Program-made: the position numbers and the translations under genes
Notes under the pieces: model-generated
Told to the model about the DNA's origin: nothing
The model's database searches: none
The model's input: only the letters and a program-made list of their open reading frames with translations
NCBI GenBank assembly: GCA_003001795.1
Contig: PVNI01000024.1
Span: 1 to 64,000, forward strand
Direction of reading: 5' to 3'
Length of the DNA stretch: 64,000 nt
DNA from: Actinomadura viridilutea
GTDB taxonomy: Bacteria; Actinomycetota; Actinomycetes; Streptosporangiales; Streptosporangiaceae
Shown here: one piece after another, positions 1 to 64,000 of the stretch
Layout of the letters: the number at the start of each line of letters is the position of its first letter
How positions within the stretch are numbered: the stretch's first letter is position 1

Positions 1-77
1 CCGGGGCCGGTGTTGACCGGCAGCAGCGGCTCGATCCTGGCCCAGGCGGCATCGGTCAGCTCGTGTCGGCGAACCAT
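1..77 (-). CDS. IS5-type transposase, 5' end only (runs off window)
   Basis: Reading left from an ATG whose complement ends at 77, 25 codons are open to the window edge. The peptide begins MVRRHELTDAAWARIEPLLP, the typical N-terminus of short IS5/IS4-superfamily transposases of actinomycetes (T-D-A-x-W-x-x-I-x-P-L-L-P). The catalytic DDE domain would lie outside the window. The 65 bases between this start and the first CRISPR repeat carry nothing else recognisable. Whether the element is intact cannot be told from here. Confidence 0.7.
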   Translation of the reverse strand, partial: MVRRHELTDAAWARIEPLLPVNTGP

Positions 78-142
78 GGCCCCTTATCAAGCCACGACCA
101 CAAGATCCAGATCCGCCAGATCCGCAAAACAGGCCCTAGGCG

Positions 143-1145
143 GGACCATCCCCGCGTGCGCGGGGCCGACTCAACCATGGGCTGAGCTGCCCCCAACAGG
201 GACGGACCATCCCCGCGTGCGCGGGGCCGACTGGCACAGTTACGGGGACGTCATCCCGGAATGGGGACCATCCCCGCGTGCGCGGGGCCGACGTGAGCCA
301 AGCATCCTCATGGGCAACCACTTGAGGACCATCCCCGCGTGCGCGGGGCCGACGAGTCCCCGGTGTTGAGGCGCCTGGAGGGCCTGGGACCATCCCCGCG
401 TGCGCGGGGCCGACCCCGGAGTCGCGCCCGAAGGGACTCAACGGGAAGGACCATCCCCGCGTGCGCGGGGCCGATTCGAAAACGTCCGCGTAAGGTTGCT
501 GGATCAGCGGACCATCCCCGCGTGCGCGGGGCCGACGAACTGCCAAACCTGGACATCCTGCCCGACATCGGACCATCCCCGCGTGCGCGGGGCCGACCTG
601 CGCCCCTACGGCGTGTCCAGTCGGCCCAAGGGACCATCCCCGCGTGCGCGGGGCCGACACAGCGTTCCGCCTGCGGCGCTGCTCGGAACGCGGACCATCC
701 CCGCGTGCGCGGGGCCGACCAGGCCCCGCTCCAGGACCAGGCCACCCGCCTGGGACCATCCCCGCGTGCGCGGGGCCGACGCCAAAACGCAGCAGCTGAT
801 CCGCAGCGGAGAGGGACCATCCCCGCGTGCGCGGGGCCGACGTGACCTTGTACACCCATCGGCCGCTGTTCCCGGGACCATCCCCGCGTGCGCGGGGCCG
901 ACGTGGCTCTGCGGTCCGCTCACCGTCTTTGTTGGGACCATCCCCGCGTGCGCGGGGCCGACCCGCACGTGCACCGCAACTGGAACCGCACCAAGGGACC
1001 ATCCCCGCGTGCGCGGGGCCGACACCCCGTGCCGGAGACAGAACCTGAGGCATCAGGGACCATCCCCGCGTGCGCGGGGCCGACCGTCTCATGGCTCGCC
1101 CCAACCGCCGACCGCCAGGACCATCCCCGCGTGCGCGGGGCCGAC
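143..1145 (-). CRISPR. Type I-E-like CRISPR array, 17 repeats and 16 spacers
   Basis: Seventeen repeats of 28 nt start at 143, 204, 265, 326, 387, 448, 509, 570, 631, 692, 753, 814, 875, 935, 996, 1057 and 1118. On the plus strand each begins GGACCATCCCCGCG and ends GCGCGGGGCCGAC, and all copies I checked are identical. Spacers are 33 nt, with one of 32 nt (903-934). The base before each repeat is usually G, so a 29-nt repeat with 32-nt spacers is equally possible. The stem CCCCGCG/CGCGGGG followed by AT matches type I-E repeats only when read on the minus strand, so crRNA is probably transcribed leftward from a leader at the right end. No cas gene is in the window. Whether an effector lies to the left cannot be judged. 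Confidence 0.97.
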
Positions 1146-1300
1146 ACTTTGTGACCTGCGATTCTATGGTGTCGAATCCAGGATTCCATTCAGTTGGAGT
1201 TGCAAACGGACCCCAGGGCGTCTAGCGGCAAGGCAGCGGGATGCAGGGTTGATCCTGCCGACCGTGCGGGCGGCGTTGGGAACATCATGCTCGGTCGCAG
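1146..1300 (-). promoter_or_regulatory. Probable CRISPR leader and array promoter
   Basis: The sequence just right of the last repeat is less GC-rich than its surroundings (around 1146-1210 it is rich in A and T) and has no supported gene. Given the repeat orientation this is where a type I-E leader would sit, feeding transcription leftward. The remaining stretch to 1465 holds no other feature I can support apart from the start region of the gene at 1466. Confidence 0.5.
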
Positions 1301-1465
1301 TGTCGCTGATTCCGCTGACATCAGATCCTGAACCGTCATCGGACCGGTGTCCTACCACCAACCCATCTCATGTGTCGGACGTCGCCTTTGATGACGTTGA
1401 GGGGCGGCGCTTCTTCCTTCGTCAACAAGATCACGATGGGGCGGTGGATCTCGTAGTGTGACAGC

Positions 1466-2938
1466 GTGTTGATCTTGGCGAGGAGTGGCCGTCGGTCGGC
1501 GGGGCGGGCGGCGGACGGACGCCCTGGGCGTGTATGCGCCCTCCTGGGGTTCGCGTTCTTGCTGGTCAGCGTGGCGGTGTTCGCAGTTGGGATGGCTGCG
1601 GGCCCGTCTGGGCTGGTCGCGCGGTGGGGGTCTGGCGGACCGTTCCTCGCGGTGGCGGCTGACTTGTCTCGCCACACCGTCACGGTGATCGCCCGTACGG
1701 CGGCCGCGTGTTCGGCGGTTGGCGTTGTGCTGCTTCTGTTGGCGCTGCGGCGCGGATGGAGCGGTGTCGCGCCCCGGGTGCTGCTGTGGGCCGGGGTGGT
1801 CGGCGCCGTCCTGTTCTGTCTGCTGCCGCCGGCCGGGTCGATCGACATCCTCAACTACGCGATCTACGGCCGCATCGCCGACCTCGGGTTCGACCCGTAC
1901 CACATGACGCCGAACCAGCTTCGGCAGGCAGGTGACCCGGTGGGCCTCTGGCGGCCGCGGTCGTGGGCGGAGCAGCCCACGGTGTACGGGCCCGTGGCGA
2001 CGGCCGTACATGCCGTGGCCGCTCGGCTCGGCGGCGCTTCCATGGCCTGGATCGTGGCGTGGCTCAAGGTGGCCCACGCGGCGGCGTTCGTCGCGATCGC
2101 AGTGATGATCGACCGGCTGGTCGGGCCTGATCGAGTGGCGCGGATGCGGGCGGCGGTGCTGTGGACGGTCAACCCGCTGATGCTCTTCTGGATGGTGGGC
2201 AGCGGCCACGTCGACGTCATCGCGGTGGCGTTGCTGGTCGGAGCCGTGTGGGTGCTCAGCCGGAGCAGATGGGGGATCGCCGCGTCCGGCCTGGTCGCTG
2301 GAGCGCTGGTGGGGGCTGCGATCGCGGCCAAGGTGACGTACCTGTTTCCTGCGGTCGGCCTAGCTCTGGGCTGTCGCCGTCGGCCTCGTGTGGTGGTCGC
2401 GGGTGCTCTGGGGGCCGCCGTCACCGTGGGAGTCGGCTATCTCCTCGCCGGGCGAACGGCGATGGCGTCGTTGTCTCAGCGCATGTCCCACGACAGCGAC
2501 CTGTTCTTGCCGATACCGTCCATCTTGCGGGACCGGCCCGCCGTCTACAGCGCGACTGTGCTGGTCAGCACCTTGTGCGTCGCTGGCCTGGTGTGGTGGC
2601 GTCTCCGCCGCGACGGCACTGGCGACGGCACCTTGGACCTGCGTCCGCTGGTCGCGTTCGCCATCGCCTGCGTGGTGGTGTCGCCCGTTCAGTACCCGTG
2701 GTACGACGCGACGTTCCTCCCCGCGCTGGCCCTGCTGCTGCGCACTCGTTTCGACGAGGCTGTGGTGTTGCGCTGCGCTGTGCTGAGCGTCGTCCTGTTG
2801 CCTGGGATTGGCACGTTCCCATCCCAGTACGAGACGGCACGCGTCGCCGTGCTGATGTTCTTTGTGGCACTCGGAGTGCTAGTTGCTGTCAGCGGCCGCG
2901 GCGTACTCCGAAATTGGGAGCGTTTGCGAAGTACGTGA
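1466..2938 (+). CDS. GT-C fold mannosyltransferase-like membrane protein (MptB/GT87-like)
   Basis: A 490-residue protein with about 12 predicted hydrophobic helices. It resembles polyprenol-phosphate-mannose-dependent mannosyltransferases of the GT-C type, which extend lipomannan-like glycans on the outer face of the membrane. An acidic residue in the first extracytoplasmic loop (SIDILNYAIYGR, about residues 121-132) matches the D-x-x-x-Y-x-x-YG signature of MptB/GT87 proteins, and a second loop reads QPTVYGPVAT. The start is GTG at 1466. No clear Shine-Dalgarno sequence is visible, so a later start is possible. The gene stands alone between the CRISPR leader and a decayed region. Family placement is fairly sure; the acceptor substrate is unknown. 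Confidence 0.75.
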   Translation: MLILARSGRRSAGRAADGRPGRVCALLGFAFLLVSVAVFAVGMAAGPSGLVARWGSGGPFLAVAADLSRHTVTVIARTAAACSAVGVVLLLLALRRGWSGVAPRVLLWAGVVGAVLFCLLPPAGSIDILNYAIYGRIADLGFDPYHMTPNQLRQAGDPVGLWRPRSWAEQPTVYGPVATAVHAVAARLGGASMAWIVAWLKVAHAAAFVAIAVMIDRLVGPDRVARMRAAVLWTVNPLMLFWMVGSGHVDVIAVALLVGAVWVLSRSRWGIAASGLVAGALVGAAIAAKVTYLFPAVGLALGCRRRPRVVVAGALGAAVTVGVGYLLAGRTAMASLSQRMSHDSDLFLPIPSILRDRPAVYSATVLVSTLCVAGLVWWRLRRDGTGDGTLDLRPLVAFAIACVVVSPVQYPWYDATFLPALALLLRTRFDEAVVLRCAVLSVVLLPGIGTFPSQYETARVAVLMFFVALGVLVAVSGRGVLRNWERLRST

Positions 2939-3576
2939 CGCGTCTGCCTGTCCGTCAGGGTGTTCGGGGATGAGGCCGCCTTGTGCACGGCATCTCCTCG
3001 AGGGGGCGGACCAGCCCGTAGCTGCGTCGGCTGCGGCAGAGCACATGGCGGACGATCGTTGCGGCTCCAGGAGCGGCTCAGCACAGTCGGTAGATGTGTG
3101 TTGGCTCGTGGCTGTGGCCCCCGACAGCACACCCACCGGTCGATTCGACCCGATCCTGCAGACGATGCGCCATCAGCGCTACGGGCGGACATGCAGTGTG
3201 TCGCGACCTTGTTGCGAGGGCAGGGGAGATGGCGGCGTGGGCAGCCCCCTGCGAGTGGTGGCGCCCTATGGGCTTCTCGGCCTGACACGTCGGGTGGGTG
3301 GGCTGCTCGCGTCGCCGTGTCGGCTGCGGCAGCGCAAGTGGCGGATGATGTCGTCCGATTCCAGGAGCGGTGCAGCGGAGTCGGTAGACGTGTGGTGGCT
3401 CGTGGCTGTGGCGCCCCCAAAGTGCCCCATCCGTCGACCCGATCTTGGAGACGATCCGGTCGTCAGCTACAACGGGGCGGGGTGGTGCGCGCCCGGCGTT
3501 GTCGCGGAGATGGTAGGCGAGGATCGTCCAGATCATCGGCCCGGTGGACGAGGACCGCGGAGCTGCTGGAGCCGGT
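2939..3576. other. Gene-free relic stretch
   Basis: Long frames exist on both strands, but none has a recognisable domain, a convincing ribosome binding site or consistent actinobacterial codon use. The stretch contains the degenerate direct duplication annotated separately and ends in a fragment of infB. It looks like accumulated debris. Confidence 0.55.
3026..3459. repeat. Degenerate direct duplication of about 140 bp
   Basis: Positions about 3026-3167 and 3319-3459 align over their length, both starting GTCGGCTGCGGCAG and both containing a block ending GTGGCTCGTGGCTGTGG. By eye, roughly four fifths of bases agree, with a few single-base gaps. The copies lie 293 bp apart in the same orientation. 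The intervening sequence is not obviously duplicated. Origin unknown; a decayed mobile element or gene duplication are both possible. Confidence 0.6.
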
Positions 3577-3660
3577 GACATTGAGTTCGGCGAGGAGGAC
3601 CTGCAGCCGCGTCCGCCTGTCGTGACCGTCATGGGTCACGTCGACCACGGGAAGACGAAG
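3577..3660 (+). pseudogene. infB: Fragment of infB (translation initiation factor IF-2, G1 motif region)
   Basis: Twenty-eight codons translate to a stretch containing [20 protein letters not shown] followed by HGKTK. This is the junction between the N-terminal region and the GTPase domain of IF-2, with the P-loop GHVDHGKT intact. Downstream of the Lys codon at 3660 the frame loses all similarity (no switch regions), and upstream similarity also stops. It is therefore an isolated fragment of about 84 bp, not a functional factor. The full infB gene must exist elsewhere. Confidence 0.85.
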
Positions 3661-3802
3661 CGCTCAGCGCTGGCGATCGGCGGGGTGCAGGCTCCGCGGG
3701 CCGGCGGGAAGAACCCGTTCGAGGACCGTTTCGCGAGTGGTGGGAGCCCGGCGGGCTTCTTCGGGCACACGCGTTGGGTGGATGGGCTGTCCGCGAGTGG
3801 GC

Positions 3803-4699
3803 TCAGTGGGCGACAGCGGCGGTCTTTGGCTGCTCGTCGGGGATGGTGTCGAGCACTTCGGCCGCGATCGCGCGGGCTGCCGGGTCGAGGTCGGCGTGCA
3901 GTGTGCGGAAGACGTGTTGGGCGCGCTCGGCGGGCCAGTCCTCGGGCAGGTGCTCCTGCGGCAGGCGCGGATCCTGTCTGATGACCTGGAGCCATTCGGT
4001 CTCGAGCAGAAGTTGCCGGGCCAGGCTGTCGGTCGGAATGCCTGGCGGCGGGGACGGGGCGTCCCATCGGTCGAGGAAGCGGCGGTAGCGGGCGGCGACG
4101 GCGGTCAGGTCCCAGGCGTCGCGCACCAGCTCGGCCACGTTGGTCGGCGGGAGCGCCCGCCCCTGGAACACCTTGACGTGCTCGGCCGCCTCCAGGCCTT
4201 CCAAGAGTGCGCGGACGTCGACTTTCGACGGGGAGATCCATAGTCCGCCTTGCAGGCTGCCGAATCCGGCCCACAGCAGCCGTGAACGGAGCACGTGGCG
4301 TTGCCGCTGCCACGATTCGGGCAGGGAGAAGCCCAGCAGCGTCCATGTGCCGTCCCAGTGGGTGTTGACCGCGCCGATCCGCCAGATTCTGGATTCGCCG
4401 TCGCGCAGGATCTCGCGTGACCGCGGTGTCAGGCCCACGTAGACGTTGCGGCCGCGGCGGGTGCGCTGGAGGAGGCCGCGCCGCGCCATGCGGCTGAGCG
4501 TGGAGCGGGTGGCGTGTTCGGAGACGCCGACGCGGCTGAGGACGTCGAGCACGCTGGAGGTGGCCACCAGCATGTCGCGCCCCAGTACGTGTCTGCCGAA
4601 GAACGTCAGGAGCAGCGCCTGAGGACGAGGTGTGCCGGCGGGCGAATGCTCGTCCTCGTCTGTCTCTCCCGCTCCGTTGGGGCTGAGGTCGTCGTGCAC
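3803..4699 (-). CDS. PaaX-family transcriptional regulator
   Basis: 298 residues from a GTG at 4699. An N-terminal winged-helix domain (about residues 28-100, with the block [18 protein letters not shown]) is followed by the PaaX central region ([20 protein letters not shown], about 136-155) and the PaaX C-terminal domain with the LLLETEW block. PaaX proteins are repressors that usually sense an aryl-CoA or related thioester. The gene is divergent from the transporter at 4827, and a motif at 4721-4740 lies between them and recurs before the enzyme operon at 6371. It therefore probably controls both the transporter and the enzymes. The inducer is unknown. Confidence 0.88.
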
Positions 4700-4720
4700 G
4701 CGTTCAGGGTAGTCGCGACG

Positions 4721-4740
4721 ATGTTGGGCAAAGTCTTGAC
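4721..4740 (+). promoter_or_regulatory. Candidate PaaX-type operator/promoter, copy 1
   Basis: The 20-mer ATGTTGGGCAAAGTCTTGAC ends in a TTGAC element that could be a -35 box for the transporter gene. It lies 22 bp upstream of the regulator start. Sixteen of the 20 bases recur at 6292-6311. Assignment to the regulator is inferred from position. Confidence 0.5.
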
Positions 4741-4826
4741 GGCGGTGAGAGCAATGCTTACTTTCTTCGGCAATGTGGCCTGGGCCACAGTCACGCGTCA
4801 GTGGTCACCGAGAGGCAGGGCACGCC

Positions 4827-6221
4827 ATGTCAGGCACCACCTCAGGGAAACCGTCAGCCGGACGGCCGGACGGCCGGCCGCGCCCCTCACCCGTCCAGTT
4901 GCGCCGCGCGGTGCTGTCCAGCTACCTGGGCAGCGTCATCGAGTACTACGACTTCCTGCTGTACGCCACGGCGTCGGCGCTGGTGTTCAACAAGGTGTTC
5001 TTCTCCAGCCTCGATCCGCTGGCGGGCACCGTGGCCAGCCTCGGCACGTTCACCACCGGCTACCTGGCCCGGCCGCTCGGCGGCATCGTCTTCGGGCACT
5101 TCGGCGACCGGCTCGGTCGCAAGCGCATGCTCGTCGTCACCATGGTGCTGATGGGCGTGGCCAGCACGCTCATCGGCCTGCTGCCCACCTACGACCACAT
5201 CGGCGTGTGGGCGCCGATCCTGCTGGTCGTCCTGCGCGTGCTGCAGGGCGTCGCCGTCGGCGGCGAGTGGGGCGGGGCGGTGCTGATGTCCGCCGAGCAC
5301 GCCACCTCGCGGCGCGGCATGTGGGCCAGCTTCACCAACGCCGGCGCGCCCAGCGGCATGGTCGTGTCGACGCTCGTGCTGACGCTGACGTCGTCGGCGA
5401 CCAGCGAGGACCAGTTCCTGTCGTGGGGATGGCGCGTGCCGTTCCTGCTGAGCGTACTGCTCCTGGTGCTCGGCTTGTTCGTGCGCCTGAAGGTCGAGGA
5501 GACGCCGGTGTTCGCTGAGGCCGAGGCGGCTCGGGCATCGCGGGCCGCCGAGGCGCCGCCGCTGCTGGAGGTGCTGCGCCGCCATCCCAGGAACCTGCTG
5601 CTGGCGGTCGGCGTGGGGTTCGGTGCGTTCGTCGCCCAAGCCACCCTGACCACCTTCCTCATTTCGTACGCGGTCGACGCGGGCTTTCCTCGGCAGACGG
5701 TCCTCAACGCGCTGACCCTGTCGTCGGTCCTTGCCGTCGTGGGCATCGTCGGTTACTCGGCGCTGTCCGACCGGATAGGTCGGCGTCCGGTTGTGCTCGC
5801 CGGAGCGATCGCTATGGCGGTCGTCGCGTTCCTGCTCTTCCCGATGGTCGACAGCGGATCGGTCGTCCTGCTGACAGTGGCGGTCGTGCTCGGGCAGTCG
5901 GTCGCGCATCCGGCGATGTACGGACCGCTGGCCGCGCTGTACAGCGAGATGTTCGGCACCCGCACCCGCTACACCGGTGCGTCGCTCGGTTACCAGATCT
6001 CCGCCACCGGCGCGGGTTTCGCGCCCGTGCTCTTTGCGAGCATGACCGGCGCCTCGGGCGGCGGCACGGTCGGGGTGTCCGTGCTCATCGCCCTGGCCTG
6101 CGTGATCACCGTCGTGTGCGTGCTGGTGGCGAGGGAGAGTCACCGGCTGGACCTGACGGAGGAGCCGCAGGAGTCCGCGGGTGCGGTGGGGCGTTCGGCC
6201 GCCGAAGGCGCGGCCGGGTAG
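4827..6221 (+). CDS. MFS transporter, metabolite:H+ symporter (MHS) family
   Basis: 464 residues with 12 predicted membrane helices. The first helix block SSYLGSVIEYYDFLLYATAS is typical of MHS-family carriers (shikimate, KgtP, ProP-like), which bring organic acids and zwitterions in with protons. The loop motif GHFGDRLGRKRML (MFS motif A) and the helix 4 block LQGVAVGGEWGGA are present. I chose ATG 4827 because AGAGGCAGGG lies just upstream; longer in-frame starts lack a site. It is divergent from paaX and upstream of the SDR operon, so it is the likely uptake system for the compound those enzymes degrade. Confidence 0.88.
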   Translation: MSGTTSGKPSAGRPDGRPRPSPVQLRRAVLSSYLGSVIEYYDFLLYATASALVFNKVFFSSLDPLAGTVASLGTFTTGYLARPLGGIVFGHFGDRLGRKRMLVVTMVLMGVASTLIGLLPTYDHIGVWAPILLVVLRVLQGVAVGGEWGGAVLMSAEHATSRRGMWASFTNAGAPSGMVVSTLVLTLTSSATSEDQFLSWGWRVPFLLSVLLLVLGLFVRLKVEETPVFAEAEAARASRAAEAPPLLEVLRRHPRNLLLAVGVGFGAFVAQATLTTFLISYAVDAGFPRQTVLNALTLSSVLAVVGIVGYSALSDRIGRRPVVLAGAIAMAVVAFLLFPMVDSGSVVLLTVAVVLGQSVAHPAMYGPLAALYSEMFGTRTRYTGASLGYQISATGAGFAPVLFASMTGASGGGTVGVSVLIALACVITVVCVLVARESHRLDLTEEPQESAGAVGRSAAEGAAG

Positions 6222-6291
6222 CCGCTGCGCCTCGCCTTGCCCGCGGGCCAGGGCGCCGTCCGGGGCGCCCGGCGTCCCTGGCCCGCGGGCA

Positions 6292-6335
6292 ATGTTGGGC
6301 ACTTTATTGACTGTCATAATGAACACGCCTAACAT
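6292..6335 (+). promoter_or_regulatory. Candidate PaaX-type operator/promoter, copy 2, with inverted arm
   Basis: ATGTTGGGC at 6292-6300 is answered by GCCTAACAT at 6327-6335, an inverted repeat with one mismatch centred near 6313. TTGACT at 6308 within it could be a -35 element. The left arm and following bases match the site at 4721-4740. It lies 36 bp before the SDR start, so it probably controls the three-gene enzyme operon. Confidence 0.5.
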
Positions 6336-6370
6336 CGTGCCGACTCCCGGACGGAAGGGCGGACAGCCGC

Positions 6371-7300
6371 ATGGATCTGGCGAACAAGGTGGTGATCGTC
6401 ACCGGCGCGGGGCGCGGCCTCGGCCGTGCCTACGCGCTGGCGCTGGCCGACGCGGGCGCGGCGGTCGTGGTGAACGACGCCGACGAGTCGGCCGCCGAGC
6501 GGGTGGTCGAGGACGTGGCGGCGCGCGGCGGCCGGGCGGTCGCCGCACCGGGCGCGGTCGGCCCGACCGCGGTGGCCGGCGCGCTGGTCGACCGCGCCGT
6601 GACCGAGTTCGGCCGGCTGGACGGCCTGATCGCCAACGCGGGCATCCTGCGCGACCGGGTGCTGTGGAAGATGTCGGACGAGGACTTCGACGCCGTCGTC
6701 AACGTGCACCTGCGCGGCACGTTCACCTGCGTGCGGGCCGCCGTGCGCCGCATGCGCGAGCAAGGCGAGGGCGGCCGCATCGTCGTGGTCGGCTCTCCCG
6801 CCGGACAGCGCGGCAACTTCGGCCAGACCAACTATTCGGCGGCCAAGGCCGCGATCGTCGGGATGGTGCGCACCTGGGCGTTGGAGTGCGCCAAGGCGAA
6901 CATCACCGTGAACGCCGTGATCCCCGTGGCGGCCACCGCCATGACCAAGACGATCCCCGCGTTCGCTCCCTACGTGGAGGCGTGGGAGAAGGACGGGCGG
7001 CCCTTCCCGTCCTGGCTGCGCGCCGCCGAAGGCTTCGGCACTCCCGACGACGTCGCGGGCCTGCCGGTGTTCCTGCTCTCCGACGCCGCCGCGGACGTCA
7101 CCGGGCAGGCCATCGGCATCGGCGGCGACCGGCTGTCGCTGTGGACGCACCCGCAGGAGTCCGTGGTCGCCGTCCGCGACGGCGGCTGGGACGCCGACGC
7201 CATCGCCGCGGCCTGGGCGACCACGGTCGGCCGGGAGCCGCAGACCTACGGCATACCCGCCCCGAAGGTCCCCGACGACGCCCGGGAGGCCGTGGCGTGA
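6371..7300 (+). CDS. Short-chain dehydrogenase/reductase
   Basis: 309 residues. The Rossmann dinucleotide motif TGAGRGLG sits near residue 12, the NAG motif is LIANAGIL, and the catalytic Ser-Tyr-Lys set is seen in VVGSPAGQ and YSAAKAA. It resembles FabG and HSD17B4-type hydroxyacyl-CoA dehydrogenases. The C-terminus extends about 50 residues beyond a minimal SDR. The stop overlaps the next start by 4 bp (GTGA), indicating translational coupling with the amidohydrolase. With the MaoC hydratase this would give hydration and oxidation of an enoyl-CoA-like intermediate; the substrate is unknown. Confidence 0.88.
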   Translation: MDLANKVVIVTGAGRGLGRAYALALADAGAAVVVNDADESAAERVVEDVAARGGRAVAAPGAVGPTAVAGALVDRAVTEFGRLDGLIANAGILRDRVLWKMSDEDFDAVVNVHLRGTFTCVRAAVRRMREQGEGGRIVVVGSPAGQRGNFGQTNYSAAKAAIVGMVRTWALECAKANITVNAVIPVAATAMTKTIPAFAPYVEAWEKDGRPFPSWLRAAEGFGTPDDVAGLPVFLLSDAAADVTGQAIGIGGDRLSLWTHPQESVVAVRDGGWDADAIAAAWATTVGREPQTYGIPAPKVPDDAREAVA

Positions 7301-8199
7301 ACGTCGACGAACTGGTCGCCATCGACGTCCACACGCACGCCGAGATCTCCGCCGACGGGCACGCCTCCCTGCCTCCCGAGCTGATGGAGGCGTCGGAGAA
7401 GTACTTCGGCGCGCACGGCCACCGTCAGCCGACCGTGGACGAGATGGCCGCGTACTACCGCGAGCGGAAGATGGCTGCGGTCGTGTTCACCGTCGATGCC
7501 GAGCACGCCACCGGGCATCCGCCGATTCCCAACGAGGAGGTCGCCGAGGCCTGCGCGCGCCACTCCGACACGCTCATCCCGTTCGCCAGCATCGACCCCT
7601 GGCGGGGAAAGGCGGGCGTGCGCATGGCGCGCCGCCTGGTGGAGGAGTACGGGGTGCGCGGTTTCAAGTTCCACCCGAGCATGCAGGGCTTCGCCCCCAA
7701 CGACCCGATCGCCTACCCCCTGTACGAGGCCATAGAGGAAATGGGCGTGCCCGCGCTGTTCCACACCGGGCAGACGGGCATCGGTGCGGGCGTGCCGGGC
7801 GGGGGCGGCATCCGGCTCAAGTACTCCGACCCGATGCTGGTGGACGACGTCGCCGTCGACTTCCCGCATCTGCGGATCATCCTCGCGCACCCGTCGTTCC
7901 CCTGGCAGGACGAGGCGCTCGCCGTCGCCGTCCACAAGCCGTACGTCCACATCGACCTGTCGGGCTGGTCGCCCAAGTACTTCCCCCCGCAGCTCGTCCG
8001 GTACGCCAACACGCTCCTGAAGGACAAGGTGCTGTTCGGCTCCGACTACCCGGTCATCACCCCGGACCGGTGGCTGGCCGACTTCGACCGGCTGGAGATC
8101 AAGCCCGAGGTCCGACCGAAGATCCTCAAGAACAACGCCGCCCGCCTGCTCGGGCTGACCGGGGCGGGCCCGGCGGACAAGGAGGCGAACCGCTCGTGA
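7297..8199 (+). CDS. Amidohydrolase-2 family hydrolase or decarboxylase
   Basis: 300 residues from a GTG that overlaps the upstream stop. Metal ligands of the amidohydrolase TIM barrel are visible: H-T-H (residues 12 and 14), LFHTGQ, LAHPSFPW and the Asp of FGSDYPVI. This set fits PF04909, whose members include ACMSD-like decarboxylases and ring-cleavage hydrolases. It is translationally coupled on both sides (SDR upstream, MaoC downstream). It probably performs the hydrolysis or non-oxidative decarboxylation step of the pathway. Confidence 0.87.
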   Translation: MNVDELVAIDVHTHAEISADGHASLPPELMEASEKYFGAHGHRQPTVDEMAAYYRERKMAAVVFTVDAEHATGHPPIPNEEVAEACARHSDTLIPFASIDPWRGKAGVRMARRLVEEYGVRGFKFHPSMQGFAPNDPIAYPLYEAIEEMGVPALFHTGQTGIGAGVPGGGGIRLKYSDPMLVDDVAVDFPHLRIILAHPSFPWQDEALAVAVHKPYVHIDLSGWSPKYFPPQLVRYANTLLKDKVLFGSDYPVITPDRWLADFDRLEIKPEVRPKILKNNAARLLGLTGAGPADKEANRS

Positions 8200-8654
8200 C
8201 CGTCAAAGCCCACGGTCCGGCCGAGATTCTCGCGCTGGCCGGCGCCGACCTCGGCCGCACCGACTGGATGGAGATCACCCAGGAGCGGGTGAACGTCTTC
8301 GCCGACGCCACCGACGACCACCAGTGGATCCACGTCGACGCCGAACGGGCCGCGCGCGGCCCGTTCGGCGGCACCATCGCGCACGGCTACCTCACCCTGT
8401 CGCTTCTCATCCCGCTGTTCAGCGAGCTGCTGGAGATCAGCGGCGTGGCGATGAGCGTCAACTACGGGCTGAACAAGGTGCGCTTCCCCGCCCCCGTCCC
8501 GGTCGGCGCGCGGATCCGTCTGCACGGCGTCGTCGCCGACGCCAGGGAGATCCCCGGGGGTGTCGAGACGACCATGGACTTCACCGTCGAGGTCGACCGC
8601 GGCGACAAGCCCGCCTGCGTCGCCCAGGCCGTCTACCGGCACTACACCTCCTAG
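8196..8654 (+). CDS. MaoC-like (R)-specific enoyl-CoA hydratase
   Basis: 152 residues from GTG 8196, overlapping the amidohydrolase stop by 4 bp. The hotdog-fold signature is clear: FADATDDHQWIHVD (about residues 28-41, with the catalytic Asp and His) and the following FGGTIAHGYLTLSLL. Length is normal for a single-domain MaoC protein. As the third gene of the operon it probably adds water to an enoyl-CoA, with the SDR as partner. A strong terminator follows directly. Confidence 0.9.
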   Translation: MTVKAHGPAEILALAGADLGRTDWMEITQERVNVFADATDDHQWIHVDAERAARGPFGGTIAHGYLTLSLLIPLFSELLEISGVAMSVNYGLNKVRFPAPVPVGARIRLHGVVADAREIPGGVETTMDFTVEVDRGDKPACVAQAVYRHYTS

Positions 8655-8705
8655 CGCCGCCCGTTCCCGCGCGACCGCCCGCGCCGCCCGTGGGAACGGG
8701 CGGCG
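8655..8705 (+). terminator. Strong hairpin after the SDR-amidohydrolase-MaoC operon
   Basis: CGCCGCCCGTTCCC at 8655-8668 pairs perfectly with GGGAACGGGCGGCG at 8692-8705, a 14-bp stem that begins right after the stop codon. There is no U-tract, as is common for actinomycete terminators. Confidence 0.85.
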
Positions 8706-9219
8706 ACGAGTCGAAACAGTCATCGAAAATGCGGCGATGCCGATGATATCGGCATGTCGAATCCGGTGGGCGCGGTGAAAGCCGTCATATCGGGTGATGA
8801 TCGTGACGACATGTCAGAAAAGTGCCCTGTGTGATCGACTACTGCGAACCGCAGCGACCTGTCCTACGTCGTGGCGGTATAGGGGAGGTCAGGTCCTTCT
8901 CGTCGCCGGGCGAACCGCGCGTGAACCTCGTCCAAGCGACACGCATGGCGGCGTAAACGCGCGAGATCTCGGCGCCCGCGCGCATCAAGCGCCGGTAAGT
9001 CGGAAAACCGGCGCCGATGAATTCTGGAATATGGGTCGAGAAAGCCTGGCGTGTCTTCCTCGACCTTCGACTAGCTTTTTGACTCGCACTCCCACTCGTG
9101 GTCGCACATCGCTGCTCGATTCCCCGAGCGAGCGCGTCTGCGCCGGCGGTTCCCCCCAAGCCTCCGGCGAGCTGCGCGCCTCGGTGGTGCTGCCCTGTCA
9201 CCGAACGAAAGGGACGGCA
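8706..9219. other. Intergenic, no supported gene
   Basis: The oxidase reading frame stays open upstream to 8794, but the region has stretches of unusually low GC, poor codon bias and no start with a ribosome binding site. I read it as untranslated leader or promoter DNA. A weak 8-bp hairpin (GCGCCGGT at 8989-8996 with ACCGGCGC at 9007-9014) is the only structure I see. Confidence 0.5.
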
Positions 9220-10641
9220 ATGCTGAGCAGACGTGGAATCCTCAAGGCGGGCGCGGTGTCCGCCGCCGGAGCGACGATCCCGGACCTGGTCGCGGAGCGG
9301 CACGCCGACGCGGCCGTGGCCCGGCCCAAACCGTTCTCCAGGCCGCTGTACGTACCCAAGACGGCCGTTCCCGTGCATCGGTCGAAGACGACGGACTTCT
9401 ATGAGATGACGATCCGGGAGGCCGCGGTCCAGATCCTGCCGGGCCGCAAGACCCGGGTCTTGGGCTATGACGGCATGTTCCCCGGCCCCACCGTCCGGGC
9501 CCGCGCCGGCCGCCGGGTCGTCATCCGGCAGTGGAACAGGCTGCGCCGCGACGCCGTCGTCCACCTGCACGGCGGGCTCGTCCCGCCCGAACACGACGGG
9601 CATCCCGCCGACCCCATCGCGCCCGGCCGGTACCGCGACTACGTCTACGCCAACCGCCAGCCGCCCGCGACCTTGTGGTACCACGACCATTCGCACCACA
9701 AGGAGGCCGAGCTGGTGTACCGCGGGCTGGCCGGCTTCTATTTGATCGACGACCGGCCGGAGCGGTGCCCGAACCTGCCGTCGGGGCGCTACGACATCCC
9801 GCTGATGCTGCGCGACGCGCGCTTCGACAAGCACGGGCAGCTGGTGTTCGGCATGGACGACGACAACGGCCGAAACATCCTGCTGGTCAACGGACGGCCC
9901 CAGCCGTACTTCAAGGTGTGCCGCCGCAAGTACCGGCTGCGGCTGCTCAACGGCTCCAACATGCGTCACCTCGCGCTGCGGCTGGGGAACGGCGCGGAGC
10001 TCGCGGTGATCGCCTCCGATGGCGGGCTGCTGCCCGAGCCGCTGCCCGCCACCAGTGTCAGGCTGTCACCGGCCGAACGCGTCGACGTCGTCGTCGACTT
10101 CGCGCGCTACCGGGAGGGATCCCGCGTGGTGCTGTACAACACCGCCGGCTCCAGCGACGCCACCAGGCGGGTCATGTGCTTCCACGTGGGGGAGCGGGTG
10201 CCGGACTGCGGCGAGCTGCCCGACGAGCTCGGCGACAAGTTCGACCTCGGCGACGCCGAGGTCGTCCGCGATGTCAACCTGAGCACCGACGCGAAGCGGG
10301 GACGCTTCCTCATCGACGGCAAGACGTTCGACATCGACCGGATCGACATGCGGATCCGGTGCGGCCAGACCGAGCTCTGGCGCGTGCACAACCGCGACCG
10401 GAGGCCGGCGACGCTGCACAACCTTCATCTGCACGGCACCCATTTCCAGGTGGTGGAACGCAACGGCAGACGGGTGTCCGGGCATGAGACGGGTCGCAAG
10501 GACACCGTTTCGGTCCCGATCGGCGGCAACGTCACCATCAAGGTCTGCTACGACCGCCACCTGGGCCGCTACCTCTACCACTGCCACCTGCTCGATCACG
10601 CGTCCATGGGCATGATGGCGCAGGCGGAGATCATCAAATAG
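9220..10641 (+). CDS. Tat-exported multicopper oxidase
   Basis: 473 residues. The N-terminus MLSRRGILKAG is a twin-arginine signal (S-R-R-x-I-L-K) followed by an alanine-rich segment. All four copper-binding blocks of the family are present: HLHGG, WYHDHSHH, HLHGTHF and HCHLLDHASMGMM. The last gives the type 1 His-Cys-His-Met set. It resembles CueO, CotA and bilirubin-oxidase-like enzymes, which oxidise metals or phenolics outside the cell using O2. ATG 9220 is chosen because GAAAGGGA precedes it and the Tat motif follows immediately. It is monocistronic; substrate unknown. Confidence 0.92.
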   Translation: MLSRRGILKAGAVSAAGATIPDLVAERHADAAVARPKPFSRPLYVPKTAVPVHRSKTTDFYEMTIREAAVQILPGRKTRVLGYDGMFPGPTVRARAGRRVVIRQWNRLRRDAVVHLHGGLVPPEHDGHPADPIAPGRYRDYVYANRQPPATLWYHDHSHHKEAELVYRGLAGFYLIDDRPERCPNLPSGRYDIPLMLRDARFDKHGQLVFGMDDDNGRNILLVNGRPQPYFKVCRRKYRLRLLNGSNMRHLALRLGNGAELAVIASDGGLLPEPLPATSVRLSPAERVDVVVDFARYREGSRVVLYNTAGSSDATRRVMCFHVGERVPDCGELPDELGDKFDLGDAEVVRDVNLSTDAKRGRFLIDGKTFDIDRIDMRIRCGQTELWRVHNRDRRPATLHNLHLHGTHFQVVERNGRRVSGHETGRKDTVSVPIGGNVTIKVCYDRHLGRYLYHCHLLDHASMGMMAQAEIIK

Positions 10642-10778
10642 ACGCCGCCGCCGCGCGGACATCAGTGTGATCAACGTTCTGCCGGGCATTGTCGTCACGG
10701 TCGGCGACGACGAGCGGGGCGGGCGGCCGCTCCCGCTCGGCGACGCCGCGGCAGGACATCCACGAAGCGGGGGCTTGA

Positions 10779-11675
10779 ATGAAAAACGACGCCAATAAAC
10801 ACGTTGTCGGGTTTCTCGGCTTGGGCGCCATGGGCACCGGCATGGCGATACGGCTGGTCGAGGCGGGGCATTCGGTCCGCGTCTACAACCGCACGGCGGA
10901 AAAGGCCGCACCGGTCGTCGCCGCGGGGGCGCACGCGGCGGAGTCGCCGGGGGACGCGGTGGACGGCGCGACCGCCGTCTTCGTCAGCCTGGCCGACGAG
11001 CCCGCGGTGGAGAAGGTGCTGTTCGCCGACGCCGTGCACCGGCTCGCGCCCGGCACCCTGGTGATCGACACCTCGACGGTGTCGCCGGACTTCGCGCGCC
11101 GGGCCGCGCGCCGACTGGCCGCGTCGGGCGCCCGCAGAGTGGAGGCGTGCGTGTTCGGCAACCCGGCGCAGGCGCGCTCGGGGGAGCTGCGGGTGCTGAC
11201 GGCGGGGGACCCCGCGGACGTGGACGCGGCCCGCGACCTGCTGGAGGCCGTCGGCCGCGAGGTGCGGCACTACGGCCCGCCCGGCGCGGCCGCCACCATG
11301 AAGCTCGTGCTCAACATGCTGATCGGCGCGGAGATCGCGGCGATGGCCGAGGCGGTGGAGCTGGGCCGGTGCGCCGGGCTGGACCGCGACGCGGTGCTGG
11401 AGTGCGTGGCCTCGACCGGCATCGGCTCGGCGGTCATGTCGTTCCGTGCGCCGATCATGCGGGAGCGCCGCTACGAGCCCCCCGCGTTCCGCACCCGCCT
11501 CATGGCCAAGGACCTGCGTTACGCCGTGGAGCTGGCCGAGGAGGTCGGGACCGAGCTGCCGCTGGCCGAATGCGCGCTGGACCTGGTGCAGCGGGCCGTC
11601 GACTGCGGCGACGGAGACCGCGACCTCGCCGTCCTCGCCGAGCACGCCGGACGGCACCCGGCAGGGGTCGGGTAG
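10779..11675 (+). CDS. 3-hydroxyisobutyrate dehydrogenase-like NAD(P)-dependent oxidoreductase
   Basis: 298 residues. The N-terminal dinucleotide motif GFLGLGAMGTGMA (about residues 11-23) and the catalytic-lysine helix (AATMKLVLNML, about 170-180) match beta-hydroxyacid dehydrogenases. The substrate loop is unusual: where most members have a D-x-P-V-S-G-G type motif, this one reads ACVFGNPAQARSG. The substrate may therefore not be 3-hydroxyisobutyrate; imine reductases and related enzymes share the fold. It is preceded by a purine-rich GAAGCGGGGG and followed by a strong terminator, so it is probably a single-gene unit. Confidence 0.82.
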   Translation: MKNDANKHVVGFLGLGAMGTGMAIRLVEAGHSVRVYNRTAEKAAPVVAAGAHAAESPGDAVDGATAVFVSLADEPAVEKVLFADAVHRLAPGTLVIDTSTVSPDFARRAARRLAASGARRVEACVFGNPAQARSGELRVLTAGDPADVDAARDLLEAVGREVRHYGPPGAAATMKLVLNMLIGAEIAAMAEAVELGRCAGLDRDAVLECVASTGIGSAVMSFRAPIMRERRYEPPAFRTRLMAKDLRYAVELAEEVGTELPLAECALDLVQRAVDCGDGDRDLAVLAEHAGRHPAGVG

Positions 11676-11686
11676 CGAGGCGCGCG

Positions 11687-11730
11687 GGGGCCGCGCCCGC
11701 CGCCCGGGTCCCGGTGGCGGGCGCGGCCCC
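11687..11730 (+). terminator. GC-rich hairpin after the 3-HIBADH-like gene
   Basis: GGGGCCGCGCCCGCC at 11687-11701 pairs with GGCGGGCGCGGCCCC at 11716-11730, a perfect 15-bp stem that extends further with one bulged G. It starts about 11 bp after the stop codon. Confidence 0.85.
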
Positions 11731-11820
11731 GCGCCACAGGCGGCCCCCGACGACGGTGGCGATCTCCATTCGCCTACCATGAGTGATGATCAGTTGCTCA
11801 GTGTGTTCATCGGGGGTCTC

Positions 11821-12015
11821 ATGAAGCGATTTCTGATCGTCTGCGGTCTCGCCGCCGCGCTGCTCGCCCCTGCATGGGCCGGATCGTCCGGCGAGACCGG
11901 CGTCCTCGCACCGGGGTTCGCCCCCGGCCTCGCGCCGCTTCTCCACTCGGACGCGCGTCAGACGGAGCACGGCCCGGTGCTCGCGTTGCGGCACTGCGGG
12001 CCGCGGTGTCACTGA
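11821..12015 (+). CDS. Small secreted peptide (64 aa), function unknown
   Basis: ATG 11821 follows a GGGGGTCTC element. Residues 1-20 (MKRFLIVCGLAAALLAPAWA) form a clear Sec signal peptide with a likely cleavage after AWA. The remaining 44 residues are Gly/Pro/Ala-rich and end in a Cys-Gly-Pro-Arg-Cys-His tail that could form a tight disulfide or bind metal. I recognise no family. An upstream segment from about 11760 is a plausible promoter. The gene may be real but is short. Confidence 0.5.
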   Translation: MKRFLIVCGLAAALLAPAWAGSSGETGVLAPGFAPGLAPLLHSDARQTEHGPVLALRHCGPRCH

Positions 12016-12177
12016 CACCCGCGGACACCCGTACGTGACGCGGGCTGCGGGTGATGCGAGTGCGTCGCAGTGTCGGGGCAGCGCCCTTCGGAGCCGGTCG
12101 CGACTTCGCAGTAGCAGTGCTCGCTATGCTGGGCAGCCGATCGCAAGAGCGTCAACTCCCGGACGGAGGAGCAACCG

Positions 12178-12894
12178 GTGGCCCGGGCGCTGCGTCCCGT
12201 CGACCTGGCGCGCGCGGCGAGCGTGTCGACCCAGCAGATCCGCAACTACGCCGACGCGGGCGTCCTGCCGCCGACGCCCCGCACGCCGTCCGGGCACCGC
12301 AGGTTCGGCGTCCGGCACCGGCGGGCCCTGCTCGCCTACCGCGCCCTGGCCAAGGGGTACGGGCCGGTGACCGCGCAGGCGATCATGCGGGCCGTGCACG
12401 CGGACGACGTGCCCGAGGCGCTCGCGTTGGTCGACGCCGCCCACGCGGCGCTGCACGAGCAGCGCCGGGTGCTGCGCGCGACGAGCGAGGCGCTGGAGGC
12501 CGCCGCGCGGCGGGCGCCGGACGACCCGGCCGTGCCGCGGTCGGGATGGCGCATCGGAGAGGTCGCCGCCCACCTGGGCGTACGCGCGTCCGCCCTGCGC
12601 GTGTGGGAGGCCGCGGGGCTGCTGCGCCCCGCGCGCGAACCCGGCACCGGCCACCGCCGCTTCAGCCCCGCCGATGTCCGCGACGCCCAGATGATCCACA
12701 TGCTCCGGCAAGGGCACTATCCGCTGCCGCGGATCCGCGCCGTCCTGGACGAGCTGCGCCGCACCGGCAGCCGCGAGGCGCTGCACGCGGCCATCGCGCA
12801 GCGGCGGGCGGCGCTGGCGCAGCGCGCGGCGGCGATGCTGGAAGGCTCCAGCCACCTGCACCACTACCTCGCCGACGAGGATCCGCCCGGCTGA
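12178..12894 (+). CDS. Double-MerR transcriptional regulator (TioE-like)
   Basis: 238 residues from GTG 12178, preceded by GGAGGAG. It holds two MerR-type winged-helix domains in tandem: residues about 5-45 (RPVDLARAASVSTQQIRNY, then HRRFG) and about 124-165 (RIGEVAAHLGVRASALRVWE, then HRRF). Conventional MerR proteins have one DNA-binding domain and dimerise, so a single chain of this layout could bind a palindrome alone or read two sites. It matches what is annotated as TioE family in actinomycetes. No effector-binding domain is visible. Its target is unknown. Confidence 0.85.
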   Translation: MARALRPVDLARAASVSTQQIRNYADAGVLPPTPRTPSGHRRFGVRHRRALLAYRALAKGYGPVTAQAIMRAVHADDVPEALALVDAAHAALHEQRRVLRATSEALEAAARRAPDDPAVPRSGWRIGEVAAHLGVRASALRVWEAAGLLRPAREPGTGHRRFSPADVRDAQMIHMLRQGHYPLPRIRAVLDELRRTGSREALHAAIAQRRAALAQRAAAMLEGSSHLHHYLADEDPPG

Positions 12895-12898
12895 GCCG

Positions 12899-13678
12899 TC
12901 AGGAGCGGGCGTATCTGGCCGGGGGAACGCCCACCGTCGCGGTGAAGTCGCGGATGAGGTGCGACTGGTCGCAGTACCCGAGCTCGTCGGCGAGCGCGGC
13001 CCAGTCGACGTCGTCGCCCTGGTCGGCGCGGGCGGCGGCCTCGTGCAACCGGGCCCGGCGCATCACCCACTTCGGACTGGCGCCCACATACTCGGCGAAC
13101 AGCCGCTGCAGGGTGCGGGTGGAGACGTGCAGCGCCTCGGCGGCCTGGTCGACGCGGAACAGCGCCGGGCGGGCGACGATGCGCTCCACCATGCCCGCCA
13201 CCTCCTCGGCGACCGGGTCCGGCTCGGGCAGCCGGGGCAGCAGGAAGCCCTCGGCGAGGGCGATCATCTCGTCCGGGCCGTCGGCCTTCAGGACGGCGCG
13301 GCAGACGTCCTCAACGGCAGGACCGAAGAATTCCTCGGCGGGCACCCTCCGGTCGGCGAGTTCGCTGACCGCGACGTCGATGAACGGGCGGAACCAGCCG
13401 GGCCGGAACTTGACCCCGAGGACCTGCCCGCGCCCTTCCAGACGGCGGACGAACAGGCTGCGGTGCACCCCGTACACGTACGGCGCGGGCTCCTCGAACA
13501 CCAGGTGGACGTTGGGATGGGAGAGCACCTTCGTCTCATAGGGCTCGGCGACGTTCCAGCGCACATGCCAGTAGAACTCCACGAACCGCGCCAGCTCCGC
13601 CCGGGGAGCGCGGCGGTCCAGTTCGACGAAGGCGGCCTGCTCGTCCGGATACAGAACGCCGCGTCCCAAGTCCCCCAC
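12899..13678 (-). CDS. AraC-family transcriptional regulator
   Basis: 259 residues from GTG 13678; the frame is open to a TTG at 13708, but that start would run into the shared promoter. An N-terminal DUF6597-like sensor half contains FVEFYWHVRW and LGVKFRPGWFRPF, followed by a C-terminal AraC HTH pair with FRVDQAAEALHVSTRTLQRL and LADELGYCDQSHLIRDF. It is divergent from the TIGR03086 gene, a pairing common in actinomycetes, and probably controls it through the short region between them. The MerR gene converges on it, with stops 4 bp apart. Confidence 0.88.
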   Translation of the reverse strand: MGDLGRGVLYPDEQAAFVELDRRAPRAELARFVEFYWHVRWNVAEPYETKVLSHPNVHLVFEEPAPYVYGVHRSLFVRRLEGRGQVLGVKFRPGWFRPFIDVAVSELADRRVPAEEFFGPAVEDVCRAVLKADGPDEMIALAEGFLLPRLPEPDPVAEEVAGMVERIVARPALFRVDQAAEALHVSTRTLQRLFAEYVGASPKWVMRRARLHEAAARADQGDDVDWAALADELGYCDQSHLIRDFTATVGVPPARYARS

Positions 13679-13697
13679 GCGACCAGGGTATCTGGCG

Positions 13698-13736
13698 CGT
13701 TTGTCCAAGAGGCCCGGCGTGCGGCCTTCCTAGCGT
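13698..13736. promoter_or_regulatory. Divergent promoter with TTTGTCCAAGA element
   Basis: TTTGTCCAAGA at about 13700-13710 lies between the AraC gene and the TIGR03086 gene. CTAGCGT near 13730 could serve as a -10 box placing transcription start at or next to ATG 13744, which would give a leaderless mRNA. The role is inferred from position. Confidence 0.4.
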
Positions 13737-13743
13737 GGCCCGC

Positions 13744-14325
13744 ATGCACGAGCTGTACGCCTACATGAAGGAATGCGCCGCCGAGGCCGCCCGCGTCGCC
13801 CGCGGCGTCGACGCCGACCGGCTGGCCGCACCGACCCCCTGCACGGAGTTCGACGTGCGGGCGCTGGTGAACCACTGGGTTCTCTACACCTCCCACGGGT
13901 TGGAGCACCGGGCCCTGCGCAAGCCGCTGCCGGAGGCGCTCACCGAACGCGACTTCACGGCCGAGCCCGACTGGGCCGACGCGTACGCGGCGCAGCTCGA
14001 CCGGGCCGTGGCGGCCTGGGCGGACCCGGCGGTATGGGAGGGCGAGATCGACCTCGGCTTCGCGACCTCCCCGGCGCGCCAGATCGCGTCGCTGATCATC
14101 AAGGAGATGGCGGTGCACGGGTGGGACGTCGCGGTGTCCACCGGCCAGGAGTACACCGTCTCCTCCGAGACGGAGGAGTTCCTGCTGCGGGTGGTCGACG
14201 AGCACGCCGAGATGTACCGGAAGTACGGCGGGTTCGCCGACCCGGTGCCGGTTGACGCCGGAGCCTCGGCGTTCGAACGCGCCCTGGCGCTGTCGGGCCG
14301 CGACCCCCATTGGGCGCCGCGCTGA
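13744..14325 (+). CDS. TIGR03086 / mycothiol-dependent-isomerase-fold (DinB-like) protein
   Basis: 193 residues from ATG 13744; an in-frame GTG lies 9 bp earlier. The sequence follows the TIGR03086 pattern: an N-terminal helix, PTPCTEFDVRALVNHW (about residues 35-50) and IKEMAVHGWDVAVSTGQ (about 119-135). The conserved His residues of HW and HGWD are where DinB-fold proteins bind metal. Many such proteins act in mycothiol-dependent detoxification, but the reaction of this subfamily is unknown. It is divergent from an AraC gene that probably regulates it. Confidence 0.82.
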   Translation: MHELYAYMKECAAEAARVARGVDADRLAAPTPCTEFDVRALVNHWVLYTSHGLEHRALRKPLPEALTERDFTAEPDWADAYAAQLDRAVAAWADPAVWEGEIDLGFATSPARQIASLIIKEMAVHGWDVAVSTGQEYTVSSETEEFLLRVVDEHAEMYRKYGGFADPVPVDAGASAFERALALSGRDPHWAPR

Positions 14326-14326
14326 T

Positions 14327-14357
14327 CCGCCGTCATCCAACCCGTCAGTGACGGCGG
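14327..14357. terminator. Bidirectional hairpin between TIGR03086 and TetR genes
   Basis: CCGCCGTCA at 14327-14335 pairs with TGACGGCGG at 14349-14357, 9 bp perfect, right after the plus-strand stop and before the convergent TetR stop. Confidence 0.7.
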
Positions 14358-14400
14358 GCGGGGTGCATGACATCCCCCGTCGTAGTCCGTTCGCCAGGAA

Positions 14401-14991
14401 TCAGCCGTCTTGGCCGCCGGCGAGCAGCGCGGCCAAGGCGGCGGCGAAACGCTCCGGCGCGACGCCCGCCGGAGACCGGCCGAAGAACTCGCGGGACAGG
14501 TGGTAGCCGGCCAGGGCGGACACCACCACGGCGAGCAGGGCGCGCGGGTCGCCGTCGCCGGGCACGGCGCCCAGGTCGCGGCTCAGGTGCTCGGCCTCGT
14601 CGGCGATGCCGTCGTCCAGCAGCGCGCCGCGCACCTTGTCCGTCAGCTCGGGGAACCGGCCGTGCTCGTGCGCCAGCAGCATGATCAGCGGCCGGATCGC
14701 CGCCAGGTAGTCGAGCTGCTGCAGGAAGCGGCGGGTCAGCGCGGCCTGGGCGTCGCCGCCGACCGGGCCGCGTTCGAACGTCTCCCGAAGCCGCCGGGCG
14801 CGTTCCAGCTCGCGTTCGAAGACCGCCTCGAACACCTCGCGCTTGGACCGGAAATGTCGGTAGAAGCTGCCGCTGCCGGGGGAGAGCCCGGCGCGCAACT
14901 CGATGGCGGTGACGGCGGTGCCGCCGAAGCCGCGCTCCAAGACGAGCTCCAGCGTCGCGTCCATGATGCGCTCGCGCGTGGGGGAGGGCAC
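14401..14991 (-). CDS. TetR-family repressor
   Basis: 196 residues from GTG 14991; the frame is open to 15084 but the extra codons overlie the operator. The N-terminal HTH runs from TRERIMDATLELVLERGF through LSPGSGSFYRHFRSKREVFE (about residues 4-58), followed by an all-helical ligand domain. It is divergent from the GH5 hydrolase at 15075, and the 84 bp between them carry four alternating half-sites. It therefore probably represses both itself and the hydrolase. Confidence 0.88.
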   Translation of the reverse strand: MPSPTRERIMDATLELVLERGFGGTAVTAIELRAGLSPGSGSFYRHFRSKREVFEAVFERELERARRLRETFERGPVGGDAQAALTRRFLQQLDYLAAIRPLIMLLAHEHGRFPELTDKVRGALLDDGIADEAEHLSRDLGAVPGDGDPRALLAVVVSALAGYHLSREFFGRSPAGVAPERFAAALAALLAGGQDG

Positions 14992-14994
14992 CTC

Positions 14995-15032
14995 TGCAAG
15001 ATAGCTCTTGCTTATGCAAGAGGGTTCTTGCA
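14995..15032. promoter_or_regulatory. Four-half-site TetR operator
   Basis: Half-sites alternate in orientation every 10 bp: TGCAAGA (14995-15001), CTCTTGC (15005-15011), TGCAAGA (15015-15021) and TCTTGCA (15026-15032). Any adjacent pair forms a palindrome with a 3- to 4-bp centre. Spacing of one helical turn suggests cooperative binding of two dimers, as in QacR. It sits in the divergent promoter of the TetR and GH5 genes. Confidence 0.75.
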
Positions 15033-15074
15033 CAGTGGAGGCGCGTCCATGGCCCCCCGGCGGAAGGCCCCGCC

Positions 15075-16970
15075 ATGCGAGCACCGTTCGCGCGTCTGCA
15101 CGCCGTCCGTCCCCTCACCGCCGCGGCGGTGGCGGCGGCACTGGCGGTCACCGTCACGCCCCCGATGCCCGACGCAAACGCCGACACCACCGCCCCTTCC
15201 CCGATCGTCGTCGCGCCCAAGCAGCAGTCCTGGGTCTTCCGGGACGGGGCCGGTCGGGAGGTGACGCTGCGCGGATTCAACGTCTCCGGCAGCACCAAGC
15301 TGTACGAGAACGGCCTGCTGCCGTTCCGAAGCACGGCGGACGCCGCCACGTCGGCGCAGGCCATGCGGGACCTCACCGGCGCCAACGTGATCCGCTTTCT
15401 CATCAGCTGGGAAGGCGTGCAGCCCGCCCCCGACCGCATCGACCACGCCTACCTGGACCGAGCGATCGAGCAGATCAGGGCGTTCACCGACCGGGGCATC
15501 CGCGTCCTGCTCGACTACCACCAGGACCTGTACTCGGCGCACCTCTTCCACCGCGACAGCTGGTACACCGGCGACGGCGCGCCCAAGTGGGTCATCGGCG
15601 CGGGGAACTACCCGAGGGAGTTCTGCGGCATCTGCCTGCTGTGGGGGCAGAACATGATGACGAACGCCGCCGTCCGCCAGGCCGCCCGCGACTTCTGGAA
15701 CAACCGCGTGCTCACCACCTCGGCCGGGCCGATCGGCGTGCAGGACGCCTTCCTCGAGCAGGCGTCGGCCATGATGGCCTACCTCGAGCGGAGGCTCCCG
15801 GCGCAGGCGTTCGACGCCATCGTCGGCATCGACCCCTTCAACGAGCCGTTCGACGGCGGCCTGGACGGCGCGACCGGGCTGGAATGGGAGAAGACCCGCC
15901 TCATGCCGTTCTACCGGCGCTTCCGCGCCGCCATGGACGCCGCGGGCTGGTCGGGCAAACCTCTGTTCGCCGAACCGCTGGTGTTCTGGAACACCGGGTT
16001 CTTCGAGCAGGGCGGCCTGGCGACCGTCGGAACACTCGGCACACGCATGGTGTTCAACAGCCACTACTACGACGGCGCCCGCATGACGCTCGACCCGTCG
16101 CCCGCCTCCGACGGCACCTACGCCGCGCCCATGAACAGGATCCGCGACCGGGCGGCGTCCCTGGGCACCGCCGCGATCGTCTCGGAGTTCGGCAACCGGC
16201 TCACGGGCGCGACCAGCGACCGGACGCCGTGGATGGTGCGCAGCATGTACCAGGCCTTGGACCACGGCGTCCCCGGCGAGAAGTGGTGGGACCGACCCTC
16301 CTCCGGCGGCACCGTGCTGTCGGGCATCCAATGGCACTGGGACATCTACAGCGGCCGCCACCGGGAGCCGATGAACGGCAACCCCGACAAGGTGCAGACC
16401 GACGGCGACGCCTGGAACGACGAAGACCACTCGGTCGTGCGCACCGACGACGCGGGCCGCGTCACGCCTCGGCTCGACCGGCGCGTCCTGGACCGGCTCT
16501 ACCCGGCGGCCGTGGCCGGCGACACCCTCGCGTTCGCCTACGAGGACCTGGCCCGCTCCGGCCACGACGGCGCAGGGCGACAGCAGACGTGGCTGACCGT
16601 CCCGCCGTCCATGCCCAACGTCGCCGCCTTGGTCAAGGACCGTCAGTATGGCGTGCTGGCATGGCGGGAGGCGCCCACGCGCGCCCCCACCGAGCTGCAC
16701 ATGCCCGCATCGTTCGCCCCCGCGGGCACGGTCGTCGTCAGCGACCTCGGCGCCCTCGACGGCGTCCCGTCCGACGGCGTGATCCGGATCGCCCAGGAGA
16801 TCGGCTCCCGCACCGCCCGTCGTCTGATCATCGAGCCGCCGGCCCGCACCCCCGGCGCGGTGCACTACGCGCTGATCGTCAACGCCGCGTCCGGCGAACC
16901 CGTCACCTCCGAGCTGCTCGCAGCGGCCCGCGCCGAACTCGAGGCCTGGAAGAACCGGCGATTCCCCTGA
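15075..16970 (+). CDS. Secreted glycoside hydrolase family 5, endoglycoceramidase-like
   Basis: 631 residues with an N-terminal signal peptide (hydrophobic segment about residues 13-28, cleavage near ANA). The (beta/alpha)8 catalytic domain has both GH5 glutamates: acid/base Glu257 in GIDPFNEPF and nucleophile Glu371 in IVSEFGNRL. Substrate-cleft motifs include RFLISWEG and LLDYHQDLYS. The latter, with the long C-terminal beta-rich domain (from about residue 460), matches endoglycoceramidases and related glycolipid glycosidases rather than cellulases. GGAAGGCCCC precedes the start. Control by the divergent TetR repressor is likely. The actual glycolipid is unknown. Confidence 0.87.
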   Translation: MRAPFARLHAVRPLTAAAVAAALAVTVTPPMPDANADTTAPSPIVVAPKQQSWVFRDGAGREVTLRGFNVSGSTKLYENGLLPFRSTADAATSAQAMRDLTGANVIRFLISWEGVQPAPDRIDHAYLDRAIEQIRAFTDRGIRVLLDYHQDLYSAHLFHRDSWYTGDGAPKWVIGAGNYPREFCGICLLWGQNMMTNAAVRQAARDFWNNRVLTTSAGPIGVQDAFLEQASAMMAYLERRLPAQAFDAIVGIDPFNEPFDGGLDGATGLEWEKTRLMPFYRRFRAAMDAAGWSGKPLFAEPLVFWNTGFFEQGGLATVGTLGTRMVFNSHYYDGARMTLDPSPASDGTYAAPMNRIRDRAASLGTAAIVSEFGNRLTGATSDRTPWMVRSMYQALDHGVPGEKWWDRPSSGGTVLSGIQWHWDIYSGRHREPMNGNPDKVQTDGDAWNDEDHSVVRTDDAGRVTPRLDRRVLDRLYPAAVAGDTLAFAYEDLARSGHDGAGRQQTWLTVPPSMPNVAALVKDRQYGVLAWREAPTRAPTELHMPASFAPAGTVVVSDLGALDGVPSDGVIRIAQEIGSRTARRLIIEPPARTPGAVHYALIVNAASGEPVTSELLAAARAELEAWKNRRFP

Positions 16971-17615
16971 TCGAGGCCCGCCGCTTCGCCGATCACCCTG
17001 CAAGCGACCCCCTGATGGGCAAGGAATCGCGCCTGAACGCAGGCACCGCCCGATCCCACTTCCGGGACCGCTGAAATGCCAAGCTGCTAAGCCAAATTAC
17101 CGACGTCCGCAACGACAACGCGGCCACCGACTATTGCGACCACCCTCGCCACCCGGACGAGTCCGCCGAGAATCCATGCCTAGGGCTATAACTGGCGACG
17201 AGGCCTACCGTCGGAGATGACGGCATGCGCTTTCGGTTGAATGCGGTCGACCTGAACGACCTCGTCGTCTTCGGTAAGCCGCCTTGTGGCCAGGATCACG
17301 CACTGCGATGAGCGGCAAGCCCTCGAGTCCACGCAGAGGGAGTCTTCGGCCGCTGTACTGGGCCTTTGTCCTCACCGTGCCGCGCACGTGACACGTGCGG
17401 CCTGCTGGATACGTGCCCTGAAAGGAGCGAATGAGGGGACTGTGACCTTTGAGTGATGACACCCTCAGTAACCTGTCCGGCATGCCCAGTGGCGGTCGGG
17501 TGGTCCGGGCGGTGCCCCCTCTGGTGACCGGCTGAGCCGGAAAGGCGGAGAGGCGCGAATGGGGACGGCCGGCTGCGGAACCCGCCGCCCACATTCCAGA
17601 TGAGAAGGGTTGGTA
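16971..17615. other. Intergenic, no supported gene
   Basis: About 640 bp without a credible coding region. Frames on both strands lack domains, have stop-rich alternatives and no ribosome binding sites. The last 40 bp include AGAAGG at 17603-17608, the binding site for the gene at 17616. No terminator hairpin for the GH5 gene was found by eye. Confidence 0.5.
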
Positions 17616-18971
17616 GTGCGAAGGCTGATGAGATTCGCTTCCGCGGTTCTGGCGGTGTCCCTGGCACTCGCCCCCGTGGCGTCGGCCCAAGCCTCTCCAC
17701 TGAGCGAGCGGCAGTGGTGGTTCGATTCTCGGGCCATCGAGGAGCTGGTCTGGCCGAAGACCAAGGGCGCCGGCGTCACCGTGGCCGTGATCGACAGCGG
17801 TGTGCAGGCCGACCTGCCCGACCTGCGTGACGCCGTGCTTCCCGGAACGGACATGACCGGGGGCGGATCGGACGGTCGCCGGGACACCCAGGACGGCGCG
17901 GGCGATTTCGGCCACGGCACCGCCATGGCCAGTCTGATCGCGTCACGCGGGACCAAGACCGGATTCACCGGGCTCGCGCCGCGCGCCAAGATCCTGCCGA
18001 TCGTCGCGCCCGGCGTCGGCTCCACGACCACGGCGCCCGCCATCCGCTACGCGGCCGATCACGGCGCGAAGGTCATCAGCATTTCGCAAGGGTCGCCCGC
18101 CGGGTCCTATCCCCATCAGTGTCCCCCGGCCGTTCTCGAAGCCGTCAAGCACGCGGCCGAAAAGGACGCGATCGTGGTCGCGGCGGCGGGCAACGAGGGC
18201 GACTCGACCAACGAGCCCTCGTATCCGGCCTCCTGCCCGGGGGGCGTGGCGGTCGGTGCCTTCGACAATCAGGGCCAGGCGTGGGAGCACACCCAGCGGC
18301 AGGATTATGTGACCCTGTCCGCACCTGGCGTCAACATCACGGCGTTGGGGCGTGATGGCCAGATTTGGGTCAACGGGGAGGGAACCGGCCATGCGACCGC
18401 CCTGGCGTCCGGGTGCTTCGCGTTGCTGCGCAGCGCCTTCCCCGACAAGTCGGCGCGGGAGATCGTGCGGCTGGCCGTCAACACCGCCAAGGACTTGGGG
18501 CCGAGCGGCAAGGACGACCAGTTCGGCTATGGTGCGCTGAGCCTGCGCAACGCCCTGTCGCAGTCGGTGCCCGCTGACGCGCCGAACCCCGTGTACGAAC
18601 GCCTGGACAAGGCTCTCGCGCAGAACGCGAACGGCTCCAGCACCACGTCCGCGCCGCAGGCGGCCACGGCCGCGAAGAAGTCCGGCGGCAACGTCATCTA
18701 CGGCGGCGCCGTCTTCCTCCTCGGCGTGGCGATGGTGATCGCCTACCTCTACATGCGGCACTACCACGGGCGTCGCACCCCGCTCCGGCCCCCGCGGCCG
18801 CCCAAGACGCCGACGCCGCCGCCCGGATACGGACCCCCTGGCTCCGGCCCCTCCCACAACGTTCCCCCGCCGCCTCCTGCCGGGGGCTACGCGCCTCCGC
18901 CTCCCTACGGGCATGGGCCGACGCCTGGACCGCAAGGCCCTCCGCCGGGTGGACATCCCCCACAGCGTTGA
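17616..18971 (+). CDS. Mycosin-like subtilase with substituted catalytic serine (pseudoprotease)
   Basis: 451 residues from GTG 17616 (AAGG 8 bp upstream). The order is signal peptide (1-26), S8 subtilase domain (about 45-320), Ala/Ser linker, one membrane helix (about 362-382) and a Pro/Gly-rich cytosolic tail (about 390-451). This is the layout of mycosins, the membrane-anchored proteases of type VII (ESX) secretion. Catalytic Asp60 (VIDSGV), His100 (GHGTAMA) and the AAAGNEGD oxyanion region are present. The serine block, normally G-T-S-x-A, reads GTGHATALASG with Gly258 (codon GGC, 18387-18389) in the serine position. Unless aligned wrongly it cannot be a serine protease. No ESX genes (EccB-E, WXG100) are nearby. 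Confidence 0.85.
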   Translation: MRRLMRFASAVLAVSLALAPVASAQASPLSERQWWFDSRAIEELVWPKTKGAGVTVAVIDSGVQADLPDLRDAVLPGTDMTGGGSDGRRDTQDGAGDFGHGTAMASLIASRGTKTGFTGLAPRAKILPIVAPGVGSTTTAPAIRYAADHGAKVISISQGSPAGSYPHQCPPAVLEAVKHAAEKDAIVVAAAGNEGDSTNEPSYPASCPGGVAVGAFDNQGQAWEHTQRQDYVTLSAPGVNITALGRDGQIWVNGEGTGHATALASGCFALLRSAFPDKSAREIVRLAVNTAKDLGPSGKDDQFGYGALSLRNALSQSVPADAPNPVYERLDKALAQNANGSSTTSAPQAATAAKKSGGNVIYGGAVFLLGVAMVIAYLYMRHYHGRRTPLRPPRPPKTPTPPPGYGPPGSGPSHNVPPPPPAGGYAPPPPYGHGPTPGPQGPPPGGHPPQR

Positions 18972-19147
18972 GCCTGCTGACCGTCGGCGGGGGGTGGCGC
19001 ACACCACGCCTCCAGGCGGGCAAGGTACGACCGTGTGATCCGCCCCGGACGCGTCGCGCATGGATCACTGTGACGCCTTGGACGGGGTAGCCGCCGACCT
19101 GGGCACCGCACCCCGATTCGGGACAGACAGCCCGGCGGCTGTGCGCT

Positions 19148-19177
19148 GCTGCGGCCCGTGTCTTCACGGGCCGCAGC
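19148..19177. terminator. Hairpin terminator between convergent genes
   Basis: GCTGCGGCCCGTG (19148-19160) and CACGGGCCGCAGC (19165-19177) form a perfect 13-bp stem with a TCTT loop. ACGTTTAA follows on the plus strand. It lies between the mycosin-like gene and the convergent gene ending at 19286; the 170 bp upstream of it carry no gene. Confidence 0.8.
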
Positions 19178-19285
19178 ACGTTTAAGGATGAGAGAAATGC
19201 CCCAGTAGGGCCCTGCGATCAGGCGACGGCCGTAGTGAGGGACGTCTCCAACGGCCGTGCGCGGCCCCACGTCCGGTTCCGGGGA

Positions 19286-20299
19286 CTATTGCGTCGACGT
19301 GGTCGCCCATGTCCGTTCGCCGACCGCTCCCGCTCTTCTGCGCCAGAGGCGATCGACCCGGACAGGGATCTTGAGGTCGACTTTGGCGGCCAGCAGGACC
19401 GCCGCGCCGGGCAGGCTCGCCACCAGTGCGAGCACGCCGTACACGACGGCGGAGGCCAAACCCTGCGCCGCCCCCAGACCGGCGGCGCCGAACGCCAGCG
19501 TCGCCACGCCCTCGCGCGGCCCCCAGCCGCCGACGCCCACCGGCAGCCCCATGGCCAGCAGCGCCAGGATCATCGGCGGGAGCAGCTGGGTGACCGGCGC
19601 GGTCGACCCGGCCGTCCGGGCGGCCACCACGAACAGGGCCAGGTAACCGGCCAGCGTCGCCGCCGACAGCAGCGCGACACCCGGCCACGCGCGCCGCGAC
19701 AGCAGTCCGATACGGGCGTCCTCCAGCGTGGTCGCCAGGCCGCGCAGCCAGCGGGACCGGCCCGCGGCCCAGCGCCGCCCGAGCGTGACGGCCAGGACCG
19801 GAACGGCCACCGCGGCCACCGCCATCACCGCCCCGGCGGCCAGGACCGTGCCGTGGAACCGCGCCGGGACCACCGCCGGACGCGTGAGCAGCACCGCCAT
19901 CCCCGCAAGGATGATCACGGCCTGTCCGGCGGCGCGTTCCAGCGCGACCGCGCGCACCCCGCGCCCCACGTCGCCCTCCTGCTTGCCATGCCGCACCGCC
20001 CGGTGCACGTCGCCGAGCATGCCCGCGGGCAGCACCGCGTTCAGGAACTGCGAAAGGTAGTAGTCGCGGACGGCTTCGCCCAGCGGCAGCCGCAGCCCGA
20101 GCCGCCGCGCTATCAGGCACCAGCGCCCCGCGCACAGCACCGTGGTGGCCAGGCCGATTCCCAGCGCCGCCAGCACCGCGTCGACGTCGATCATCCGGAG
20201 TCCGGACACGAACGCGCCGGTGCCCACCTGCCACACCAGCACGCCGAGGATGGCCGGCGCGGCGAGCGTCCGGAACCGCCCCATCTGGAATCGCCTCAT
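19286..20299 (-). CDS. Lysylphosphatidylglycerol-synthase-TM (UPF0104) family membrane protein
   Basis: 337 residues with about 8 membrane helices. It has the features of the flippase-like domain of MprF and UPF0104 proteins: a polar block RDYYLSQFLNAVLPAGMLGD (about residues 79-98) and GLPVGVGGWGPREG (about 253-266). In MprF this domain moves modified lipids across the membrane. No aminoacyl-transferase domain is attached. It starts 3 bp after the methyltransferase stop, so it is the last gene of a leftward operon. It probably exports or flips the lipid-linked product of the cluster. Confidence 0.8.
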   Translation of the reverse strand: MRRFQMGRFRTLAAPAILGVLVWQVGTGAFVSGLRMIDVDAVLAALGIGLATTVLCAGRWCLIARRLGLRLPLGEAVRDYYLSQFLNAVLPAGMLGDVHRAVRHGKQEGDVGRGVRAVALERAAGQAVIILAGMAVLLTRPAVVPARFHGTVLAAGAVMAVAAVAVPVLAVTLGRRWAAGRSRWLRGLATTLEDARIGLLSRRAWPGVALLSAATLAGYLALFVVAARTAGSTAPVTQLLPPMILALLAMGLPVGVGGWGPREGVATLAFGAAGLGAAQGLASAVVYGVLALVASLPGAAVLLAAKVDLKIPVRVDRLWRRRAGAVGERTWATTSTQ

Positions 20300-20302
20300 C
20301 GT

Positions 20303-21184
20303 TCACCCGCCCGCCGGAAGCGCCAGCAGGTCTTCGTGGCCGACGACGGCGTGCAGCTCGCCCGCCGCGCACTGGTCCAGCCGGCGCCGCAGGTAGGGGC
20401 GCGCCGCGAACGCCAGCTCGGGACGCTGCTCGACCGCGTACCGGACCCAGCCGCGCAGCCATTCGGCGGTCAGCGCGGCCTGCTCGGGGCCGAGCCGCCA
20501 CGGGCTGGAGCGGCGGTGCACCGCCATGCCCGCGCGGGTGAACGCCTCGACCGCCGCCTCCACCGCGTCCGGGCCGAGTTTCCGCGCCGTCGTCTGCGGC
20601 AGCGTCACCGGGACAGGCGTTCCCCTCGTGCGGCGCTGATGCGCGTTGAACGCCTCGGCGATCGCGGCGTCGAGCGGGTCGGCCGGGGTCAGTTCGACGC
20701 GGCCGACCACCGTCAGCACCAGCAGCGCCGGGCAGCCCGCCCCGCCGTTCGCCCCGGCGCAGGCGTCCGCGAGCCCGACGACGTCCGGACCGGTGAGCAG
20801 GTCGAGCAGTGCCGAGGCCGTCACCAGGGACGTCCCCTCAAGGTCCGCCGCGCGAAGCCGGGTGATGTCGCGGCGGCGCGTCTCGGCCGTGACGGGGCCG
20901 CCGTCCTGCGCCTTGTCGGGCAGGCGCGCCGCGGCCAGGGCGAGCAGCCTCGGGTCGTGGTCGTAGAGCACCCAGTGCTGCGGGCCGGGAAGGCGTCCGG
21001 CCAGCCAGCGCGCCATGGACCCGGAGCCGCAGCCCAGGTCCCGCACCACCAGCGGCCGCTCGGGCCGTCCGGCCAGGTGCGCGCGCAGCGGGTCGAGCAG
21101 CTCGACGGCGCGGGCGGCCGCGTCGGCGTCCTCGCGCAGGGCCAGCCAGTCGGGGCTGATGGCGCCCGCCACGGTCGCGCTCAC
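20303..21184 (-). CDS. Class I SAM-dependent methyltransferase
   Basis: 293 residues from GTG 21184, which overlaps the stop of the PTPS-like gene by 4 bp. Rossmann motif I is [16 protein letters not shown] (about residues 55-70), followed by an acidic end of beta-2 (LYDHDPRLL) and a motif like TASALLDLL at beta-4. A long C-terminal part from about residue 150 includes [20 protein letters not shown], a block seen in actinobacterial methyltransferases of this cluster type. Tight coupling to the PTPS-like gene implies that the two products act on related intermediates. Acceptor unknown. Confidence 0.83.
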
Positions 21185-21579
21185 AGCGCCCGCTCGTAGG
21201 TCGCCCACGCGATGTGCGACTCGCGCAGGGTGACGGCGATGCCGGACAGGCCGCGGGCGCCCTCGCCGAGCGCGCCGGCGTGCACGCGCTCGGCCAGCCG
21301 GTCGGCGATCACCTTGGCCAGGAACTCGGTGGAGGTGTTGACGCCGGCGAACTCGGGCTCCTCGTCGAGGTTGCGGTAGTCCAGCGCACCGAGCACCTGC
21401 TTGAGCTCCCGGGTCGCCAGCCCGATGTCCACGACGAGGTTGTCCGCGTCCAGCTCGGCGCGGCGGAACGTGGCGTCCACCACGTACGTCGCGCCGTGCA
21501 GCCGCTGCGCGGGGCCGAAGACCTCGCCGCGGAAGCTGTGCGCGATCATGAAGTGATCACGGACGGTGAGGCTGAACAC
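21181..21579 (-). CDS. 6-pyruvoyltetrahydropterin-synthase (QueD/PTPS) fold protein with altered active site
   Basis: 132 residues from GTG 21579 (AGGCTCCC just upstream). The T-fold pattern is recognisable: His14 in [44 protein letters not shown] and the final LRESHIAW (Glu120). Compared with QueD/PTPS, three key residues differ. The catalytic Cys before L-H-G is Ala24, the second His of the zinc motif H-G-H is Ala30, and the His of the catalytic Asp-His pair is Tyr68 (Asp67 kept). Canonical zinc binding and catalysis are therefore doubtful. It is coupled to a methyltransferase and lies 80 bp after the dehydrogenase gene. Confidence 0.82.
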
Positions 21580-21659
21580 TGGGAGCCTTTCTGCTCGGTC
21601 GGGTCTCGTGTCGGGCCGGTGGTGCGCGGACCGGGCCGGGTCGCGCCCGGCGCCCCGGG

Positions 21660-22640
21660 TCACGGCTGGTCGTAGACGACCCGGTGGCACAAGGGATGCG
21701 TCCGGCCGGCCGCCAACTGCGGCATCACCGCGGGCAGCTCCGCGAAACCGCACTCGCCGGTGATCAGCGCGTCGTACGCCGGGTCGGCGAGCAGCTCGAG
21801 GGCCAGCCGCATCCGGTCGGCGTGGCTGCGGCGCCCGCGCCGGGCGGGCGCCACCGTGCCCACCTGGCTGCCGCGCACCACCAGCCGCCGCGAGTGGAAC
21901 GCCTCGCCCAGCGGCAGGCTCACCTTGCGGTCGCCGTACCAGCTCAGTTCCAGCACCACGCCCTCTGGTACGAGCAGTTCGAGCGATCGGCTCAATCCCT
22001 CGTCGGTCGCGCTGGCGTGGACGACCAGGTCGCAGTCGCCGAGGGCGTCGTCGGGGGCGGCGAAGTCGACGCCGAGGGCCTCGGCGACCGCGGCGCGGGC
22101 CGGGTCCACGTCGACGAGCTGCACGCGGACGGCCGGGAACCCGGCCAGCACCTTGGCGACGGTGCAGCCGACCATCCCGGCGCCGACGACGGCGATGCGG
22201 TCGCCGAGCATCGGGGCGGCGTCCCACACGGCGTTGACGGCGGTCTCGACCGTCCCGGCCAGCACCGCGCGGGAGGCGGGCACCCCGTCCGGCACCGGCG
22301 TCACCGCCGACGCGGGGACGACGTAGCGCGTCTGGTGCGGGTACAGGCAGAACACGGTGCGGTCGACCAGGTCGGACGGCCCTTCCTCCACGACGCCGAC
22401 GTTCAGATAGCCGTATTTGACCGGCCCGGGGAACTCGCCTTCCTGGAACGGCGCCCGCATCGCCTCATACTGGGAGGCGGGGACGCCGCCGCGGAACACC
22501 AGCGCCTCCGTGCCCCGGCTCACCCCCGAATACAGCGTGCGCACGAGGACCTCGCCCTCGCCCGGCGACCCCACGTCGACGGGGCGGATCTCACCGCTTC
22601 CGGGTGCGTTGAGCCAGAACGCGTGAGCCGTACGTAGCAC
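21660..22640 (-). CDS. MDR-superfamily zinc-type alcohol dehydrogenase-like protein without the usual zinc cysteines
   Basis: 326 residues from GTG 22640, preceded by GGAGGGG; a TTG at 22655 is a poorer option. N-terminal GroES-like half: [20 protein letters not shown], in which the usual zinc Cys is replaced by Ser. The Rossmann half has [19 protein letters not shown] (about residues 150-168) and an Asp-ended beta-2 (LVDVDPARA). The catalytic zinc ligands and the four-Cys structural loop are absent. It is most like BchC-type dehydrogenases annotated as zinc-binding alcohol dehydrogenase. It is first in the leftward operon and divergent from the CDP-alcohol phosphotransferase. Confidence 0.8.
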
Positions 22641-22708
22641 TAGCGACCCCTCCAATCCGGATGGGTCATCGTACGCGGTGATCCCACGCCGCTAGGGGGA
22701 GGCTAAAC
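22641..22708. promoter_or_regulatory. Divergent promoter region of the PTPS-fold cluster
   Basis: Only 68 bp separate the starts of the dehydrogenase (leftward) and the CDP-alcohol phosphotransferase (rightward). GGAGGGG for the left gene and GGGGGAGG for the right gene occupy its two ends. The promoters must overlap, so the two arms are probably expressed together. Confidence 0.5.
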
Positions 22709-23524
22709 GTGGGCACGGAAATCATCAGCCGACCGCACCAGGGCCCCGTCGTTGGGGCGGTCGCGCAGGTCGGCTTGCTGGCGACGTTGACGGCGACGAC
22801 CGGTCTCGGCGCCGTCGGATGGCTGGTCGGGGTGGCGCACGCCCTGGCCGTCTGCGTGGCGCTCGACATCGGGCTGCGCCGCCGCGGCGGGACGTCAGGG
22901 CTGGGCCCCGCGGACCGGGTCACGCTGGCCAGGATGACACTGGCCGGGGGAGTGGCGGCCCTCGTCGTCGACACCGTCGTCCGCGCTCCGGCGCCGACCG
23001 CGGTGCTGGTCGGGCTCGCCGCCGTGGCGCTGGTGCTCGACGCCGTCGACGGCAAGGTCGCCCGCCGCACCGGGACCGTGTCCGCCCTCGGCGCGCGGTT
23101 CGACATGGAGGCCGACGCGTTCCTCATCCTGGCGCTGAGCGTCCACGTCGCCGGGTCGCTGGGACCGTGGGTGCTGACGATCGGTCTCATGCGCTACGTC
23201 TTCTTCGCGGCCGGTCGTCCGCTGCCGTGGCTGAACGCGCCGCTGCCGCCGAGCATGGCCCGCAAGACCGTGGCGGCGGCGCAGGGCGTCGTCCTGGTCG
23301 TGGCGACCGCGGACGTGCTGCCCCGTCCGGCGGCGGCCGTCCTGGTCGGCGCGGCCCTGGCCGGGCTGACATGGTCGTTCGGCCGCGACGTCGCCTGGCT
23401 GTACCGGAACCGCCGGGTCGAGGCGCCGGTGCGCACGCGCGTGCACTACCGGCTCATCACGCCCGTGGTGGAGCGTCCCGCTGCGCCGGTGAAGCAGCCG
23501 CATCCCGCGGGGACACGCGGCTAG
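22709..23524 (+). CDS. CDP-alcohol phosphatidyltransferase family membrane enzyme
   Basis: 271 residues from GTG 22709. The full CDP-alcohol phosphotransferase signature is visible: DAVDGKVAR (D-x2-D-G-x2-A-R), eight residues, then GARFDMEAD (G-x3-D-x3-D). All four aspartates and the glycines are present. About 6-7 membrane helices surround it. The enzyme transfers a phospho-alcohol from CDP-alcohol to an alcohol acceptor at the membrane, as in phospholipid head-group synthesis. It is divergent from the dehydrogenase/PTPS-like operon, which suggests a lipid-linked end product. Substrates cannot be inferred. Confidence 0.9.
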   Translation: MGTEIISRPHQGPVVGAVAQVGLLATLTATTGLGAVGWLVGVAHALAVCVALDIGLRRRGGTSGLGPADRVTLARMTLAGGVAALVVDTVVRAPAPTAVLVGLAAVALVLDAVDGKVARRTGTVSALGARFDMEADAFLILALSVHVAGSLGPWVLTIGLMRYVFFAAGRPLPWLNAPLPPSMARKTVAAAQGVVLVVATADVLPRPAAAVLVGAALAGLTWSFGRDVAWLYRNRRVEAPVRTRVHYRLITPVVERPAAPVKQPHPAGTRG

Positions 23525-23540
23525 CGACGAGGCGACGACA

Positions 23541-23583
23541 CGTCGAAGGGGCCGTCCTGCGGCGGGGGACGGCCCCTTCGACG
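23541..23583. terminator. Bidirectional 17-bp hairpin terminator
   Basis: CGTCGAAGGGGCCGTCC (23541-23557) pairs perfectly with GGACGGCCCCTTCGACG (23567-23583) around a 9-nt loop. It lies between the convergent phosphotransferase and exporter genes. Confidence 0.95.
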
Positions 23584-23605
23584 TTGACGGGTCCGTTGAC
23601 GAGAG

Positions 23606-25195
23606 TTACAGGGCGGCGGGCTCGGCGACCGGGCGGTCTTCGCCGGTGCGCCGATCGGACGGGGCGGCGCCGCGCAGCGGCGTCTCGCGGATGAACCAGG
23701 CGGTGACGAACGCCAGCGCGGCGAACCCGGCGGCCCACAGGAACACGTTGTGCACGCCCGCGGTGACCGCGTGCTCGACGGTGTCCCGCACGTTGGCGGG
23801 CAGATGCTTGAGCAGCGCAGGGGTGAGCTGGCCGCCGCCGTTGGACAGCGCCTCGCCCGCCCGCTCGCCGAGCCGGTCGGTGAGCGAGCCGGTCAGCCGG
23901 TGGCTGTAGACGGCGCCGAGGATCGACACGCCGAGCGACCCGCCGATCGTCCTGAACAGGGTGGCGGCGCCGCTGGCCGCGCCCATGTCGCTCATCGGCA
24001 CGCTGTTCTGGGCGATGAGCATCGTGTTCTGCATGAGGAACCCCATGCCGACGCCTAGCACCACCATGAACAGCGCCGCGGTGAGCCGCGTGGAGTCGAC
24101 GGTGAGCCCGGACAGCAGCAGCATGCCCACGGCCATGACCAGCCCGCCCGCGATCGGGTAGACGCGGTAGCGCCCGGTGCGCGTCACCAGTTGCCCGACG
24201 ACCAGGGCCGTCACCAGCATGCCGAGCATGAGCGGCAGCAGGAGCAGACCGCTGTTGGTGGCCGAGGCGCCCTGCACCAGCTGCTGGTACTGAGGCAGGA
24301 ACGTCACCGCGCCGAACATGGCGAAACCGACCAGGAAGCCCAGCACGGAGGCCAGGGAGAAGTTGCGGTTCCGGAACAGCCGCAGCGGCAGGATCGGGTC
24401 GGCGGCCCGCATCTCCCACAGCACGAACAGCGCCAGCGTCACGGCGGTCGCCGCGCCCAGCCCGATGATCACACCGGACCCCCAGGCGTACTCGGTGCCG
24501 CCCCAGCTGGTCATCAGCGACAGGCACACGATGGACGCGGTCAGCAGGGCGGCGCCGACGTAGTCGATGCGGGACGCGCCGCGCGGACGCTTGGGCAGGT
24601 GCATGGTGAGCGCGGTGACGACCAGCGCCGCGCCGCCGAGCGGCAGGTTCACGTAGAAGGCCCAGCGCCAGTTCAGATGGTCGGTGACGAAGCCGCCGAG
24701 CAGCGGCCCGCCGATCATCGCCAGCGGCGCCACCGCCGCCATCAGCCCCTGGTAGCGGCCGCGCTCCCGGGGCGGCACGAGGTCGCCGATGATGGCCATC
24801 GCGCCGACCATCAGACCGCCCGCGCCCAGCCCCTGGACGCCGCGGAACGCGATCAGCTGCCCCATGCTCTGCGCCGTCCCGGCCAGCGCCGAACCGAGCA
24901 GGAACAGCGCGATCGACGCCATGAACATGCCCTTGCGGCCGTAGATGTCGCCGAGCTTGCCCCAGATCGGGGTGGCCGCGGCGGTCGCCAGCGTGTACGC
25001 GGTGACCACCCACGACAGGTGCGCCAGTCCGCCCAGCTCGCCGACGATCGTGGGCATGGCGGTGCCGACGACCATGTTGTCGAGCATCGCCAGCAGCATG
25101 CCGATCATCAGTCCGCTCAGCACCGTGCAGACCTGGCGCCGGCTCAGCGGCGCCGGCGGCGCATCGTCCGGCGCGCCCGTGGTCGAACGTGACAT
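23606..25195 (-). CDS. DHA2-family (EmrB/QacA) multidrug exporter
   Basis: 529 residues with 14 predicted membrane helices. Family motifs include MLDNMVVGTAMPTI in helix 1, WVVTAYTLATAAATPIWGKL then GDIYGRK (motif A), and GVQGLGAGGLMVGAM with RERGRYQG. These proton antiporters expel hydrophobic cations and antibiotics. ATG 25195 is chosen for the GTGAGGG upstream; the frame opens four codons earlier. It is divergent from a TetR gene, with a large dyad in between, the usual arrangement of a substrate-inducible efflux pump. Confidence 0.92.
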   Translation of the reverse strand: MSRSTTGAPDDAPPAPLSRRQVCTVLSGLMIGMLLAMLDNMVVGTAMPTIVGELGGLAHLSWVVTAYTLATAAATPIWGKLGDIYGRKGMFMASIALFLLGSALAGTAQSMGQLIAFRGVQGLGAGGLMVGAMAIIGDLVPPRERGRYQGLMAAVAPLAMIGGPLLGGFVTDHLNWRWAFYVNLPLGGAALVVTALTMHLPKRPRGASRIDYVGAALLTASIVCLSLMTSWGGTEYAWGSGVIIGLGAATAVTLALFVLWEMRAADPILPLRLFRNRNFSLASVLGFLVGFAMFGAVTFLPQYQQLVQGASATNSGLLLLPLMLGMLVTALVVGQLVTRTGRYRVYPIAGGLVMAVGMLLLSGLTVDSTRLTAALFMVVLGVGMGFLMQNTMLIAQNSVPMSDMGAASGAATLFRTIGGSLGVSILGAVYSHRLTGSLTDRLGERAGEALSNGGGQLTPALLKHLPANVRDTVEHAVTAGVHNVFLWAAGFAALAFVTAWFIRETPLRGAAPSDRRTGEDRPVAEPAAL

Positions 25196-25225
25196 CTGTG
25201 CCCTCACCTTCGCAGCGCCGGGAAC

Positions 25226-25299
25226 ACTTACCTGCCGCCCGGCTAGTTTTGTGGTGCCTGCCGTACGGTACGTGCGAACTAGCCGGGCGTCAAGTAAGT
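25226..25299. promoter_or_regulatory. 74-bp dyad in the exporter/TetR divergent promoter
   Basis: CGCCCGGCTAGTT (25236-25248) is the exact reverse complement of AACTAGCCGGGCG (25277-25289). Outside it ACTTAC (25226-25231) matches GTAAGT (25294-25299) about the same centre (25262.5). Two copies of one composite half-site thus face each other, each close to one gene start, and CCGTACGG at 25261-25268 lies near the centre. It probably binds the TetR protein at both promoters. Confidence 0.75.
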
Positions 25300-25317
25300 T
25301 TGGGGCGGGAGGGTGCC

Positions 25318-25872
25318 ATGGCCAGACGACGCGGCGACACCCGCGAGCAGATCCGCGAGGTCGCCCTGAAGCTGTTCGCCGAGCAGGGCTACGAGAAGAC
25401 CTCGCTGCGCGAGATCGCCGAGCGGCTCGGCGTCACCAAGGCGGCGCTGTACTACCACTTCAAAACGAAAGAGGACATCGTCACCAGCCTCTTCGACGAC
25501 TTCAAGACCGAGGTCGACGAGCTGTTCGCCTGGGCGCGCGAGCAGTCGGTCACCCCCGAGATGCGGCGCGAGTTCATCCGCCGCTACGCCGAGATCATCC
25601 AGGGGACCGGCGGCACCCTGATGCGGTTCATGCAGGAGAACGGACCGGCCGTGCGGCACCTGAAGGCCGGCGACGACATGCGCAAGCGCTTCCAGGCGCT
25701 CGCCGACGTCCTGGTCGACAAGGACGCGAGCCTTCCCGACCAGATCCGCGCCCGGCTGTCCATCTTCAGTCTGCACATGACCCTGTTCATCAGGGATGCG
25801 ATCGACGCCGACGACGAGGCCGTCCAGGCCGCCGCGCTGGAGGTCGCGCTGGACCTGCTGCCGACCGGCTGA
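25318..25872 (+). CDS. TetR-family regulator of the divergent exporter
   Basis: 184 residues from ATG 25318, preceded by GGGAGGG. The HTH is textbook: IREVALKLFAEQGYEKTSLR, then EIAERLGVTKAALYYHFKTK. The C-terminal ligand domain is mostly helical with acidic linkers. The dyad at 25226-25299 extends to 19 bp before its start, so autoregulation together with control of the DHA2 pump is likely. Confidence 0.92.
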   Translation: MARRRGDTREQIREVALKLFAEQGYEKTSLREIAERLGVTKAALYYHFKTKEDIVTSLFDDFKTEVDELFAWAREQSVTPEMRREFIRRYAEIIQGTGGTLMRFMQENGPAVRHLKAGDDMRKRFQALADVLVDKDASLPDQIRARLSIFSLHMTLFIRDAIDADDEAVQAAALEVALDLLPTG

Positions 25873-26336
25873 ACCGGCGCCGCCCCCGACCTGCGACCGC
25901 CGTGAAGGACCGTCCGTCGCTGATCGGAAGACCGAATGTCCCGGCCTGGACGGTGGTTCGATGCGTCGGTCGCACATGTGACGGCGCCGCTCCTTCGGGC
26001 GGCGGAGGATGCGGCTGCGGGGGCCGACCGCTCCCGGTCGGTGAAGCGCTCATGAGGTCGGTGAGATGTGGCCGCCCGCAGCCTTCATCTCCACGAAGCC
26101 GCATCCGGATGTCCGCTGCGCCGAGGCGAAACCGGACGGCTCCGCGTACAAGCCGCCGACCGCAGGGCAGAAGACGGTACCGGCGAAGGTCTCGCGACGA
26201 TCACGCCTACGGCCGTCATGATCTTCAGAAGATGATGTCCTTGGTCCCCGACAGCTAATGATCGTGAGCTGTTTCCTGTCGGAGCACCTGATCGCGCAGC
26301 CGGTGAGAAGCGGTCGGAGCGTCGGAGGAACGAGGT
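25873..26336. other. Intergenic, no supported gene
   Basis: No frame with domain similarity or good codon bias. A weak hairpin (CCGACCG 26024-26030 with CGGTCGG 26035-26041) could end the TetR transcript. The part from about 26150 to 26330 has lower GC than the surroundings. Confidence 0.5.
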
Positions 26337-26789
26337 TCAGGACGCGAACGTATAAAGCAAACCTGCGGTCAAAACCGCCAGGCCCAGGAAGGTGAACGGA
26401 ACGCCGGACCACAAGAAGGCTCGCGCCTGAGACCTCGTGATTCCCGCGCCCTCCATGGCGCGTATGCTCATCGCGAAACCGAACGATTCGCTCGGGATGA
26501 ACAGCCCCGAAAACGGTGCGTACAGCAGTACGGCGGGCACCACCGTGACCGCTCCCCAGCGAGGATCTCCGGCTGCCTCCGCTATAGGGATTGTGGCCAG
26601 GCTGAGCAGCGAACACGCCAAGAGCGCGGCCATCTGCAGGCCCGCGCCTAGAAGTGCCGCCCGCACGGTACTTCCGCGCACGCGGCCGGGCAACCACGGG
26701 AGCAGCAGGCGTTCAAGCCGCACGGTCGCGAAGCCGAACCAAGCGATGAACGCAGCCGCACCCACCAGTATCAGCACCCAGGCCCACAT
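26337..26789 (-). CDS. Membrane protein of unknown function (150 aa)
   Basis: Starts at ATG 26789. Four hydrophobic segments (about residues 3-20, 47-68, 75-100 and 128-147) are separated by short charged loops. The codon pattern is consistent with a real gene, although GC is a little lower than its neighbours. I do not recognise the family; it resembles the small four-helix membrane proteins often found singly in actinomycete genomes. No operon partner. Confidence 0.6.
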   Translation of the reverse strand: MWAWVLILVGAAAFIAWFGFATVRLERLLLPWLPGRVRGSTVRAALLGAGLQMAALLACSLLSLATIPIAEAAGDPRWGAVTVVPAVLLYAPFSGLFIPSESFGFAMSIRAMEGAGITRSQARAFLWSGVPFTFLGLAVLTAGLLYTFAS

Positions 26790-27170
26790 GCGTGTACTCC
26801 CAGTCGCGACGACGATGAAAGTATGGCAGCACCCTGAGACACCGAATGATCGACCGCCCCCTTCCGCGTGTGTGGTCGTGTGACTGTACTGGGGCTGCTC
26901 GGAGTGGTGACAAGCGGTCTTGGCGTTGTAGCGGTAGGTGCTTCGTCGCAGGTGAGATGGGGTGCCGTGATGTCACCCTGCGCGGGGCGGCGGATGGCGC
27001 CTGCGGCGACCAAGAATCGGGCCTCGAGGGAAAGTCGTGGAGGGGAATAAGGCCTGCCCGGAAATGGGGGAGGTTCTCCGGCAGGGGAGTGTCGGGAAAA
27101 GCGATTTTGTTGGGAGCGTGGACCGTTAAGATCATTGTTGAGGGTGTGCTCCCGATTTGGAGGTCGCTAC
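26790..27170. other. Intergenic upstream of a PF04672 methyltransferase
   Basis: Short frames only, without support. Most of it is presumably the promoter region of the methyltransferase at 27171, whose GGAGG lies at 27159-27163. Several purine-rich runs occur between 27040 and 27100. Confidence 0.45.
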
Positions 27171-27974
27171 GTGCAGGCGAACGACGATCCGCCCCCGCCC
27201 GGCATCGACATCAGCCGGCCCCACGTGGCCCTTATGTACGACTATTACCTGGGCGGAAAGGACAACTACCAAGTGGATCGGGAGGCGGTCGACCGGGTCG
27301 CGAAGGCGATGCCGGAAATCCGCGTCCTGGCCAGGGAGAACCGCGCGTTCCTGCGCCGTGCCGTGCGCTACATGGCCGAGCAGGGGATCCGGCAGTTCAT
27401 CGACATCGGCTCCGGTCTGCCCACCGCGGGCAACACCCACGAGGTCGCACAGGAGGTCCACTCCGACGCGCGGGTGGTCTATGTCGACAACGAGCCGATC
27501 GTGCTCGCCCACGGGCGGGCGCTCCTGGCGACCGACGACAACACGACCGTGGCCACCGCGGACATGCGGCGCCCGTCCGAGGTGCTCGAGCACCCCGAGA
27601 CGCTGCGGCTCATCGACTTCACCGCCCCGGTCGGCGTGCTGCTGATCGCCATGGTGCACTTCCTCGCCCGGGAGGAGCAGCCCATGGTCATGGGCCGGCT
27701 GCGGGAGGCGCTCCCGAAGGGCAGTCACATCGCCGCCACCCACGTGACCGTGGACGGCAACTCCGCCGAGACGGTCGAGAAGATCGAGAAGGTGTACGCG
27801 ACCACGCCGACCCCGATCTACTTCCGCACCCGCGACGAGATCGCCCGGTTCTTCGACGGGTTCGAGATGGTGGAGCCGGGCCTGGTGACGATCGACAAGT
27901 GGCGGCCCGACCCGTCCAAGCCCTCGCACCCGGTCGCCCATTGGCTGTACGGGGGCGTCGGCGTCCTGCGCTGA
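27171..27974 (+). CDS. SAM-dependent methyltransferase, PF04672 (DUF574) family, copy 1
   Basis: 267 residues from GTG 27171, with GGAGG 7 bp upstream. Family marks: VALMYDYYLGGKDNYQVDRE near the N-terminus, motif I FIDIGSGLPTAGNTHEVAQ, the acidic YVDNEPIVLAHGRALL, and a C-terminal FDGFEMVEPGLV. PF04672 proteins are actinomycete-specific, occur in many paralogues per genome and have no settled substrate. It is monocistronic and followed by a perfect terminator. Two paralogues lie at 44818 and 48746 of this window. Confidence 0.9.
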   Translation: MQANDDPPPPGIDISRPHVALMYDYYLGGKDNYQVDREAVDRVAKAMPEIRVLARENRAFLRRAVRYMAEQGIRQFIDIGSGLPTAGNTHEVAQEVHSDARVVYVDNEPIVLAHGRALLATDDNTTVATADMRRPSEVLEHPETLRLIDFTAPVGVLLIAMVHFLAREEQPMVMGRLREALPKGSHIAATHVTVDGNSAETVEKIEKVYATTPTPIYFRTRDEIARFFDGFEMVEPGLVTIDKWRPDPSKPSHPVAHWLYGGVGVLR

Positions 27975-27991
27975 CCCGGAACGAAGGAAGA

Positions 27992-28039
27992 CGATCCGGG
28001 GACGGTGGGCGAGGGAGCGCGTCCACCGTCCCCGGATCG
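27992..28039. terminator. Bidirectional 17-bp hairpin terminator
   Basis: CGATCCGGGGACGGTGG (27992-28008) pairs perfectly with CCACCGTCCCCGGATCG (28023-28039). It lies between the convergent methyltransferase and tctA genes. Confidence 0.95.
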
Positions 28040-28068
28040 CCGGCGCGGGGGCGAGGCGGGGAAGGCCG

Positions 28069-29562
28069 TCAGCCGGTGCGGCGGCGGGGGAGGGGCAACC
28101 TGCGCAGCAGCGGCCACAGCACGATCAGCAAGATGATCACGTAGACGGTCACCGCGAACGGCGTGCTGACCAGGCCGCTGAGGCTGCCGTCGCTGATCTG
28201 CAGGGCGCGCCGCAGCTGCTGCTCGGCGTTCGGGCCGAGGATCACGCCGATGACGGCGGGCAGCACCGGCAGCCCGTAACGGCGCATGCCGAACCCGACC
28301 AGCCCGATGACCAACAGGATCACCAGGTCGATGACCTCGCCGCCGACCGCGTACGCGCCGACGGCGGCGAAGAACAGGATGCCCGCGTACAGGTACTGGC
28401 GCGGGATGCGCAGCAGCCTGGCCCACAGCGGCGCCAGCGGCAGGTTCAGCGCGAGCAGCAGCACCATGCCGATGAACAGCGAGGCGATCAGGCCCCATAC
28501 CAGGTCGGGTTCGTGTTGGAACAGCAGCGGGCCCGGCTGGATGCCGTACTGCTGGAACGCCGCCAGCATGACCGCGGCGACCGCGGTGGTCGGCAGGCCC
28601 AGCGTCAGCATGGTGCCGAGCGTCCCGGCGGCCGAGGCCGACGCCGCCGACTCCGGTCCGGCCACGCCCTCGATCGCGCCGCGGCCCCATTCGTCGGGGT
28701 GCTTGGACAGGCGCTTCTCGGTGACGTAGGACAGGAACGTCGGGATCTCCGCGCCGCCCGCCGGGACGGCGCCGAACGGGAAGCCGATCAGCGGGCCGCG
28801 CAGCCACGGCTTCCAGGTGCGGCGCAGGTCGGCGCGGCCCAGCCAGGGGCGGCCCACCGGGATCGCCTCGGCGGTGGTGCGGCGCAGGTGCGCGGCGACC
28901 CACAGCGCCTCGCCGATCGCGAACAGGCCGACCGCGACGACGACCACGTCGATGCCGTCGGCGAGCTGCAGCGACCCGAAGGTCAGGCGCTGCTGCCCGG
29001 TCATCTGGTCCAGGCCGACCAGGCCGATGGCGAGGCCGATCAGCAGGGACGCCAGACCGCGGATGCGGGACGCGCCCAGCACGGACGTCACCGCGATGAA
29101 CGCCAGGACCATGATGGCGAAGAAGTCGGGTGCGCCGAAGTCCACGGCCAGGTCGGCGATGGTCGGCGCCAGGGCGACCAGCAGCAGGGTGCCGATCATG
29201 CCGCCGGTGAAGTGGCCGATGGCCGCGGCGGCGAGCGCCTGCGCGCCGCGTCCCGACGTGGCCATGGGATGGCCTTCCATCGCCGCGACCACGGCGGCGC
29301 TCTCGCCCGGCGTGTTCAGCAGGATCGACGTGGTGGACCCGCCGAACATCGCCCCGTAGTAGATCCCCGCGAACATGATGAACGCGCCGGTCGGGTCCAG
29401 GCCGTAGGTGACCGGGAGCAGCAGCGCGACGGCCATCGCCGGGCCGATGCCGGGCAGCACGCCGATCGCGGTGCCGAGCAGCACCCCGATCGCCGCCCAC
29501 AGCAGGCTCATCGGGGTGAGGGCGGTGCCGAATCCGTCCAGCAGGGAGCCGAAGGCGTCCAT
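28069..29562 (-). CDS. tctA: Tripartite tricarboxylate transporter, large membrane subunit TctA
   Basis: 497 residues with about 11-12 membrane helices. TctA signatures are clear: [20 protein letters not shown] near residue 25, [20 protein letters not shown], and [18 protein letters not shown] with the matching [20 protein letters not shown]. It forms the sodium-driven channel of TTT uptake systems for citrate-like or other carboxylic acids. ATG 29562 is used because GGGAG precedes it. The start is reached from tctB through a 16-bp tandem repeat that contains two 4-codon mini-ORFs. Confidence 0.93.
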
Positions 29563-29608
29563 GTCACAGCACTCCCATGTCACAGCGCTCCCATGTCACA
29601 GCGCTCCC
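29561..29608 (-). repeat. 16-bp tandem repeat (x3) at the tctB-tctA junction, with mini-ORFs
   Basis: Three units (29561-29576, 29577-29592, 29593-29608) read on the minus strand GGGAGCGCTGTGACAT, the tctA-proximal one with GTG instead of GCG. Each unit carries a GGGAG ribosome-binding element, a TGA stop and an ATG. The tctB end (Met-Gly-Ala-Leu-stop) is repeated as two free ORFs, ATG at 29594 to stop 29580 (MGAL) and ATG at 29578 to stop 29564 (MGVL), before tctA starts at 29562. Confidence 0.9.
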
Positions 29609-30132
29609 ATGAGCGGCCCGCCGGGCAGCGGCACCCCCAGCAGGTTGTTGAAGACGACGTAGGTGACCAGCGACAGCGTGGCGGCGATCAGCGGGTCCCG
29701 GTCGAACCGGCGGCTGCCGAGCGCGTACGCGGCGCCCCAGAACAGCAGCGCCCCGGCGGCGGGGAACCCGAGCGGTTCGATGAGCACCGCCGTGCCGAGG
29801 AACACCCCGACCAGCATCAGCACGGTGCGCCAGTCGGCGGGTTCGGACAGGTCGACGTCCTCGCCCTCCTCTGCCGCGCCGCGGCCGCCGCGCAGCACGT
29901 CCACGGCCAGCAGCGCCGCCACGGCCAGCAGGCCGGCGCCGACCGCGATCGGCACGGTGCGCGGGCCCACCGGACCGCGCTGTGCGATCTCGACGTCCAT
30001 GGTCAGCGCGTCGGTGAGGACCAGGACGCCGATCGCGAGGAGGACGGCGCTGACGCCGAGTTCGGAGGTGAACCTCCGGTCGCGCGAGGAGCGGGCGGGC
30101 CGCTGATCGCGCCGCGAGAGCCGAGCACTCAT
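29596..30132 (-). CDS. tctB: Tripartite tricarboxylate transporter, small membrane subunit TctB
   Basis: 178 residues with four membrane helices (about 26-44, 60-82, 103-122 and 143-165) and an acidic loop near residue 90. The helix-3/4 block FGFPAAGALLFWGAAYALGS-like pattern (LGFPAAGALLFWG) is typical of TctB. The N-terminus is strongly basic and cytoplasmic. It precedes tctA with overlapping repeat-borne signals, and 105 bp separate it from tctC1 upstream. It stabilises the TctA channel and docks the substrate-binding protein. Confidence 0.88.
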   Translation of the reverse strand: MSARLSRRDQRPARSSRDRRFTSELGVSAVLLAIGVLVLTDALTMDVEIAQRGPVGPRTVPIAVGAGLLAVAALLAVDVLRGGRGAAEEGEDVDLSEPADWRTVLMLVGVFLGTAVLIEPLGFPAAGALLFWGAAYALGSRRFDRDPLIAATLSLVTYVVFNNLLGVPLPGGPLMGAL

Positions 30133-30237
30133 GTCACGTCCTGCCGTTCGTTCCGACGTCGATCCGGGGCCGGTGCCGATCGTCCGAGGCCGGCGCGGCG
30201 ATCAGGCCGCGCGGGTCGGGGCGCTTGCGGCCGGCGG

Positions 30238-31287
30238 TCACAGTCCCAGCTCCTTCAGCACCGAGGCCACGCGCCGGTCCTGCTCGGCGAGGAAACGGCC
30301 GAAGTCCTCGCCGGTGAGGAAGGCGTCGTCCCAGCCGTTCCGGCGCATCGACTCCCGCCACTGCCGCGAGTCGTGCAGCTTCTGGAACAGCCGGACGAGC
30401 TTGCCGCGCTCGGCGTCCGACAGTCCGGGCGGGGCGACGACGCCGCGCCAGTTGGTGAAGTCGACGTCGATCCCGGCCTCCCGCAGGGTGGGCGCGTCCA
30501 GCCCCGCGACCCGCTTCAGGCCGGTGACGGCCAGCAGCCGCAGCTCGCCGGCGCGGATCTGGTCCAGGTATTCGCCGACGCCGGAGACGCCGAAGGCGAC
30601 CTTCCTGCCGAGGATCGAGGCGAGCAGCTCGCCGCCGCCGTCGAAGGGGATGTAGTTGACCCGCTTGGGCGCGATGCCCGAGGCCTGCGCCATGAGCATC
30701 GTGGCCAGGTGGTCGGGGCCGCCGGGGGACGACCCGCCGCCCACCGGGAGCTTGCCGGGGTCCCGCCGCCACGCCTCGACCAGCTCGCCGATCGTCCGGT
30801 ACGGGGAGTCCTTGGCGACCACCACGACGTCCTGCTCTTCGGTGAGCCGGGCGATCGGCGTGGTGTCGGCGAGGGTCTTGGGGCTGCGGTTGGACCGCGC
30901 CGCGCCCACCACGCCCAGTCCCATGGACATCGCGAGCTTGCCGTTGCCGTGTTCGCTCACCAGGCGCGTCAGGCCGACCGTGCCGCCGGCGCCGGGCAGG
31001 TTGAACACCTCGATGTTGTGGGTGAGTCCGGCGTCCTCGGCGTCCTTGGCGGCGGTGCGGGCGGTGATGTCGTATCCGCCGCCGGGCGTGTTGGGGACCA
31101 TGAAGCGCAGGCCGGGGATGCGCGTGCCGGTGTCGGCGCCGTCGCCGGTGGTCAACAGCGGCGGCCCCGCGAGCACGAGCACCACGGCTCCGAGCAGCGC
31201 GAGGACGGTGCGCAGGCGCACGTTCGCCACCACCTGTTCGGTACGTCGATGAGCGTCACGGGGGCTGAGGTGTGAGGTGGCCCACAT
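30238..31287 (-). CDS. tctC: TctC/Bug-type extracytoplasmic substrate-binding protein, copy 1
   Basis: Up to 349 residues from ATG 31287; starts at the tandem GTG codons near residues 19-20 would place the signal peptide (VRLRTVLALLGAVVLVLAGP) at the N-terminus and may be correct. Bug-family marks: MVPNTPGGGYDITART, EVFNLPGAGGTVGL, GGGSSPGGPDHL and FTNWRGVVAPPG. It captures a carboxylate outside the membrane and delivers it to TctAB. A tandem 9-bp motif at 31334-31351 lies upstream, indicating its own regulated promoter. Copy 2 lies directly upstream. Confidence 0.9.
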   Translation of the reverse strand: MWATSHLSPRDAHRRTEQVVANVRLRTVLALLGAVVLVLAGPPLLTTGDGADTGTRIPGLRFMVPNTPGGGYDITARTAAKDAEDAGLTHNIEVFNLPGAGGTVGLTRLVSEHGNGKLAMSMGLGVVGAARSNRSPKTLADTTPIARLTEEQDVVVVAKDSPYRTIGELVEAWRRDPGKLPVGGGSSPGGPDHLATMLMAQASGIAPKRVNYIPFDGGGELLASILGRKVAFGVSGVGEYLDQIRAGELRLLAVTGLKRVAGLDAPTLREAGIDVDFTNWRGVVAPPGLSDAERGKLVRLFQKLHDSRQWRESMRRNGWDDAFLTGEDFGRFLAEQDRRVASVLKELGL

Positions 31288-31333
31288 GGTGCCCGTGCGT
31301 CGACGTCCTGTCTCGATTCCGGAACCAACGAAG

Positions 31334-31351
31334 GTTGTGTTCGTTGTGTTC
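31334..31351. promoter_or_regulatory. Tandem 9-bp motif upstream of tctC copy 1 (candidate response-regulator site)
   Basis: GTTGTGTTC occurs twice head-to-tail (31334-31342 and 31343-31351). The surrounding 24 bp match 21 of 24 bases at 32480-32504, in the promoter region of the sensor kinase and second tctC. A CitB-type regulator is encoded next door, so this is its likely target. Confidence 0.6.
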
Positions 31352-31396
31352 GCGAGGTTTGCCGGTAAACGCGCCGTTTTGAGAACGGAGCACCGG

Positions 31397-32395
31397 TCAG
31401 GACGTGCCGAGGTCCGCCAGGAACCGCGCGACGGCCTTGCTCTGGTCGTCCAGGAAGGTCGCGTACTCCTCGCCCGTGGCGAACGCGTCGATCCAGCCGT
31501 GCCTGGCGAGCTCGGCCCTCCACTGCCGGGTGCGGCGCATCGCGGTCAGCGCCTCGATCCAGGTGCGCCGTTCGTCGGCGCTGATGCCGGGCGGGGCGAC
31601 GATGCCGCGCCAGTTGGTGAAGACCAGGTCGATGCCCTGGGATTTCAGGGTCGGGACGTCGCCGAGCGGGGCGGCGGGGCGGTCGGAGGTCACCGCCAGC
31701 ACTCGCAGCTGCCCCGCCCGGATCTGCCCGAGCAGTTCGCCGAAGCCGCTGGCCCCAAAGGTCAGCCGGCCGTCCAGCAGGACCGGCAGCAGCTCACCGC
31801 CGCCCCCGTCGTAGGACGTGTAGCGCACCTCCCGGGGGTCGATGCCGACGGCCTCGGCGAGCCGCATGGACATCAGGTGGTCGGGCCCGCCGGGGGACGA
31901 TCCGCCGCCGATTCTCACCCGCGCCGGGTCCTTCTTCCACGCGGTGATCAGCTCGCCGATCGTCCGGAAGGGAGAGTCGCTCGGCACCACGACGGCACCG
32001 GGCTCGGCCACGAGCCGGGCGATCGGCGTGGTCTGCGCGACGCTCACCCGTCCGCCCGCCACCGACGAGGCGCCCAGCACGCCGAGGCCCATCTGCATGG
32101 CCAGCGCGCCGTTGCCGCGTTCGTTGACGAGGCGCTGCAGGCCGACCACGCCGCCCGCGCCCGGCAGGTTGAACACCTGCACGTCGGAGGCGATCCCGGT
32201 GTCACTCAGGACCTTGGCCACGGTGCGGGCGGTGGTGTCGTATCCCCCGCCGGGAATGTTGGGCACCATGATCCGCAGCTCCGGCCGGGACGGCGCGCCC
32301 GCCCCCGGCCACGGGCCGCAGGCGGCCGCGGCCGCCGGCGTCAGCGCCGCCACGACGGCGAGAAGGGCGCGCACGAGAGCCGCCGCAGTGCCCAT
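31397..32395 (-). CDS. tctC: TctC/Bug-type substrate-binding protein, copy 2
   Basis: 332 residues from ATG 32395, with GAGGGG upstream; the longer open frame is not used. The signal peptide (about residues 7-26) ends in an alanine run and Cys26, which could be a lipobox, though weak. Bug-family marks are the same as in copy 1: MVPNIPGGGYDTTARTVAKV, VFNLPGAGGVVGLQRLV, GGGSSPGGPDHL and FTNWRGIVAPPG. The two copies are clearly homologous but diverged. The gene is divergent from the sensor kinase. Two receptors sharing one TctAB pair would widen the substrate range. Confidence 0.9.
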   Translation of the reverse strand: MGTAAALVRALLAVVAALTPAAAAACGPWPGAGAPSRPELRIMVPNIPGGGYDTTARTVAKVLSDTGIASDVQVFNLPGAGGVVGLQRLVNERGNGALAMQMGLGVLGASSVAGGRVSVAQTTPIARLVAEPGAVVVPSDSPFRTIGELITAWKKDPARVRIGGGSSPGGPDHLMSMRLAEAVGIDPREVRYTSYDGGGGELLPVLLDGRLTFGASGFGELLGQIRAGQLRVLAVTSDRPAAPLGDVPTLKSQGIDLVFTNWRGIVAPPGISADERRTWIEALTAMRRTRQWRAELARHGWIDAFATGEEYATFLDDQSKAVARFLADLGTS

Positions 32396-32468
32396 CACAC
32401 CCCTCTCTTCCGCCCGCGGCCCCGCGGGCGCGATGATTGTGCGGCTCGGCACCTGAACCGCCCGGACC

Positions 32469-34157
32469 GTGAAGAGACTGAAGGTTGGGTTCATTGTGGT
32501 CGCCCCGTTCCGCCGCCATAGCCTCGCGGGCGAGATGCTGGTGCTCCAGCTCGCCATCATCGTGGTGGTGCTGCTGGCGGTCGCCGCGGTCTCGCTGGCC
32601 CAGTCCGAGGCCACCTTCAACCGGGTGGAGGGACGCCGGGTCGTCGCGCTGGCCGAGCAGCTGGCCGCCAATCCGCTGGTGCGCAGCCGCCTGGAGCGGC
32701 CCGGCCCGCAGGAGTCCCTCGCCCCGCTCGTCCAGGCCACCCGGACCCAGGCGCGCGTCTCCTCGGTCACCGTGGCGGACGCGCACGGGCGGATCGTCAG
32801 CGCGACCGACCCCACGTTGATCGGCAGCCGCATGCCGCTGGGGGCGGGCGCCGCCGAGGGCCGGGGCTGGTCCGGCGAGCTGACCCTGGGCGGCACCCGC
32901 GAGCTGGTCGCGCAGGTGCCGGTGCTCGGCGAGTCGGGGGACGCCCTGGGCCGCCAGCTGGGCGTGGTCATGATCGGCGAGGCGTCCCCGACGGTGTGGC
33001 AGCGGCTCGGCGGCGCGTCCTCGTACCTGCTGGTCTACCTCGGCATCGCCAGCGGCCTGGGGCTGGCCGGGTCCTGGCTGTTGGCACGGCGGGTCAAGCG
33101 GCAGACCCTCGGCCTGGAACCGCGGGAGATCACCGGGCTGGCCGAGTACCGCGAGGCGATCCTGTACGGGATCGCCGAGGGCGTGGTCGCCCTCGACCCG
33201 CAGCACCGGATCACCCTGGTGAACGAGGTGGGCCGGCGGCTGCTCGACCTGCCCGCCGACTGCGTCGGCCAGAGCCTGGCGGACCTGGGCATCGACGGAC
33301 GCCTCCGGGACGTGCTCACCGGCGTCCCGGACGAGGCGGGGGAGCGGCGCGACGAGGTGGTCATCCGCCGGGGCAGGGTGCTGGTGATGAACCGGATGAC
33401 CGTGGAGAAGGACGGCCGTGTGCTCGGCTCGGTCACCACCCTGCGCGACCGCACCGAGCTGGCCCGCCTGGAACGCGAGCTCGGCTCGTTCCGCAGCTCC
33501 TCGGAGCTGCTGCGCGCCCAGGCCCACGAGTTCGCCAACCAGCTGCACACCATCTCCGGGCTCATCCAGATCGGGGAGCAGGACGAGGTGGTGCGCTACA
33601 TCCAGGCGCTCAAGCAGCACCGCCAGGACCTGGACGTCACGCTCAGCCGACGAGTGCGGGACGGCGCCGTGGCCGCCCTGCTGATGGCCAAGTCGTCCCA
33701 GGCCGCCGAACGCCACGTCGCGCTGCGCATCTCCGAGCGCACCGCCCTGGACCGGCTGGCCGCCGAGGACGCCGCGGACGTGGCGACCGTGGTCGGCAAC
33801 CTCGTGGACAACGCCGTGGACGCCGCCGCGTCCGCCGCCGACCCGGCTTCGGGGACCGCGGACGGCGCCTGGGTGGAGGTGGAGTTGCGGCAGGATGCCT
33901 CCAGCGTGGAGATCGTGGTGCGCGACTCCGGTCCCGGGGTGGCGCCCGAGCTGGCCCAGGAGGTGTTCTCTCACGGGTTCACGACCAAGGCCGCGCAGGG
34001 CGGCGAGCGCGGCATCGGCCTGGCCCTCACCCGCCTGGTGTGCGAGCGGCACGGCGGTGAGATCTCGGTGGCCAACACGCCCGACGGCGCCGTGTTCACC
34101 GCCCGCATGACCGTCCGCGCCCTGGCCGACGAGACGACGGAAGGAGCCCGCCGATGA
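32469..34157 (+). CDS. CitA/DcuS-type sensor histidine kinase
   Basis: 562 residues from GTG 32469; GTG 32496 is an alternative, since the motif at 32484-32501 overlaps the first codons. Order: membrane helix (about 24-45), extracytoplasmic PAS-like sensor (about 46-170), second helix (about 185-207), cytoplasmic PAS (about 218-305) and a DHp helix with the phospho-acceptor His353 in RAQAHEFANQLHTISGLIQI. The ATPase domain has NLVDNAVDAA (N box), DSGPGVAPE and GERGIGLALTR. CitA-family kinases sense carboxylates directly, which fits the adjacent TTT genes. It overlaps the response regulator by 4 bp. Confidence 0.93.
   Translation: MKRLKVGFIVVAPFRRHSLAGEMLVLQLAIIVVVLLAVAAVSLAQSEATFNRVEGRRVVALAEQLAANPLVRSRLERPGPQESLAPLVQATRTQARVSSVTVADAHGRIVSATDPTLIGSRMPLGAGAAEGRGWSGELTLGGTRELVAQVPVLGESGDALGRQLGVVMIGEASPTVWQRLGGASSYLLVYLGIASGLGLAGSWLLARRVKRQTLGLEPREITGLAEYREAILYGIAEGVVALDPQHRITLVNEVGRRLLDLPADCVGQSLADLGIDGRLRDVLTGVPDEAGERRDEVVIRRGRVLVMNRMTVEKDGRVLGSVTTLRDRTELARLERELGSFRSSSELLRAQAHEFANQLHTISGLIQIGEQDEVVRYIQALKQHRQDLDVTLSRRVRDGAVAALLMAKSSQAAERHVALRISERTALDRLAAEDAADVATVVGNLVDNAVDAAASAADPASGTADGAWVEVELRQDASSVEIVVRDSGPGVAPELAQEVFSHGFTTKAAQGGERGIGLALTRLVCERHGGEISVANTPDGAVFTARMTVRALADETTEGARR
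32484..32501. promoter_or_regulatory. Second copy of the tandem motif, at the kinase start
   Basis: GTTGGGTTC followed by ATTGTGGTC, matching the tandem GTTGTGTTC pair at 31334-31351 with three differences. It lies between tctC copy 2 and the kinase body, overlapping the annotated first codons of the kinase. Confidence 0.5.
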
Positions 34158-34909
34158 GCGAGCCGACCGAGCCGGCCGAGCCGGCCGCCCCGGCCGACCG
34201 GACCGGCGCGACCCAGCGGCCCCAGGCGAGCGACCGGATCGACGTCCTGGTCGTCGAGGACGACTTCATGGTGGCCCGGGTGCACCGCGCGTTCGTCGAG
34301 CGCGTCCCGTCCTTCCGGGTGGCGGGCGCGGCCGGCACCGGCGGGCAGGCGATCGAGGCGGTCGACCGGCTGCGCCCCGACCTGGTGCTGCTCGACCTGT
34401 ACCTGCCGGACATGTTCGGCCTGGACGTCATCCCCCGGCTGCGCGCGGCCGGGCACGACTGCGACGTGATGGTGATCAGCGCCGCGCGGGAGGCGGAGGC
34501 GCTGCGCGGCGCCGTCCGCCACGGCGTCGTCGACTACCTGCTGAAGCCGTTCGAGTTCGAGGACCTGCGGTCCCGCCTGGAACGCTACGCCGACCGCCGC
34601 CGGCGGCTCCTGACGACGGTGGTGCGCGGGCAGGCGGACGTGGACCGGGTCCTGGCCGGCGCCGCCGCGCCCCCGCCGCGCGCCGCGCTGCCCAAAGGCA
34701 TGAGCGTGGAGACCGCCGACCTGATCGAGCAGGCCCTGCGGGAGGCCGACGGCAGCCTGTCGGCCAGCGAGTGCGCCGCCCTGACCGGCGTCTCCCGGGT
34801 CAGCGCCCGCCGCTACCTGGAGCACTTCACCGCCGTCGGCCGCGCCGAGGTGTCCCTGCGGTACGGCGCCGCGGGCCGTCCCGAACGCCGCTACACCTGG
34901 CGCCTTTGA
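34154..34909 (+). CDS. CitB/DcuR-type response regulator
   Basis: 251 residues. The receiver domain (about 30-145) has the acidic pair in VVEDDFMV, phospho-acceptor Asp81 in VLLDLYLPD and the Lys of YLLKPFEF. The C-terminal CitB HTH (about 185-245) contains LSASECAALTGVSRVSARRY. Its N-terminus is an acidic Pro/Glu-rich tail of about 28 residues, longer than usual. It overlaps the kinase stop (ATGA) and surely pairs with it. The likely targets are the tctC promoters with the tandem GTTGTGTTC motif. Confidence 0.93.
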   Translation: MSEPTEPAEPAAPADRTGATQRPQASDRIDVLVVEDDFMVARVHRAFVERVPSFRVAGAAGTGGQAIEAVDRLRPDLVLLDLYLPDMFGLDVIPRLRAAGHDCDVMVISAAREAEALRGAVRHGVVDYLLKPFEFEDLRSRLERYADRRRRLLTTVVRGQADVDRVLAGAAAPPPRAALPKGMSVETADLIEQALREADGSLSASECAALTGVSRVSARRYLEHFTAVGRAEVSLRYGAAGRPERRYTWRL

Positions 34910-35141
34910 CCCGCGCCTGCGACCTCGCGCCGTTGGCCTGGCGCTTTCGGCCTCGCCGCCGTCCAGGACGAGATCGACTCTGAACCGCGTGTCGTGGCGG
35001 GGCCGTACGGCTTGTCGTCAGGCCCCCGGGCCGGACGCGCGTGGTGATCGATGATGCGCGCGGCCTGTGGACGGTTCCGGTCGAGGAGGACGAGGTGCAC
35101 GCAGACATGACGGTTCACGCCGCCGCCCCCCGGATCAGGTG
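34910..35141. other. Intergenic between two-component genes and ferric-reductase cluster
   Basis: No supported gene and no clear terminator. ATCAGGTG just before 35142 could serve as a weak ribosome binding site. Confidence 0.4.
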
Positions 35142-36932
35142 ATGGACGGGCGTTCGCGGCGGAACGGAGCGCCGTACCTCGCCGACGGCGGCGGACCGGG
35201 CGAGCGCCCGGCGTGGGCCGACCGCCACCGCACCGCCGACGAACCGTACGGCGGCTCCTGGGATCGGCGCCGGACCGCCATGCGTTCCGCGCCCGAGACG
35301 GGTCCCGAAGGCGCGTGGACGTCGCTGGGCGCTTCGGCGCGTCCGGCGGTGTCTCCGCGCGACCGGGGCGCGGCCGCGCGCACCGAGCCGCTGTCCGCGC
35401 GCAACCAGCCGGTGCTCACGCAGAACCTGACGATGCCGCTGACGGCCGACGACCCCTTGGCCGTGGCGCCCGCTGCGGACCGTCGGCCCCGTCCGCCTCA
35501 GGGGACGGTCGGCACGGTCCCCCGCTACTCCCGCGACGAGCGGCGGAGGGCGGCACGCGCCGCGGCGGCCCCGCCGCGCCGGGCCCGCCCCGTGCTCGAG
35601 GACCCCCCGGGTCCGCGGGTCGCGGGCGACCGGCTGCTGGTGATCCTGCTGTTCTGGGCGCTGCTGGCCACCAGCGCCGGCCTGTGGGTGTTCGCCACCC
35701 CCGCCGTCTACCTCACCACCCCGGCCGAGATCATCACCGGGGTCGGGCGCGTCACCGGCCTGATCGGCGGATACCTGCTGATGGTGCAGGTCCTGATGAT
35801 GAGCCGGGTGTCGTGGATGGAGACCTGGGTGGGCGGCCACGACCTGATGCGCTGGCACCGCCGCCTGGGCGCCTGGACGCTGGTGATGGTGCTGGCGCAC
35901 GTCGGGTACACGATCGTGGGCTACGCGCTCACCGACCAGGTGTCCATCGCCGACCAGACGGCCATCCTGATCACCACCTACGAGGACATGGTCGGCGCGT
36001 TCGCCGCGGTCGGGGTCATGGTGGGGATCAGCGTGCTGGCGGTCCGGGGGCTGCGCCGCCGCCTGCCCTACGAGCTGTGGCACTGGCTGCACCTGGCCGC
36101 CTATGCCGTGCTGCTCCTCGGGTACGGGCACCAGCTCACCACCGGGTCCGAGCTGTCCCAGGACGGCTTCGCCCGCTGGTTCTGGACGGGCCTGTACGCG
36201 CTGGTGATCGCCTGCCTGTTCTGGGGGCGGGTGGTGGAACCGCTGTGGCTCAACCTGCGGCACCGGCTGCGCGTGGTGGACGTGATGCCCGAGTCGGACA
36301 CGACGGTGTCCATCTACGTCGGCGGGCACGCCCTGGACAAGCTGGGCGCGCGTGCCGGGCAGTACTTCCGGTGGCGGTTCTTGACAGCGACGGGCTGGTG
36401 GCAGTCGCACCCGTTCTCGCTGTCGGCGGCGCCCAACGAGCACTGGCTGCGGCTGACCGTGAACGCGGTCGGCGGGTACACGGCCGGGCTGCGCCGGATG
36501 CGTCCGGGCACCAGGGTGCTCGTCCACGGGCCGTCGGGGACGTTCACCGCCGAGCACCGCACCCGGCACGGCGCCCTGCTCATCGCCGGCGGCAGCGGCA
36601 TCGCCCCGATCCGGGCCCTGCTCGAGGAGCTGCCGAGCGACACCATCGTGATCTACCGGGCGACGTCGCCCGACGACATCGTCTTCAAGGACGAGCTGAA
36701 CAGTCTGGCGCGGCGGCGCGGCTTCCAGCTGCGCTACGTGCTGGGCTCGCGGAACGAGCCGGAACCGCGGCGCCTGTTCACCCCCAAAGGGCTGCGGGAG
36801 CTGGTCCCGGACGTGCGCGACCGCGACGTGTACCTGTGCGGACCGGCCGGGATGGTCGAGTCCGCGATCGCCGTCCTGCGCCGTCTGCGGGTGCGCCGCC
36901 GGCAGATCCACCTCGACCCCTTCGAGTTCTGA
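35142..36932 (+). CDS. Ferric-reductase-like transmembrane flavocytochrome
   Basis: 596 residues from ATG 35142. A long N-terminal cytoplasmic stretch rich in Arg/Pro (about 1-160) has no domain. Six membrane helices follow, with paired haem-ligand histidines in RWHRRLGAWTLVMVLAHVGY and LWHWLHLAAYAVLLLGYGHQ. The FAD-binding block is YFRWRFLTATGWWQSHPFSL (HPFS) and the NAD(P)H-binding half has IAGGSGIAPIRALLEE and VYLCGPAGMV. It passes electrons from NAD(P)H through FAD and two b haems across the membrane. The FMN-binding protein and ApbE downstream suggest an extracytoplasmic flavin acceptor instead of, or as well as, iron. Confidence 0.9.
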   Translation: MDGRSRRNGAPYLADGGGPGERPAWADRHRTADEPYGGSWDRRRTAMRSAPETGPEGAWTSLGASARPAVSPRDRGAAARTEPLSARNQPVLTQNLTMPLTADDPLAVAPAADRRPRPPQGTVGTVPRYSRDERRRAARAAAAPPRRARPVLEDPPGPRVAGDRLLVILLFWALLATSAGLWVFATPAVYLTTPAEIITGVGRVTGLIGGYLLMVQVLMMSRVSWMETWVGGHDLMRWHRRLGAWTLVMVLAHVGYTIVGYALTDQVSIADQTAILITTYEDMVGAFAAVGVMVGISVLAVRGLRRRLPYELWHWLHLAAYAVLLLGYGHQLTTGSELSQDGFARWFWTGLYALVIACLFWGRVVEPLWLNLRHRLRVVDVMPESDTTVSIYVGGHALDKLGARAGQYFRWRFLTATGWWQSHPFSLSAAPNEHWLRLTVNAVGGYTAGLRRMRPGTRVLVHGPSGTFTAEHRTRHGALLIAGGSGIAPIRALLEELPSDTIVIYRATSPDDIVFKDELNSLARRRGFQLRYVLGSRNEPEPRRLFTPKGLRELVPDVRDRDVYLCGPAGMVESAIAVLRRLRVRRRQIHLDPFEF

Positions 36933-36985
36933 CCCCTGTTCGCCGTCTGATGTCCACCGTCTGACCTGTCATCGGGAGAATCGCG

Positions 36986-37531
36986 ATGCGCCGAACCACC
37001 GCGGCCGTCTTCGGCACGCTGACCGGCACCGCCCTGCTGCTCGCCGCGAAATTCGGGGCGGACGCGGCCGCCCTGGGGAAGGGCGCGGCCGGCGCGGACC
37101 AGGCCGCCGCCCAGGCGGGCGGCGAGCTCGCCCCCGGCGCCGAAGCGCCCGCCGCCCCCGGGAGCGGCCGGTCCTCGACCGCCCCGGGACGCGGGGGCGC
37201 GGGAGGCGCCGGAAAGGGGGCGCGTCCCGGCGGCGGCGGCGCGGCGAACGGGCTGAAGGACGGCCTGTTCCGAGGCAAGGCCTCGGTCAACCCCTACGGC
37301 CCCATCCAGGTCACGATCAGGGTCGCCGGCGGGCGGATCACCGGGGTGGCCGCCACGCACGCCACGTCCCCGGCCAGGACCCTGCAGGTCAACCGACGTG
37401 CGATCCCCCTGCTGCGGCAGGAGACGCTGAAGGCGCAGAGCGCCCAGATCGACGCCGTGTCGGGCGCCACCTACACCAGCCGCTCGTTCGCCGCCTCGCT
37501 GCAGTCCGCGCTGGCGGCCGCGCGCGCCTGA
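36986..37531 (+). CDS. Secreted FMN-binding domain protein
   Basis: 181 residues from ATG 36986. A signal or anchor helix (about 4-22) is followed by an Ala/Gly/Pro-rich linker (about 30-85) and one FMN-binding domain (about 92-181). The covalent flavinylation motif is DAVSGATYTS (S-G-A-T-Y-T near the C-terminus), where a Thr receives FMN from ApbE. The domain is of the RnfG/NqrC type. The ApbE gene 21 bp downstream is the obvious modifying enzyme, and the flavocytochrome upstream the likely electron donor. Confidence 0.9.
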   Translation: MRRTTAAVFGTLTGTALLLAAKFGADAAALGKGAAGADQAAAQAGGELAPGAEAPAAPGSGRSSTAPGRGGAGGAGKGARPGGGGAANGLKDGLFRGKASVNPYGPIQVTIRVAGGRITGVAATHATSPARTLQVNRRAIPLLRQETLKAQSAQIDAVSGATYTSRSFAASLQSALAAARA

Positions 37532-37552
37532 CCGCGGGAAGGGCACGCGAGC

Positions 37553-38338
37553 ATGCACCACATCGAGCACGTCATGGGCACGGCGGTCAGCATCGAGATC
37601 GCCGACCTGCTTCCGCGCGCCACGCTGACCGGGCTGGTCGAGCAGACCTGCGCCTGGCTGCACGAGGTGGACCGGCGGTTCAGCACCTACCGCGACGACA
37701 GCGAGATCACCCGGCTCGACCGGGGCGAGCTGGCGCCGGAGGAGTGCTCCGCCGACACGCGCGCCGTGCTGGCGGCCTGCGAGGACCTCCGCCGCCGCAC
37801 CGACGGGTACTTCGACGCGCGCGCGACCGGGCGGCTCGACCCGTCCGGCTACGTCAAGGGCTGGTCGGTCGAGGTCGCCTCACGCCGACTGGCCCGCGCC
37901 GGCGCGCTCAACCACTGCATCAACGCGGGCGGGGACGTGCGCAGCCGCGGCCGTCCCGAACCCGGCCGCGCCTGGCGCATCGGCATCCGCCACCCGTGGG
38001 AGCCGGACAAGCTGGCCTGGGTGGTCACCGGCACCGACCTGGCGGTCGCGACGTCCGGCACCTACGAACGCGGCCACCACGTGATCGACCCGCATTCGGG
38101 GGAACCCGCCCGCGACCTGTGCTCGGTCACCGTCACCGGCCCGGACCTGGCGATCGCCGACGCCTACGCCACCGCCGCGCTGGCCATGGGACGCGACGGC
38201 CTGCCGTGGCTCGCCGGGCTCGCCGCGTCCGGCTACGAGTCGGCCGCCGTCGCCGACGACGGGAGCGCCTACCGCTCCGACGGGCTGCCCGTGGCGCCCG
38301 TCGACGAGCCCGCCGAACCGGCGGCCGCGCGTCCCTGA
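37553..38338 (+). CDS. apbE: FAD:protein FMN transferase (ApbE)
   Basis: 261 residues from ATG 37553. ApbE features: GTAVSIEI at the start, DRRFSTYRDDSEITRLD, SGYVKGWSVEVASRRL (the V-K-G nucleotide loop), INAGGDVRSRG and HHVIDPHSGEPA, then the metal-binding Asp in IADAYATAALAMG. All key motifs are intact. It attaches FMN through phosphoester linkage to Thr in the S-G-A-T motif of the neighbouring protein. It is shorter than Gram-negative ApbE and lacks a signal peptide, so Tat/Sec export is not evident. Confidence 0.92.
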   Translation: MHHIEHVMGTAVSIEIADLLPRATLTGLVEQTCAWLHEVDRRFSTYRDDSEITRLDRGELAPEECSADTRAVLAACEDLRRRTDGYFDARATGRLDPSGYVKGWSVEVASRRLARAGALNHCINAGGDVRSRGRPEPGRAWRIGIRHPWEPDKLAWVVTGTDLAVATSGTYERGHHVIDPHSGEPARDLCSVTVTGPDLAIADAYATAALAMGRDGLPWLAGLAASGYESAAVADDGSAYRSDGLPVAPVDEPAEPAAARP

Positions 38339-38392
38339 CGGCCCCCGGCCGACGTCCGCCCCGCCCGCTGCCGAGCACGGAAGGCCCCCTCC

Positions 38393-38521
38393 ATGCACAA
38401 GTTCCTGCTGTTCCTCGTGACCGTGGCGCTGCTCGCCGGGCTCGGCGTCGGCGCCGCGATCAGCGTCACCGGGCAGCCCGCCCCGGCGGGCGGCTCCGGC
38501 GCGGTCGCCGAACGGCCCTGA
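38393..38521 (+). CDS. 42-residue single-helix membrane peptide of the flavin cluster
   Basis: ATG 38393 is preceded by GGAAGG at a 7-bp spacing, and the frame runs 42 codons to TGA 38519. One hydrophobic helix (about residues 3-24: KFLLFLVTVALLAGLGVGAA) is followed by a short Pro/Gly/Ala-rich tail. GC at third positions is high, as in real genes here. It sits 54 bp after apbE in the same orientation, so it may be a small subunit or assembly factor of the flavin electron chain. No family recognised. Confidence 0.6.
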   Translation: MHKFLLFLVTVALLAGLGVGAAISVTGQPAPAGGSGAVAERP

Positions 38522-38526
38522 GACGG

Positions 38527-38976
38527 TCACTCGGTGCAGGCGCGTGCGTCCGCTGCCGCGATCCGGTCGAGCAGCGCCCGCAGCGTCCGCACCTCCTCCT
38601 GGTCGAGGTCGGCGAACAGCTCCTTCTCGACGGCGAGCACGGCCTCGTCGACCTCGGCGACGAGCGCGACGCCGTCGGCGGAGATCTCCACGATGTGGCG
38701 GCGCCGGTCCCGCGGGTCGCGGCGGCGCGTGACCAGGCCGCGGTCCTCCAGAACGTTGAGCAGCGTCACCAGGACGCTGGGATCGACCCCGAGCTCCTCC
38801 AGCAGCGCGCGCTGGCTGAGACGTCCGCGCTCGGCCAGCAGCGACAGCACGTGCGCGTGACCGGGTTTGAGCCCTCGCGCGGCCAGCGCCTCGCGGATGG
38901 CCGTGTCGGCGATGCGGCCCGAGCGGGCCAGCGCCGCGCTGACACGATTCAGGATCACATCCCGGATTCTATCCAC
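38527..38976 (-). CDS. MarR-family transcriptional regulator
   Basis: 149 residues from GTG 38976; a TTG at 38985 would overlap the operator. Winged helix from about residue 50: RLSQRALLEELGVDPSVLVT, then LLNVLEDRGLVTRRRDPRDRR, the classic MarR wing. Terminal helices form the dimer interface. It converges on the flavin cluster, with stops 5 bp apart. A dyad at 38983-39008 next to its start suggests autoregulation. Ligand unknown. Confidence 0.88.
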   Translation of the reverse strand: MDRIRDVILNRVSAALARSGRIADTAIREALAARGLKPGHAHVLSLLAERGRLSQRALLEELGVDPSVLVTLLNVLEDRGLVTRRRDPRDRRRHIVEISADGVALVAEVDEAVLAVEKELFADLDQEEVRTLRALLDRIAAADARACTE

Positions 38977-38982
38977 GCCCCT

Positions 38983-39008
38983 CAACGATGGAATATCGCC
39001 AATCGTTG
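38983..39008. promoter_or_regulatory. MarR-type operator dyad
   Basis: CAACGAT (38983-38989) and ATCGTTG (39002-39008) are exact reverse complements separated by 12 bp. A further TTCAACGG follows at about 39015. The dyad lies directly upstream of the MarR start and of the oxidase remnant. Confidence 0.6.
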
Positions 39009-39090
39009 ATGATGTTCAACGGTCTGCCGGTTCCGATCACGTGCTTTCCGCGGTGGGGGTACGGACATGGGCGACTACGGTCTCGACGCG

Positions 39091-39392
39091 CCCCGGGCGT
39101 GCCGATCGCGGTGCGCAGCGGCGGCCACGGCATCAGCGGCCGCTCCACCAACGACGGCGGCATCGTCATCGACCTGTCCGCCCTCAACAGCGTGGACGTC
39201 GTCGACCGCGAACGGCGCCTGGTGCGCGTCGGCCCCGGGGCCCGCTGGGGCGAGGTCGCGCAGGCGCTGGCCCCGCACCGCCTGGCGATCAGCTCCGGCG
39301 ACTACGGCGACGTCGGCGTCGGCGGGCTGGCCACCATCGGCGGACAAGGCTACGTCTTCCGCACCAACTTCCCGATCCCTCCGGCGGACTGA
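39091..39392 (+). pseudogene. Truncated FAD-linked oxidase (BBE/6-hydroxynicotine oxidase-like), N-terminal part only
   Basis: About 98 codons encode the start of a PF01565 FAD-binding domain: VPIAVRSGGHGISGRSTNDG (P-x-x-x-R-G-G-G-H-like flavin loop), GIVIDLSALNSVDVV and GDVGVGGLATIGGQGY. The frame then stops at 39392. Full-length enzymes have about 450 residues, including the substrate and BBE C-terminal domains, which are absent. The sequence upstream of 39091 does not continue the family. It is a remnant. Confidence 0.8.
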
Positions 39393-39561
39393 CACCGCGC
39401 CGACCGCTTTGTCATGTGCGGCGGCATGGCATGACGGGCATCCGTCGTCGCTGCTGCACGCCACGCCCGATGGGCTCCCAGGAGACGTCGCGGCCGGTCG
39501 CGGTGGTCAGTGGAACGACACCGTCGGGCGCCGCGTCCTGCCGCCCTCCGGACGGGGCGGA

Positions 39562-39924
39562 TCAGCGCTGAGGGCTGTCGAGGAGGGCGGCGAGACGCTT
39601 GGGAGCGACCAGGCGGTAGCTGTCTTCGACGAGTTCGGCGATCTCGTCCCAGTCCTGGTCGACGTCCAGGCGGGCGCCCACCCATCCCTTGTGGCCCACG
39701 TACGGCGGGACGAAGAAGCGCTCCGGGGCCTCCGCGACCAGGGCCTCCTGCACGCCCGGAGCGCCCTTGAACGTGATCGTCCGCCCGTCCTCGCTGGTCA
39801 TCACGAACAGCTTCCCCCGCACCCGGTACGCGGGGGCCGTGTGGCCGCCGAACGGCTTCTCCACCGCCTCCGGCAGCGACAGGCAGATCTCGCGCAGCCG
39901 TGCCGCGGCGTCCGTGTCTTCCAT
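39562..39924 (-). CDS. MmcQ/YjbR family protein
   Basis: 120 residues from ATG 39924. The family pattern is clear: LSLPEAVEKPFGGHTAPAYR (about 16-35), GKLFVMTSEDG, VPPYVGHKGWVGARLD and LVEDSYRLVAPKR. These are small CyaY-like/DNA-binding-fold proteins of unknown role. Size is normal. It stands alone; no operon partner. Confidence 0.88.
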   Translation of the reverse strand: MEDTDAAARLREICLSLPEAVEKPFGGHTAPAYRVRGKLFVMTSEDGRTITFKGAPGVQEALVAEAPERFFVPPYVGHKGWVGARLDVDQDWDEIAELVEDSYRLVAPKRLAALLDSPQR

Positions 39925-40279
39925 GCCGTGCGTCCCTTCCACCCGAACGTGGCCGACCAGCCTAAACGCGCCCACCGACACTCCTGACAGGTACAGACTG
40001 CCCGGCGCCCGCCGGATAGAGGTCGTCACCGGCCTTCTCTTCGTCCGAGCTTGCTCATCGGCCCCCTGGACCGCATCGCGCCCGTGGCCGGGCGACCGGC
40101 GGTAGAACCCAAGCCGCGCCGGGGAAGCCCTCATCAGGACGCCGCCTCCCAGGCGCACAGCACCTCACGATGCAGCCCGCGGTGTGCGGAGGTCCCGGAC
40201 CCTGGGGTCTTTCGTCCCTGGGCTGGCGAACCGCCCACGAGTGCAATGAGTTGAGAAGGCAACCAGTCCGGGGGGCGTC
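39925..40279. other. Intergenic upstream of the stress cluster
   Basis: No supported coding region. The final bases contain GGGGGGC before the universal stress protein start at 40280. Confidence 0.45.
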
Positions 40280-41149
40280 ATGAGCAGGGGCTCGTATGTG
40301 CTCGTCGGTTACGACGGGACCGTGCACAGCGCACACGCCGTGGAATGGGCGGCGACGGAGGCCCGGCTGCGGCGGCTCCCGCTGAAGGTCGTGCACTCCT
40401 GGCGCTGGCCTTACCCCATCAGCCACATCGACCACGAGGGCGCGGCGATCGTCAGGCGCATGGGCGAGCACGTCCTCGACCACGGCGTCTCGCTGGCCGA
40501 GCGCGTCGCGCCGGGGACGAGGATCCAGCGGCGGCTCAAGGACGGACCCGCGTACGTGGCGCTGATGGCGGAGGGCGACGACGCCGAACTGATCGTCATC
40601 GGCTCGCACGGGCAGGCCGATCTGCCGGTCGCCTCGACGGCGCTGCAGCTGCCGTCCCGGGCGCGCAGCCCCGTCCTGGTCGTGCGCCGGCCGGTCGCCG
40701 GGCACCGGCGGGTGGTCGTCGGGGTCGACGGCTCGGCGGGCTCCGACGCGGCGTTGGACTTCGCGTTCGAGCAGGCGGCCCTGCGCGGGTGGAGCCTGCT
40801 TGCGGTGTACGGGTGCTGGGAGCCGGGCGCGGTGCCGCGCGAGGAGCTGGACCTGTTCCACGACGACGAGAAGCTCAAGCGGGTCTGCGGCGCCCGGCTG
40901 GAACGCGCCGTGGCCCCCTTCCGGGTGCGGTATCCGCAGGTGGACGCGTGGACGTCGCTGGTGCTGGACCCGCCCCGCGAGGCCCTGTTCGACGCGGCGG
41001 ACCACGCCGACCTGGTCGTGGTCGGCAAACGCGGCCACGGCACCGTGGATCCGCTGCTCCTCGGGGCGACCAGCACGGCGATGCTCCAGCACGCGCCCTG
41101 CTCGGTCGCCGTCGTCCAGCCCGTTCTCGAGGAGGGCGGCAAGGAATGA
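40280..41149 (+). CDS. Universal stress protein, two UspA domains, copy 1
   Basis: 289 residues from ATG 40280. Two tandem UspA domains (about 5-137 and 143-283) start at YVLVGYDGT and VVVGVDGSAGS. ATP-binding loops are GSHGQADLPVASTA in the first and GKRGHGTVDPLLLGATST in the second; the second is the closer match to G-x2-G-x9-G-(S/T). Double-domain USPs of this type are abundant in the dormancy/hypoxia regulons of actinobacteria. With the CNB, USP and CBS genes downstream it forms a signal-integration cluster. Confidence 0.92.
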   Translation: MSRGSYVLVGYDGTVHSAHAVEWAATEARLRRLPLKVVHSWRWPYPISHIDHEGAAIVRRMGEHVLDHGVSLAERVAPGTRIQRRLKDGPAYVALMAEGDDAELIVIGSHGQADLPVASTALQLPSRARSPVLVVRRPVAGHRRVVVGVDGSAGSDAALDFAFEQAALRGWSLLAVYGCWEPGAVPREELDLFHDDEKLKRVCGARLERAVAPFRVRYPQVDAWTSLVLDPPREALFDAADHADLVVVGKRGHGTVDPLLLGATSTAMLQHAPCSVAVVQPVLEEGGKE

Positions 41150-41478
41150 CCGGCGAAGGCGAGGCGGAGGACAAGCGCTCCGAGCGCACAGGGCGACGCG
41201 CTGCGCCGTTCAGCTGGAGTGTCCCGCTGGCGTTCGGCGGCGAGCGAATCCGGCGCCGCGGAGTTCAGCGTGCGTTCGTCCGTTCGCCGAACCCCCTGAC
41301 AGGGAAGCCGCTCTCGCACCGGTCACAGGCGAGGCCAGAGGACGCGCCTCTACGCCTTGAAGGGGATGGGGGCGAAGTCGAAACCCGGGTGCGCTTCAAC
41401 GCTCGTCGAAATCAGCGACGACGACAGCCCTCGCGACATCGCCAAGGAGGGCACGAAACGGGAGCAGTTGTCCTGTCC

Positions 41479-41780
41479 ATGGCGCCTGCCAGCGAGGCAC
41501 GCGAGGAGCTGCTGCGGCGCGCCCGCGCAGAAGAAGCCATGGCCGGCGAGCACATGGCGCGTTCTCGACCTGCGCGACCTCATGGCGATCAGCCCGGGCA
41601 TCGCGCGTTGGGACGAGGCGGTGTCCCGCTGCCTGGGCTACCGCCTCTGCGCGACGTACCTCCGCACCGAACCGACCGGCGAGCACGCCAAGTGCTGGCA
41701 GCTGCGGGACGTCTACCCCGAAGTGCATGGGGGCGGCGCCCGCTGTTCCCCAAGCGCCATCGACTTGGCCGGGAAAGCCG
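41479..41780 (+). pseudogene. Frameshifted remnant of an unrecognised gene
   Basis: From ATG 41479 one frame reads MAPASEAREELLRRARAEEA and on to MAGEHMAR, about 29 codons. Near 41560 the coding signal moves to the next frame and continues as VLDLRDLMAISPGIARWDEA, then CLGYRLCATYLRTEPTGEHA and KCWQLRDVYPEVHGG. Third positions are almost all G or C across both halves, as in real genes of this genome. It ends before the CNB gene. A single frameshift would restore about 90 residues. I do not recognise the family. Confidence 0.45.
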
Positions 41781-41831
41781 CGGTCCCGCGGGTCGGGCGC
41801 TGCGAGCGTGCTTCAGGAAAGGAGGCGTGCC

Positions 41832-42356
41832 ATGGCCACGGTGAGCATTGAGCAGCTGGCGGGGCACGACGTCTTCGCCGGGATGGACGCCGCCGATCTG
41901 GGCAGGCTCGCGTCCGCGGCGCGTCCGGTCGACTTCCCCGCCGGCCGGCGGCTGTTCGACGAGGGCGGCACGGCCGACCGGTTCTGGATCATCCAGGACG
42001 GGGCCGTCGCCCTGGACCTGCATCTGCCGGACCGGGGCACGCTGATCGTCGAGACGCTGGGCACCGGTGAGATCGTCGGCTGGTCCTGGCTGTTCCCGCC
42101 CTACCGGTGGCGGTTCGGGGCGGTGGCGACCCGGCCTGTGCGGGCCCTCGAGTTCGACGCCCGGCTGGTGCGTTTCCTGTGGGCGCTCGACCCGCGGCTG
42201 GCGCAACAGCTGACGCGGCGGTTCGCCGAAGTGGTCGTGGAACGCCTGCAAGCCACCCGGATGCGCCTGCTGGACCTGTACGGGGACGCGACGCGCACTC
42301 TGTCTGACAAGACGCGCACTCTGTCTGACAACTCGCGAACACCGCCCGGCGGCTAG
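41832..42356 (+). CDS. Cyclic-nucleotide-binding (CAP_ED) domain protein
   Basis: 174 residues from ATG 41832, preceded by AAAGGAGGCGTG. One cNMP-binding beta-roll (about 10-125): LFDEGGTADRFWIIQDGAVA and the phosphate-binding-cassette region LGTGEIVGWSWLFPPYRWRF. The canonical G-E-x-A-L...R-A/T cassette is degenerate: GEIVGWSWL lacks the usual Arg-Ala pattern, so ligand binding may differ. No HTH follows, so it is not a Crp-type regulator. The C-terminus repeats TRTLSDK/TRTLSDN. It probably senses a small molecule in the stress cluster. Confidence 0.85.
   Translation: MATVSIEQLAGHDVFAGMDAADLGRLASAARPVDFPAGRRLFDEGGTADRFWIIQDGAVALDLHLPDRGTLIVETLGTGEIVGWSWLFPPYRWRFGAVATRPVRALEFDARLVRFLWALDPRLAQQLTRRFAEVVVERLQATRMRLLDLYGDATRTLSDKTRTLSDNSRTPPGG
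42291..42332 (+). repeat. 21-bp tandem duplication at the end of the CNB gene
   Basis: Two copies of a 21-bp unit beginning ACGCGCACTCTG (42291-42311 and 42312-42332), differing only in the last base. It adds seven in-frame residues (TRTLSDK then TRTLSDN), probably by replication slippage. Confidence 0.9.
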
Positions 42357-42357
42357 G

Positions 42358-43278
42358 TCACCACGGCTGATGCGGCGGCACTACCGCCACCGTGCAGGCC
42401 GCACGCTGGAGCAGGTACTGGGGAACAGGGCCGAGGAGCGCCTGCGGCGTGGACCCGATGCCGCGGTTGCCCACGACCAGGAGCCCCGCGTCCTCGGAGG
42501 CCTTGGTCAGGGCGTGTCGAGGCGTGTCCACGACGAACTCGGCGTCGACCGCCACCTCGGGATATTCGGCGCGCCACGGCTTGACGGCCTGCTCGAACTT
42601 GTTGATCGCCTCGCGCCGGATCTTCTCGGCGTCGATGAAGGGCGCGCGGTCCGGGCTGGGAAGGGCGGCCGGGTCCCACCAACCGCAGAGGGCGCAGAGC
42701 GGGGCGCCGCGGAGCTCGGCCTCGTGAAAGGCGAAACCCAGGGCGGCCCGTCCGGCCGGGGACCCGTCCACGCCGACCACGATGCGCGCGTCCGGGCGAT
42801 CCCCGGCGGGCGCCCGCCGCACGACGATGGCCGGGCGGTCGGCGTGGGCGGCGACCTGCACCGCGGTGGAGCCCACGGTGAGGCCTTCGAAGCCGCCCTG
42901 CCCCCGTGCTCCGAGCACGATCAACGTCGCGTCGCGGGACGCTTGCAGCAGCACGGCCGAAGCCGACCCCCGCTCCAGGATCCGGCGCACCTCCAATCGC
43001 GTGGCGAGCGCCCGGGCCTTGCGCACCCCCGCTTCGGCGACGATGGCATGCGCCTTGCGCACGCCCTCGTCGGCGACGATCGCCCCCGCGCCGTGGAGGA
43101 TGTCAAGGGCGTCCTCGTCGGGCATGGAGAACGGATACGGCCACTGCCATGCGTGGCAGACGATGAGAGGGAGATCGCGCAGCTGAGCCTCCTGCACGGC
43201 CCAGTGCAGCGCCTGATCCGCGGCCACCGACCCGTCATAACCGACCAGGACGGGGCATCCGTCGCCGTTGCCGCTCAT
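42358..43278 (-). CDS. Universal stress protein, two UspA domains, copy 2
   Basis: 306 residues from ATG 43278. UspA domains about 9-150 (VLVGYDGSVAADQALHWAV; ATP loop GARGQGGFEGLTVGSTA) and about 160-302 (IVVGVDGSPAGRAAL; loop GNRGIGSTPQALLGPVPQ). Both loops keep the G-x2-G-x9-G pattern. In the first domain a 12-residue segment is duplicated (IVADEGVRKAHA then IVAEAGVRKARA), from a 36-bp repeat at 43016-43087. It converges with the CNB gene, stops 1 bp apart. Homologous to the USP at 40280. Confidence 0.92.
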   Translation of the reverse strand: MSGNGDGCPVLVGYDGSVAADQALHWAVQEAQLRDLPLIVCHAWQWPYPFSMPDEDALDILHGAGAIVADEGVRKAHAIVAEAGVRKARALATRLEVRRILERGSASAVLLQASRDATLIVLGARGQGGFEGLTVGSTAVQVAAHADRPAIVVRRAPAGDRPDARIVVGVDGSPAGRAALGFAFHEAELRGAPLCALCGWWDPAALPSPDRAPFIDAEKIRREAINKFEQAVKPWRAEYPEVAVDAEFVVDTPRHALTKASEDAGLLVVGNRGIGSTPQALLGPVPQYLLQRAACTVAVVPPHQPW

Positions 43279-43935
43279 CGGCCGCCTCCCTTCGCGACGG
43301 GGATGCGTCCAGCTCACCAAAGCGCCGAACGCGCCGGACAGGGACGGCGGTCCCTCAGGCGAGGGACCTTCGGACCACCGCGCCGAACCACAGACCACGG
43401 CTGGAGCAGGAGACACACCCCGCCGCAGGCCTCGCCCACGCCGTAGACGGTGATGATCCGCCCGCTGCGCAGGCGGACCTCGGCGAGCAGGGCGGCAACG
43501 ACCTCCACGCCAGACCGACCCCGGCGTCCAGCAGGCGCCGTAGCTGCGTAGTGACCGGCGCGGTGCGGGGGCCGTCCGCAGGCTAGGGCGGTGCCGAAGG
43601 CCGCCCTGTCGATGCGCGGCAGGAAGGGCCGGTTCGGCTCCTGCGGGCGGGCATCGCACCGGAGTCCGGACGCCGGACTCGCGGGCCGCCGGGGGCGTCC
43701 CTGGTCTGGTCCAACCGCCTGCCCTACCGGCGCCCGCCGGGACGCCCGGCTCGCCGACGGGCCCACTGGTACGGTCAGCCCACGTGGGGGAGCGCGGTTG
43801 CCCGACGCAATACGCCACGGTCGTCACACTTGCGCCGAGGCGTGGTCGACCAAGTCGGGCTGTTGACAGCGCAACGGCATCCGTTGCCGGTCTGCAGCGA
43901 GGGGCGAAGTCGGCATCGCCGACGGGGGAGGGACG
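43279..43935. other. Region with possible decayed coding remnant, no supported gene
   Basis: On the minus strand around 43400-43510 about 35 codons read EVVAALLAEVRLRSGRIITV and on to YGVGEACGGVCLLLQPW with strongly GC-rich third positions, but the frame dissolves on both sides. The preceding piece of the same strand (QLRRLLDAGVGL) is in another frame. I take it as a broken gene of unknown family within the stress cluster. Confidence 0.4.
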
Positions 43936-44310
43936 CTAAGCAGCCCACGCCTCCAGGGCCAACAGATCGCGCATCGACACCATGCCGACGCAGCGTCCGC
44001 CCTCGTACACCGGTAGATGCCGGATGCCCTCCTCCAGCATGCGGCGCGCGACGTCGAGGGAGTCCTCTTCCAGGGCGGCGGTCCTGATCTGCGTTGAGGC
44101 GTAGTCCGCGGCCCTCTGGGAAGTCGGGTCGGCTGATGCGGCCAGAGCGGTGACCAGGTCGCGCTCGGTGATGATTCCGACGAGGCGTTCACCGTCGAGC
44201 ACGGCCAGCGCGCCGACCTTGTGCTCCACCATCTGCCGCGCCACGTCGGCCAGCGGCTCGGTCGTCTGGCAACTGAAGACCATCGGCCGGTACACGTTCC
44301 TGATGAGCAT
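43936..44310 (-). CDS. Two-CBS-domain protein
   Basis: 124 residues from ATG 44310, with GGGAGGGACC directly upstream. A complete Bateman module: CBS1 about 8-60 (VARQMVEHKVGALAVLDGER, LVGIITERDLVTAL) and CBS2 about 72-122 (DVARRMLEEGIRHLPVYEGG, CVGMVSMRDLLAL). Such modules bind adenine nucleotides and report energy state. No effector domain is fused. It is typical of the small CBS proteins found beside USP genes in actinobacterial hypoxia or dormancy loci. Confidence 0.92.
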   Translation of the reverse strand: MLIRNVYRPMVFSCQTTEPLADVARQMVEHKVGALAVLDGERLVGIITERDLVTALAASADPTSQRAADYASTQIRTAALEEDSLDVARRMLEEGIRHLPVYEGGRCVGMVSMRDLLALEAWAA

Positions 44311-44817
44311 GGTCCCTCCCCGCTGGGTAGATCGCTTTCCCGGCCGGACGGGCACGCCTGACTGCCAGGTGCTCTCCGGCGGCCGCCCACGGGTGAGGCT
44401 GGCGTGCGGCACCACCTGCGACCGCACGCCCCAGGCAGCAGGACCGCCCTGCATCACCCCCGTGAGAAACCATCGTGGTGGCGGGCGGAGGCGACCACCC
44501 AGAGGCGAAGGTCCCGACTTGTCGCCATCAGCGGACACGGGCTTGCGCAGATTTTGAAACGACGGTTGCTGTCCGAACAGGCGACCGTTCCGTGTGTTCA
44601 ACCTGGAATTCGCCAAAGGAGACGGGAGCGCGCCCCGCGTGACCGGCGACCGCGCGAGGCCGGCGCCGCCAAAGCGTCTGTGCTGCGGTGCACGGTGCTG
44701 GAGCGACCTGCGGAGCCGAAGGGGGTTCGGCGGGAATGATCTTCAGACTAGGATGATCGCGAAGATTGCACGGTGTGGCCCGTGATCGTCAGTGAGCACG
44801 GCCGGTGAGGAGCGACG
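44311..44817. other. Intergenic, no supported gene
   Basis: Frames here lack domains and ribosome binding sites. The lower-GC segment at about 44730-44780, just upstream of the methyltransferase, probably contains its promoter. Confidence 0.45.
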
Positions 44818-45621
44818 GTGGCGGACGAGCGGCCTCGGTCGAGGGGCTTCGACCCGAATGTGCCGAACATTGCCCGCATGTACGACTACTACCTCGGTGG
44901 CAAGGACCACTATGAGGCCGACCGGGTGCGGGCGGAGGAGGCGAAGGCCGCCGACCCCACACTGCTGTCCACGATCAGGGCGAACCGGGCCTTCCTCGGA
45001 CGCGCGGTGCGCTACCTGGCCGAGCAGGGGATCGACCAGTTCCTGGACATCGGCACCGGCCTGCCCACGCAGCAGAACGTGCACCAGATCGCGCACTCGG
45101 TGAATCCGGACGCCCGCGTCGTCTACGTGGACTACGACGAGCAGGTCGTCGCGCACGCCCGGGCGCTGCTCGCCCGGTCGGAGAACGTCCGGATCGTCCA
45201 GGCCGACCTGCGCCGCCCCCGGGAGATCCTCGACCACCCGGACACCAGGGCGCTGCTGGACCTCTCCAAGCCGGTGGGGCTGCTGCTGGTGGCGACGCTG
45301 CACTTCATCCCGGACGAGGACGATCCGCCCGCCATCATGGCCGAGCTGCGCGACGCGCTGGCCCCGGGCAGCCACCTGGCGCTGACGCACGCCTCCGCCG
45401 ACGGCATCCCCGACGTGGTCGCGAAGGTCGTCGAGGTCTACAAGAAGACGTCCGCGCCCGGCACGCCGCGCACCCGCGAGCAGGTGATGGAGCTGTTCGG
45501 CGACTTCGAGCTGCTCGACCCCGGGCTGGTGTGGGCGCCGCTGTGGCGCCCCGAGGAGCCGGTGAGCCTTGAGGAGGCCGTGCGGATCTGGTTCTACGCC
45601 GGTGTCGGCCGCAAGCCCTGA
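44818..45621 (+). CDS. SAM-dependent methyltransferase, PF04672 (DUF574) family, copy 2
   Basis: 267 residues from GTG 44818, with GTGAGGAG upstream. Family marks: IARMYDYYLGGKDHYEADR, FLDIGTGLPTQQNVHQIA, VYVDYDEQVVAHARALL, and FGDFELLDPGLVWAPLWRP at the C-terminus. Same length as copy 1 at 27171 and closely alike in the first half. The acyl-CoA synthetase gene starts 43-64 bp downstream in the same orientation, so co-transcription is possible. Confidence 0.9.
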   Translation: MADERPRSRGFDPNVPNIARMYDYYLGGKDHYEADRVRAEEAKAADPTLLSTIRANRAFLGRAVRYLAEQGIDQFLDIGTGLPTQQNVHQIAHSVNPDARVVYVDYDEQVVAHARALLARSENVRIVQADLRRPREILDHPDTRALLDLSKPVGLLLVATLHFIPDEDDPPAIMAELRDALAPGSHLALTHASADGIPDVVAKVVEVYKKTSAPGTPRTREQVMELFGDFELLDPGLVWAPLWRPEEPVSLEEAVRIWFYAGVGRKP

Positions 45622-45684
45622 AATGTTGGCGGACCGCTCCCGATAGTTGATCGTTGGGGGAAAGTGACCGACGGGGAGGACGAG

Positions 45685-47244
45685 ATGGGAGCGACGACGG
45701 TCGGATCGGCGCTGGCGGACGCGGCGGCCCGCGGCGGGGTGTTCCTGCGCGACGGCGACGACGCCGTCACGTTCGAGGAGTTCGACGGGCTGGTCGACAG
45801 GGTCGCGGCGGGACTGCTGGCGCGCGGGATCCGGCGCGGCGACCGGATCGGACTGCTGGGCCTGAACACGCCGCAGTGGCTGGCCGCGTTCTTCGGCGCC
45901 GCGCGGATCGGCGCCGTCATCGTCCCGCTCAACGTCCGGTACCGGGAGCGGGAGCTGTCCTACATGCTGGGGCAGAGCGGCGCCCGCATGGTGATCTGCC
46001 TGGACGCCACGCCCGACTTCGACTTCGCGGCGTTCCTGGACGGCTTCCGCTCGCAGCTGCCCGGGGTGCGCGACTACGTGTTCTTCGGGAAGGGCTTCGC
46101 GGGCAGCACCGCGTTCGACGAGCTGGCCGCGACGCCGCCCGACGCGGCGCTGTCGGCGGCCCGCGACGAGGTCGCCCCGGACGACCCGCTGCTGATCCTC
46201 TACACCTCCGGCACGACCGGACGCCCCAAGGGCGCGGTGATCACCCATCGCAGCATCCTGGCCTCGGCGTCGGCCCAGGCCGAGCACCTCGGGTTGGGCG
46301 CCGGCGACGTGCAGCTCGGGCACCTGCCGTTCAACCACGTCGGCGGCATCACCTGCACCGTCATGACCGCGCTGGTCAGCGGCGGGTCGGTCGCGCTGGT
46401 GCCCGCGTTCGGCCCGGACGCGTCGCTGCGCGCGCTGGAACGCCACCGCGTGACCGTCCTGGCGGCGGTGCCGACGATGTACGTGCTGATGCTCGGCCAC
46501 GGCGACTTCGCCGACCGCGACGTGTCGTCGGTGCGCGTCTGCATCGCGGGCGGGTCCAACCTGGAACCGGCGCTGGCCGACCGGATCCGCCGCGGCTTCC
46601 CGAAGGCGTCGCTGTGCGGACTGTACGGGCTGTCGGAGTCGTCGGGCGCCTGCGTGCTGTCGCGCAGGGACGACACCCCCGAGACGGTGACCCGCACCCT
46701 CGGCGTGCCGATCGGCGACTTCGAGGCGCGGGTGGTCGGCCGGGACGGTGCCGTCCTGCCGCCCGGCGAGGCCGGCGAGCTGCAGATCCGCGGCGGCTGC
46801 GTGGCCGCCGGGTACTGGGAGATGCCGGAGGAGACCGCCGAGGCGTTCCTGCCGGACGGCTGGCTGGCCACCGGCGACATGGTGGAGATGGAGCCGTCCG
46901 GGCACCTGGTGCTGCGCGGCCGGAAGAAGGAGATGTACATCCAGGGCGGCTTCAACGTCTACCCCGTGGAGATCGAGAACGTCCTGACCGCGCACCCGAA
47001 GGTCGCGATGGCCGCCGGGATCGGCGTCCCCGACGACGTCCTCGGCGAGGTCGGCCGCTTCTACGTCGTGCCGCGGCCCGACGTCGAGCCGCCCACCGCC
47101 GAAGAACTCACCGAGTACTGCCGGGAGCGGCTCGCGGACTACAAGGTGCCCCGCCAGTTCGTGATCACCACCGACGTCCCGCTGACCCCCGTCGGAAAGA
47201 TCCACAAGGCTCTCCTCAAGGAGCGCTACCTGGCCGATTCGTAG
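45685..47244 (+). CDS. Acyl-CoA synthetase / AMP-binding (ANL) enzyme
   Basis: 519 residues from ATG 45685, chosen because GGGGAGG lies 5-6 bp upstream; GTG 45664 would add seven residues. ANL core motifs: LLILYTSGTTGRPKGAVITH (A3), GLYGLSESSGA (A5), GWLATGDMVEM (A7), GRKKEMYIQGGFNVYPVEIE (A8) and the adenylation Lys in PLTPVGKIHK (A10). It resembles FadD-like medium/long-chain or aryl-CoA ligases, which activate a carboxylic acid through an acyl-adenylate. No carrier-protein or reductase domain follows. It lies after a PF04672 methyltransferase and before an IS relic. Substrate unknown. Confidence 0.92.
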   Translation: MGATTVGSALADAAARGGVFLRDGDDAVTFEEFDGLVDRVAAGLLARGIRRGDRIGLLGLNTPQWLAAFFGAARIGAVIVPLNVRYRERELSYMLGQSGARMVICLDATPDFDFAAFLDGFRSQLPGVRDYVFFGKGFAGSTAFDELAATPPDAALSAARDEVAPDDPLLILYTSGTTGRPKGAVITHRSILASASAQAEHLGLGAGDVQLGHLPFNHVGGITCTVMTALVSGGSVALVPAFGPDASLRALERHRVTVLAAVPTMYVLMLGHGDFADRDVSSVRVCIAGGSNLEPALADRIRRGFPKASLCGLYGLSESSGACVLSRRDDTPETVTRTLGVPIGDFEARVVGRDGAVLPPGEAGELQIRGGCVAAGYWEMPEETAEAFLPDGWLATGDMVEMEPSGHLVLRGRKKEMYIQGGFNVYPVEIENVLTAHPKVAMAAGIGVPDDVLGEVGRFYVVPRPDVEPPTAEELTEYCRERLADYKVPRQFVITTDVPLTPVGKIHKALLKERYLADS

Positions 47245-47269
47245 CCCGCGTCGTCGAGAGCTCCTCGCC

Positions 47270-47850
47270 GTCTGAGCACGTCGACGACCTGGGAGTGCTG
47301 TTCGGACATGCTGGTGACGCGGCCGGCTGCGGCATGGCCCACGATGCCGATGTGGGATCGGTGGTAGCCGTCACCGGTCGAGCCAGTCGCAGAAGGCGGC
47401 CTGCCGTTCGGCTGCTTGTGAGACGGACTGGTCGTAGGCCCATTCCCAGCTTGGCGCATGTGGTGCGCCGGATGGTCGTGGGTAGGCCAGGCGTTCGGTA
47501 AGGACGCGTCGAGGTGGTCATCGGCGCCCTTTGGCCAGCCGGTTGCGGATCCGGTCGGCGCGTTCTGGGATGGTGGCGCCGATACCACGGCGGTGCGGTC
47601 AGGCGCGGATGGCGCGGGGTGCAGCCCTTGTCCGCGACCAGGTGGCCGGGCGGCACGCGGTAACGTCGCTGGCGGTCACCACCACCCCAGCGGGCGTCCT
47701 CTGCCGTCGCGGGCCAGGCGGATCTCGCTGGTCGATCCTCCCCGCGATCGGCCGTGCGCCGGACGCTCTCTTTCGGGCGTCGGCGGCGTGCTGGTGGGCG
47801 CGCACGATGGTGGAGTCCAGTGACAGCCAACCAGTTGATGGCGGCGCGTC
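47270..47850 (-). pseudogene. Decayed IS5-family transposase (relic 1)
   Basis: Reading leftward from about 47850, pieces of an IS5-type transposase appear in different frames: WLSLDSTIVRAHQHAADARK, then RLARDGRGRPLG, then LVADKGCTPRHPRL and DRIRNRLAKGR. These correspond to consecutive blocks of intact IS5-family transposases (DSTIVRAHQHAA, K-I-H-L-A-x-D-G-R-G-R-P-L, VLADKAYSSRAIRA and the D-x-I-x-N-R block). Several frameshifts disrupt it, and neither terminal inverted repeats nor a complete N-terminus was found. Confidence 0.8.
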
Positions 47851-47912
47851 AACGGGCCGTGTCAGTGCTCGCCCTCTCAGCGGGACGCGTCAGTAGGAGA
47901 CGAGAAAAGGCG

Positions 47913-48746
47913 TCAGGGCTTGCGGGCGACGCCCCCGAGGACCCCCTCGTCGGAGGGCGTCTCGAACGGGCTCGGGTCGGGGCGCCATTCGTTGATGGGG
48001 ACGACGCCGGGCTCGACCAGCTCCAACCCGTCGAAGAGCCGTTCGATCTGCTCGGGGCGCCGCAGGTGGTACGGCGCGGCACCCCCCTCGTTGTAGCGGC
48101 GTGTGGCCTCCACGTTCGCCGGATTGGTGTCGGTGCTGTCGTTGAGCGCCAGGTAGCTGCCGGACGGCAGGGCGTCCATCAGGCCCCGGATGATCGACCG
48201 CGCCTCCTCGTCGTCGCCCTCGTTGCTGACGTGGCCGAGGATCTGCATCAAGATCAGCGCGATCGGCTTGTCGAAGTCCAGCGTCTTGGCGGCCTCGCGC
48301 ATGATGGTGTCGGGGTCGTGCAGGTCCGCCTCGATGTAGCTGGTGGCGCCCTCCGGGCTGCTGGTCAGCAGCGCGTTGGCGTGGACCAGCACGAGCGGGT
48401 CGTTGTCGACGTAGACGATCCGCGACTCGGGGGCCACCCGCTGGGCGATCTCGTGCGTGTTGTCGACGGTGGGCAGGCCGGTGCCGATGTCCAGAAACTG
48501 CCGGATCCCCGCCTCGCCCGCCAGGAAGCGCACCGCGCGGCCGAGGAAATACCGCGACGCGCGGGCCAGATCGGTGATGCCGGGGTAGATCCGGCGGAAC
48601 GCCTCGCCCGCCTCCCGGTCGACCGGGTAGTTGTCCTTCCCGCCCAGCCAGTAGTTCCAGATCCGCGCCGAATGCGGCACAGTCGTGTCGATCTTGGGGT
48701 GCCCGGTGCCCGGTCCTTCGGGGGCGGGCGTGTCGTTGTCGGTCAC
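47913..48746 (-). CDS. SAM-dependent methyltransferase, PF04672 (DUF574) family, copy 3
   Basis: 277 residues from GTG 48746, preceded by a strong GAGGAGGGTG. Family marks: ARIWNYWLGGKDNYPVDREA (Trp replaces Asp/Tyr of the MYDYYLGG block), QFLDIGTGLPTVDNTHEIAQ, IVYVDNDPLVLVHANALL and FDGLELVEPGVVPINEWRP. It is the most diverged of the three copies here and lies on the opposite strand, next to the IS relic. Monocistronic; substrate unknown. Confidence 0.9.
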   Translation of the reverse strand: MTDNDTPAPEGPGTGHPKIDTTVPHSARIWNYWLGGKDNYPVDREAGEAFRRIYPGITDLARASRYFLGRAVRFLAGEAGIRQFLDIGTGLPTVDNTHEIAQRVAPESRIVYVDNDPLVLVHANALLTSSPEGATSYIEADLHDPDTIMREAAKTLDFDKPIALILMQILGHVSNEGDDEEARSIIRGLMDALPSGSYLALNDSTDTNPANVEATRRYNEGGAAPYHLRRPEQIERLFDGLELVEPGVVPINEWRPDPSPFETPSDEGVLGGVARKP

Positions 48747-48927
48747 GGAACACCCTCCTCGAGGGAAAGCCGGGCATCTCTGACCGATTATGGCTTACCG
48801 GGCACGCAGGCGTCCTGTTCTGGCCACATCAGGCGACGAGACGGCCGCCGATCCGAGCGCGGCCGCGCCCGGCTGCCTGTGCGCGAGCCCAGGGCGAGCG
48901 GCCCGGCCGCGCCGGACGCCGGCGTGG

Positions 48928-49551
48928 TCAGACCCGGCCCGCATGCCCCACCGCTGCGGGCGTCGGCGGGGTCCAGGCCCAGGCGCGGGTACGGGTCTCC
49001 TTGCTGACGACGTCCAGCGGACGGTACGCGGCGGGGTCGACGAGACCGCCGGTGTCGGTGGCGTCGGTGTACAGGCGGTCCGAGACGATCATCGCGAGGG
49101 CGCCCGCGGCGGCGTCGGCGAACTCCTTGAACGCCGGCGCCTCCAGCAGTCGGAACAGGTGGACGAGCGCGGGGCCCGCGACGCCGTGGGCGTCGGGGTG
49201 GACCTGGCCGATGTGCACGGCCAGGCGCAGCCTCAGCCGCGTGGCGGGGCCCGCCAGCCGGTTGTGGCGGCGCAGCACGGCGGTCAGATGGTGCGCGAAG
49301 GGGTCCAGCAGGCGGTCGGCGGCCACGCTGGGCGGGGCGATGAACAGCGCCCCGTCCCCGCGGTCCTCGTGATAGCACGAGCCCCACGGCACGCCGGTGA
49401 TCCGGCACGCCTGGTCGATCAGCGCGTACATCGCGCGGCGCAGATAGAGGTGGGTCTGGGGGTCGCGACGAGTGCCGAACCCGCAGATGTCGAGGGCGGC
49501 CAGCGTCGTGGTCGGGGACGGGGCGGCCAGCCAGGCGGGGTGAGCGGTCAT
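48928..49551 (-). CDS. Minimal class III nucleotide-cyclase-like protein
   Basis: 207 residues from ATG 49551, overlapping the stop of the upstream gene by 4 bp. The fold markers of class III cyclases are visible in order: the beta1 metal site LAALDICGFG (Asp at about 21), the hairpin RGDGALFIAPP (second metal Asp at about 66), VHIGQVHPDAHGVAGPALVH, and a helix LFRLLEAPAFKEF where cyclases have V-N-x-A-x-R-L. Both metal aspartates are kept, but the Asn of the transition-state pair is not evident. No sensor or effector domain is fused. It may be a genuine nucleotide cyclase or a non-catalytic relative. Confidence 0.65.
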   Translation of the reverse strand: MTAHPAWLAAPSPTTTLAALDICGFGTRRDPQTHLYLRRAMYALIDQACRITGVPWGSCYHEDRGDGALFIAPPSVAADRLLDPFAHHLTAVLRRHNRLAGPATRLRLRLAVHIGQVHPDAHGVAGPALVHLFRLLEAPAFKEFADAAAGALAMIVSDRLYTDATDTGGLVDPAAYRPLDVVSKETRTRAWAWTPPTPAAVGHAGRV

Positions 49552-49847
49552 GCCGAGGTCTCCGGGAACGGGGCGGTGCGGTCGGCGGGCGGGACGTCCT
49601 CGTCGGGCTCGCTCCAGAACTCGATGAGCTCGTCCTCGGTCATCTCCTGCAGGGGACGGGTCGGCGCGGGCCGGGCGGTGCGCAGCTCCCACATGGCGAT
49701 CAGCAAGAGGAGCAGCTGGTCGTCCTCGGTGAACTGCGCGGTCCTGGCGGTGGCGGCGGGCACGGCCTGCGGGCTGAAGCGCACCCGGTGGCGGCGGCCG
49801 GTGAAGCGGCAGCCGCGGGGGAAGGGGGCCGGTCGGCGGAAGGACAT
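49548..49847 (-). CDS. Small acidic-tailed protein coupled to the cyclase-like gene (99 aa)
   Basis: 99 residues from ATG 49847. A basic N-terminus (MSFRRPAPFPRGCRFTGRRH, about 1-25) precedes a leucine-rich helix (EDDQLLLLLIAMWELR, about 41-56) and an acidic C-terminal half (EMTEDELIEFWSEPDEDVPP). No known domain. Its TGA overlaps the next ATG (ATGA), so the cyclase-like protein is translationally coupled to it, implying a shared task. GAAGCGC-rich upstream sequence contains a weak AAGGA site. Confidence 0.6.
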   Translation of the reverse strand: MSFRRPAPFPRGCRFTGRRHRVRFSPQAVPAATARTAQFTEDDQLLLLLIAMWELRTARPAPTRPLQEMTEDELIEFWSEPDEDVPPADRTAPFPETSA

Positions 49848-50245
49848 GGCGGACTGGTCCTTGCTGGTCGGTGGACGGACGCCGACAAGTAGGCCAGATT
49901 GCGGCCGCCCGCGAAGCGCTCTCTGGCCGATCGGAAGCGAACGGAACAGTTCACCGCACCGTGACCCCGCCGAAAGCGGACAAATGGCGATACCTGTCGT
50001 ATGTGCGGGTGAATTCACTTTGGTTACTGGGCGGTTTGTGTCGTATGACGCACAAGTTTGCTCCGCGTCGTTCCGTTGTGATCCGCTTTGTTCCTCCGCG
50101 TCGGTGACCTGCCGTCTTAGCGACGTAACGGAACAATCTGGAGCGATGGGGATATGGGTGTTGAACCATCCGGAACGGGCGCCAAGTGAGACCATTCAGT
50201 CCACCATTAACGATCAAGTAAAATGATCATGTAAGGGTCGGTGCG
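49848..50245. promoter_or_regulatory. AT-richer divergent promoter region
   Basis: About 400 bp between the leftward small gene and the rightward Sel1-type gene, much lower in GC than the rest (notably 50010-50245). It contains repeated short words (TGTCGTATG at about 49997 and 50039; CCGCGTCG at 50066 and 50096) and an imperfect inverse pair, CGTTCCGTTGTG (about 50071) against GTAACGGAACAA (about 50125). These could be regulator sites. No gene. Confidence 0.45.
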
Positions 50246-51340
50246 ATGACGACCGTTCATTCCGATGACAACGCCGTCGATCGGCTCATCCGGGACCTCG
50301 CCCGGTTCAGGCACGCGTGCGGCTCGCCCGCCTACCGTGAGCTGGAAAGGCTGGCGCAGGAGGTCCTGCGGCGCCACAAGAGGCGGATGCCGCTGCTGCT
50401 GCCGCTGTCGCTCACGGCGATCAGCGACGTGTTCAACCGCAAACGCCTCGGGCCGCCGCGCTGGGGATGGGTGGCCACCCTGGTGCTGACCTGCCTGCAC
50501 TACGCCGAGCAGACGGGCGTGCGCCCCGACTACCCGGGCCCGACCGACCTGCGGGAATGGCACGTCCGCTATCAGGCGATGCGCGCCGAGCTGGACCGCC
50601 TGCCGCCGGAGGAGGCCGGTGAGGAGGCCGCGCCCGCGCCGCGGGCGGCCGAGGCGCAGATCGCCCAGAAGGTGCCGGTCGACGCCGTGCCGGCCGCCGG
50701 CGGGGGCGTCCCTCCCGTCCCGCCCGCCCCGCCGGGCGGAACCGGGCGGCCCGCTCCGCAAGAACCGCAGGTGCTGCGCCCGGAAGACATGCGCGACGAC
50801 AGGCTGCTCCAGAGCCTGGACGAGCTGCCCGCCATGCAGTCCATGTCGCACCAGCGGTACAACGAGCTGTTCGGCCGGCACGGCGTGGAACTGCTGACCG
50901 CCGCCGAGCGCGGCGACCCCGAGGCCAAGTGCAGGCTTGGCATCCTGCTGCTGTGCCGGGACCATCCCGCCGAGGCGGAGGCGTGGCTGGCGTCGGCGGC
51001 GGACGCGGGCGACGAGACCGCCCGGATCCTGGTCGCCGCCCGTCCAAGCCGGCGGCGTCAGCTCGCCGCCGAGATCGCCTACGACCTCACGCTTCCCGGC
51101 TACCGTCAAGATCGCGACGCCGACGCCGCCCGCCCGTCCCCGCGCGGCGCCGAGGTCTACTACTACGCCGCGGCGGTCGCGGGGCACTCGGGCGCCATGA
51201 TCCGCCTCGGGCTGATCTACGAGGCCCGCGGCGACTATGTCAGCGCCCTCGCGGTCTTCACCGACGCGCTGCGGTTCGGCCACCCCGACGCCCGCGCCCA
51301 CCTGGAGCGTCTCGACGAGCAGATCGGCCGGACGCCCTGA
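50246..51340 (+). CDS. Sel1/TPR-repeat protein with N-terminal helical domain
   Basis: 364 residues from ATG 50246 (AAGGG upstream). An N-terminal helical domain (about 1-115), including SLTAISDVFNRKRLGPPRW and GWVATLVLTCLHYAEQ, looks like the XRE-type regulators of actinomycetes that carry C-terminal repeats. A Pro/Ala-rich linker (about 125-175) follows. Then come Sel1-like/TPR helices from about 215: AAERGDPEAKCRLGILLLCR, AEAWLASAADAGDETARILV, and near the end AAVAGHSGAMIRLGLIYEAR. It is probably cytosolic and protein-binding. It is not translationally linked to YoaK downstream (100 bp). Confidence 0.7.
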   Translation: MTTVHSDDNAVDRLIRDLARFRHACGSPAYRELERLAQEVLRRHKRRMPLLLPLSLTAISDVFNRKRLGPPRWGWVATLVLTCLHYAEQTGVRPDYPGPTDLREWHVRYQAMRAELDRLPPEEAGEEAAPAPRAAEAQIAQKVPVDAVPAAGGGVPPVPPAPPGGTGRPAPQEPQVLRPEDMRDDRLLQSLDELPAMQSMSHQRYNELFGRHGVELLTAAERGDPEAKCRLGILLLCRDHPAEAEAWLASAADAGDETARILVAARPSRRRQLAAEIAYDLTLPGYRQDRDADAARPSPRGAEVYYYAAAVAGHSGAMIRLGLIYEARGDYVSALAVFTDALRFGHPDARAHLERLDEQIGRTP

Positions 51341-51440
51341 ACCGGACCGCGGCGATCCGCCTTCGAGGCCCCGGCGCGATGGAGGGCCGCCCGCGGGAAA
51401 CCACAAGGAACGAGCCGGCACGTGCGACGTCGGGGGCGCT

Positions 51441-52118
51441 GTGACCAGAATCGCCGAGAGAGACCTGCCCAGGGGGACGGCCCTGGTCACCATGGCGCTC
51501 GCGGCCTGCGCGGGCGCCGTGGATCTGCTGGCGTTCGCCGGCCTCGGCGGCGTGTTCGCCGGGGTCGTGACCGGCAATCTCGTCGTCGCCGGCGCGGGCA
51601 TCGGCACCGGCGGCTTCGGCAAGATCGGCAGCGCCGTCCTGGCCACCGCCGGGTTCACCGCGGGCCTGGTCGCCTGGTCGCGCCTGTGGCGGCGCCGGCC
51701 TCGGGCGATCCTCGGGCAGCTCGCGGCCGAATTCGCGGTCCTGGCGGTCGTGGCGGGCGGCTGGCTGGCGGCGCGGGGACGGCCGGGGCCGGTCGCGGCG
51801 CAGCTTCTGCTCGTCCTGCTGGCCACGGCGATGGGCGGGCAGAGCATCACCGCGCTCAGGCTCCACTCGGTCACCACCTACATGACGGGGATGATCACGG
51901 GGGCGCTGCACGACCTGGTGACCGGGCGGTCCGCCGACCCCCTCGCCGCGCTGCGCCAGATCGCCGCCTTGGTGGCCGGCGCGATGCTCGCCTCGGCCGT
52001 GTTCGTGGTCGCCAGAGGGGCCGTCGCGCTCCTGCCGGCCGGCCTGGTCGCCGCGGCCATCGTCGTGCGCCTGCTGGGCGAACGCGCCGCCGCCCGGCGC
52101 CGGCGGACGGTCCGCTGA
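51441..52118 (+). CDS. YoaK/DUF1275 family membrane protein
   Basis: 225 residues from GTG 51441. Six hydrophobic segments and the family motifs ACAGAVDLLAFAGLGGVFAG (helix 1), VTGNLVVAGAGIG (helix 2) and SVTTYMTGMITGALHDL (helix 5). DUF1275 proteins occur widely in bacteria; their transported substrate, if any, is not known. Size is normal. It is separated by 135 bp from the next regulator gene and is probably monocistronic. Confidence 0.87.
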   Translation: MTRIAERDLPRGTALVTMALAACAGAVDLLAFAGLGGVFAGVVTGNLVVAGAGIGTGGFGKIGSAVLATAGFTAGLVAWSRLWRRRPRAILGQLAAEFAVLAVVAGGWLAARGRPGPVAAQLLLVLLATAMGGQSITALRLHSVTTYMTGMITGALHDLVTGRSADPLAALRQIAALVAGAMLASAVFVVARGAVALLPAGLVAAAIVVRLLGERAAARRRRTVR

Positions 52119-52253
52119 CCGCCCGCCGTCGAGAGCCGGCCCGGTTGCGGCGTGCGCGGGCGCGGAACACTCCTCGACGAATGCAGTCGAATACCTGAAC
52201 TATCGTTCATTCAACGCGCGCACTCTCCCCGCGCCCGGCCAAGAGGTGATCAT

Positions 52254-52637
52254 GTGGGCACCCCCGCGGAACGCGACGGGAAGACCTGGACGTTCCTGAC
52301 CAACCACGCCCGAGTCCTGATCCATATCGCCCGCAACCCGCAGGCCCGCATCCGCGACATCGCCGCCGCCGTCGGCATCACCGAACGGGCCACCCAGGTG
52401 ATCCTCAACGACCTGGAAGAAGCCGACTACCTCACCCGCACCCGCGTCGGCCGCCGCAACACCTACACGATCAATCCGGACCGGCCGTTCCGCCACCCCG
52501 CCGAGCAGGACCAGCAGATCAACGCGCTCACCTCCCTGTTCACCCGTCACGACGAGGCGCGGTACGCACCGGTTGGGGACGAGCGCGCATCCCTCCGCGG
52601 CCCGGCCGCAGAACAGGCGCCGCCCAATGAGCACTGA
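52254..52637 (+). CDS. Winged-helix DNA-binding protein
   Basis: 127 residues from GTG 52254 (GAGGTG upstream). One winged-helix domain (about 8-75): FLTNHARVLIHIARNPQARI, then RDIAAAVGITERATQVILND and LEEADYLTRTRVGRRNTYTI. This is the MarR/ArsR-like wHTH that often accompanies STAS proteins in actinomycetes. A variable C-terminal tail follows. Its last 11 bp overlap the STAS gene start, so both are translated together, and it may set expression of that anti-anti-sigma factor. Confidence 0.8.
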   Translation: MGTPAERDGKTWTFLTNHARVLIHIARNPQARIRDIAAAVGITERATQVILNDLEEADYLTRTRVGRRNTYTINPDRPFRHPAEQDQQINALTSLFTRHDEARYAPVGDERASLRGPAAEQAPPNEH

Positions 52638-53007
52638 CCGCGCCCTGACCGTCCAGGTGTCCGAACAAGCCGGCTGCGCCCTGGTCGCGCCCGCCGGAAC
52701 CATCGACTTCCGCACCCGCGCGCTGCTGAGCGACCGTCTCCGCCGGGCGATCGACGAGACCGGCCTCGCGGTGATCGTGGACATGAGCGCCGTCGAGCTC
52801 TGCGACTCCGGCGGCCTCGACGCCCTCGTCCGCGCCCACCGCCGCGCCGACGCCCGCGGCACCACCATGGTCATCGTCGGCCTGCCCCGCCACGTCGAGC
52901 GGCTGTTCTCCCTCGCCGGGCCGCGCCACGCCCTCTACCGCAAACCCGATCTCCGGACCGCCCTGCACTGGCTGGAGACCGGGGTGGGCGAACCCGCCGC
53001 CTCCTGA
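52627..53007 (+). CDS. STAS-domain anti-sigma factor antagonist
   Basis: 126 residues from ATG 52627. A single STAS domain (about 8-110) with the phosphorylation block VIVDMSAVELCDSGGLDALV, where the Ser of D-S-G is the target of an HPK-like anti-sigma kinase. Unphosphorylated STAS proteins of this type bind the anti-sigma factor and free a sigma factor (SigB/SigF type). No kinase or sigma gene is adjacent, so the partner is encoded elsewhere. It overlaps the upstream winged-helix gene by 11 bp. Confidence 0.9.
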   Translation: MSTDRALTVQVSEQAGCALVAPAGTIDFRTRALLSDRLRRAIDETGLAVIVDMSAVELCDSGGLDALVRAHRRADARGTTMVIVGLPRHVERLFSLAGPRHALYRKPDLRTALHWLETGVGEPAAS

Positions 53008-53162
53008 CCGTCCGCGACAAGCGCCGCGACGCGGACGCGACCGGACCTCGGTCGGATGGGTAGCGACATGGGGGTTTTCCCCCGTCCCCCCGGCACGGTG
53101 CGCGCGACATGCTTCCTGTGTCCGAGATGCGCGGCTTCCAGCGTGCACCGAGGGGCTTCATC

Positions 53163-53360
53163 ATGTGCGAGCATTGGCCACCGTGCCCACCGGCGACCGC
53201 GCCGGAGCACGGTTCGGCGCGTCTTGTGGCCTACCACCCGGAACAAGGGTGGGGGCTGCTCTGCAACGGCGTCGTGATCTTCGATGACGGCGGGGAGCTG
53301 CCGCCTGGGGATCGCCTCGTCTCCCTGTCCCGACTTCAGGCGGCCGCGCCGGTCGGTTGA
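53163..53360 (+). CDS. DUF5999 family small protein
   Basis: 65 residues from ATG 53163, with GAGGGG 7 bp upstream. The sequence is typical: it starts MCEHWPPCP with two cysteines, then AYHPEQGWGLLCNGVVIFDD and GELPPGDRLV. DUF5999 proteins are restricted to actinomycetes and have no assigned role; the Cys pairs may bind metal. The frame opens earlier but the family start is here. Confidence 0.85.
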   Translation: MCEHWPPCPPATAPEHGSARLVAYHPEQGWGLLCNGVVIFDDGGELPPGDRLVSLSRLQAAAPVG

Positions 53361-53445
53361 GGCCACGCCACCCGGATTCCCGGGGTGCCGTCGCGCGGGT
53401 GCACCAGCTCGTCGTGGCTCATGCTCGAGATTCTGAGGAGACAAC

Positions 53446-54363
53446 GTGAACCCGCTGAACCAGCAGGAACGAGGGCGGCGAACCGGTCTCGGCGAACCCG
53501 GGCCGGGCCGGGAGCGGTTCCCGCTCTGGGGGACGACGGCCACGGTGGCGGTCACCGAACCCCGCCGGCTCGGCGTCGCCCGCCACGCCGTGGACCGCGT
53601 CGTCGCCGACATCGGAGCGGCGTGCGACGCCTACCGCGGCGGGTCCGACCTGGCGCGGGTCCACGCGGCGGCCGGGCACCCGGTCCGGGTCGGCGCCACC
53701 TTCCACGCCCTGCTGTGGACGGCGCTGCACGCGGCCGAGGTGACCGGGGGAGGAGCCGATCCGCTGGTCCGGGCGCCCAAGGGCGCCTGGCGGTCGATCG
53801 TGATCGACGACCCCCCGGGGACGGTGCTGCTGCCGCCGGGGACGACCCTCGACCTGTGGCCCACGGCGAAGGTGTTCGCCGTCGACCGGGCCGCCGAGCT
53901 CGCCGCCGGGGAGGCGGGGTGCGGCGTGCTCGTCTCGCTCGACGGGAAGATCTCGGTGGCCGGGGCGCTCCCCGCCCGCGGCTGGCGGCTGCGGCTGACC
54001 GACGATCTCGACGACGCCCGCGGCGACGACGACCCGTTCGGCCAGGACATCGTGCTGCGGATGCAGTGCGGACTGGTCACCCGAGCGCTGACGGCCGCGG
54101 ACCGCCCCGCGCTGAACGGGGGGACGGGCGTGACCTGGCTGATCGACCGCCTGGCGAGCAGATCGGCGCGCGGACCGTGGCGCACGATCTCGGTCGTGGC
54201 CGACAGCTGCGTGGACGCCGACACGGCGTGCATCGCCGCCGCGGCCCACGGACCCGAGGCCGCCGAGTGGCTGAAATCCCTCGGACTGGCCGCGCGAACC
54301 GTCCACGAGGACGGCTGGGCCCTGACGATCGGCGACTGGCCCGCGGTGTCGTCCTCATCATGA
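53446..54363 (+). CDS. ApbE-like protein lacking canonical motifs
   Basis: 305 residues from GTG 53446 (GAGGAG upstream). The fold is that of ApbE: LWGTTATVAV, ACDAYRGGSDLARVHAAAG, GADPLVRAP, TLDLWPTAKVFAVDRAAELA (the nucleotide-loop helix) and DSCVDADTACIAAA. Two conserved blocks are degraded. The G-G-D/N loop is VSLDGKISV, and the H-H-I-I-D-P loop is replaced by TGVTWLIDRL. Flavin transfer is therefore uncertain. No FMN-binding target is nearby, unlike the intact apbE at 37553. Confidence 0.75.
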   Translation: MNPLNQQERGRRTGLGEPGPGRERFPLWGTTATVAVTEPRRLGVARHAVDRVVADIGAACDAYRGGSDLARVHAAAGHPVRVGATFHALLWTALHAAEVTGGGADPLVRAPKGAWRSIVIDDPPGTVLLPPGTTLDLWPTAKVFAVDRAAELAAGEAGCGVLVSLDGKISVAGALPARGWRLRLTDDLDDARGDDDPFGQDIVLRMQCGLVTRALTAADRPALNGGTGVTWLIDRLASRSARGPWRTISVVADSCVDADTACIAAAAHGPEAAEWLKSLGLAARTVHEDGWALTIGDWPAVSSSS

Positions 54364-54384
54364 CGTCGAGATCATGACGTCGAG
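54357..54384 (+). repeat. 14-bp tandem duplication over the stop of the ApbE-like gene
   Basis: ATCATGACGTCGAG occurs at 54357-54370 and again at 54371-54384 with no spacer. The TGA stop of the ApbE-like gene lies in the first copy. The convergent LuxR-family gene ends at 54428. Confidence 0.9.
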
Positions 54385-54427
54385 CGCGGCGTCCCCGGCG
54401 TCGCGTCGTGCGCCCCCTCTGAACCCG

Positions 54428-56776
54428 TCACCCGGACGGGCCGCCGTTGCCGGACGCGCCGTCCCGCTCCCTCACCCAGGAAGCGATCCGAGCACGGGAC
54501 CGGAACCCCAGCTTGTCCATGATGTGCTCGATGTGCCCCTCGACGGTGCGCTGAGCGATCACCAGCGTCGCCGCGATGTCCTTGTTGCTCAGCCCCTGGG
54601 CGACCAGCCCGGCGATCTCCGTCTCGCGGGGTGTCAGCGGCGACGCCTCCGCCGCGCCGGAGGCCGCGGCGGCCTCCGCGGGCCGCTCCTCCAGGGCGTA
54701 GGAGAGCGCCGCCTCGTGCGACAGGCGCGCCCCGTGCTGGAAGGCCGACGAGAACGCCGACGCGCCCAGCGCCTGGCGGGTACGGGCCTCGCACTCGTCG
54801 TGGAAGTGCACCAGGTGCCCGTAGCCGGACAGCGGAGCGCCGACCGACTTCCACACGTTCTGCACGGCGCCGAGCAGCCGGGCGGCCCGCGTGAACTGCT
54901 CCTCGCCTGCCGCGATCCAGGCGAGCACCTCCAGGTTCATGCCGATGCCCAACGCGTCGTCGAGGGAGCGGTTGAACCGCAGGCTCTCCTGCTCCATCGC
55001 GGCGGCGCGGCGGGCGTCGCCCTGGCGCCAGATCTCGATCCCCAGCGCCATCATGGCGTACGCCCGGTGCCAGCCTTCCCCGTACGTCTCGCACACGGCG
55101 ATGCCCTCCTCGCCGAAGGCGATCGCGCGCGCCGAGTCGCCGAGGAAGGAGTAGGCGAGGGAGAGCCTGATGAGCGCCAGCGCCAGACCCACCGGATCCC
55201 CGGCGGCGCGATGCCGAGCCGCCGCCGCCTCGTACAGCGCGATGGCGGCGGTGACGTCCCGCCGCCACATGGCGATCATCCCGGCGTAGACGGCGACGTA
55301 GCCGAGCACCGACTCCAGGCCCAGCTCCTCCCCGATGGCCTCGCTCTCTTGCAGCATCGCCGTCGCCGCGTCGACGTCGGCCTGGATGATGGCGAGCCAG
55401 CTGTCGGCCCACAGCGCCCGCGCCCGCACCTCGGTGCGTCCGGTGTCCGCGGCCAGCCCGCGGTCCAGCCAGCGGCGCCCTTCCGCCAGGTAGGAGCTGG
55501 TGATCCAGTGGTAGAGCAGGTCGGCCGCCATGGCCAGGCCCGCCGCGGCCTCCCCGGGCCGGGTGAAACAGAATTCCAGGGCGGCCCGCAGGTTGGCGTG
55601 TTCCCGCTGCAGCCGGGTCAGCCACCTGACCTGGTCGGGGCCGAACAGGCGGTCGCGCGCCTCGGACGCCAGATTCCGGTAGTAGTCGCGGTGCCGCCGC
55701 AGGACCTGCTCGGCCTCCCCGGATGCGGCCAGGCGCTCGCGGCCGTACTGGCGGATGGTCTCCAGCAGCCGGTACCTGACCGCGGTCGGGTCCTCCTCGC
55801 AGACCAGGATGGACTTGTCCACCAGTCCGCTGATCAGGTCGGCGACCTCGTCGGCGGAGATGTCGCCGCCCGCGCAGACCGCCTCGGCCGCCTCCAGGTC
55901 CAGCCCGCCGCTGAAGACCGACACCCTGGCCCACAGCGTGCGCTCTTCGTCGTTGCACAACGTGTGGCTCCAGTCGATCAGCGCCCGCAGCGTCTGGTGC
56001 CGGGGCAGCGCGGCCGGCGACCCCGTGGTGAGCAGCCGGAACCGGTCGTCCAGCCGATCCAGCACCTGGTGCACCGACAGCGCCCGCAGCCGCACCGCGG
56101 CCAGCTCGATGCCCAGCGGCAGGCCGTCCAGCCGCCGGCAGATCGACTCCACCGCCGTCCGGTTCTCGTCGGTGACCGAGAACCGCGGCATCACCGCCCG
56201 GGCGCGTTCGGTGAACAGCTGCACCGCCTCCGACGCCGCCGCGTCCGTTCCCGGCTCCGACAGCGCCAGCGTCGGCACGGGGAAGGCCTGCTCGCCGGCG
56301 ACCCCGAGCACATGGCGGCTGGTGGCCAGGATCCGCAGGTCCGGCGCCGCGAGCAGCAACGCCTCGGCCAGGACCGCGCACTCCTGCAGCAGGTGCTCGC
56401 AGTTGTCCAGGATCATCAGCGCCCGCTTGTCCGCCAGGTACTCGGTGAGGACGTCCATCGGCGGACGGGTCGACTGGTCGCGCAGCTCCAAGGTCTCGAT
56501 GACCGTCGGGATCAGCAGTTCGGGCTTCTCCATGTCGGCCAGTTCCACCAGCCACACGCCGTCGGCGAAGGCGCGCTCCAGGGTCGCGCCCACGCGGACG
56601 GCCAGGCGGGTCTTGCCGACGCCCCCGGGGCCGGTGAGGGTGACCAGCCGTGACGCGGAGAGCATGCGCCGGACCTCGGCAACCTCATGCCGACGTCCAA
56701 CGAAGCTCGTCAGCTCGGCTGGAAGCCTGCGCCTGCGCCGTCGTCTCGTCGACGCGCTCGATGTCGCAGCGGCCAT
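54428..56776 (-). CDS. Large NB-ARC ATPase / LuxR-HTH transcriptional regulator
   Basis: 782 residues from ATG 56776. N-terminal NTPase (about 20-330): FVGRRHEVAEV, P-loop TLTGPGGVGKTRLA, Walker-B-like RALMILDNCEHLL, then RRLDGLPLGIELAA of the NB-ARC/AfsR type. Helical TPR-like repeats run from about 390 to 690. The C-terminal LuxR HTH (about 712-770) reads LTPRETEIAGLVAQGLSNKD, then IAATLVIAQRTVEGHIEHIM. Such proteins switch on ATP and ligand binding and often control secondary metabolism. It converges on the ApbE-like gene and is divergent from the SGNH esterase. Confidence 0.93.
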   Translation of the reverse strand: MAAATSSASTRRRRRRRLPAELTSFVGRRHEVAEVRRMLSASRLVTLTGPGGVGKTRLAVRVGATLERAFADGVWLVELADMEKPELLIPTVIETLELRDQSTRPPMDVLTEYLADKRALMILDNCEHLLQECAVLAEALLLAAPDLRILATSRHVLGVAGEQAFPVPTLALSEPGTDAAASEAVQLFTERARAVMPRFSVTDENRTAVESICRRLDGLPLGIELAAVRLRALSVHQVLDRLDDRFRLLTTGSPAALPRHQTLRALIDWSHTLCNDEERTLWARVSVFSGGLDLEAAEAVCAGGDISADEVADLISGLVDKSILVCEEDPTAVRYRLLETIRQYGRERLAASGEAEQVLRRHRDYYRNLASEARDRLFGPDQVRWLTRLQREHANLRAALEFCFTRPGEAAAGLAMAADLLYHWITSSYLAEGRRWLDRGLAADTGRTEVRARALWADSWLAIIQADVDAATAMLQESEAIGEELGLESVLGYVAVYAGMIAMWRRDVTAAIALYEAAAARHRAAGDPVGLALALIRLSLAYSFLGDSARAIAFGEEGIAVCETYGEGWHRAYAMMALGIEIWRQGDARRAAAMEQESLRFNRSLDDALGIGMNLEVLAWIAAGEEQFTRAARLLGAVQNVWKSVGAPLSGYGHLVHFHDECEARTRQALGASAFSSAFQHGARLSHEAALSYALEERPAEAAAASGAAEASPLTPRETEIAGLVAQGLSNKDIAATLVIAQRTVEGHIEHIMDKLGFRSRARIASWVRERDGASGNGGPSG

Positions 56777-56976
56777 TCATCGCCCCACGCCGATGGGATC
56801 ACCATGCGCCCGGAATCGGCCCGGATACCTGCCACCCTATGCGGCTGCATTCTCACCTGCACGTGCACGAGCAGGCGTGACGCGGTGTTGGCGGGGCCTT
56901 CACCAACGATCGACGAATGAAAGTCCTCGGGGCCGGGCGAGAAGGCGTCGACGGCGGCGCGGTCGTCGCTCGCCAT

Positions 56977-56993
56977 ATGGGAGCGCTTCCCAT
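56977..56993. promoter_or_regulatory. CelR/CebR-like LacI-family operator
   Basis: ATGGGAGCGCTTCCCAT has perfect 6-bp arms (ATGGGA/TCCCAT) around GCGCT. It differs from the known CelR/CebR box TGGGAGCGCTCCCA by one inserted T. It ends 14 bp before the start codon of the secreted esterase, overlapping where RNA polymerase or ribosomes would load. Assignment is by sequence likeness only. Confidence 0.6.
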
Positions 56994-57007
56994 TTTCGGA
57001 GGGTCCC

Positions 57008-57754
57008 ATGGTCAGGCTGACGGCCCCGCTCGTGAGGTTGATCACGCTGCTGGCGCTGCTGACGGGGGCGGCGGCAGCGGCGGTGACGGGGGCGCCGCTG
57101 CCGTCCCGGGCGGACGCCCCGGTGCGGGTCATGCCGCTCGGTGATTCGATCACCGGGTCCCCCGGCTGCTGGCGGGCGCTGCTGTGGAACCGCCTCCAGG
57201 ACTTCGGGCACACCGACGTCGACTTCGTGGGCACCCTCCCGCCGCAGGGCTGCTCGGTGCCCTACGACGGCGACAACGAGGGCCACGGCGGCGCGCTGGT
57301 GACCGACGTGGCCGACCGGAACCTGCTCCCGGGATGGCTGGCGGCCACGCGTCCCGACGTCGTGATGATGCCCTTCGGCACCAACGACGTCTGGAGCAAC
57401 CGCCCCACCAGCGCGATCCTCGCCGCGTACACCACGCTGGCCGGCCAGATGCGGGCGAGCAACCCCGCGATGAAGGTCCTCGTCGCGCAGATCATCCCGA
57501 TGAACCCGCCCGACTGCCCCGAGTGCGCCGGCCGCGTCATCGCCCTCAACCGGGTCATCCCCGACTGGGCCGCCGCCAACTTCACCGCCGAGTCCCCGAT
57601 CATCGTCGTCGACCAGTGGACCGGCTTCGACACCTCGGCCGACACCTACGACGGCGTCCATCCCAACGACTCCGGCAACCAGAAGATCTCCGACCGCTGG
57701 TACCCGGCCCTGGTCACCGCTCTGGACGCCGCGACCCCGCCGTCGCAAAGCTGA
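57008..57754 (+). CDS. Secreted SGNH-family esterase (GDSL, CE3-like)
   Basis: 248 residues from ATG 57008 (GGAGGG upstream). The signal peptide is about residues 1-36, with cleavage near SRA. SGNH blocks: MPLGDSITG (nucleophile Ser), GNxD block PFGTNDVW, and DGVHPNDSGNQKISD with the catalytic Asp and His. The pattern resembles carbohydrate esterase family 3 acetylxylan esterases and related GDSL lipases. Four cysteines suggest disulfides. The CelR-like operator directly upstream supports a role in plant-polysaccharide deacetylation. Confidence 0.88.
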   Translation: MVRLTAPLVRLITLLALLTGAAAAAVTGAPLPSRADAPVRVMPLGDSITGSPGCWRALLWNRLQDFGHTDVDFVGTLPPQGCSVPYDGDNEGHGGALVTDVADRNLLPGWLAATRPDVVMMPFGTNDVWSNRPTSAILAAYTTLAGQMRASNPAMKVLVAQIIPMNPPDCPECAGRVIALNRVIPDWAAANFTAESPIIVVDQWTGFDTSADTYDGVHPNDSGNQKISDRWYPALVTALDAATPPSQS

Positions 57755-57769
57755 CCCTGACGGCTTCAC

Positions 57770-58110
57770 GCTGCTGGCAGTGGTACACCCGTTGACCGCC
57801 TGCCAGGATCCGTGGCAGGCGGGCACGTTGCGCCATGGTGCCCTGGTGCGCGGTGACCGGCAGCGGCAGCGCCCGCTGCCCGTGCTCGGATGCCAGATGG
57901 ATCGTGGTCGTCAGCCCACCGCGTGAACGCCCCAAAGCGTGATCAGCGGGTTCCTCGCCCACCGCACCCGGCGGATTCTTCTGTCGGTTCGACGCTTACG
58001 GGCGGCATCCTGATGCGCCAGGACGATCACACGGGTTGACGCTCACCGCCCACGTGATCACGCCTGCCGCATCCGCCCGTGCCTGCAGACCGGCGACGAT
58101 CCGCGCCCGC
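57770..58110 (-). pseudogene. Decayed IS5-family transposase (relic 2)
   Basis: Minus-strand fragments in successive frames read ARADAAGVITWAVSV, then VLAHQDAARKRRTDRR, then GEEPADHALGRSRGGLTTTI and HLASEHGQRALPLPVTA. They follow the order of the DDE region of intact IS5-family (ISL2-type) transposases (ADAAG-x-I-x-W-x-VSVDST..., AHQ-x-AA, GRSRGG-L-T-T-K-I-H-L-A). At least two frameshifts are visible, and the N- and C-termini are missing. Confidence 0.8.
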
Positions 58111-58480
58111 AACCTCGCCCGCTGCCGTTGCGGTGGTGGTTGGCGCCGCCTGCGGCACACCCGAGGGCCCTGTGCCCGCCGCGTCCAGGGATGCGCATCG
58201 CTGACCCCGGCGGAGCCCGAAGGCACCCGGGCAGTATTTGGTCGACTCTTTGTTTCTGCCCCGTTTGGCTTTATATATTCCAAGCTGGGTAGGTCTTTGT
58301 GTGACGTATCTCTGAAAGGTGTGCGAGAGTGCACTGACCACTCCGTGATATTCGCTTTTCTGTGCGGTGATACCACTGTGTGGTGATTAGAAGTGAAATA
58401 GTGCGGTATCTATGGTGATGTCAGATTCGTTCACGCTGATCTGATCGGCGTACGGATCACCGGGCTGGGGGGACGCTCTG
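58111..58480. other. Intergenic with AT-rich segment
   Basis: No supported gene. From about 58230 to 58430 the base composition is clearly lower in GC than anywhere nearby, which may mark foreign DNA brought with the IS relic or a promoter for the gene at 58481. Confidence 0.5.
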
Positions 58481-58774
58481 ATGATCTCGGTTCTGATCGC
58501 CGTGTTGGTCCTCGCTGCGCTGGCGTTGGCGCCGTGGCTGTCCCAACTGGGCGGCGGCGTCGATGTCGAGCTGTGGGAACGCGGACGCAAGGCGTTGCGA
58601 GCGGTCATGACGGGCGAGGAAGAGGACGCCGAGGCCGACGCCGGGGACGGGAGGATAGAACCCACGGGCAACGTGCGGATCCTCCCCACGAAGAAGCAGG
58701 ACGATCGAATCGAAGAAATCGAAGACGACGACGAAGACGTGATGATGGAGCCTCCGACCGCCCACACCGCCTGA
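58481..58774 (+). CDS. Small membrane protein with acidic tail (97 aa)
   Basis: ATG 58481 is preceded by GGGGGGACG. One N-terminal hydrophobic helix (about residues 2-22: ISVLIAVLVLAALALAPWLS) is followed by a cytosolic part that becomes strongly acidic (TGEEEDAEADAGDG; later EEIEDDDEDV). No known family. Codon use fits the genome. A strong hairpin follows. It could be a membrane anchor for a basic partner. Confidence 0.6.
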   Translation: MISVLIAVLVLAALALAPWLSQLGGGVDVELWERGRKALRAVMTGEEEDAEADAGDGRIEPTGNVRILPTKKQDDRIEEIEDDDEDVMMEPPTAHTA

Positions 58775-58787
58775 GACGGTCGGTCGC

Positions 58788-58832
58788 AGCGGCCCCGGCG
58801 TGGAACCAGCCATTGTTCGTGCCGGGGCCGCT
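58788..58832. terminator. Bidirectional hairpin between convergent genes
   Basis: AGCGGCCCCGGC (58788-58799) pairs perfectly with GCCGGGGCCGCT (58821-58832), a 12-bp stem with a 21-nt loop. Confidence 0.75.
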
Positions 58833-58887
58833 CACTGCGCGGGGCGCCCTGATCCCGCCGAAACGCCGCGCTGGGAAGAACCCGGGG

Positions 58888-59451
58888 TCACAGCAATGAG
58901 GACTGGCCGCCGTCGTAGACCAGCAAGCCGTCTTCTCTCTGTCGGGCCGCCGGGAAAGGGGTGTGGCCGGTCAGGTGCCCATCGTGCATGAGGTGGGCCA
59001 CGGACACGTCCCGTACCATCACGAGGAAATCGGCGAGCAGGCGGCGGTGGCAACGCCACCAGACGCTCTCGCTGCACATCACCGCCGTCGCGCCGCCGGC
59101 GGCGTCCGCCTTGTCCGCCTCGGCCAGCAGATCATCGACGGCGGCCGAGAACTCCGCGGTGCGCATGTGCGCGGCGTAGCCGCGGAACATCTCTTCCCGC
59201 CAGGCCAGGTCCGGCGAGTCGCCAGGCGGACGCCGGAACCCGCCGAGGCGCTTGTCCCAGCGATAGGCGATGCCCTGCTCGGGCAGCCACCGCTCCAGCT
59301 CGCGCCGCGCCACGTGCGGGTTGCGTCGGCTGCCGGGGGCGATACGGATGTCCACGACCAGCCTGACGTTCGCGCCGTTCAGCAAGCGCGTGAGCAGATC
59401 GCGGTCCGCGGTGCCGTGCCCGAAGGTGATCAGTGCGCGTTGCGGGTGCAT
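58888..59451 (-). CDS. DUF488 family protein
   Basis: 187 residues from ATG 59451. DUF488 marks: LITFGHGTADRDLLTRLL at the start, VVDIRIAPGSRRNPH, YRWDKRLGGFRRPPGDSPD and MCSESVWWRCHRRLLADFLV, with the conserved C-x-E...C-H-R. Function of the family is unknown; the Cys-His motif suggests metal binding or chemistry. Monocistronic. A lysine-free N-terminus and normal length support the start. Confidence 0.88.
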   Translation of the reverse strand: MHPQRALITFGHGTADRDLLTRLLNGANVRLVVDIRIAPGSRRNPHVARRELERWLPEQGIAYRWDKRLGGFRRPPGDSPDLAWREEMFRGYAAHMRTAEFSAAVDDLLAEADKADAAGGATAVMCSESVWWRCHRRLLADFLVMVRDVSVAHLMHDGHLTGHTPFPAARQREDGLLVYDGGQSSLL

Positions 59452-59892
59452 CCTTGCCTTTTACCCGACCCGTTACCCGACCCGGTGCGCCCACGCCCGC
59501 GGTTGGCGACGCGTGGCCCCGTGACGTGCGCGGGACGGATGTGCGATGGCAGGTGAGTGCGCCCGTGACGGGGGGCACCGCGACCAGGAGCCGTCCGAGG
59601 GGGTCACAGGAGCACAGCAGTGAATGTGCGTCCGAGGGAGACGAGGCAGGCATGAGCCTGTGGACTGCCGATATCCACGCCACCGTCACCCTCGCCGTCG
59701 ACATTGGCCGATGGGCGGCCCGCCCGTGGCTCTCCAGCCGCGGATGGCGTGCGGTCGCCTGGTAGATCGCGGATTTGCCGGTGCCGGTCGGCGCTCCGCC
59801 TGTGCCTCGCGGCCTGGCCGGGTCCGGCTCCTATCACTGCCAGTGGGGCGTGATCCGCTGCTTCACGTCATACTTTTGCGGCAACGTCCTCT
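59452..59892. other. Intergenic, no firm gene
   Basis: A 37-codon frame (ATG about 59653 to TAG 59764, MSLWTADIHATVTL at the start) has a purine-rich GGGAGACGAGG upstream but no recognisable product; I do not count it as a gene. The rest holds nothing. Confidence 0.4.
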
Positions 59893-60753
59893 TCACCTCG
59901 TCGGCCGCCGGGCAGCCGCGGCCGCCCGCCCACCGGCCAGAGACCGCGTCCCGCGAGGGGACCGAGGGCGCGTGGGGCGGCGAGAAGCGGGACGCCAAGT
60001 GGCGACCAGGGCGGCGGCGAGCAGCAGTTCGGCGATGTCCCCGCCGTAGTACATGATCTCCGCGGCGCCGCGGACCTGTGCGATGGGCGCGCGCACGTCG
60101 ACGAGGTATCCGCCGTACATCAGCTGTGCGATGACGGCGTGCGCGGCGATGGCCGCGCCGAGGACGACGAGCCGGGCCGGGACGCCGGGCCGCGAGGGCG
60201 CGGGATCGGGGCCGGCGATGACCCACGCGAACAGGCAGCCCGACAGCAGGAAGTGGGCGTGGACCAGCCGGTGCAGGACCGGGTCGGCAGCGGTGGCGTC
60301 GTACAGGGGCGTGAAGTACAGGACGGCCATGCCGCCGCCGGTCAGGGTCAGCGCGGTGACGGGGTGGGTCGGCGGCCGCAGCGCCCGGCTGCGCAGCACG
60401 CCGGTGAGCCGCCTCGCGTGCTTCACGGGCAGCGCCCGCAGCAGCACGGTGATCGGGGCGCCCATCACCAGCGCCACCGGGGCGTACATCCCGATCAGCA
60501 GATGCTGCAGCATGTGGCCGCGGAAGTCCCGGTGGGCGAACGCTGCGAGCGGAGGGAGCAGGGCCACGGCCAGCAGCACGCATCCGGTGAGAAAGCTCGC
60601 AGTACGCCGGCGCGGCAGCGGGCGCCGCCCCGAACGCGCGGCGCGCCGCACCAGCAGCAGGTAGACGGCCGGGAGCAGCGCGACGAGGGCAAGCGGCGGC
60701 AGGACGTCCCAGAGCCCGTCGCCGCGCTCGGGCAGCGGATGATCGTGCATCAT
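59893..60753 (-). CDS. CtaG-like cytochrome c oxidase assembly membrane protein
   Basis: 286 residues from ATG 60753, overlapping the DUF2243 stop by 4 bp. Seven membrane helices. The caa3_CtaG (PF09678) pattern is clear: HRDFRGHMLQHLLIGMYAPV, TPLYDATAADPVLHRLVHAH, FLLSGCLFAWVIAGPDP and MYYGGDIAELLLAAALV. These proteins help insert copper or assemble oxidase in Gram-positives. Histidines of the HMLQHL and HRLVHAH helices are candidate metal ligands. Translationally coupled to DUF2243. Confidence 0.9.
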   Translation of the reverse strand: MMHDHPLPERGDGLWDVLPPLALVALLPAVYLLLVRRAARSGRRPLPRRRTASFLTGCVLLAVALLPPLAAFAHRDFRGHMLQHLLIGMYAPVALVMGAPITVLLRALPVKHARRLTGVLRSRALRPPTHPVTALTLTGGGMAVLYFTPLYDATAADPVLHRLVHAHFLLSGCLFAWVIAGPDPAPSRPGVPARLVVLGAAIAAHAVIAQLMYGGYLVDVRAPIAQVRGAAEIMYYGGDIAELLLAAALVATWRPASRRPTRPRSPRGTRSLAGGRAAAAARRPTR

Positions 60754-61346
60754 GTGCTCCGCGGCCGACCGGGGGCGTCGCCGTCCCCGGAGGCCGGTTC
60801 GGGGGTGATGGGATCGCCGGTGCGCCGCACGAGGTGCCCGGCGGCCACCAGCACGGCGCCCAGCACCAGAAAGCCGATGTCCCACCAGAGCTGGTAGGGA
60901 CCGCCGCGCACGTGATGGATCGCGAGAACGTGGTGGTCGACGACGCCTTCGACGAGGTTGAACAGCCCCCAGCCGACCAGCATCCAGCCCCACAGCACCC
61001 GGGAGGCCCAGACCCGGCGGCGGCCGCCGGTCACCCGCGAGTACAGGAGGGCCAACCCGGTCAGCACCGCCAGCCAGCACACGACGTGAAAGATCCCGTC
61101 CCACACCGTGTTCATCTCCAACCCGGAGACGGTGCGGGGGTCGTAGTACTTCACGCCGATGTTGTCGCTGTCGGTGCCGGTGAGCATGTGGTGCCACCTC
61201 AGCAGTTGGTGCAGCAGGATGCCGTCGACGAACCCGCCGAGCCCCACTCCCAGCACGATGCCCGGCAGTCGCAGGCTCGCCGGCTCGGCTTCATCTCGAG
61301 TCCGGGCAGTCACAGTGGTCACGGTCCGCTCTGTTCCCGACGGCAT
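60750..61346 (-). CDS. DUF2243 family membrane protein
   Basis: 198 residues from ATG 61346; a later in-frame start is possible. Four membrane helices. Family marks: GGFVDGILLHQLLRWHHMLT (about 37-56), NTVWDGIFHVVCWLAVL, GWGLFNLVEGVVDHHVLAIHHV and LWWDIGFLVLGA. The many histidines in membrane-near positions suggest haem or copper. DUF2243 and CtaG genes are regularly neighbours, as here, which points to a shared role in oxidase or copper handling. Confidence 0.88.
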   Translation of the reverse strand: MPSGTERTVTTVTARTRDEAEPASLRLPGIVLGVGLGGFVDGILLHQLLRWHHMLTGTDSDNIGVKYYDPRTVSGLEMNTVWDGIFHVVCWLAVLTGLALLYSRVTGGRRRVWASRVLWGWMLVGWGLFNLVEGVVDHHVLAIHHVRGGPYQLWWDIGFLVLGAVLVAAGHLVRRTGDPITPEPASGDGDAPGRPRST

Positions 61347-61731
61347 GGGGAAAAACCAGGACCGTGCCGGGACGTGACCTGTTTCCCCGGACGCCGTGTC
61401 GAGACGGGCTCGTCCGCCCGGACCGGGGTCCGGCCGCGCTGGGATGACACCAGGAGGTGATCATCCTGGTCGTCGTCGCCGGAGCGACGGGGACGAACGG
61501 GCGTGAGGTGACCCTGCACTGGGCGCCGTCGGGAACGGCATGCGCTGAACCGTGCAGCTCGGCAGTCGACCCACGCGGTGACGTATGCGGGGGCCAGACC
61601 CATCGTCACGGACGCCCGCGCCGCGTCGCCCGGCACGTCGAGTCCGCACCCGACACGAAGGAGCGTCACCCGCGCGGACGCACCGCGGCGGCCGGATATG
61701 AGGGGTCGGCAGGGTCTGTCAAGATGGCCGC
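61347..61731. other. Divergent intergenic region, no supported gene
   Basis: The region lies between the leftward DUF2243-ctaG operon and the rightward TetR gene. I see no strong dyad. Frames on both strands are unsupported. Confidence 0.4.
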
Positions 61732-62367
61732 ATGGGTGGTTCGGAGATGCGGGTCTACGGGGGTGTCACCGGCGCCGACCGCATGGCCGAACGCCGGGCG
61801 CAATTGATCGAGGCCGGACTGGACCTGCTCGGCGGCACCGAGGGCGACCAGCTCACCGTGCGCCGGGTGTGCCGCAAGGCGGGGCTCACCCCCCGCTACT
61901 TCTATGAGAGCTTCGCCGACCGCGACGAACTGGTGTCGGCCGTCTACGACCACGTCGTGCAGACCATCGCCGCCGGGGCCCTCGCCGCCGTCGAGGCCGC
62001 CGGACCGCGGGCCGAGGCGAAGATCCGCGCCGGGCTGACCAGCATCGTCCGGGCCGTGGCGGAGGACCGCCGGCACGGGCGGGTGCTGTTCTCCGTCACG
62101 CTGACCGACCCGCTGCTGGCGCGGCGGAGGCTGGAGTCGTCGCGGTTCTTCGCGCGCCTGCTCATCGGGCAGGCGCGCCAGTCCTACGGTGTCCCGGACA
62201 GTCCGCAGCTGGAGCTCGTCGCGCAGTTCGTCGTCGGCGGCCTCGCACAGACGCTGACCGCCTGGCTGGCGGGCACGCTGTCGCTGAGCGAGGCGGAGAT
62301 CGTGGCCGAGTGCGTGGAGATCTTCACCGCCCTCGCCGATCGCAAAGCGCCCGCGGCGTCCGGCTGA
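61732..62367 (+). CDS. TetR-family regulator
   Basis: 211 residues from ATG 61732; a start at the Met of DRMAERRAQ, about 18 residues later, is possible. HTH: RRAQLIEAGLDLLGGTEGDQ, then LTVRRVCRKAGLTPRYFYES and FADRDEL (about 21-68). The C-terminal TetR_C_33-like helices include GLTSIVRAVAEDRRHGRVLF. It is divergent from the DUF2243-ctaG operon, but 385 bp apart, so a regulatory link is uncertain. Confidence 0.87.
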   Translation: MGGSEMRVYGGVTGADRMAERRAQLIEAGLDLLGGTEGDQLTVRRVCRKAGLTPRYFYESFADRDELVSAVYDHVVQTIAAGALAAVEAAGPRAEAKIRAGLTSIVRAVAEDRRHGRVLFSVTLTDPLLARRRLESSRFFARLLIGQARQSYGVPDSPQLELVAQFVVGGLAQTLTAWLAGTLSLSEAEIVAECVEIFTALADRKAPAASG

Positions 62368-62471
62368 TCCCGCCCCGCCGGGTGCCGTTCGGCGGTCAGG
62401 CCCGCGCCCGGCGCCGACCTGCCGCCACCGGACGGCCCGAGGCTGTGCCGACGGTGAGAGCGGGGGTCGCC

Positions 62472-62840
62472 TCACCGGCGCTTCCCGAAGACGTAGCACT
62501 CAACCTGGGCGCGCTGGTAGCTCATGCCGCGTCGGACGTACTCGCGCACGCAGGCACGCTGACGGGCGCTGAGCTTGAGCTCGCCGCACACGGTCACGCT
62601 CGAATACGTGCGGCAGCGCAGGGCGGGGTTCCAGGCTCCGATCGTGTACTTCTTCTTGGTCTCGGCGCGGCAGGCCTGGCGGGCGGCCTTGCCGTCGGCG
62701 TACCGGCACTGGTCGAGGAGCGTCCGGTATTGCGCCGGGCTGACGGGCTCCTTGTCGGTGCAATCGGTGGCGTGCGCGGCGCCCGAGGCGGTGAGCGCCG
62801 CCATCGCGGCGAGCATCACGATCGAAATGACCTTGTTCAC
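62472..62840 (-). CDS. Secreted cysteine-rich protein (122 aa)
   Basis: Starts at GTG 62840, with GGAGA 6-7 bp upstream. The signal peptide is residues 1-25 (MNKVISIVMLAAMAALTASG, then AAHAT with cleavage after AHA). The mature part has seven cysteines (TDCTDK, DQCRYAD, QACRAE, LRCRTY, TVCGEL, RACVRE, VECYVF) and many Lys/Arg, ending in a basic GKRR. No known domain recognised. An extracellular disulfide-bonded small protein is likely; an odd Cys count leaves one free or intermolecular. Confidence 0.72.
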   Translation of the reverse strand: MNKVISIVMLAAMAALTASGAAHATDCTDKEPVSPAQYRTLLDQCRYADGKAARQACRAETKKKYTIGAWNPALRCRTYSSVTVCGELKLSARQRACVREYVRRGMSYQRAQVECYVFGKRR

Positions 62841-63477
62841 AGCGTCTCCTCTCTGCTGATGGGCGTGTTCGCATGGCCTGGTCCTCCGGCCGCATGACGA
62901 GCAAGGAGCCACCCGGCCGTGAGCCATGCGTTGGACGCTGCCGTCGGCCGTCCCGCCACCGCGACAGGCCACTCTCTCTCACATGTTGTGCACTCAGCCG
63001 GCCCCCAGGGGGAGTTCGCGGTGATACCCCAGAATGCGGACCCGATTCGCCCCCGTAGATCTACTGTCCGGACGACGCCGGGCGACGCCGGCCCGGCTGC
63101 CCCCGGTGTCCGGCCGCTTCCTCCGGTGTCCGCGCGAACCTGGCACCCCGGTGCAGGCGCGGTCTCCACGTGCACACCGCAGACCCGGATGACGGTGTCA
63201 TCCGCCGTTGGAATCGGCGCGGCGGTCCATGCGGGCCCCGGCCCCCAGGCGTCGTACGGCGGAGCGAACCGACGGGTCCTGAACGCCGCGCCGGGAACCG
63301 CCGCTCGGCCTGACCGGACAAGGACGGCAGAGGCCGTTGATCGCGTCGCCGTCGGACGGCCCTTCCGACAGGCCACGGTCGGCAAGCCGATAGTCCCTGG
63401 TCAGGGCGGTGGCGGGGCTCGCGCCGGGCGGCCGCCGTAGATCCACTCGGACAGGATGGCTGATATGCCTCAAATTC
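62841..63477. other. Intergenic upstream of furA, no supported gene
   Basis: A plus-strand frame at 62919-63440 and minus frames are open but have no domain, low-complexity Ala/Pro/Arg content and no ribosome binding site. Two related words, CGTAGATCTACTGTCCGGAC (about 63054) and CGTAGATCCACTCGGACAGG (about 63436), lie about 380 bp apart; significance unknown. Confidence 0.45.
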
Positions 63478-63513
63478 TTGACTGATTCCAAAAAATGAGC
63501 CAGGCTGTCCGAC
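63478..63513 (+). promoter_or_regulatory. furA promoter with AT-rich FurA-type control region
   Basis: TTGACT at 63478-63483 followed by GATTCCAAAAAATGAG is the kind of AT-rich sequence found before autoregulated furA-katG operons of actinomycetes. It ends directly at the furA start, so transcript leaders are short or absent. Confidence 0.55.
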
Positions 63514-63945
63514 GTGGCCAAGCCCATGGACTTCCCGCGGATGCTGCGTGAGGCCGGACTGCGCGTGACCCGCCCGCGTGTGGCGGTGCTGAGCGCGGTG
63601 CACGCGCATCCGCACGCGGACACCGACTCGGTCCTCTCCGCCGTGCGCAGGGAGCTTCCGAAGGTGTCCCACCAGGCCGTGTACGACTCGCTGCACGCGC
63701 TGACGTCGGCGGGCCTGGTGCGGCGCATCCAGCCCTCCAGGTCCGTGGCCCGCTACGAGACGCGGACCGGAGACAACCACCACCACATCGTGTGCCGGTC
63801 CTGCGGGGCCATCGCCGACGTCGACTGCGCCGTCGGCGAGGCGCCCTGCCTGACCGCCTCCGACGACCGCGGCTACGCGATCGACGAGGCCGAGGTCATC
63901 TACTGGGGCCTGTGCCCCGGCTGTTCCGCCGCCGAAAGTCCTTGA
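63514..63945 (+). CDS. furA: FurA/CatR-type peroxide-sensing Fur regulator
   Basis: 143 residues from GTG 63514; ATG 63526 is an alternative. N-terminal winged helix: [40 protein letters not shown]. Metal sites: [11 protein letters not shown] (His cluster with C-x2-C) and the second pair in GLCPGCS. Two C-x2-C motifs give the structural zinc, and the His/Asp set binds Fe or Mn. It represses itself and katG until peroxide oxidises it. The next gene begins 31 bp downstream and is katG by its first codons, the classic furA-katG operon. Confidence 0.93.
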
Positions 63946-63975
63946 GACGCCCCGCTGAGCCCCGAAAGGAAAGAC

Positions 63976-64000
63976 ATGGCTGAGACCAACGAGACCACCG
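63976..64000 (+). CDS. katG: katG, first codons of catalase-peroxidase (runs off window)
   Basis: ATG 63976 is preceded by GAAAGGAAAG, and the eight visible residues are MAETNETT. That alone does not identify the protein, but position directly after furA makes catalase-peroxidase KatG by far the likeliest product. Confidence 0.7.

Follow-up and report, generated by a model that had tools for sequence, protein, structure and literature searches.

What is a mycosin-like protein that carries glycine where its protease family carries the catalytic serine, and that is encoded away from any type VII secretion (ESX) genes? The question is raised by a gene on the plus strand of the window, that is, the whole stretch of 64,000 nucleotides from Actinomadura viridilutea that we analyzed. 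An earlier note, written from the sequence, had described the product as an orphan mycosin-like protein that could serve as a pseudoprotease scaffold. Mycobacteria require MycP1 and MycP5 for secretion and for a stable complex; catalytic-serine mutants of both (Ser-to-Ala versions) still support secretion, and their deletions destabilize the complex (PMC5082899). Structurally, MycP5 trimers cap the EccB5 chamber, or dome (PMC8131196). The features on which our analysis rests are as follows.

17616..18971, plus strand: orphan mycosin-like pseudoprotease, 451 amino acids, GTG start (open reading frame, Pfam/NCBIfam matches, tree)
17616..17699, plus strand: predicted N-terminal signal peptide, about residues 1-28 (RRLMR, hydrophobic stretch, end ...PVASAQA)
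17700..17765, plus strand: mycosin N-terminal extension, containing Arg39 (alignment to mycosins)
17766..18533, plus strand: subtilase (Peptidase_S8) domain with D60, H100 and N193 (Pfam, alignment)
codon 17793-17795, plus strand: D60, motif AVIDSG (alignment)
codon 17913-17915, plus strand: H100, motif FGHGTAM (alignment)
codon 18192-18194, plus strand: oxyanion Asn193, motif AAAGNEG (alignment)
18387..18389, plus strand: Gly258 at the catalytic serine position, motif GTGHATALASG, codon GGC (alignment)
18702..18767, plus strand: predicted C-terminal membrane helix, residues 363-384 (sequence and AlphaFold2 model)
18774..18968, plus strand: Pro/Gly-rich cytoplasmic tail (sequence)
16985..19371, no strand: segment without DNA similarity to genome G027, the nearest relative by neighbor genes (DNA comparison)

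The reading frame was confirmed from its GTG start (17616) to its stop (18971), and a purine-rich, GAGAAGG-type ribosome site was found a few bases upstream of it. The protein begins with VRRL.RF, as does the product of a sister gene in another genome of the genus (G087, L078:9672-11108). The signal peptide, subtilase domain, single membrane helix and Pro-rich tail that the earlier note had read as a mycosin architecture were borne out by the sequence, by Pfam/NCBIfam matches and by an AlphaFold2 model, in which residues 2-17 of the signal-peptide region form a low-confidence helix; a mycosin N-terminal extension was also identified. MycP1, MycP3 and MycP5 share this architecture, but in the natural MycPs the Asp-His-Ser triad is complete and the genes lie together with those of their ESX. 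Peptidase_S8 (PF00082) matched at 152 bits, and the best NCBIfam model was TIGR03921 T7SS_mycosin, at 250.2 bits against a curated cut-off of 278.75. Two ESX-linked mycosins of the genus, both in complete ESX loci, also score under this cut-off (249.4 and 256.1 bits), so the missed cut-off says nothing against mycosin identity. A Foldseek search agreed with the S8 assignment, returning MycP1 (4kb5, E 8e-20) as the top PDB match, with MycP3 and subtilisins close behind; the model itself has a mean pLDDT of 64, with many core blocks at 70-95, and was built from an input alignment of just seven sequences.

Asp60 and His100 are intact, as the earlier note had stated, and its reading of a GGC glycine codon in place of the catalytic serine was upheld by both sequence and alignment. 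The structure prediction that it had proposed as a check placed Gly258 where helix 257-274 begins, which is the site of the subtilase serine, and alignment to solved subtilases agrees. A replacement serine in the active site was ruled out by alignment and model, the next serine of this helix, S265, being two turns away. Judged by its sequence, the protein is a non-peptidase homologue of the S8 family: lacking the serine nucleophile, it would be unable to cleave peptides efficiently.

We then assessed how rare this substitution is among homologues collected across 65 genomes belonging to the genus, with further ones taken from named contigs mostly titled Actinomadura; most of the homologues were read. 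Of 108 rows in the resulting alignment, 3 are the orphan gene itself; the other relatives, about 100, nearly all belong to the same genus. The Asp, His, Asn and Ser residues are present in 101 of the 108 rows, and glycine at the catalytic serine position is unique to the orphan mycosin among the approximately 100 aligned homologues. A search for orthologues with the same glycine, likewise suggested earlier, thus came back empty in this set; the sister, all other members of its clade and the other distinct relatives keep serine. An apparent second loss, to alanine in L199 (G035:C142:4206-5736), proved to be an alignment shift. That homologue retains Asp, His and Ser, although its serine block reads EAS instead of GTS, and Gly (AGPGGG) replaces its oxyanion Asn. 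Elsewhere among the homologues, L169 (G074:C6:501140-507996) comprises four tandem mycosin-like genes within 7 kb. Our literature search found no description of a naturally serine-less mycosin.

Nearly all the relatives encode the serine as AGC or AGT, so one A-to-G transition (AGC to GGC) yields the orphan's glycine codon; the sister gene has AGC, in the block GTSHATALAAG, which shares with the orphan the histidine after the serine position. With a single deciding base in a single assembly, and a finding selected for its oddness, we considered whether the true codon is AGC, which would make the product a normal orphan mycosin with its catalytic site intact. Such base errors are uncommon, the assembly reaches 99.99% completeness in 62 contigs, and nothing is unusual about the codons on either side. 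We regard a sequencing or assembly error as very improbable. The glycine at the catalytic serine position is a real and well-supported sequence feature, and a single-genome case.

In a FastTree phylogeny of 96 homologues, the orphan mycosin has the G087 mycosin as its sister (support 1.0) inside a clade of ESX-linked mycosins. The two proteins are 62% identical over their full length and share the same architecture, but the G087 protein has the catalytic serine and sits within a complete ESX locus, in the order EccD, EccB, two WXG100 proteins, a PPE-like protein and then the mycosin, with a divergent EccC. This placement inside the mycosin tree, together with the TIGR03921 match, identifies the orphan protein on sequence grounds as a true mycosin by descent. 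EccB is nearby in 14/14 ESX-type loci of the clade (L078-L091, reading about 15 to 20 kb of context). Co-occurrence with ESX, another check that had been suggested, holds for these 14 loci but fails in the orphan's own genome, where that ESX type is absent. Locally, the orphan status described earlier stands: no EccB, EccC, EccD or other ESX gene or remnant lies in the window. The name mycosin thus fits by descent and architecture and does not fit by triad and ESX linkage, and we prefer "mycosin-derived pseudoprotease".

ESX machinery is nevertheless present elsewhere in the genome, in which we counted one recognizable EccB, two EccD and two strong EccC proteins. Contig C9 carries a complete ESX locus with EccC, EccD, EccB, WXG100 proteins, a PPE-like protein and a mycosin (L073:11697-13097). 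The latter shares the orphan's architecture and is 49% identical to it, but has an intact triad, lies within the C9 ESX locus and falls in another mycosin clade; the locus is accordingly of a different subtype, and its EccB shares about 41-44% identity with those that accompany the orphan's clade. Beyond EccC, the C9 ESX region has a second mycosin-like gene with an intact triad (L072:6860-8080), and several relatives (L079, L083-L086) likewise have two mycosins in one ESX region. The second EccC/EccD pair belongs to a divergent cluster on contig C16 with WXG100-like proteins (L225:9107-12520, L226:4302-8432), in which neither a mycosin nor an EccB was detected. The EccD of this cluster adjoins a membrane protein that has a TNT (tuberculosis necrotizing toxin-like) domain at its end. 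The orphan's partner, which had been left open, is thus not wholly so, since these two systems exist in the genome; on the other hand, the C9 locus has its own intact mycosin and is of the other subtype.

The neighbors of the orphan gene are genes for a TetR regulator, a GH5-type hydrolase, a flippase-like LPG_synthase_TM protein and a methyltransferase, none of which is shared with the sister's locus. Farther along the window (28069-34909), an sCache/PAS histidine kinase (32469-34157) and a response regulator stand beside genes that, by their sequence alone, resemble those of a tripartite tricarboxylate transporter (28069-31287). The distance from ESX genes is consistent with a role outside type VII secretion, such as a membrane-tethered pseudoprotease for binding or sensing, or a decoy acting against the active C9 mycosin. 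A precedent exists in CspC of Clostridioides difficile, a natural subtilase with glycine (G485) at the catalytic serine site that is a functional pseudoprotease turned sensor (PMC6636752). Unlike the orphan mycosin, CspC is a soluble spore protein that has also lost the histidine, has kept its prodomain and has an unrelated role. No neighboring gene points to such a function, nor does any shared neighbor at the sister's locus, and we consider it improbable.

We compared the surroundings of the gene with G027, in which the proteins encoded by the neighboring genes are 81-82% identical (83-87% in DNA). DNA similarity breaks off at 16984, where the GH5 gene ends, and picks up again at 19372, in the flippase-like gene; the two matching parts are on separate G027 contigs. 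There the gene after GH5 encodes an aminotransferase, and the orphan gene is missing from this side. Contig C5 continues for about 130 bases beyond the flippase gene, leaving the GH5 and flippase sides unbridged. The orphan gene thus sits at a synteny break relative to G027, reflecting an insertion or a rearrangement. Searches by tblastn and blastn with the ESX genes of relatives found no ESX fragments flanking the gene, and no RNA gene or tRNA insertion site was found beside it. A plasmid source was rejected, the plasmid matches being merely distant subtilases at <40% identity. No close mycosin and no EccB of any kind were found in G027.

These observations are what would be expected of a recently disabled relic, either a lone arrival or the leftover of a lost ESX locus, that has no partner and no function, lost its serine by chance through a single transition, and has not had time to decay elsewhere. 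We examined constraint in a set of 25 distinct mycosins. Among 74 core columns that are invariant in the other 24, the orphan departs at 2: the catalytic Ser-to-Gly and a Trp-to-Arg at residue 39 in the N-terminal extension. At 90%-conserved positions it shows slightly more departures than its sister (13/119 versus 8/117), which leans toward the relic. Against it, the core is otherwise intact, the reading frame is open through the tail, and relative-rate tests against the G087 sister detected no acceleration (9 outgroups, p 0.50-1.0). Polarized changes on the orphan's branch number 25/17/57 at codon positions 1/2/3, and this concentration at third positions indicates that most of the branch evolved under purifying selection. 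Together, conservation, relative rates and codon positions rule out advanced pseudogene decay and a long period of drift. The same tests are compatible with a recent loss of the serine, and the selection that they detect may predate the orphaning of the gene or the loss itself. A recent relic fits almost as well as a scaffold function, and we see it as a serious possibility, though one that falls somewhat short of even.

The orphan mycosin is thus probably an inactive enzyme, either retained for a structural role or retired only recently. Our preferred reading, held tentatively and at just under an even chance, is that it is a displaced mycosin that has become a pseudoprotease and that, if functional, most likely acts as a non-proteolytic ESX subunit. 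The protein would be exported and folded as a subtilase, with its C-terminal helix in the membrane and its domain outside the cell. If functional, it would most likely bind EccB and cap or stabilize an ESX membrane complex, by analogy with the non-proteolytic role of mycosins; such a scaffold function is plausible given the mycobacterial precedents (PMC5082899, PMC8131196). Gly258 alongside the retained D60, H100 and N193, and the presence of ESX machinery to bind, speak for the pseudoprotease reading; that the glycine is seen in one genome and hinges on one base speaks against it. One candidate partner is the C9 ESX, which the orphan might join as an extra or mixed subunit. Docking there may fail, however, because C9 has its own intact mycosin and an EccB so divergent from those of the orphan's clade. 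The other candidate is the C16 cluster, where no mycosin was found, although the missing EccB counts against it. A stronger version, in which the protein has parted for good from its own ESX locus and given up protease activity to act specifically as a non-proteolytic cap or regulator on a heterologous ESX complex, seems unlikely.

In mycobacteria, mycosin catalysis is dispensable for ESX secretion while the protein itself is essential. Unless other strains have the same glycine, the orphan mycosin is a single-genome curiosity, and if it is a relic, it merely shows that displaced mycosins can lose catalysis. If it were a dedicated cap, it would be a naturally occurring equivalent of the Ser-to-Ala mycosins made in the laboratory. 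If the glycine proves conserved and the protein functional, evolution would have shown independently that mycosins can act as scaffolds alone, and structure and regulation could be separated without engineering.
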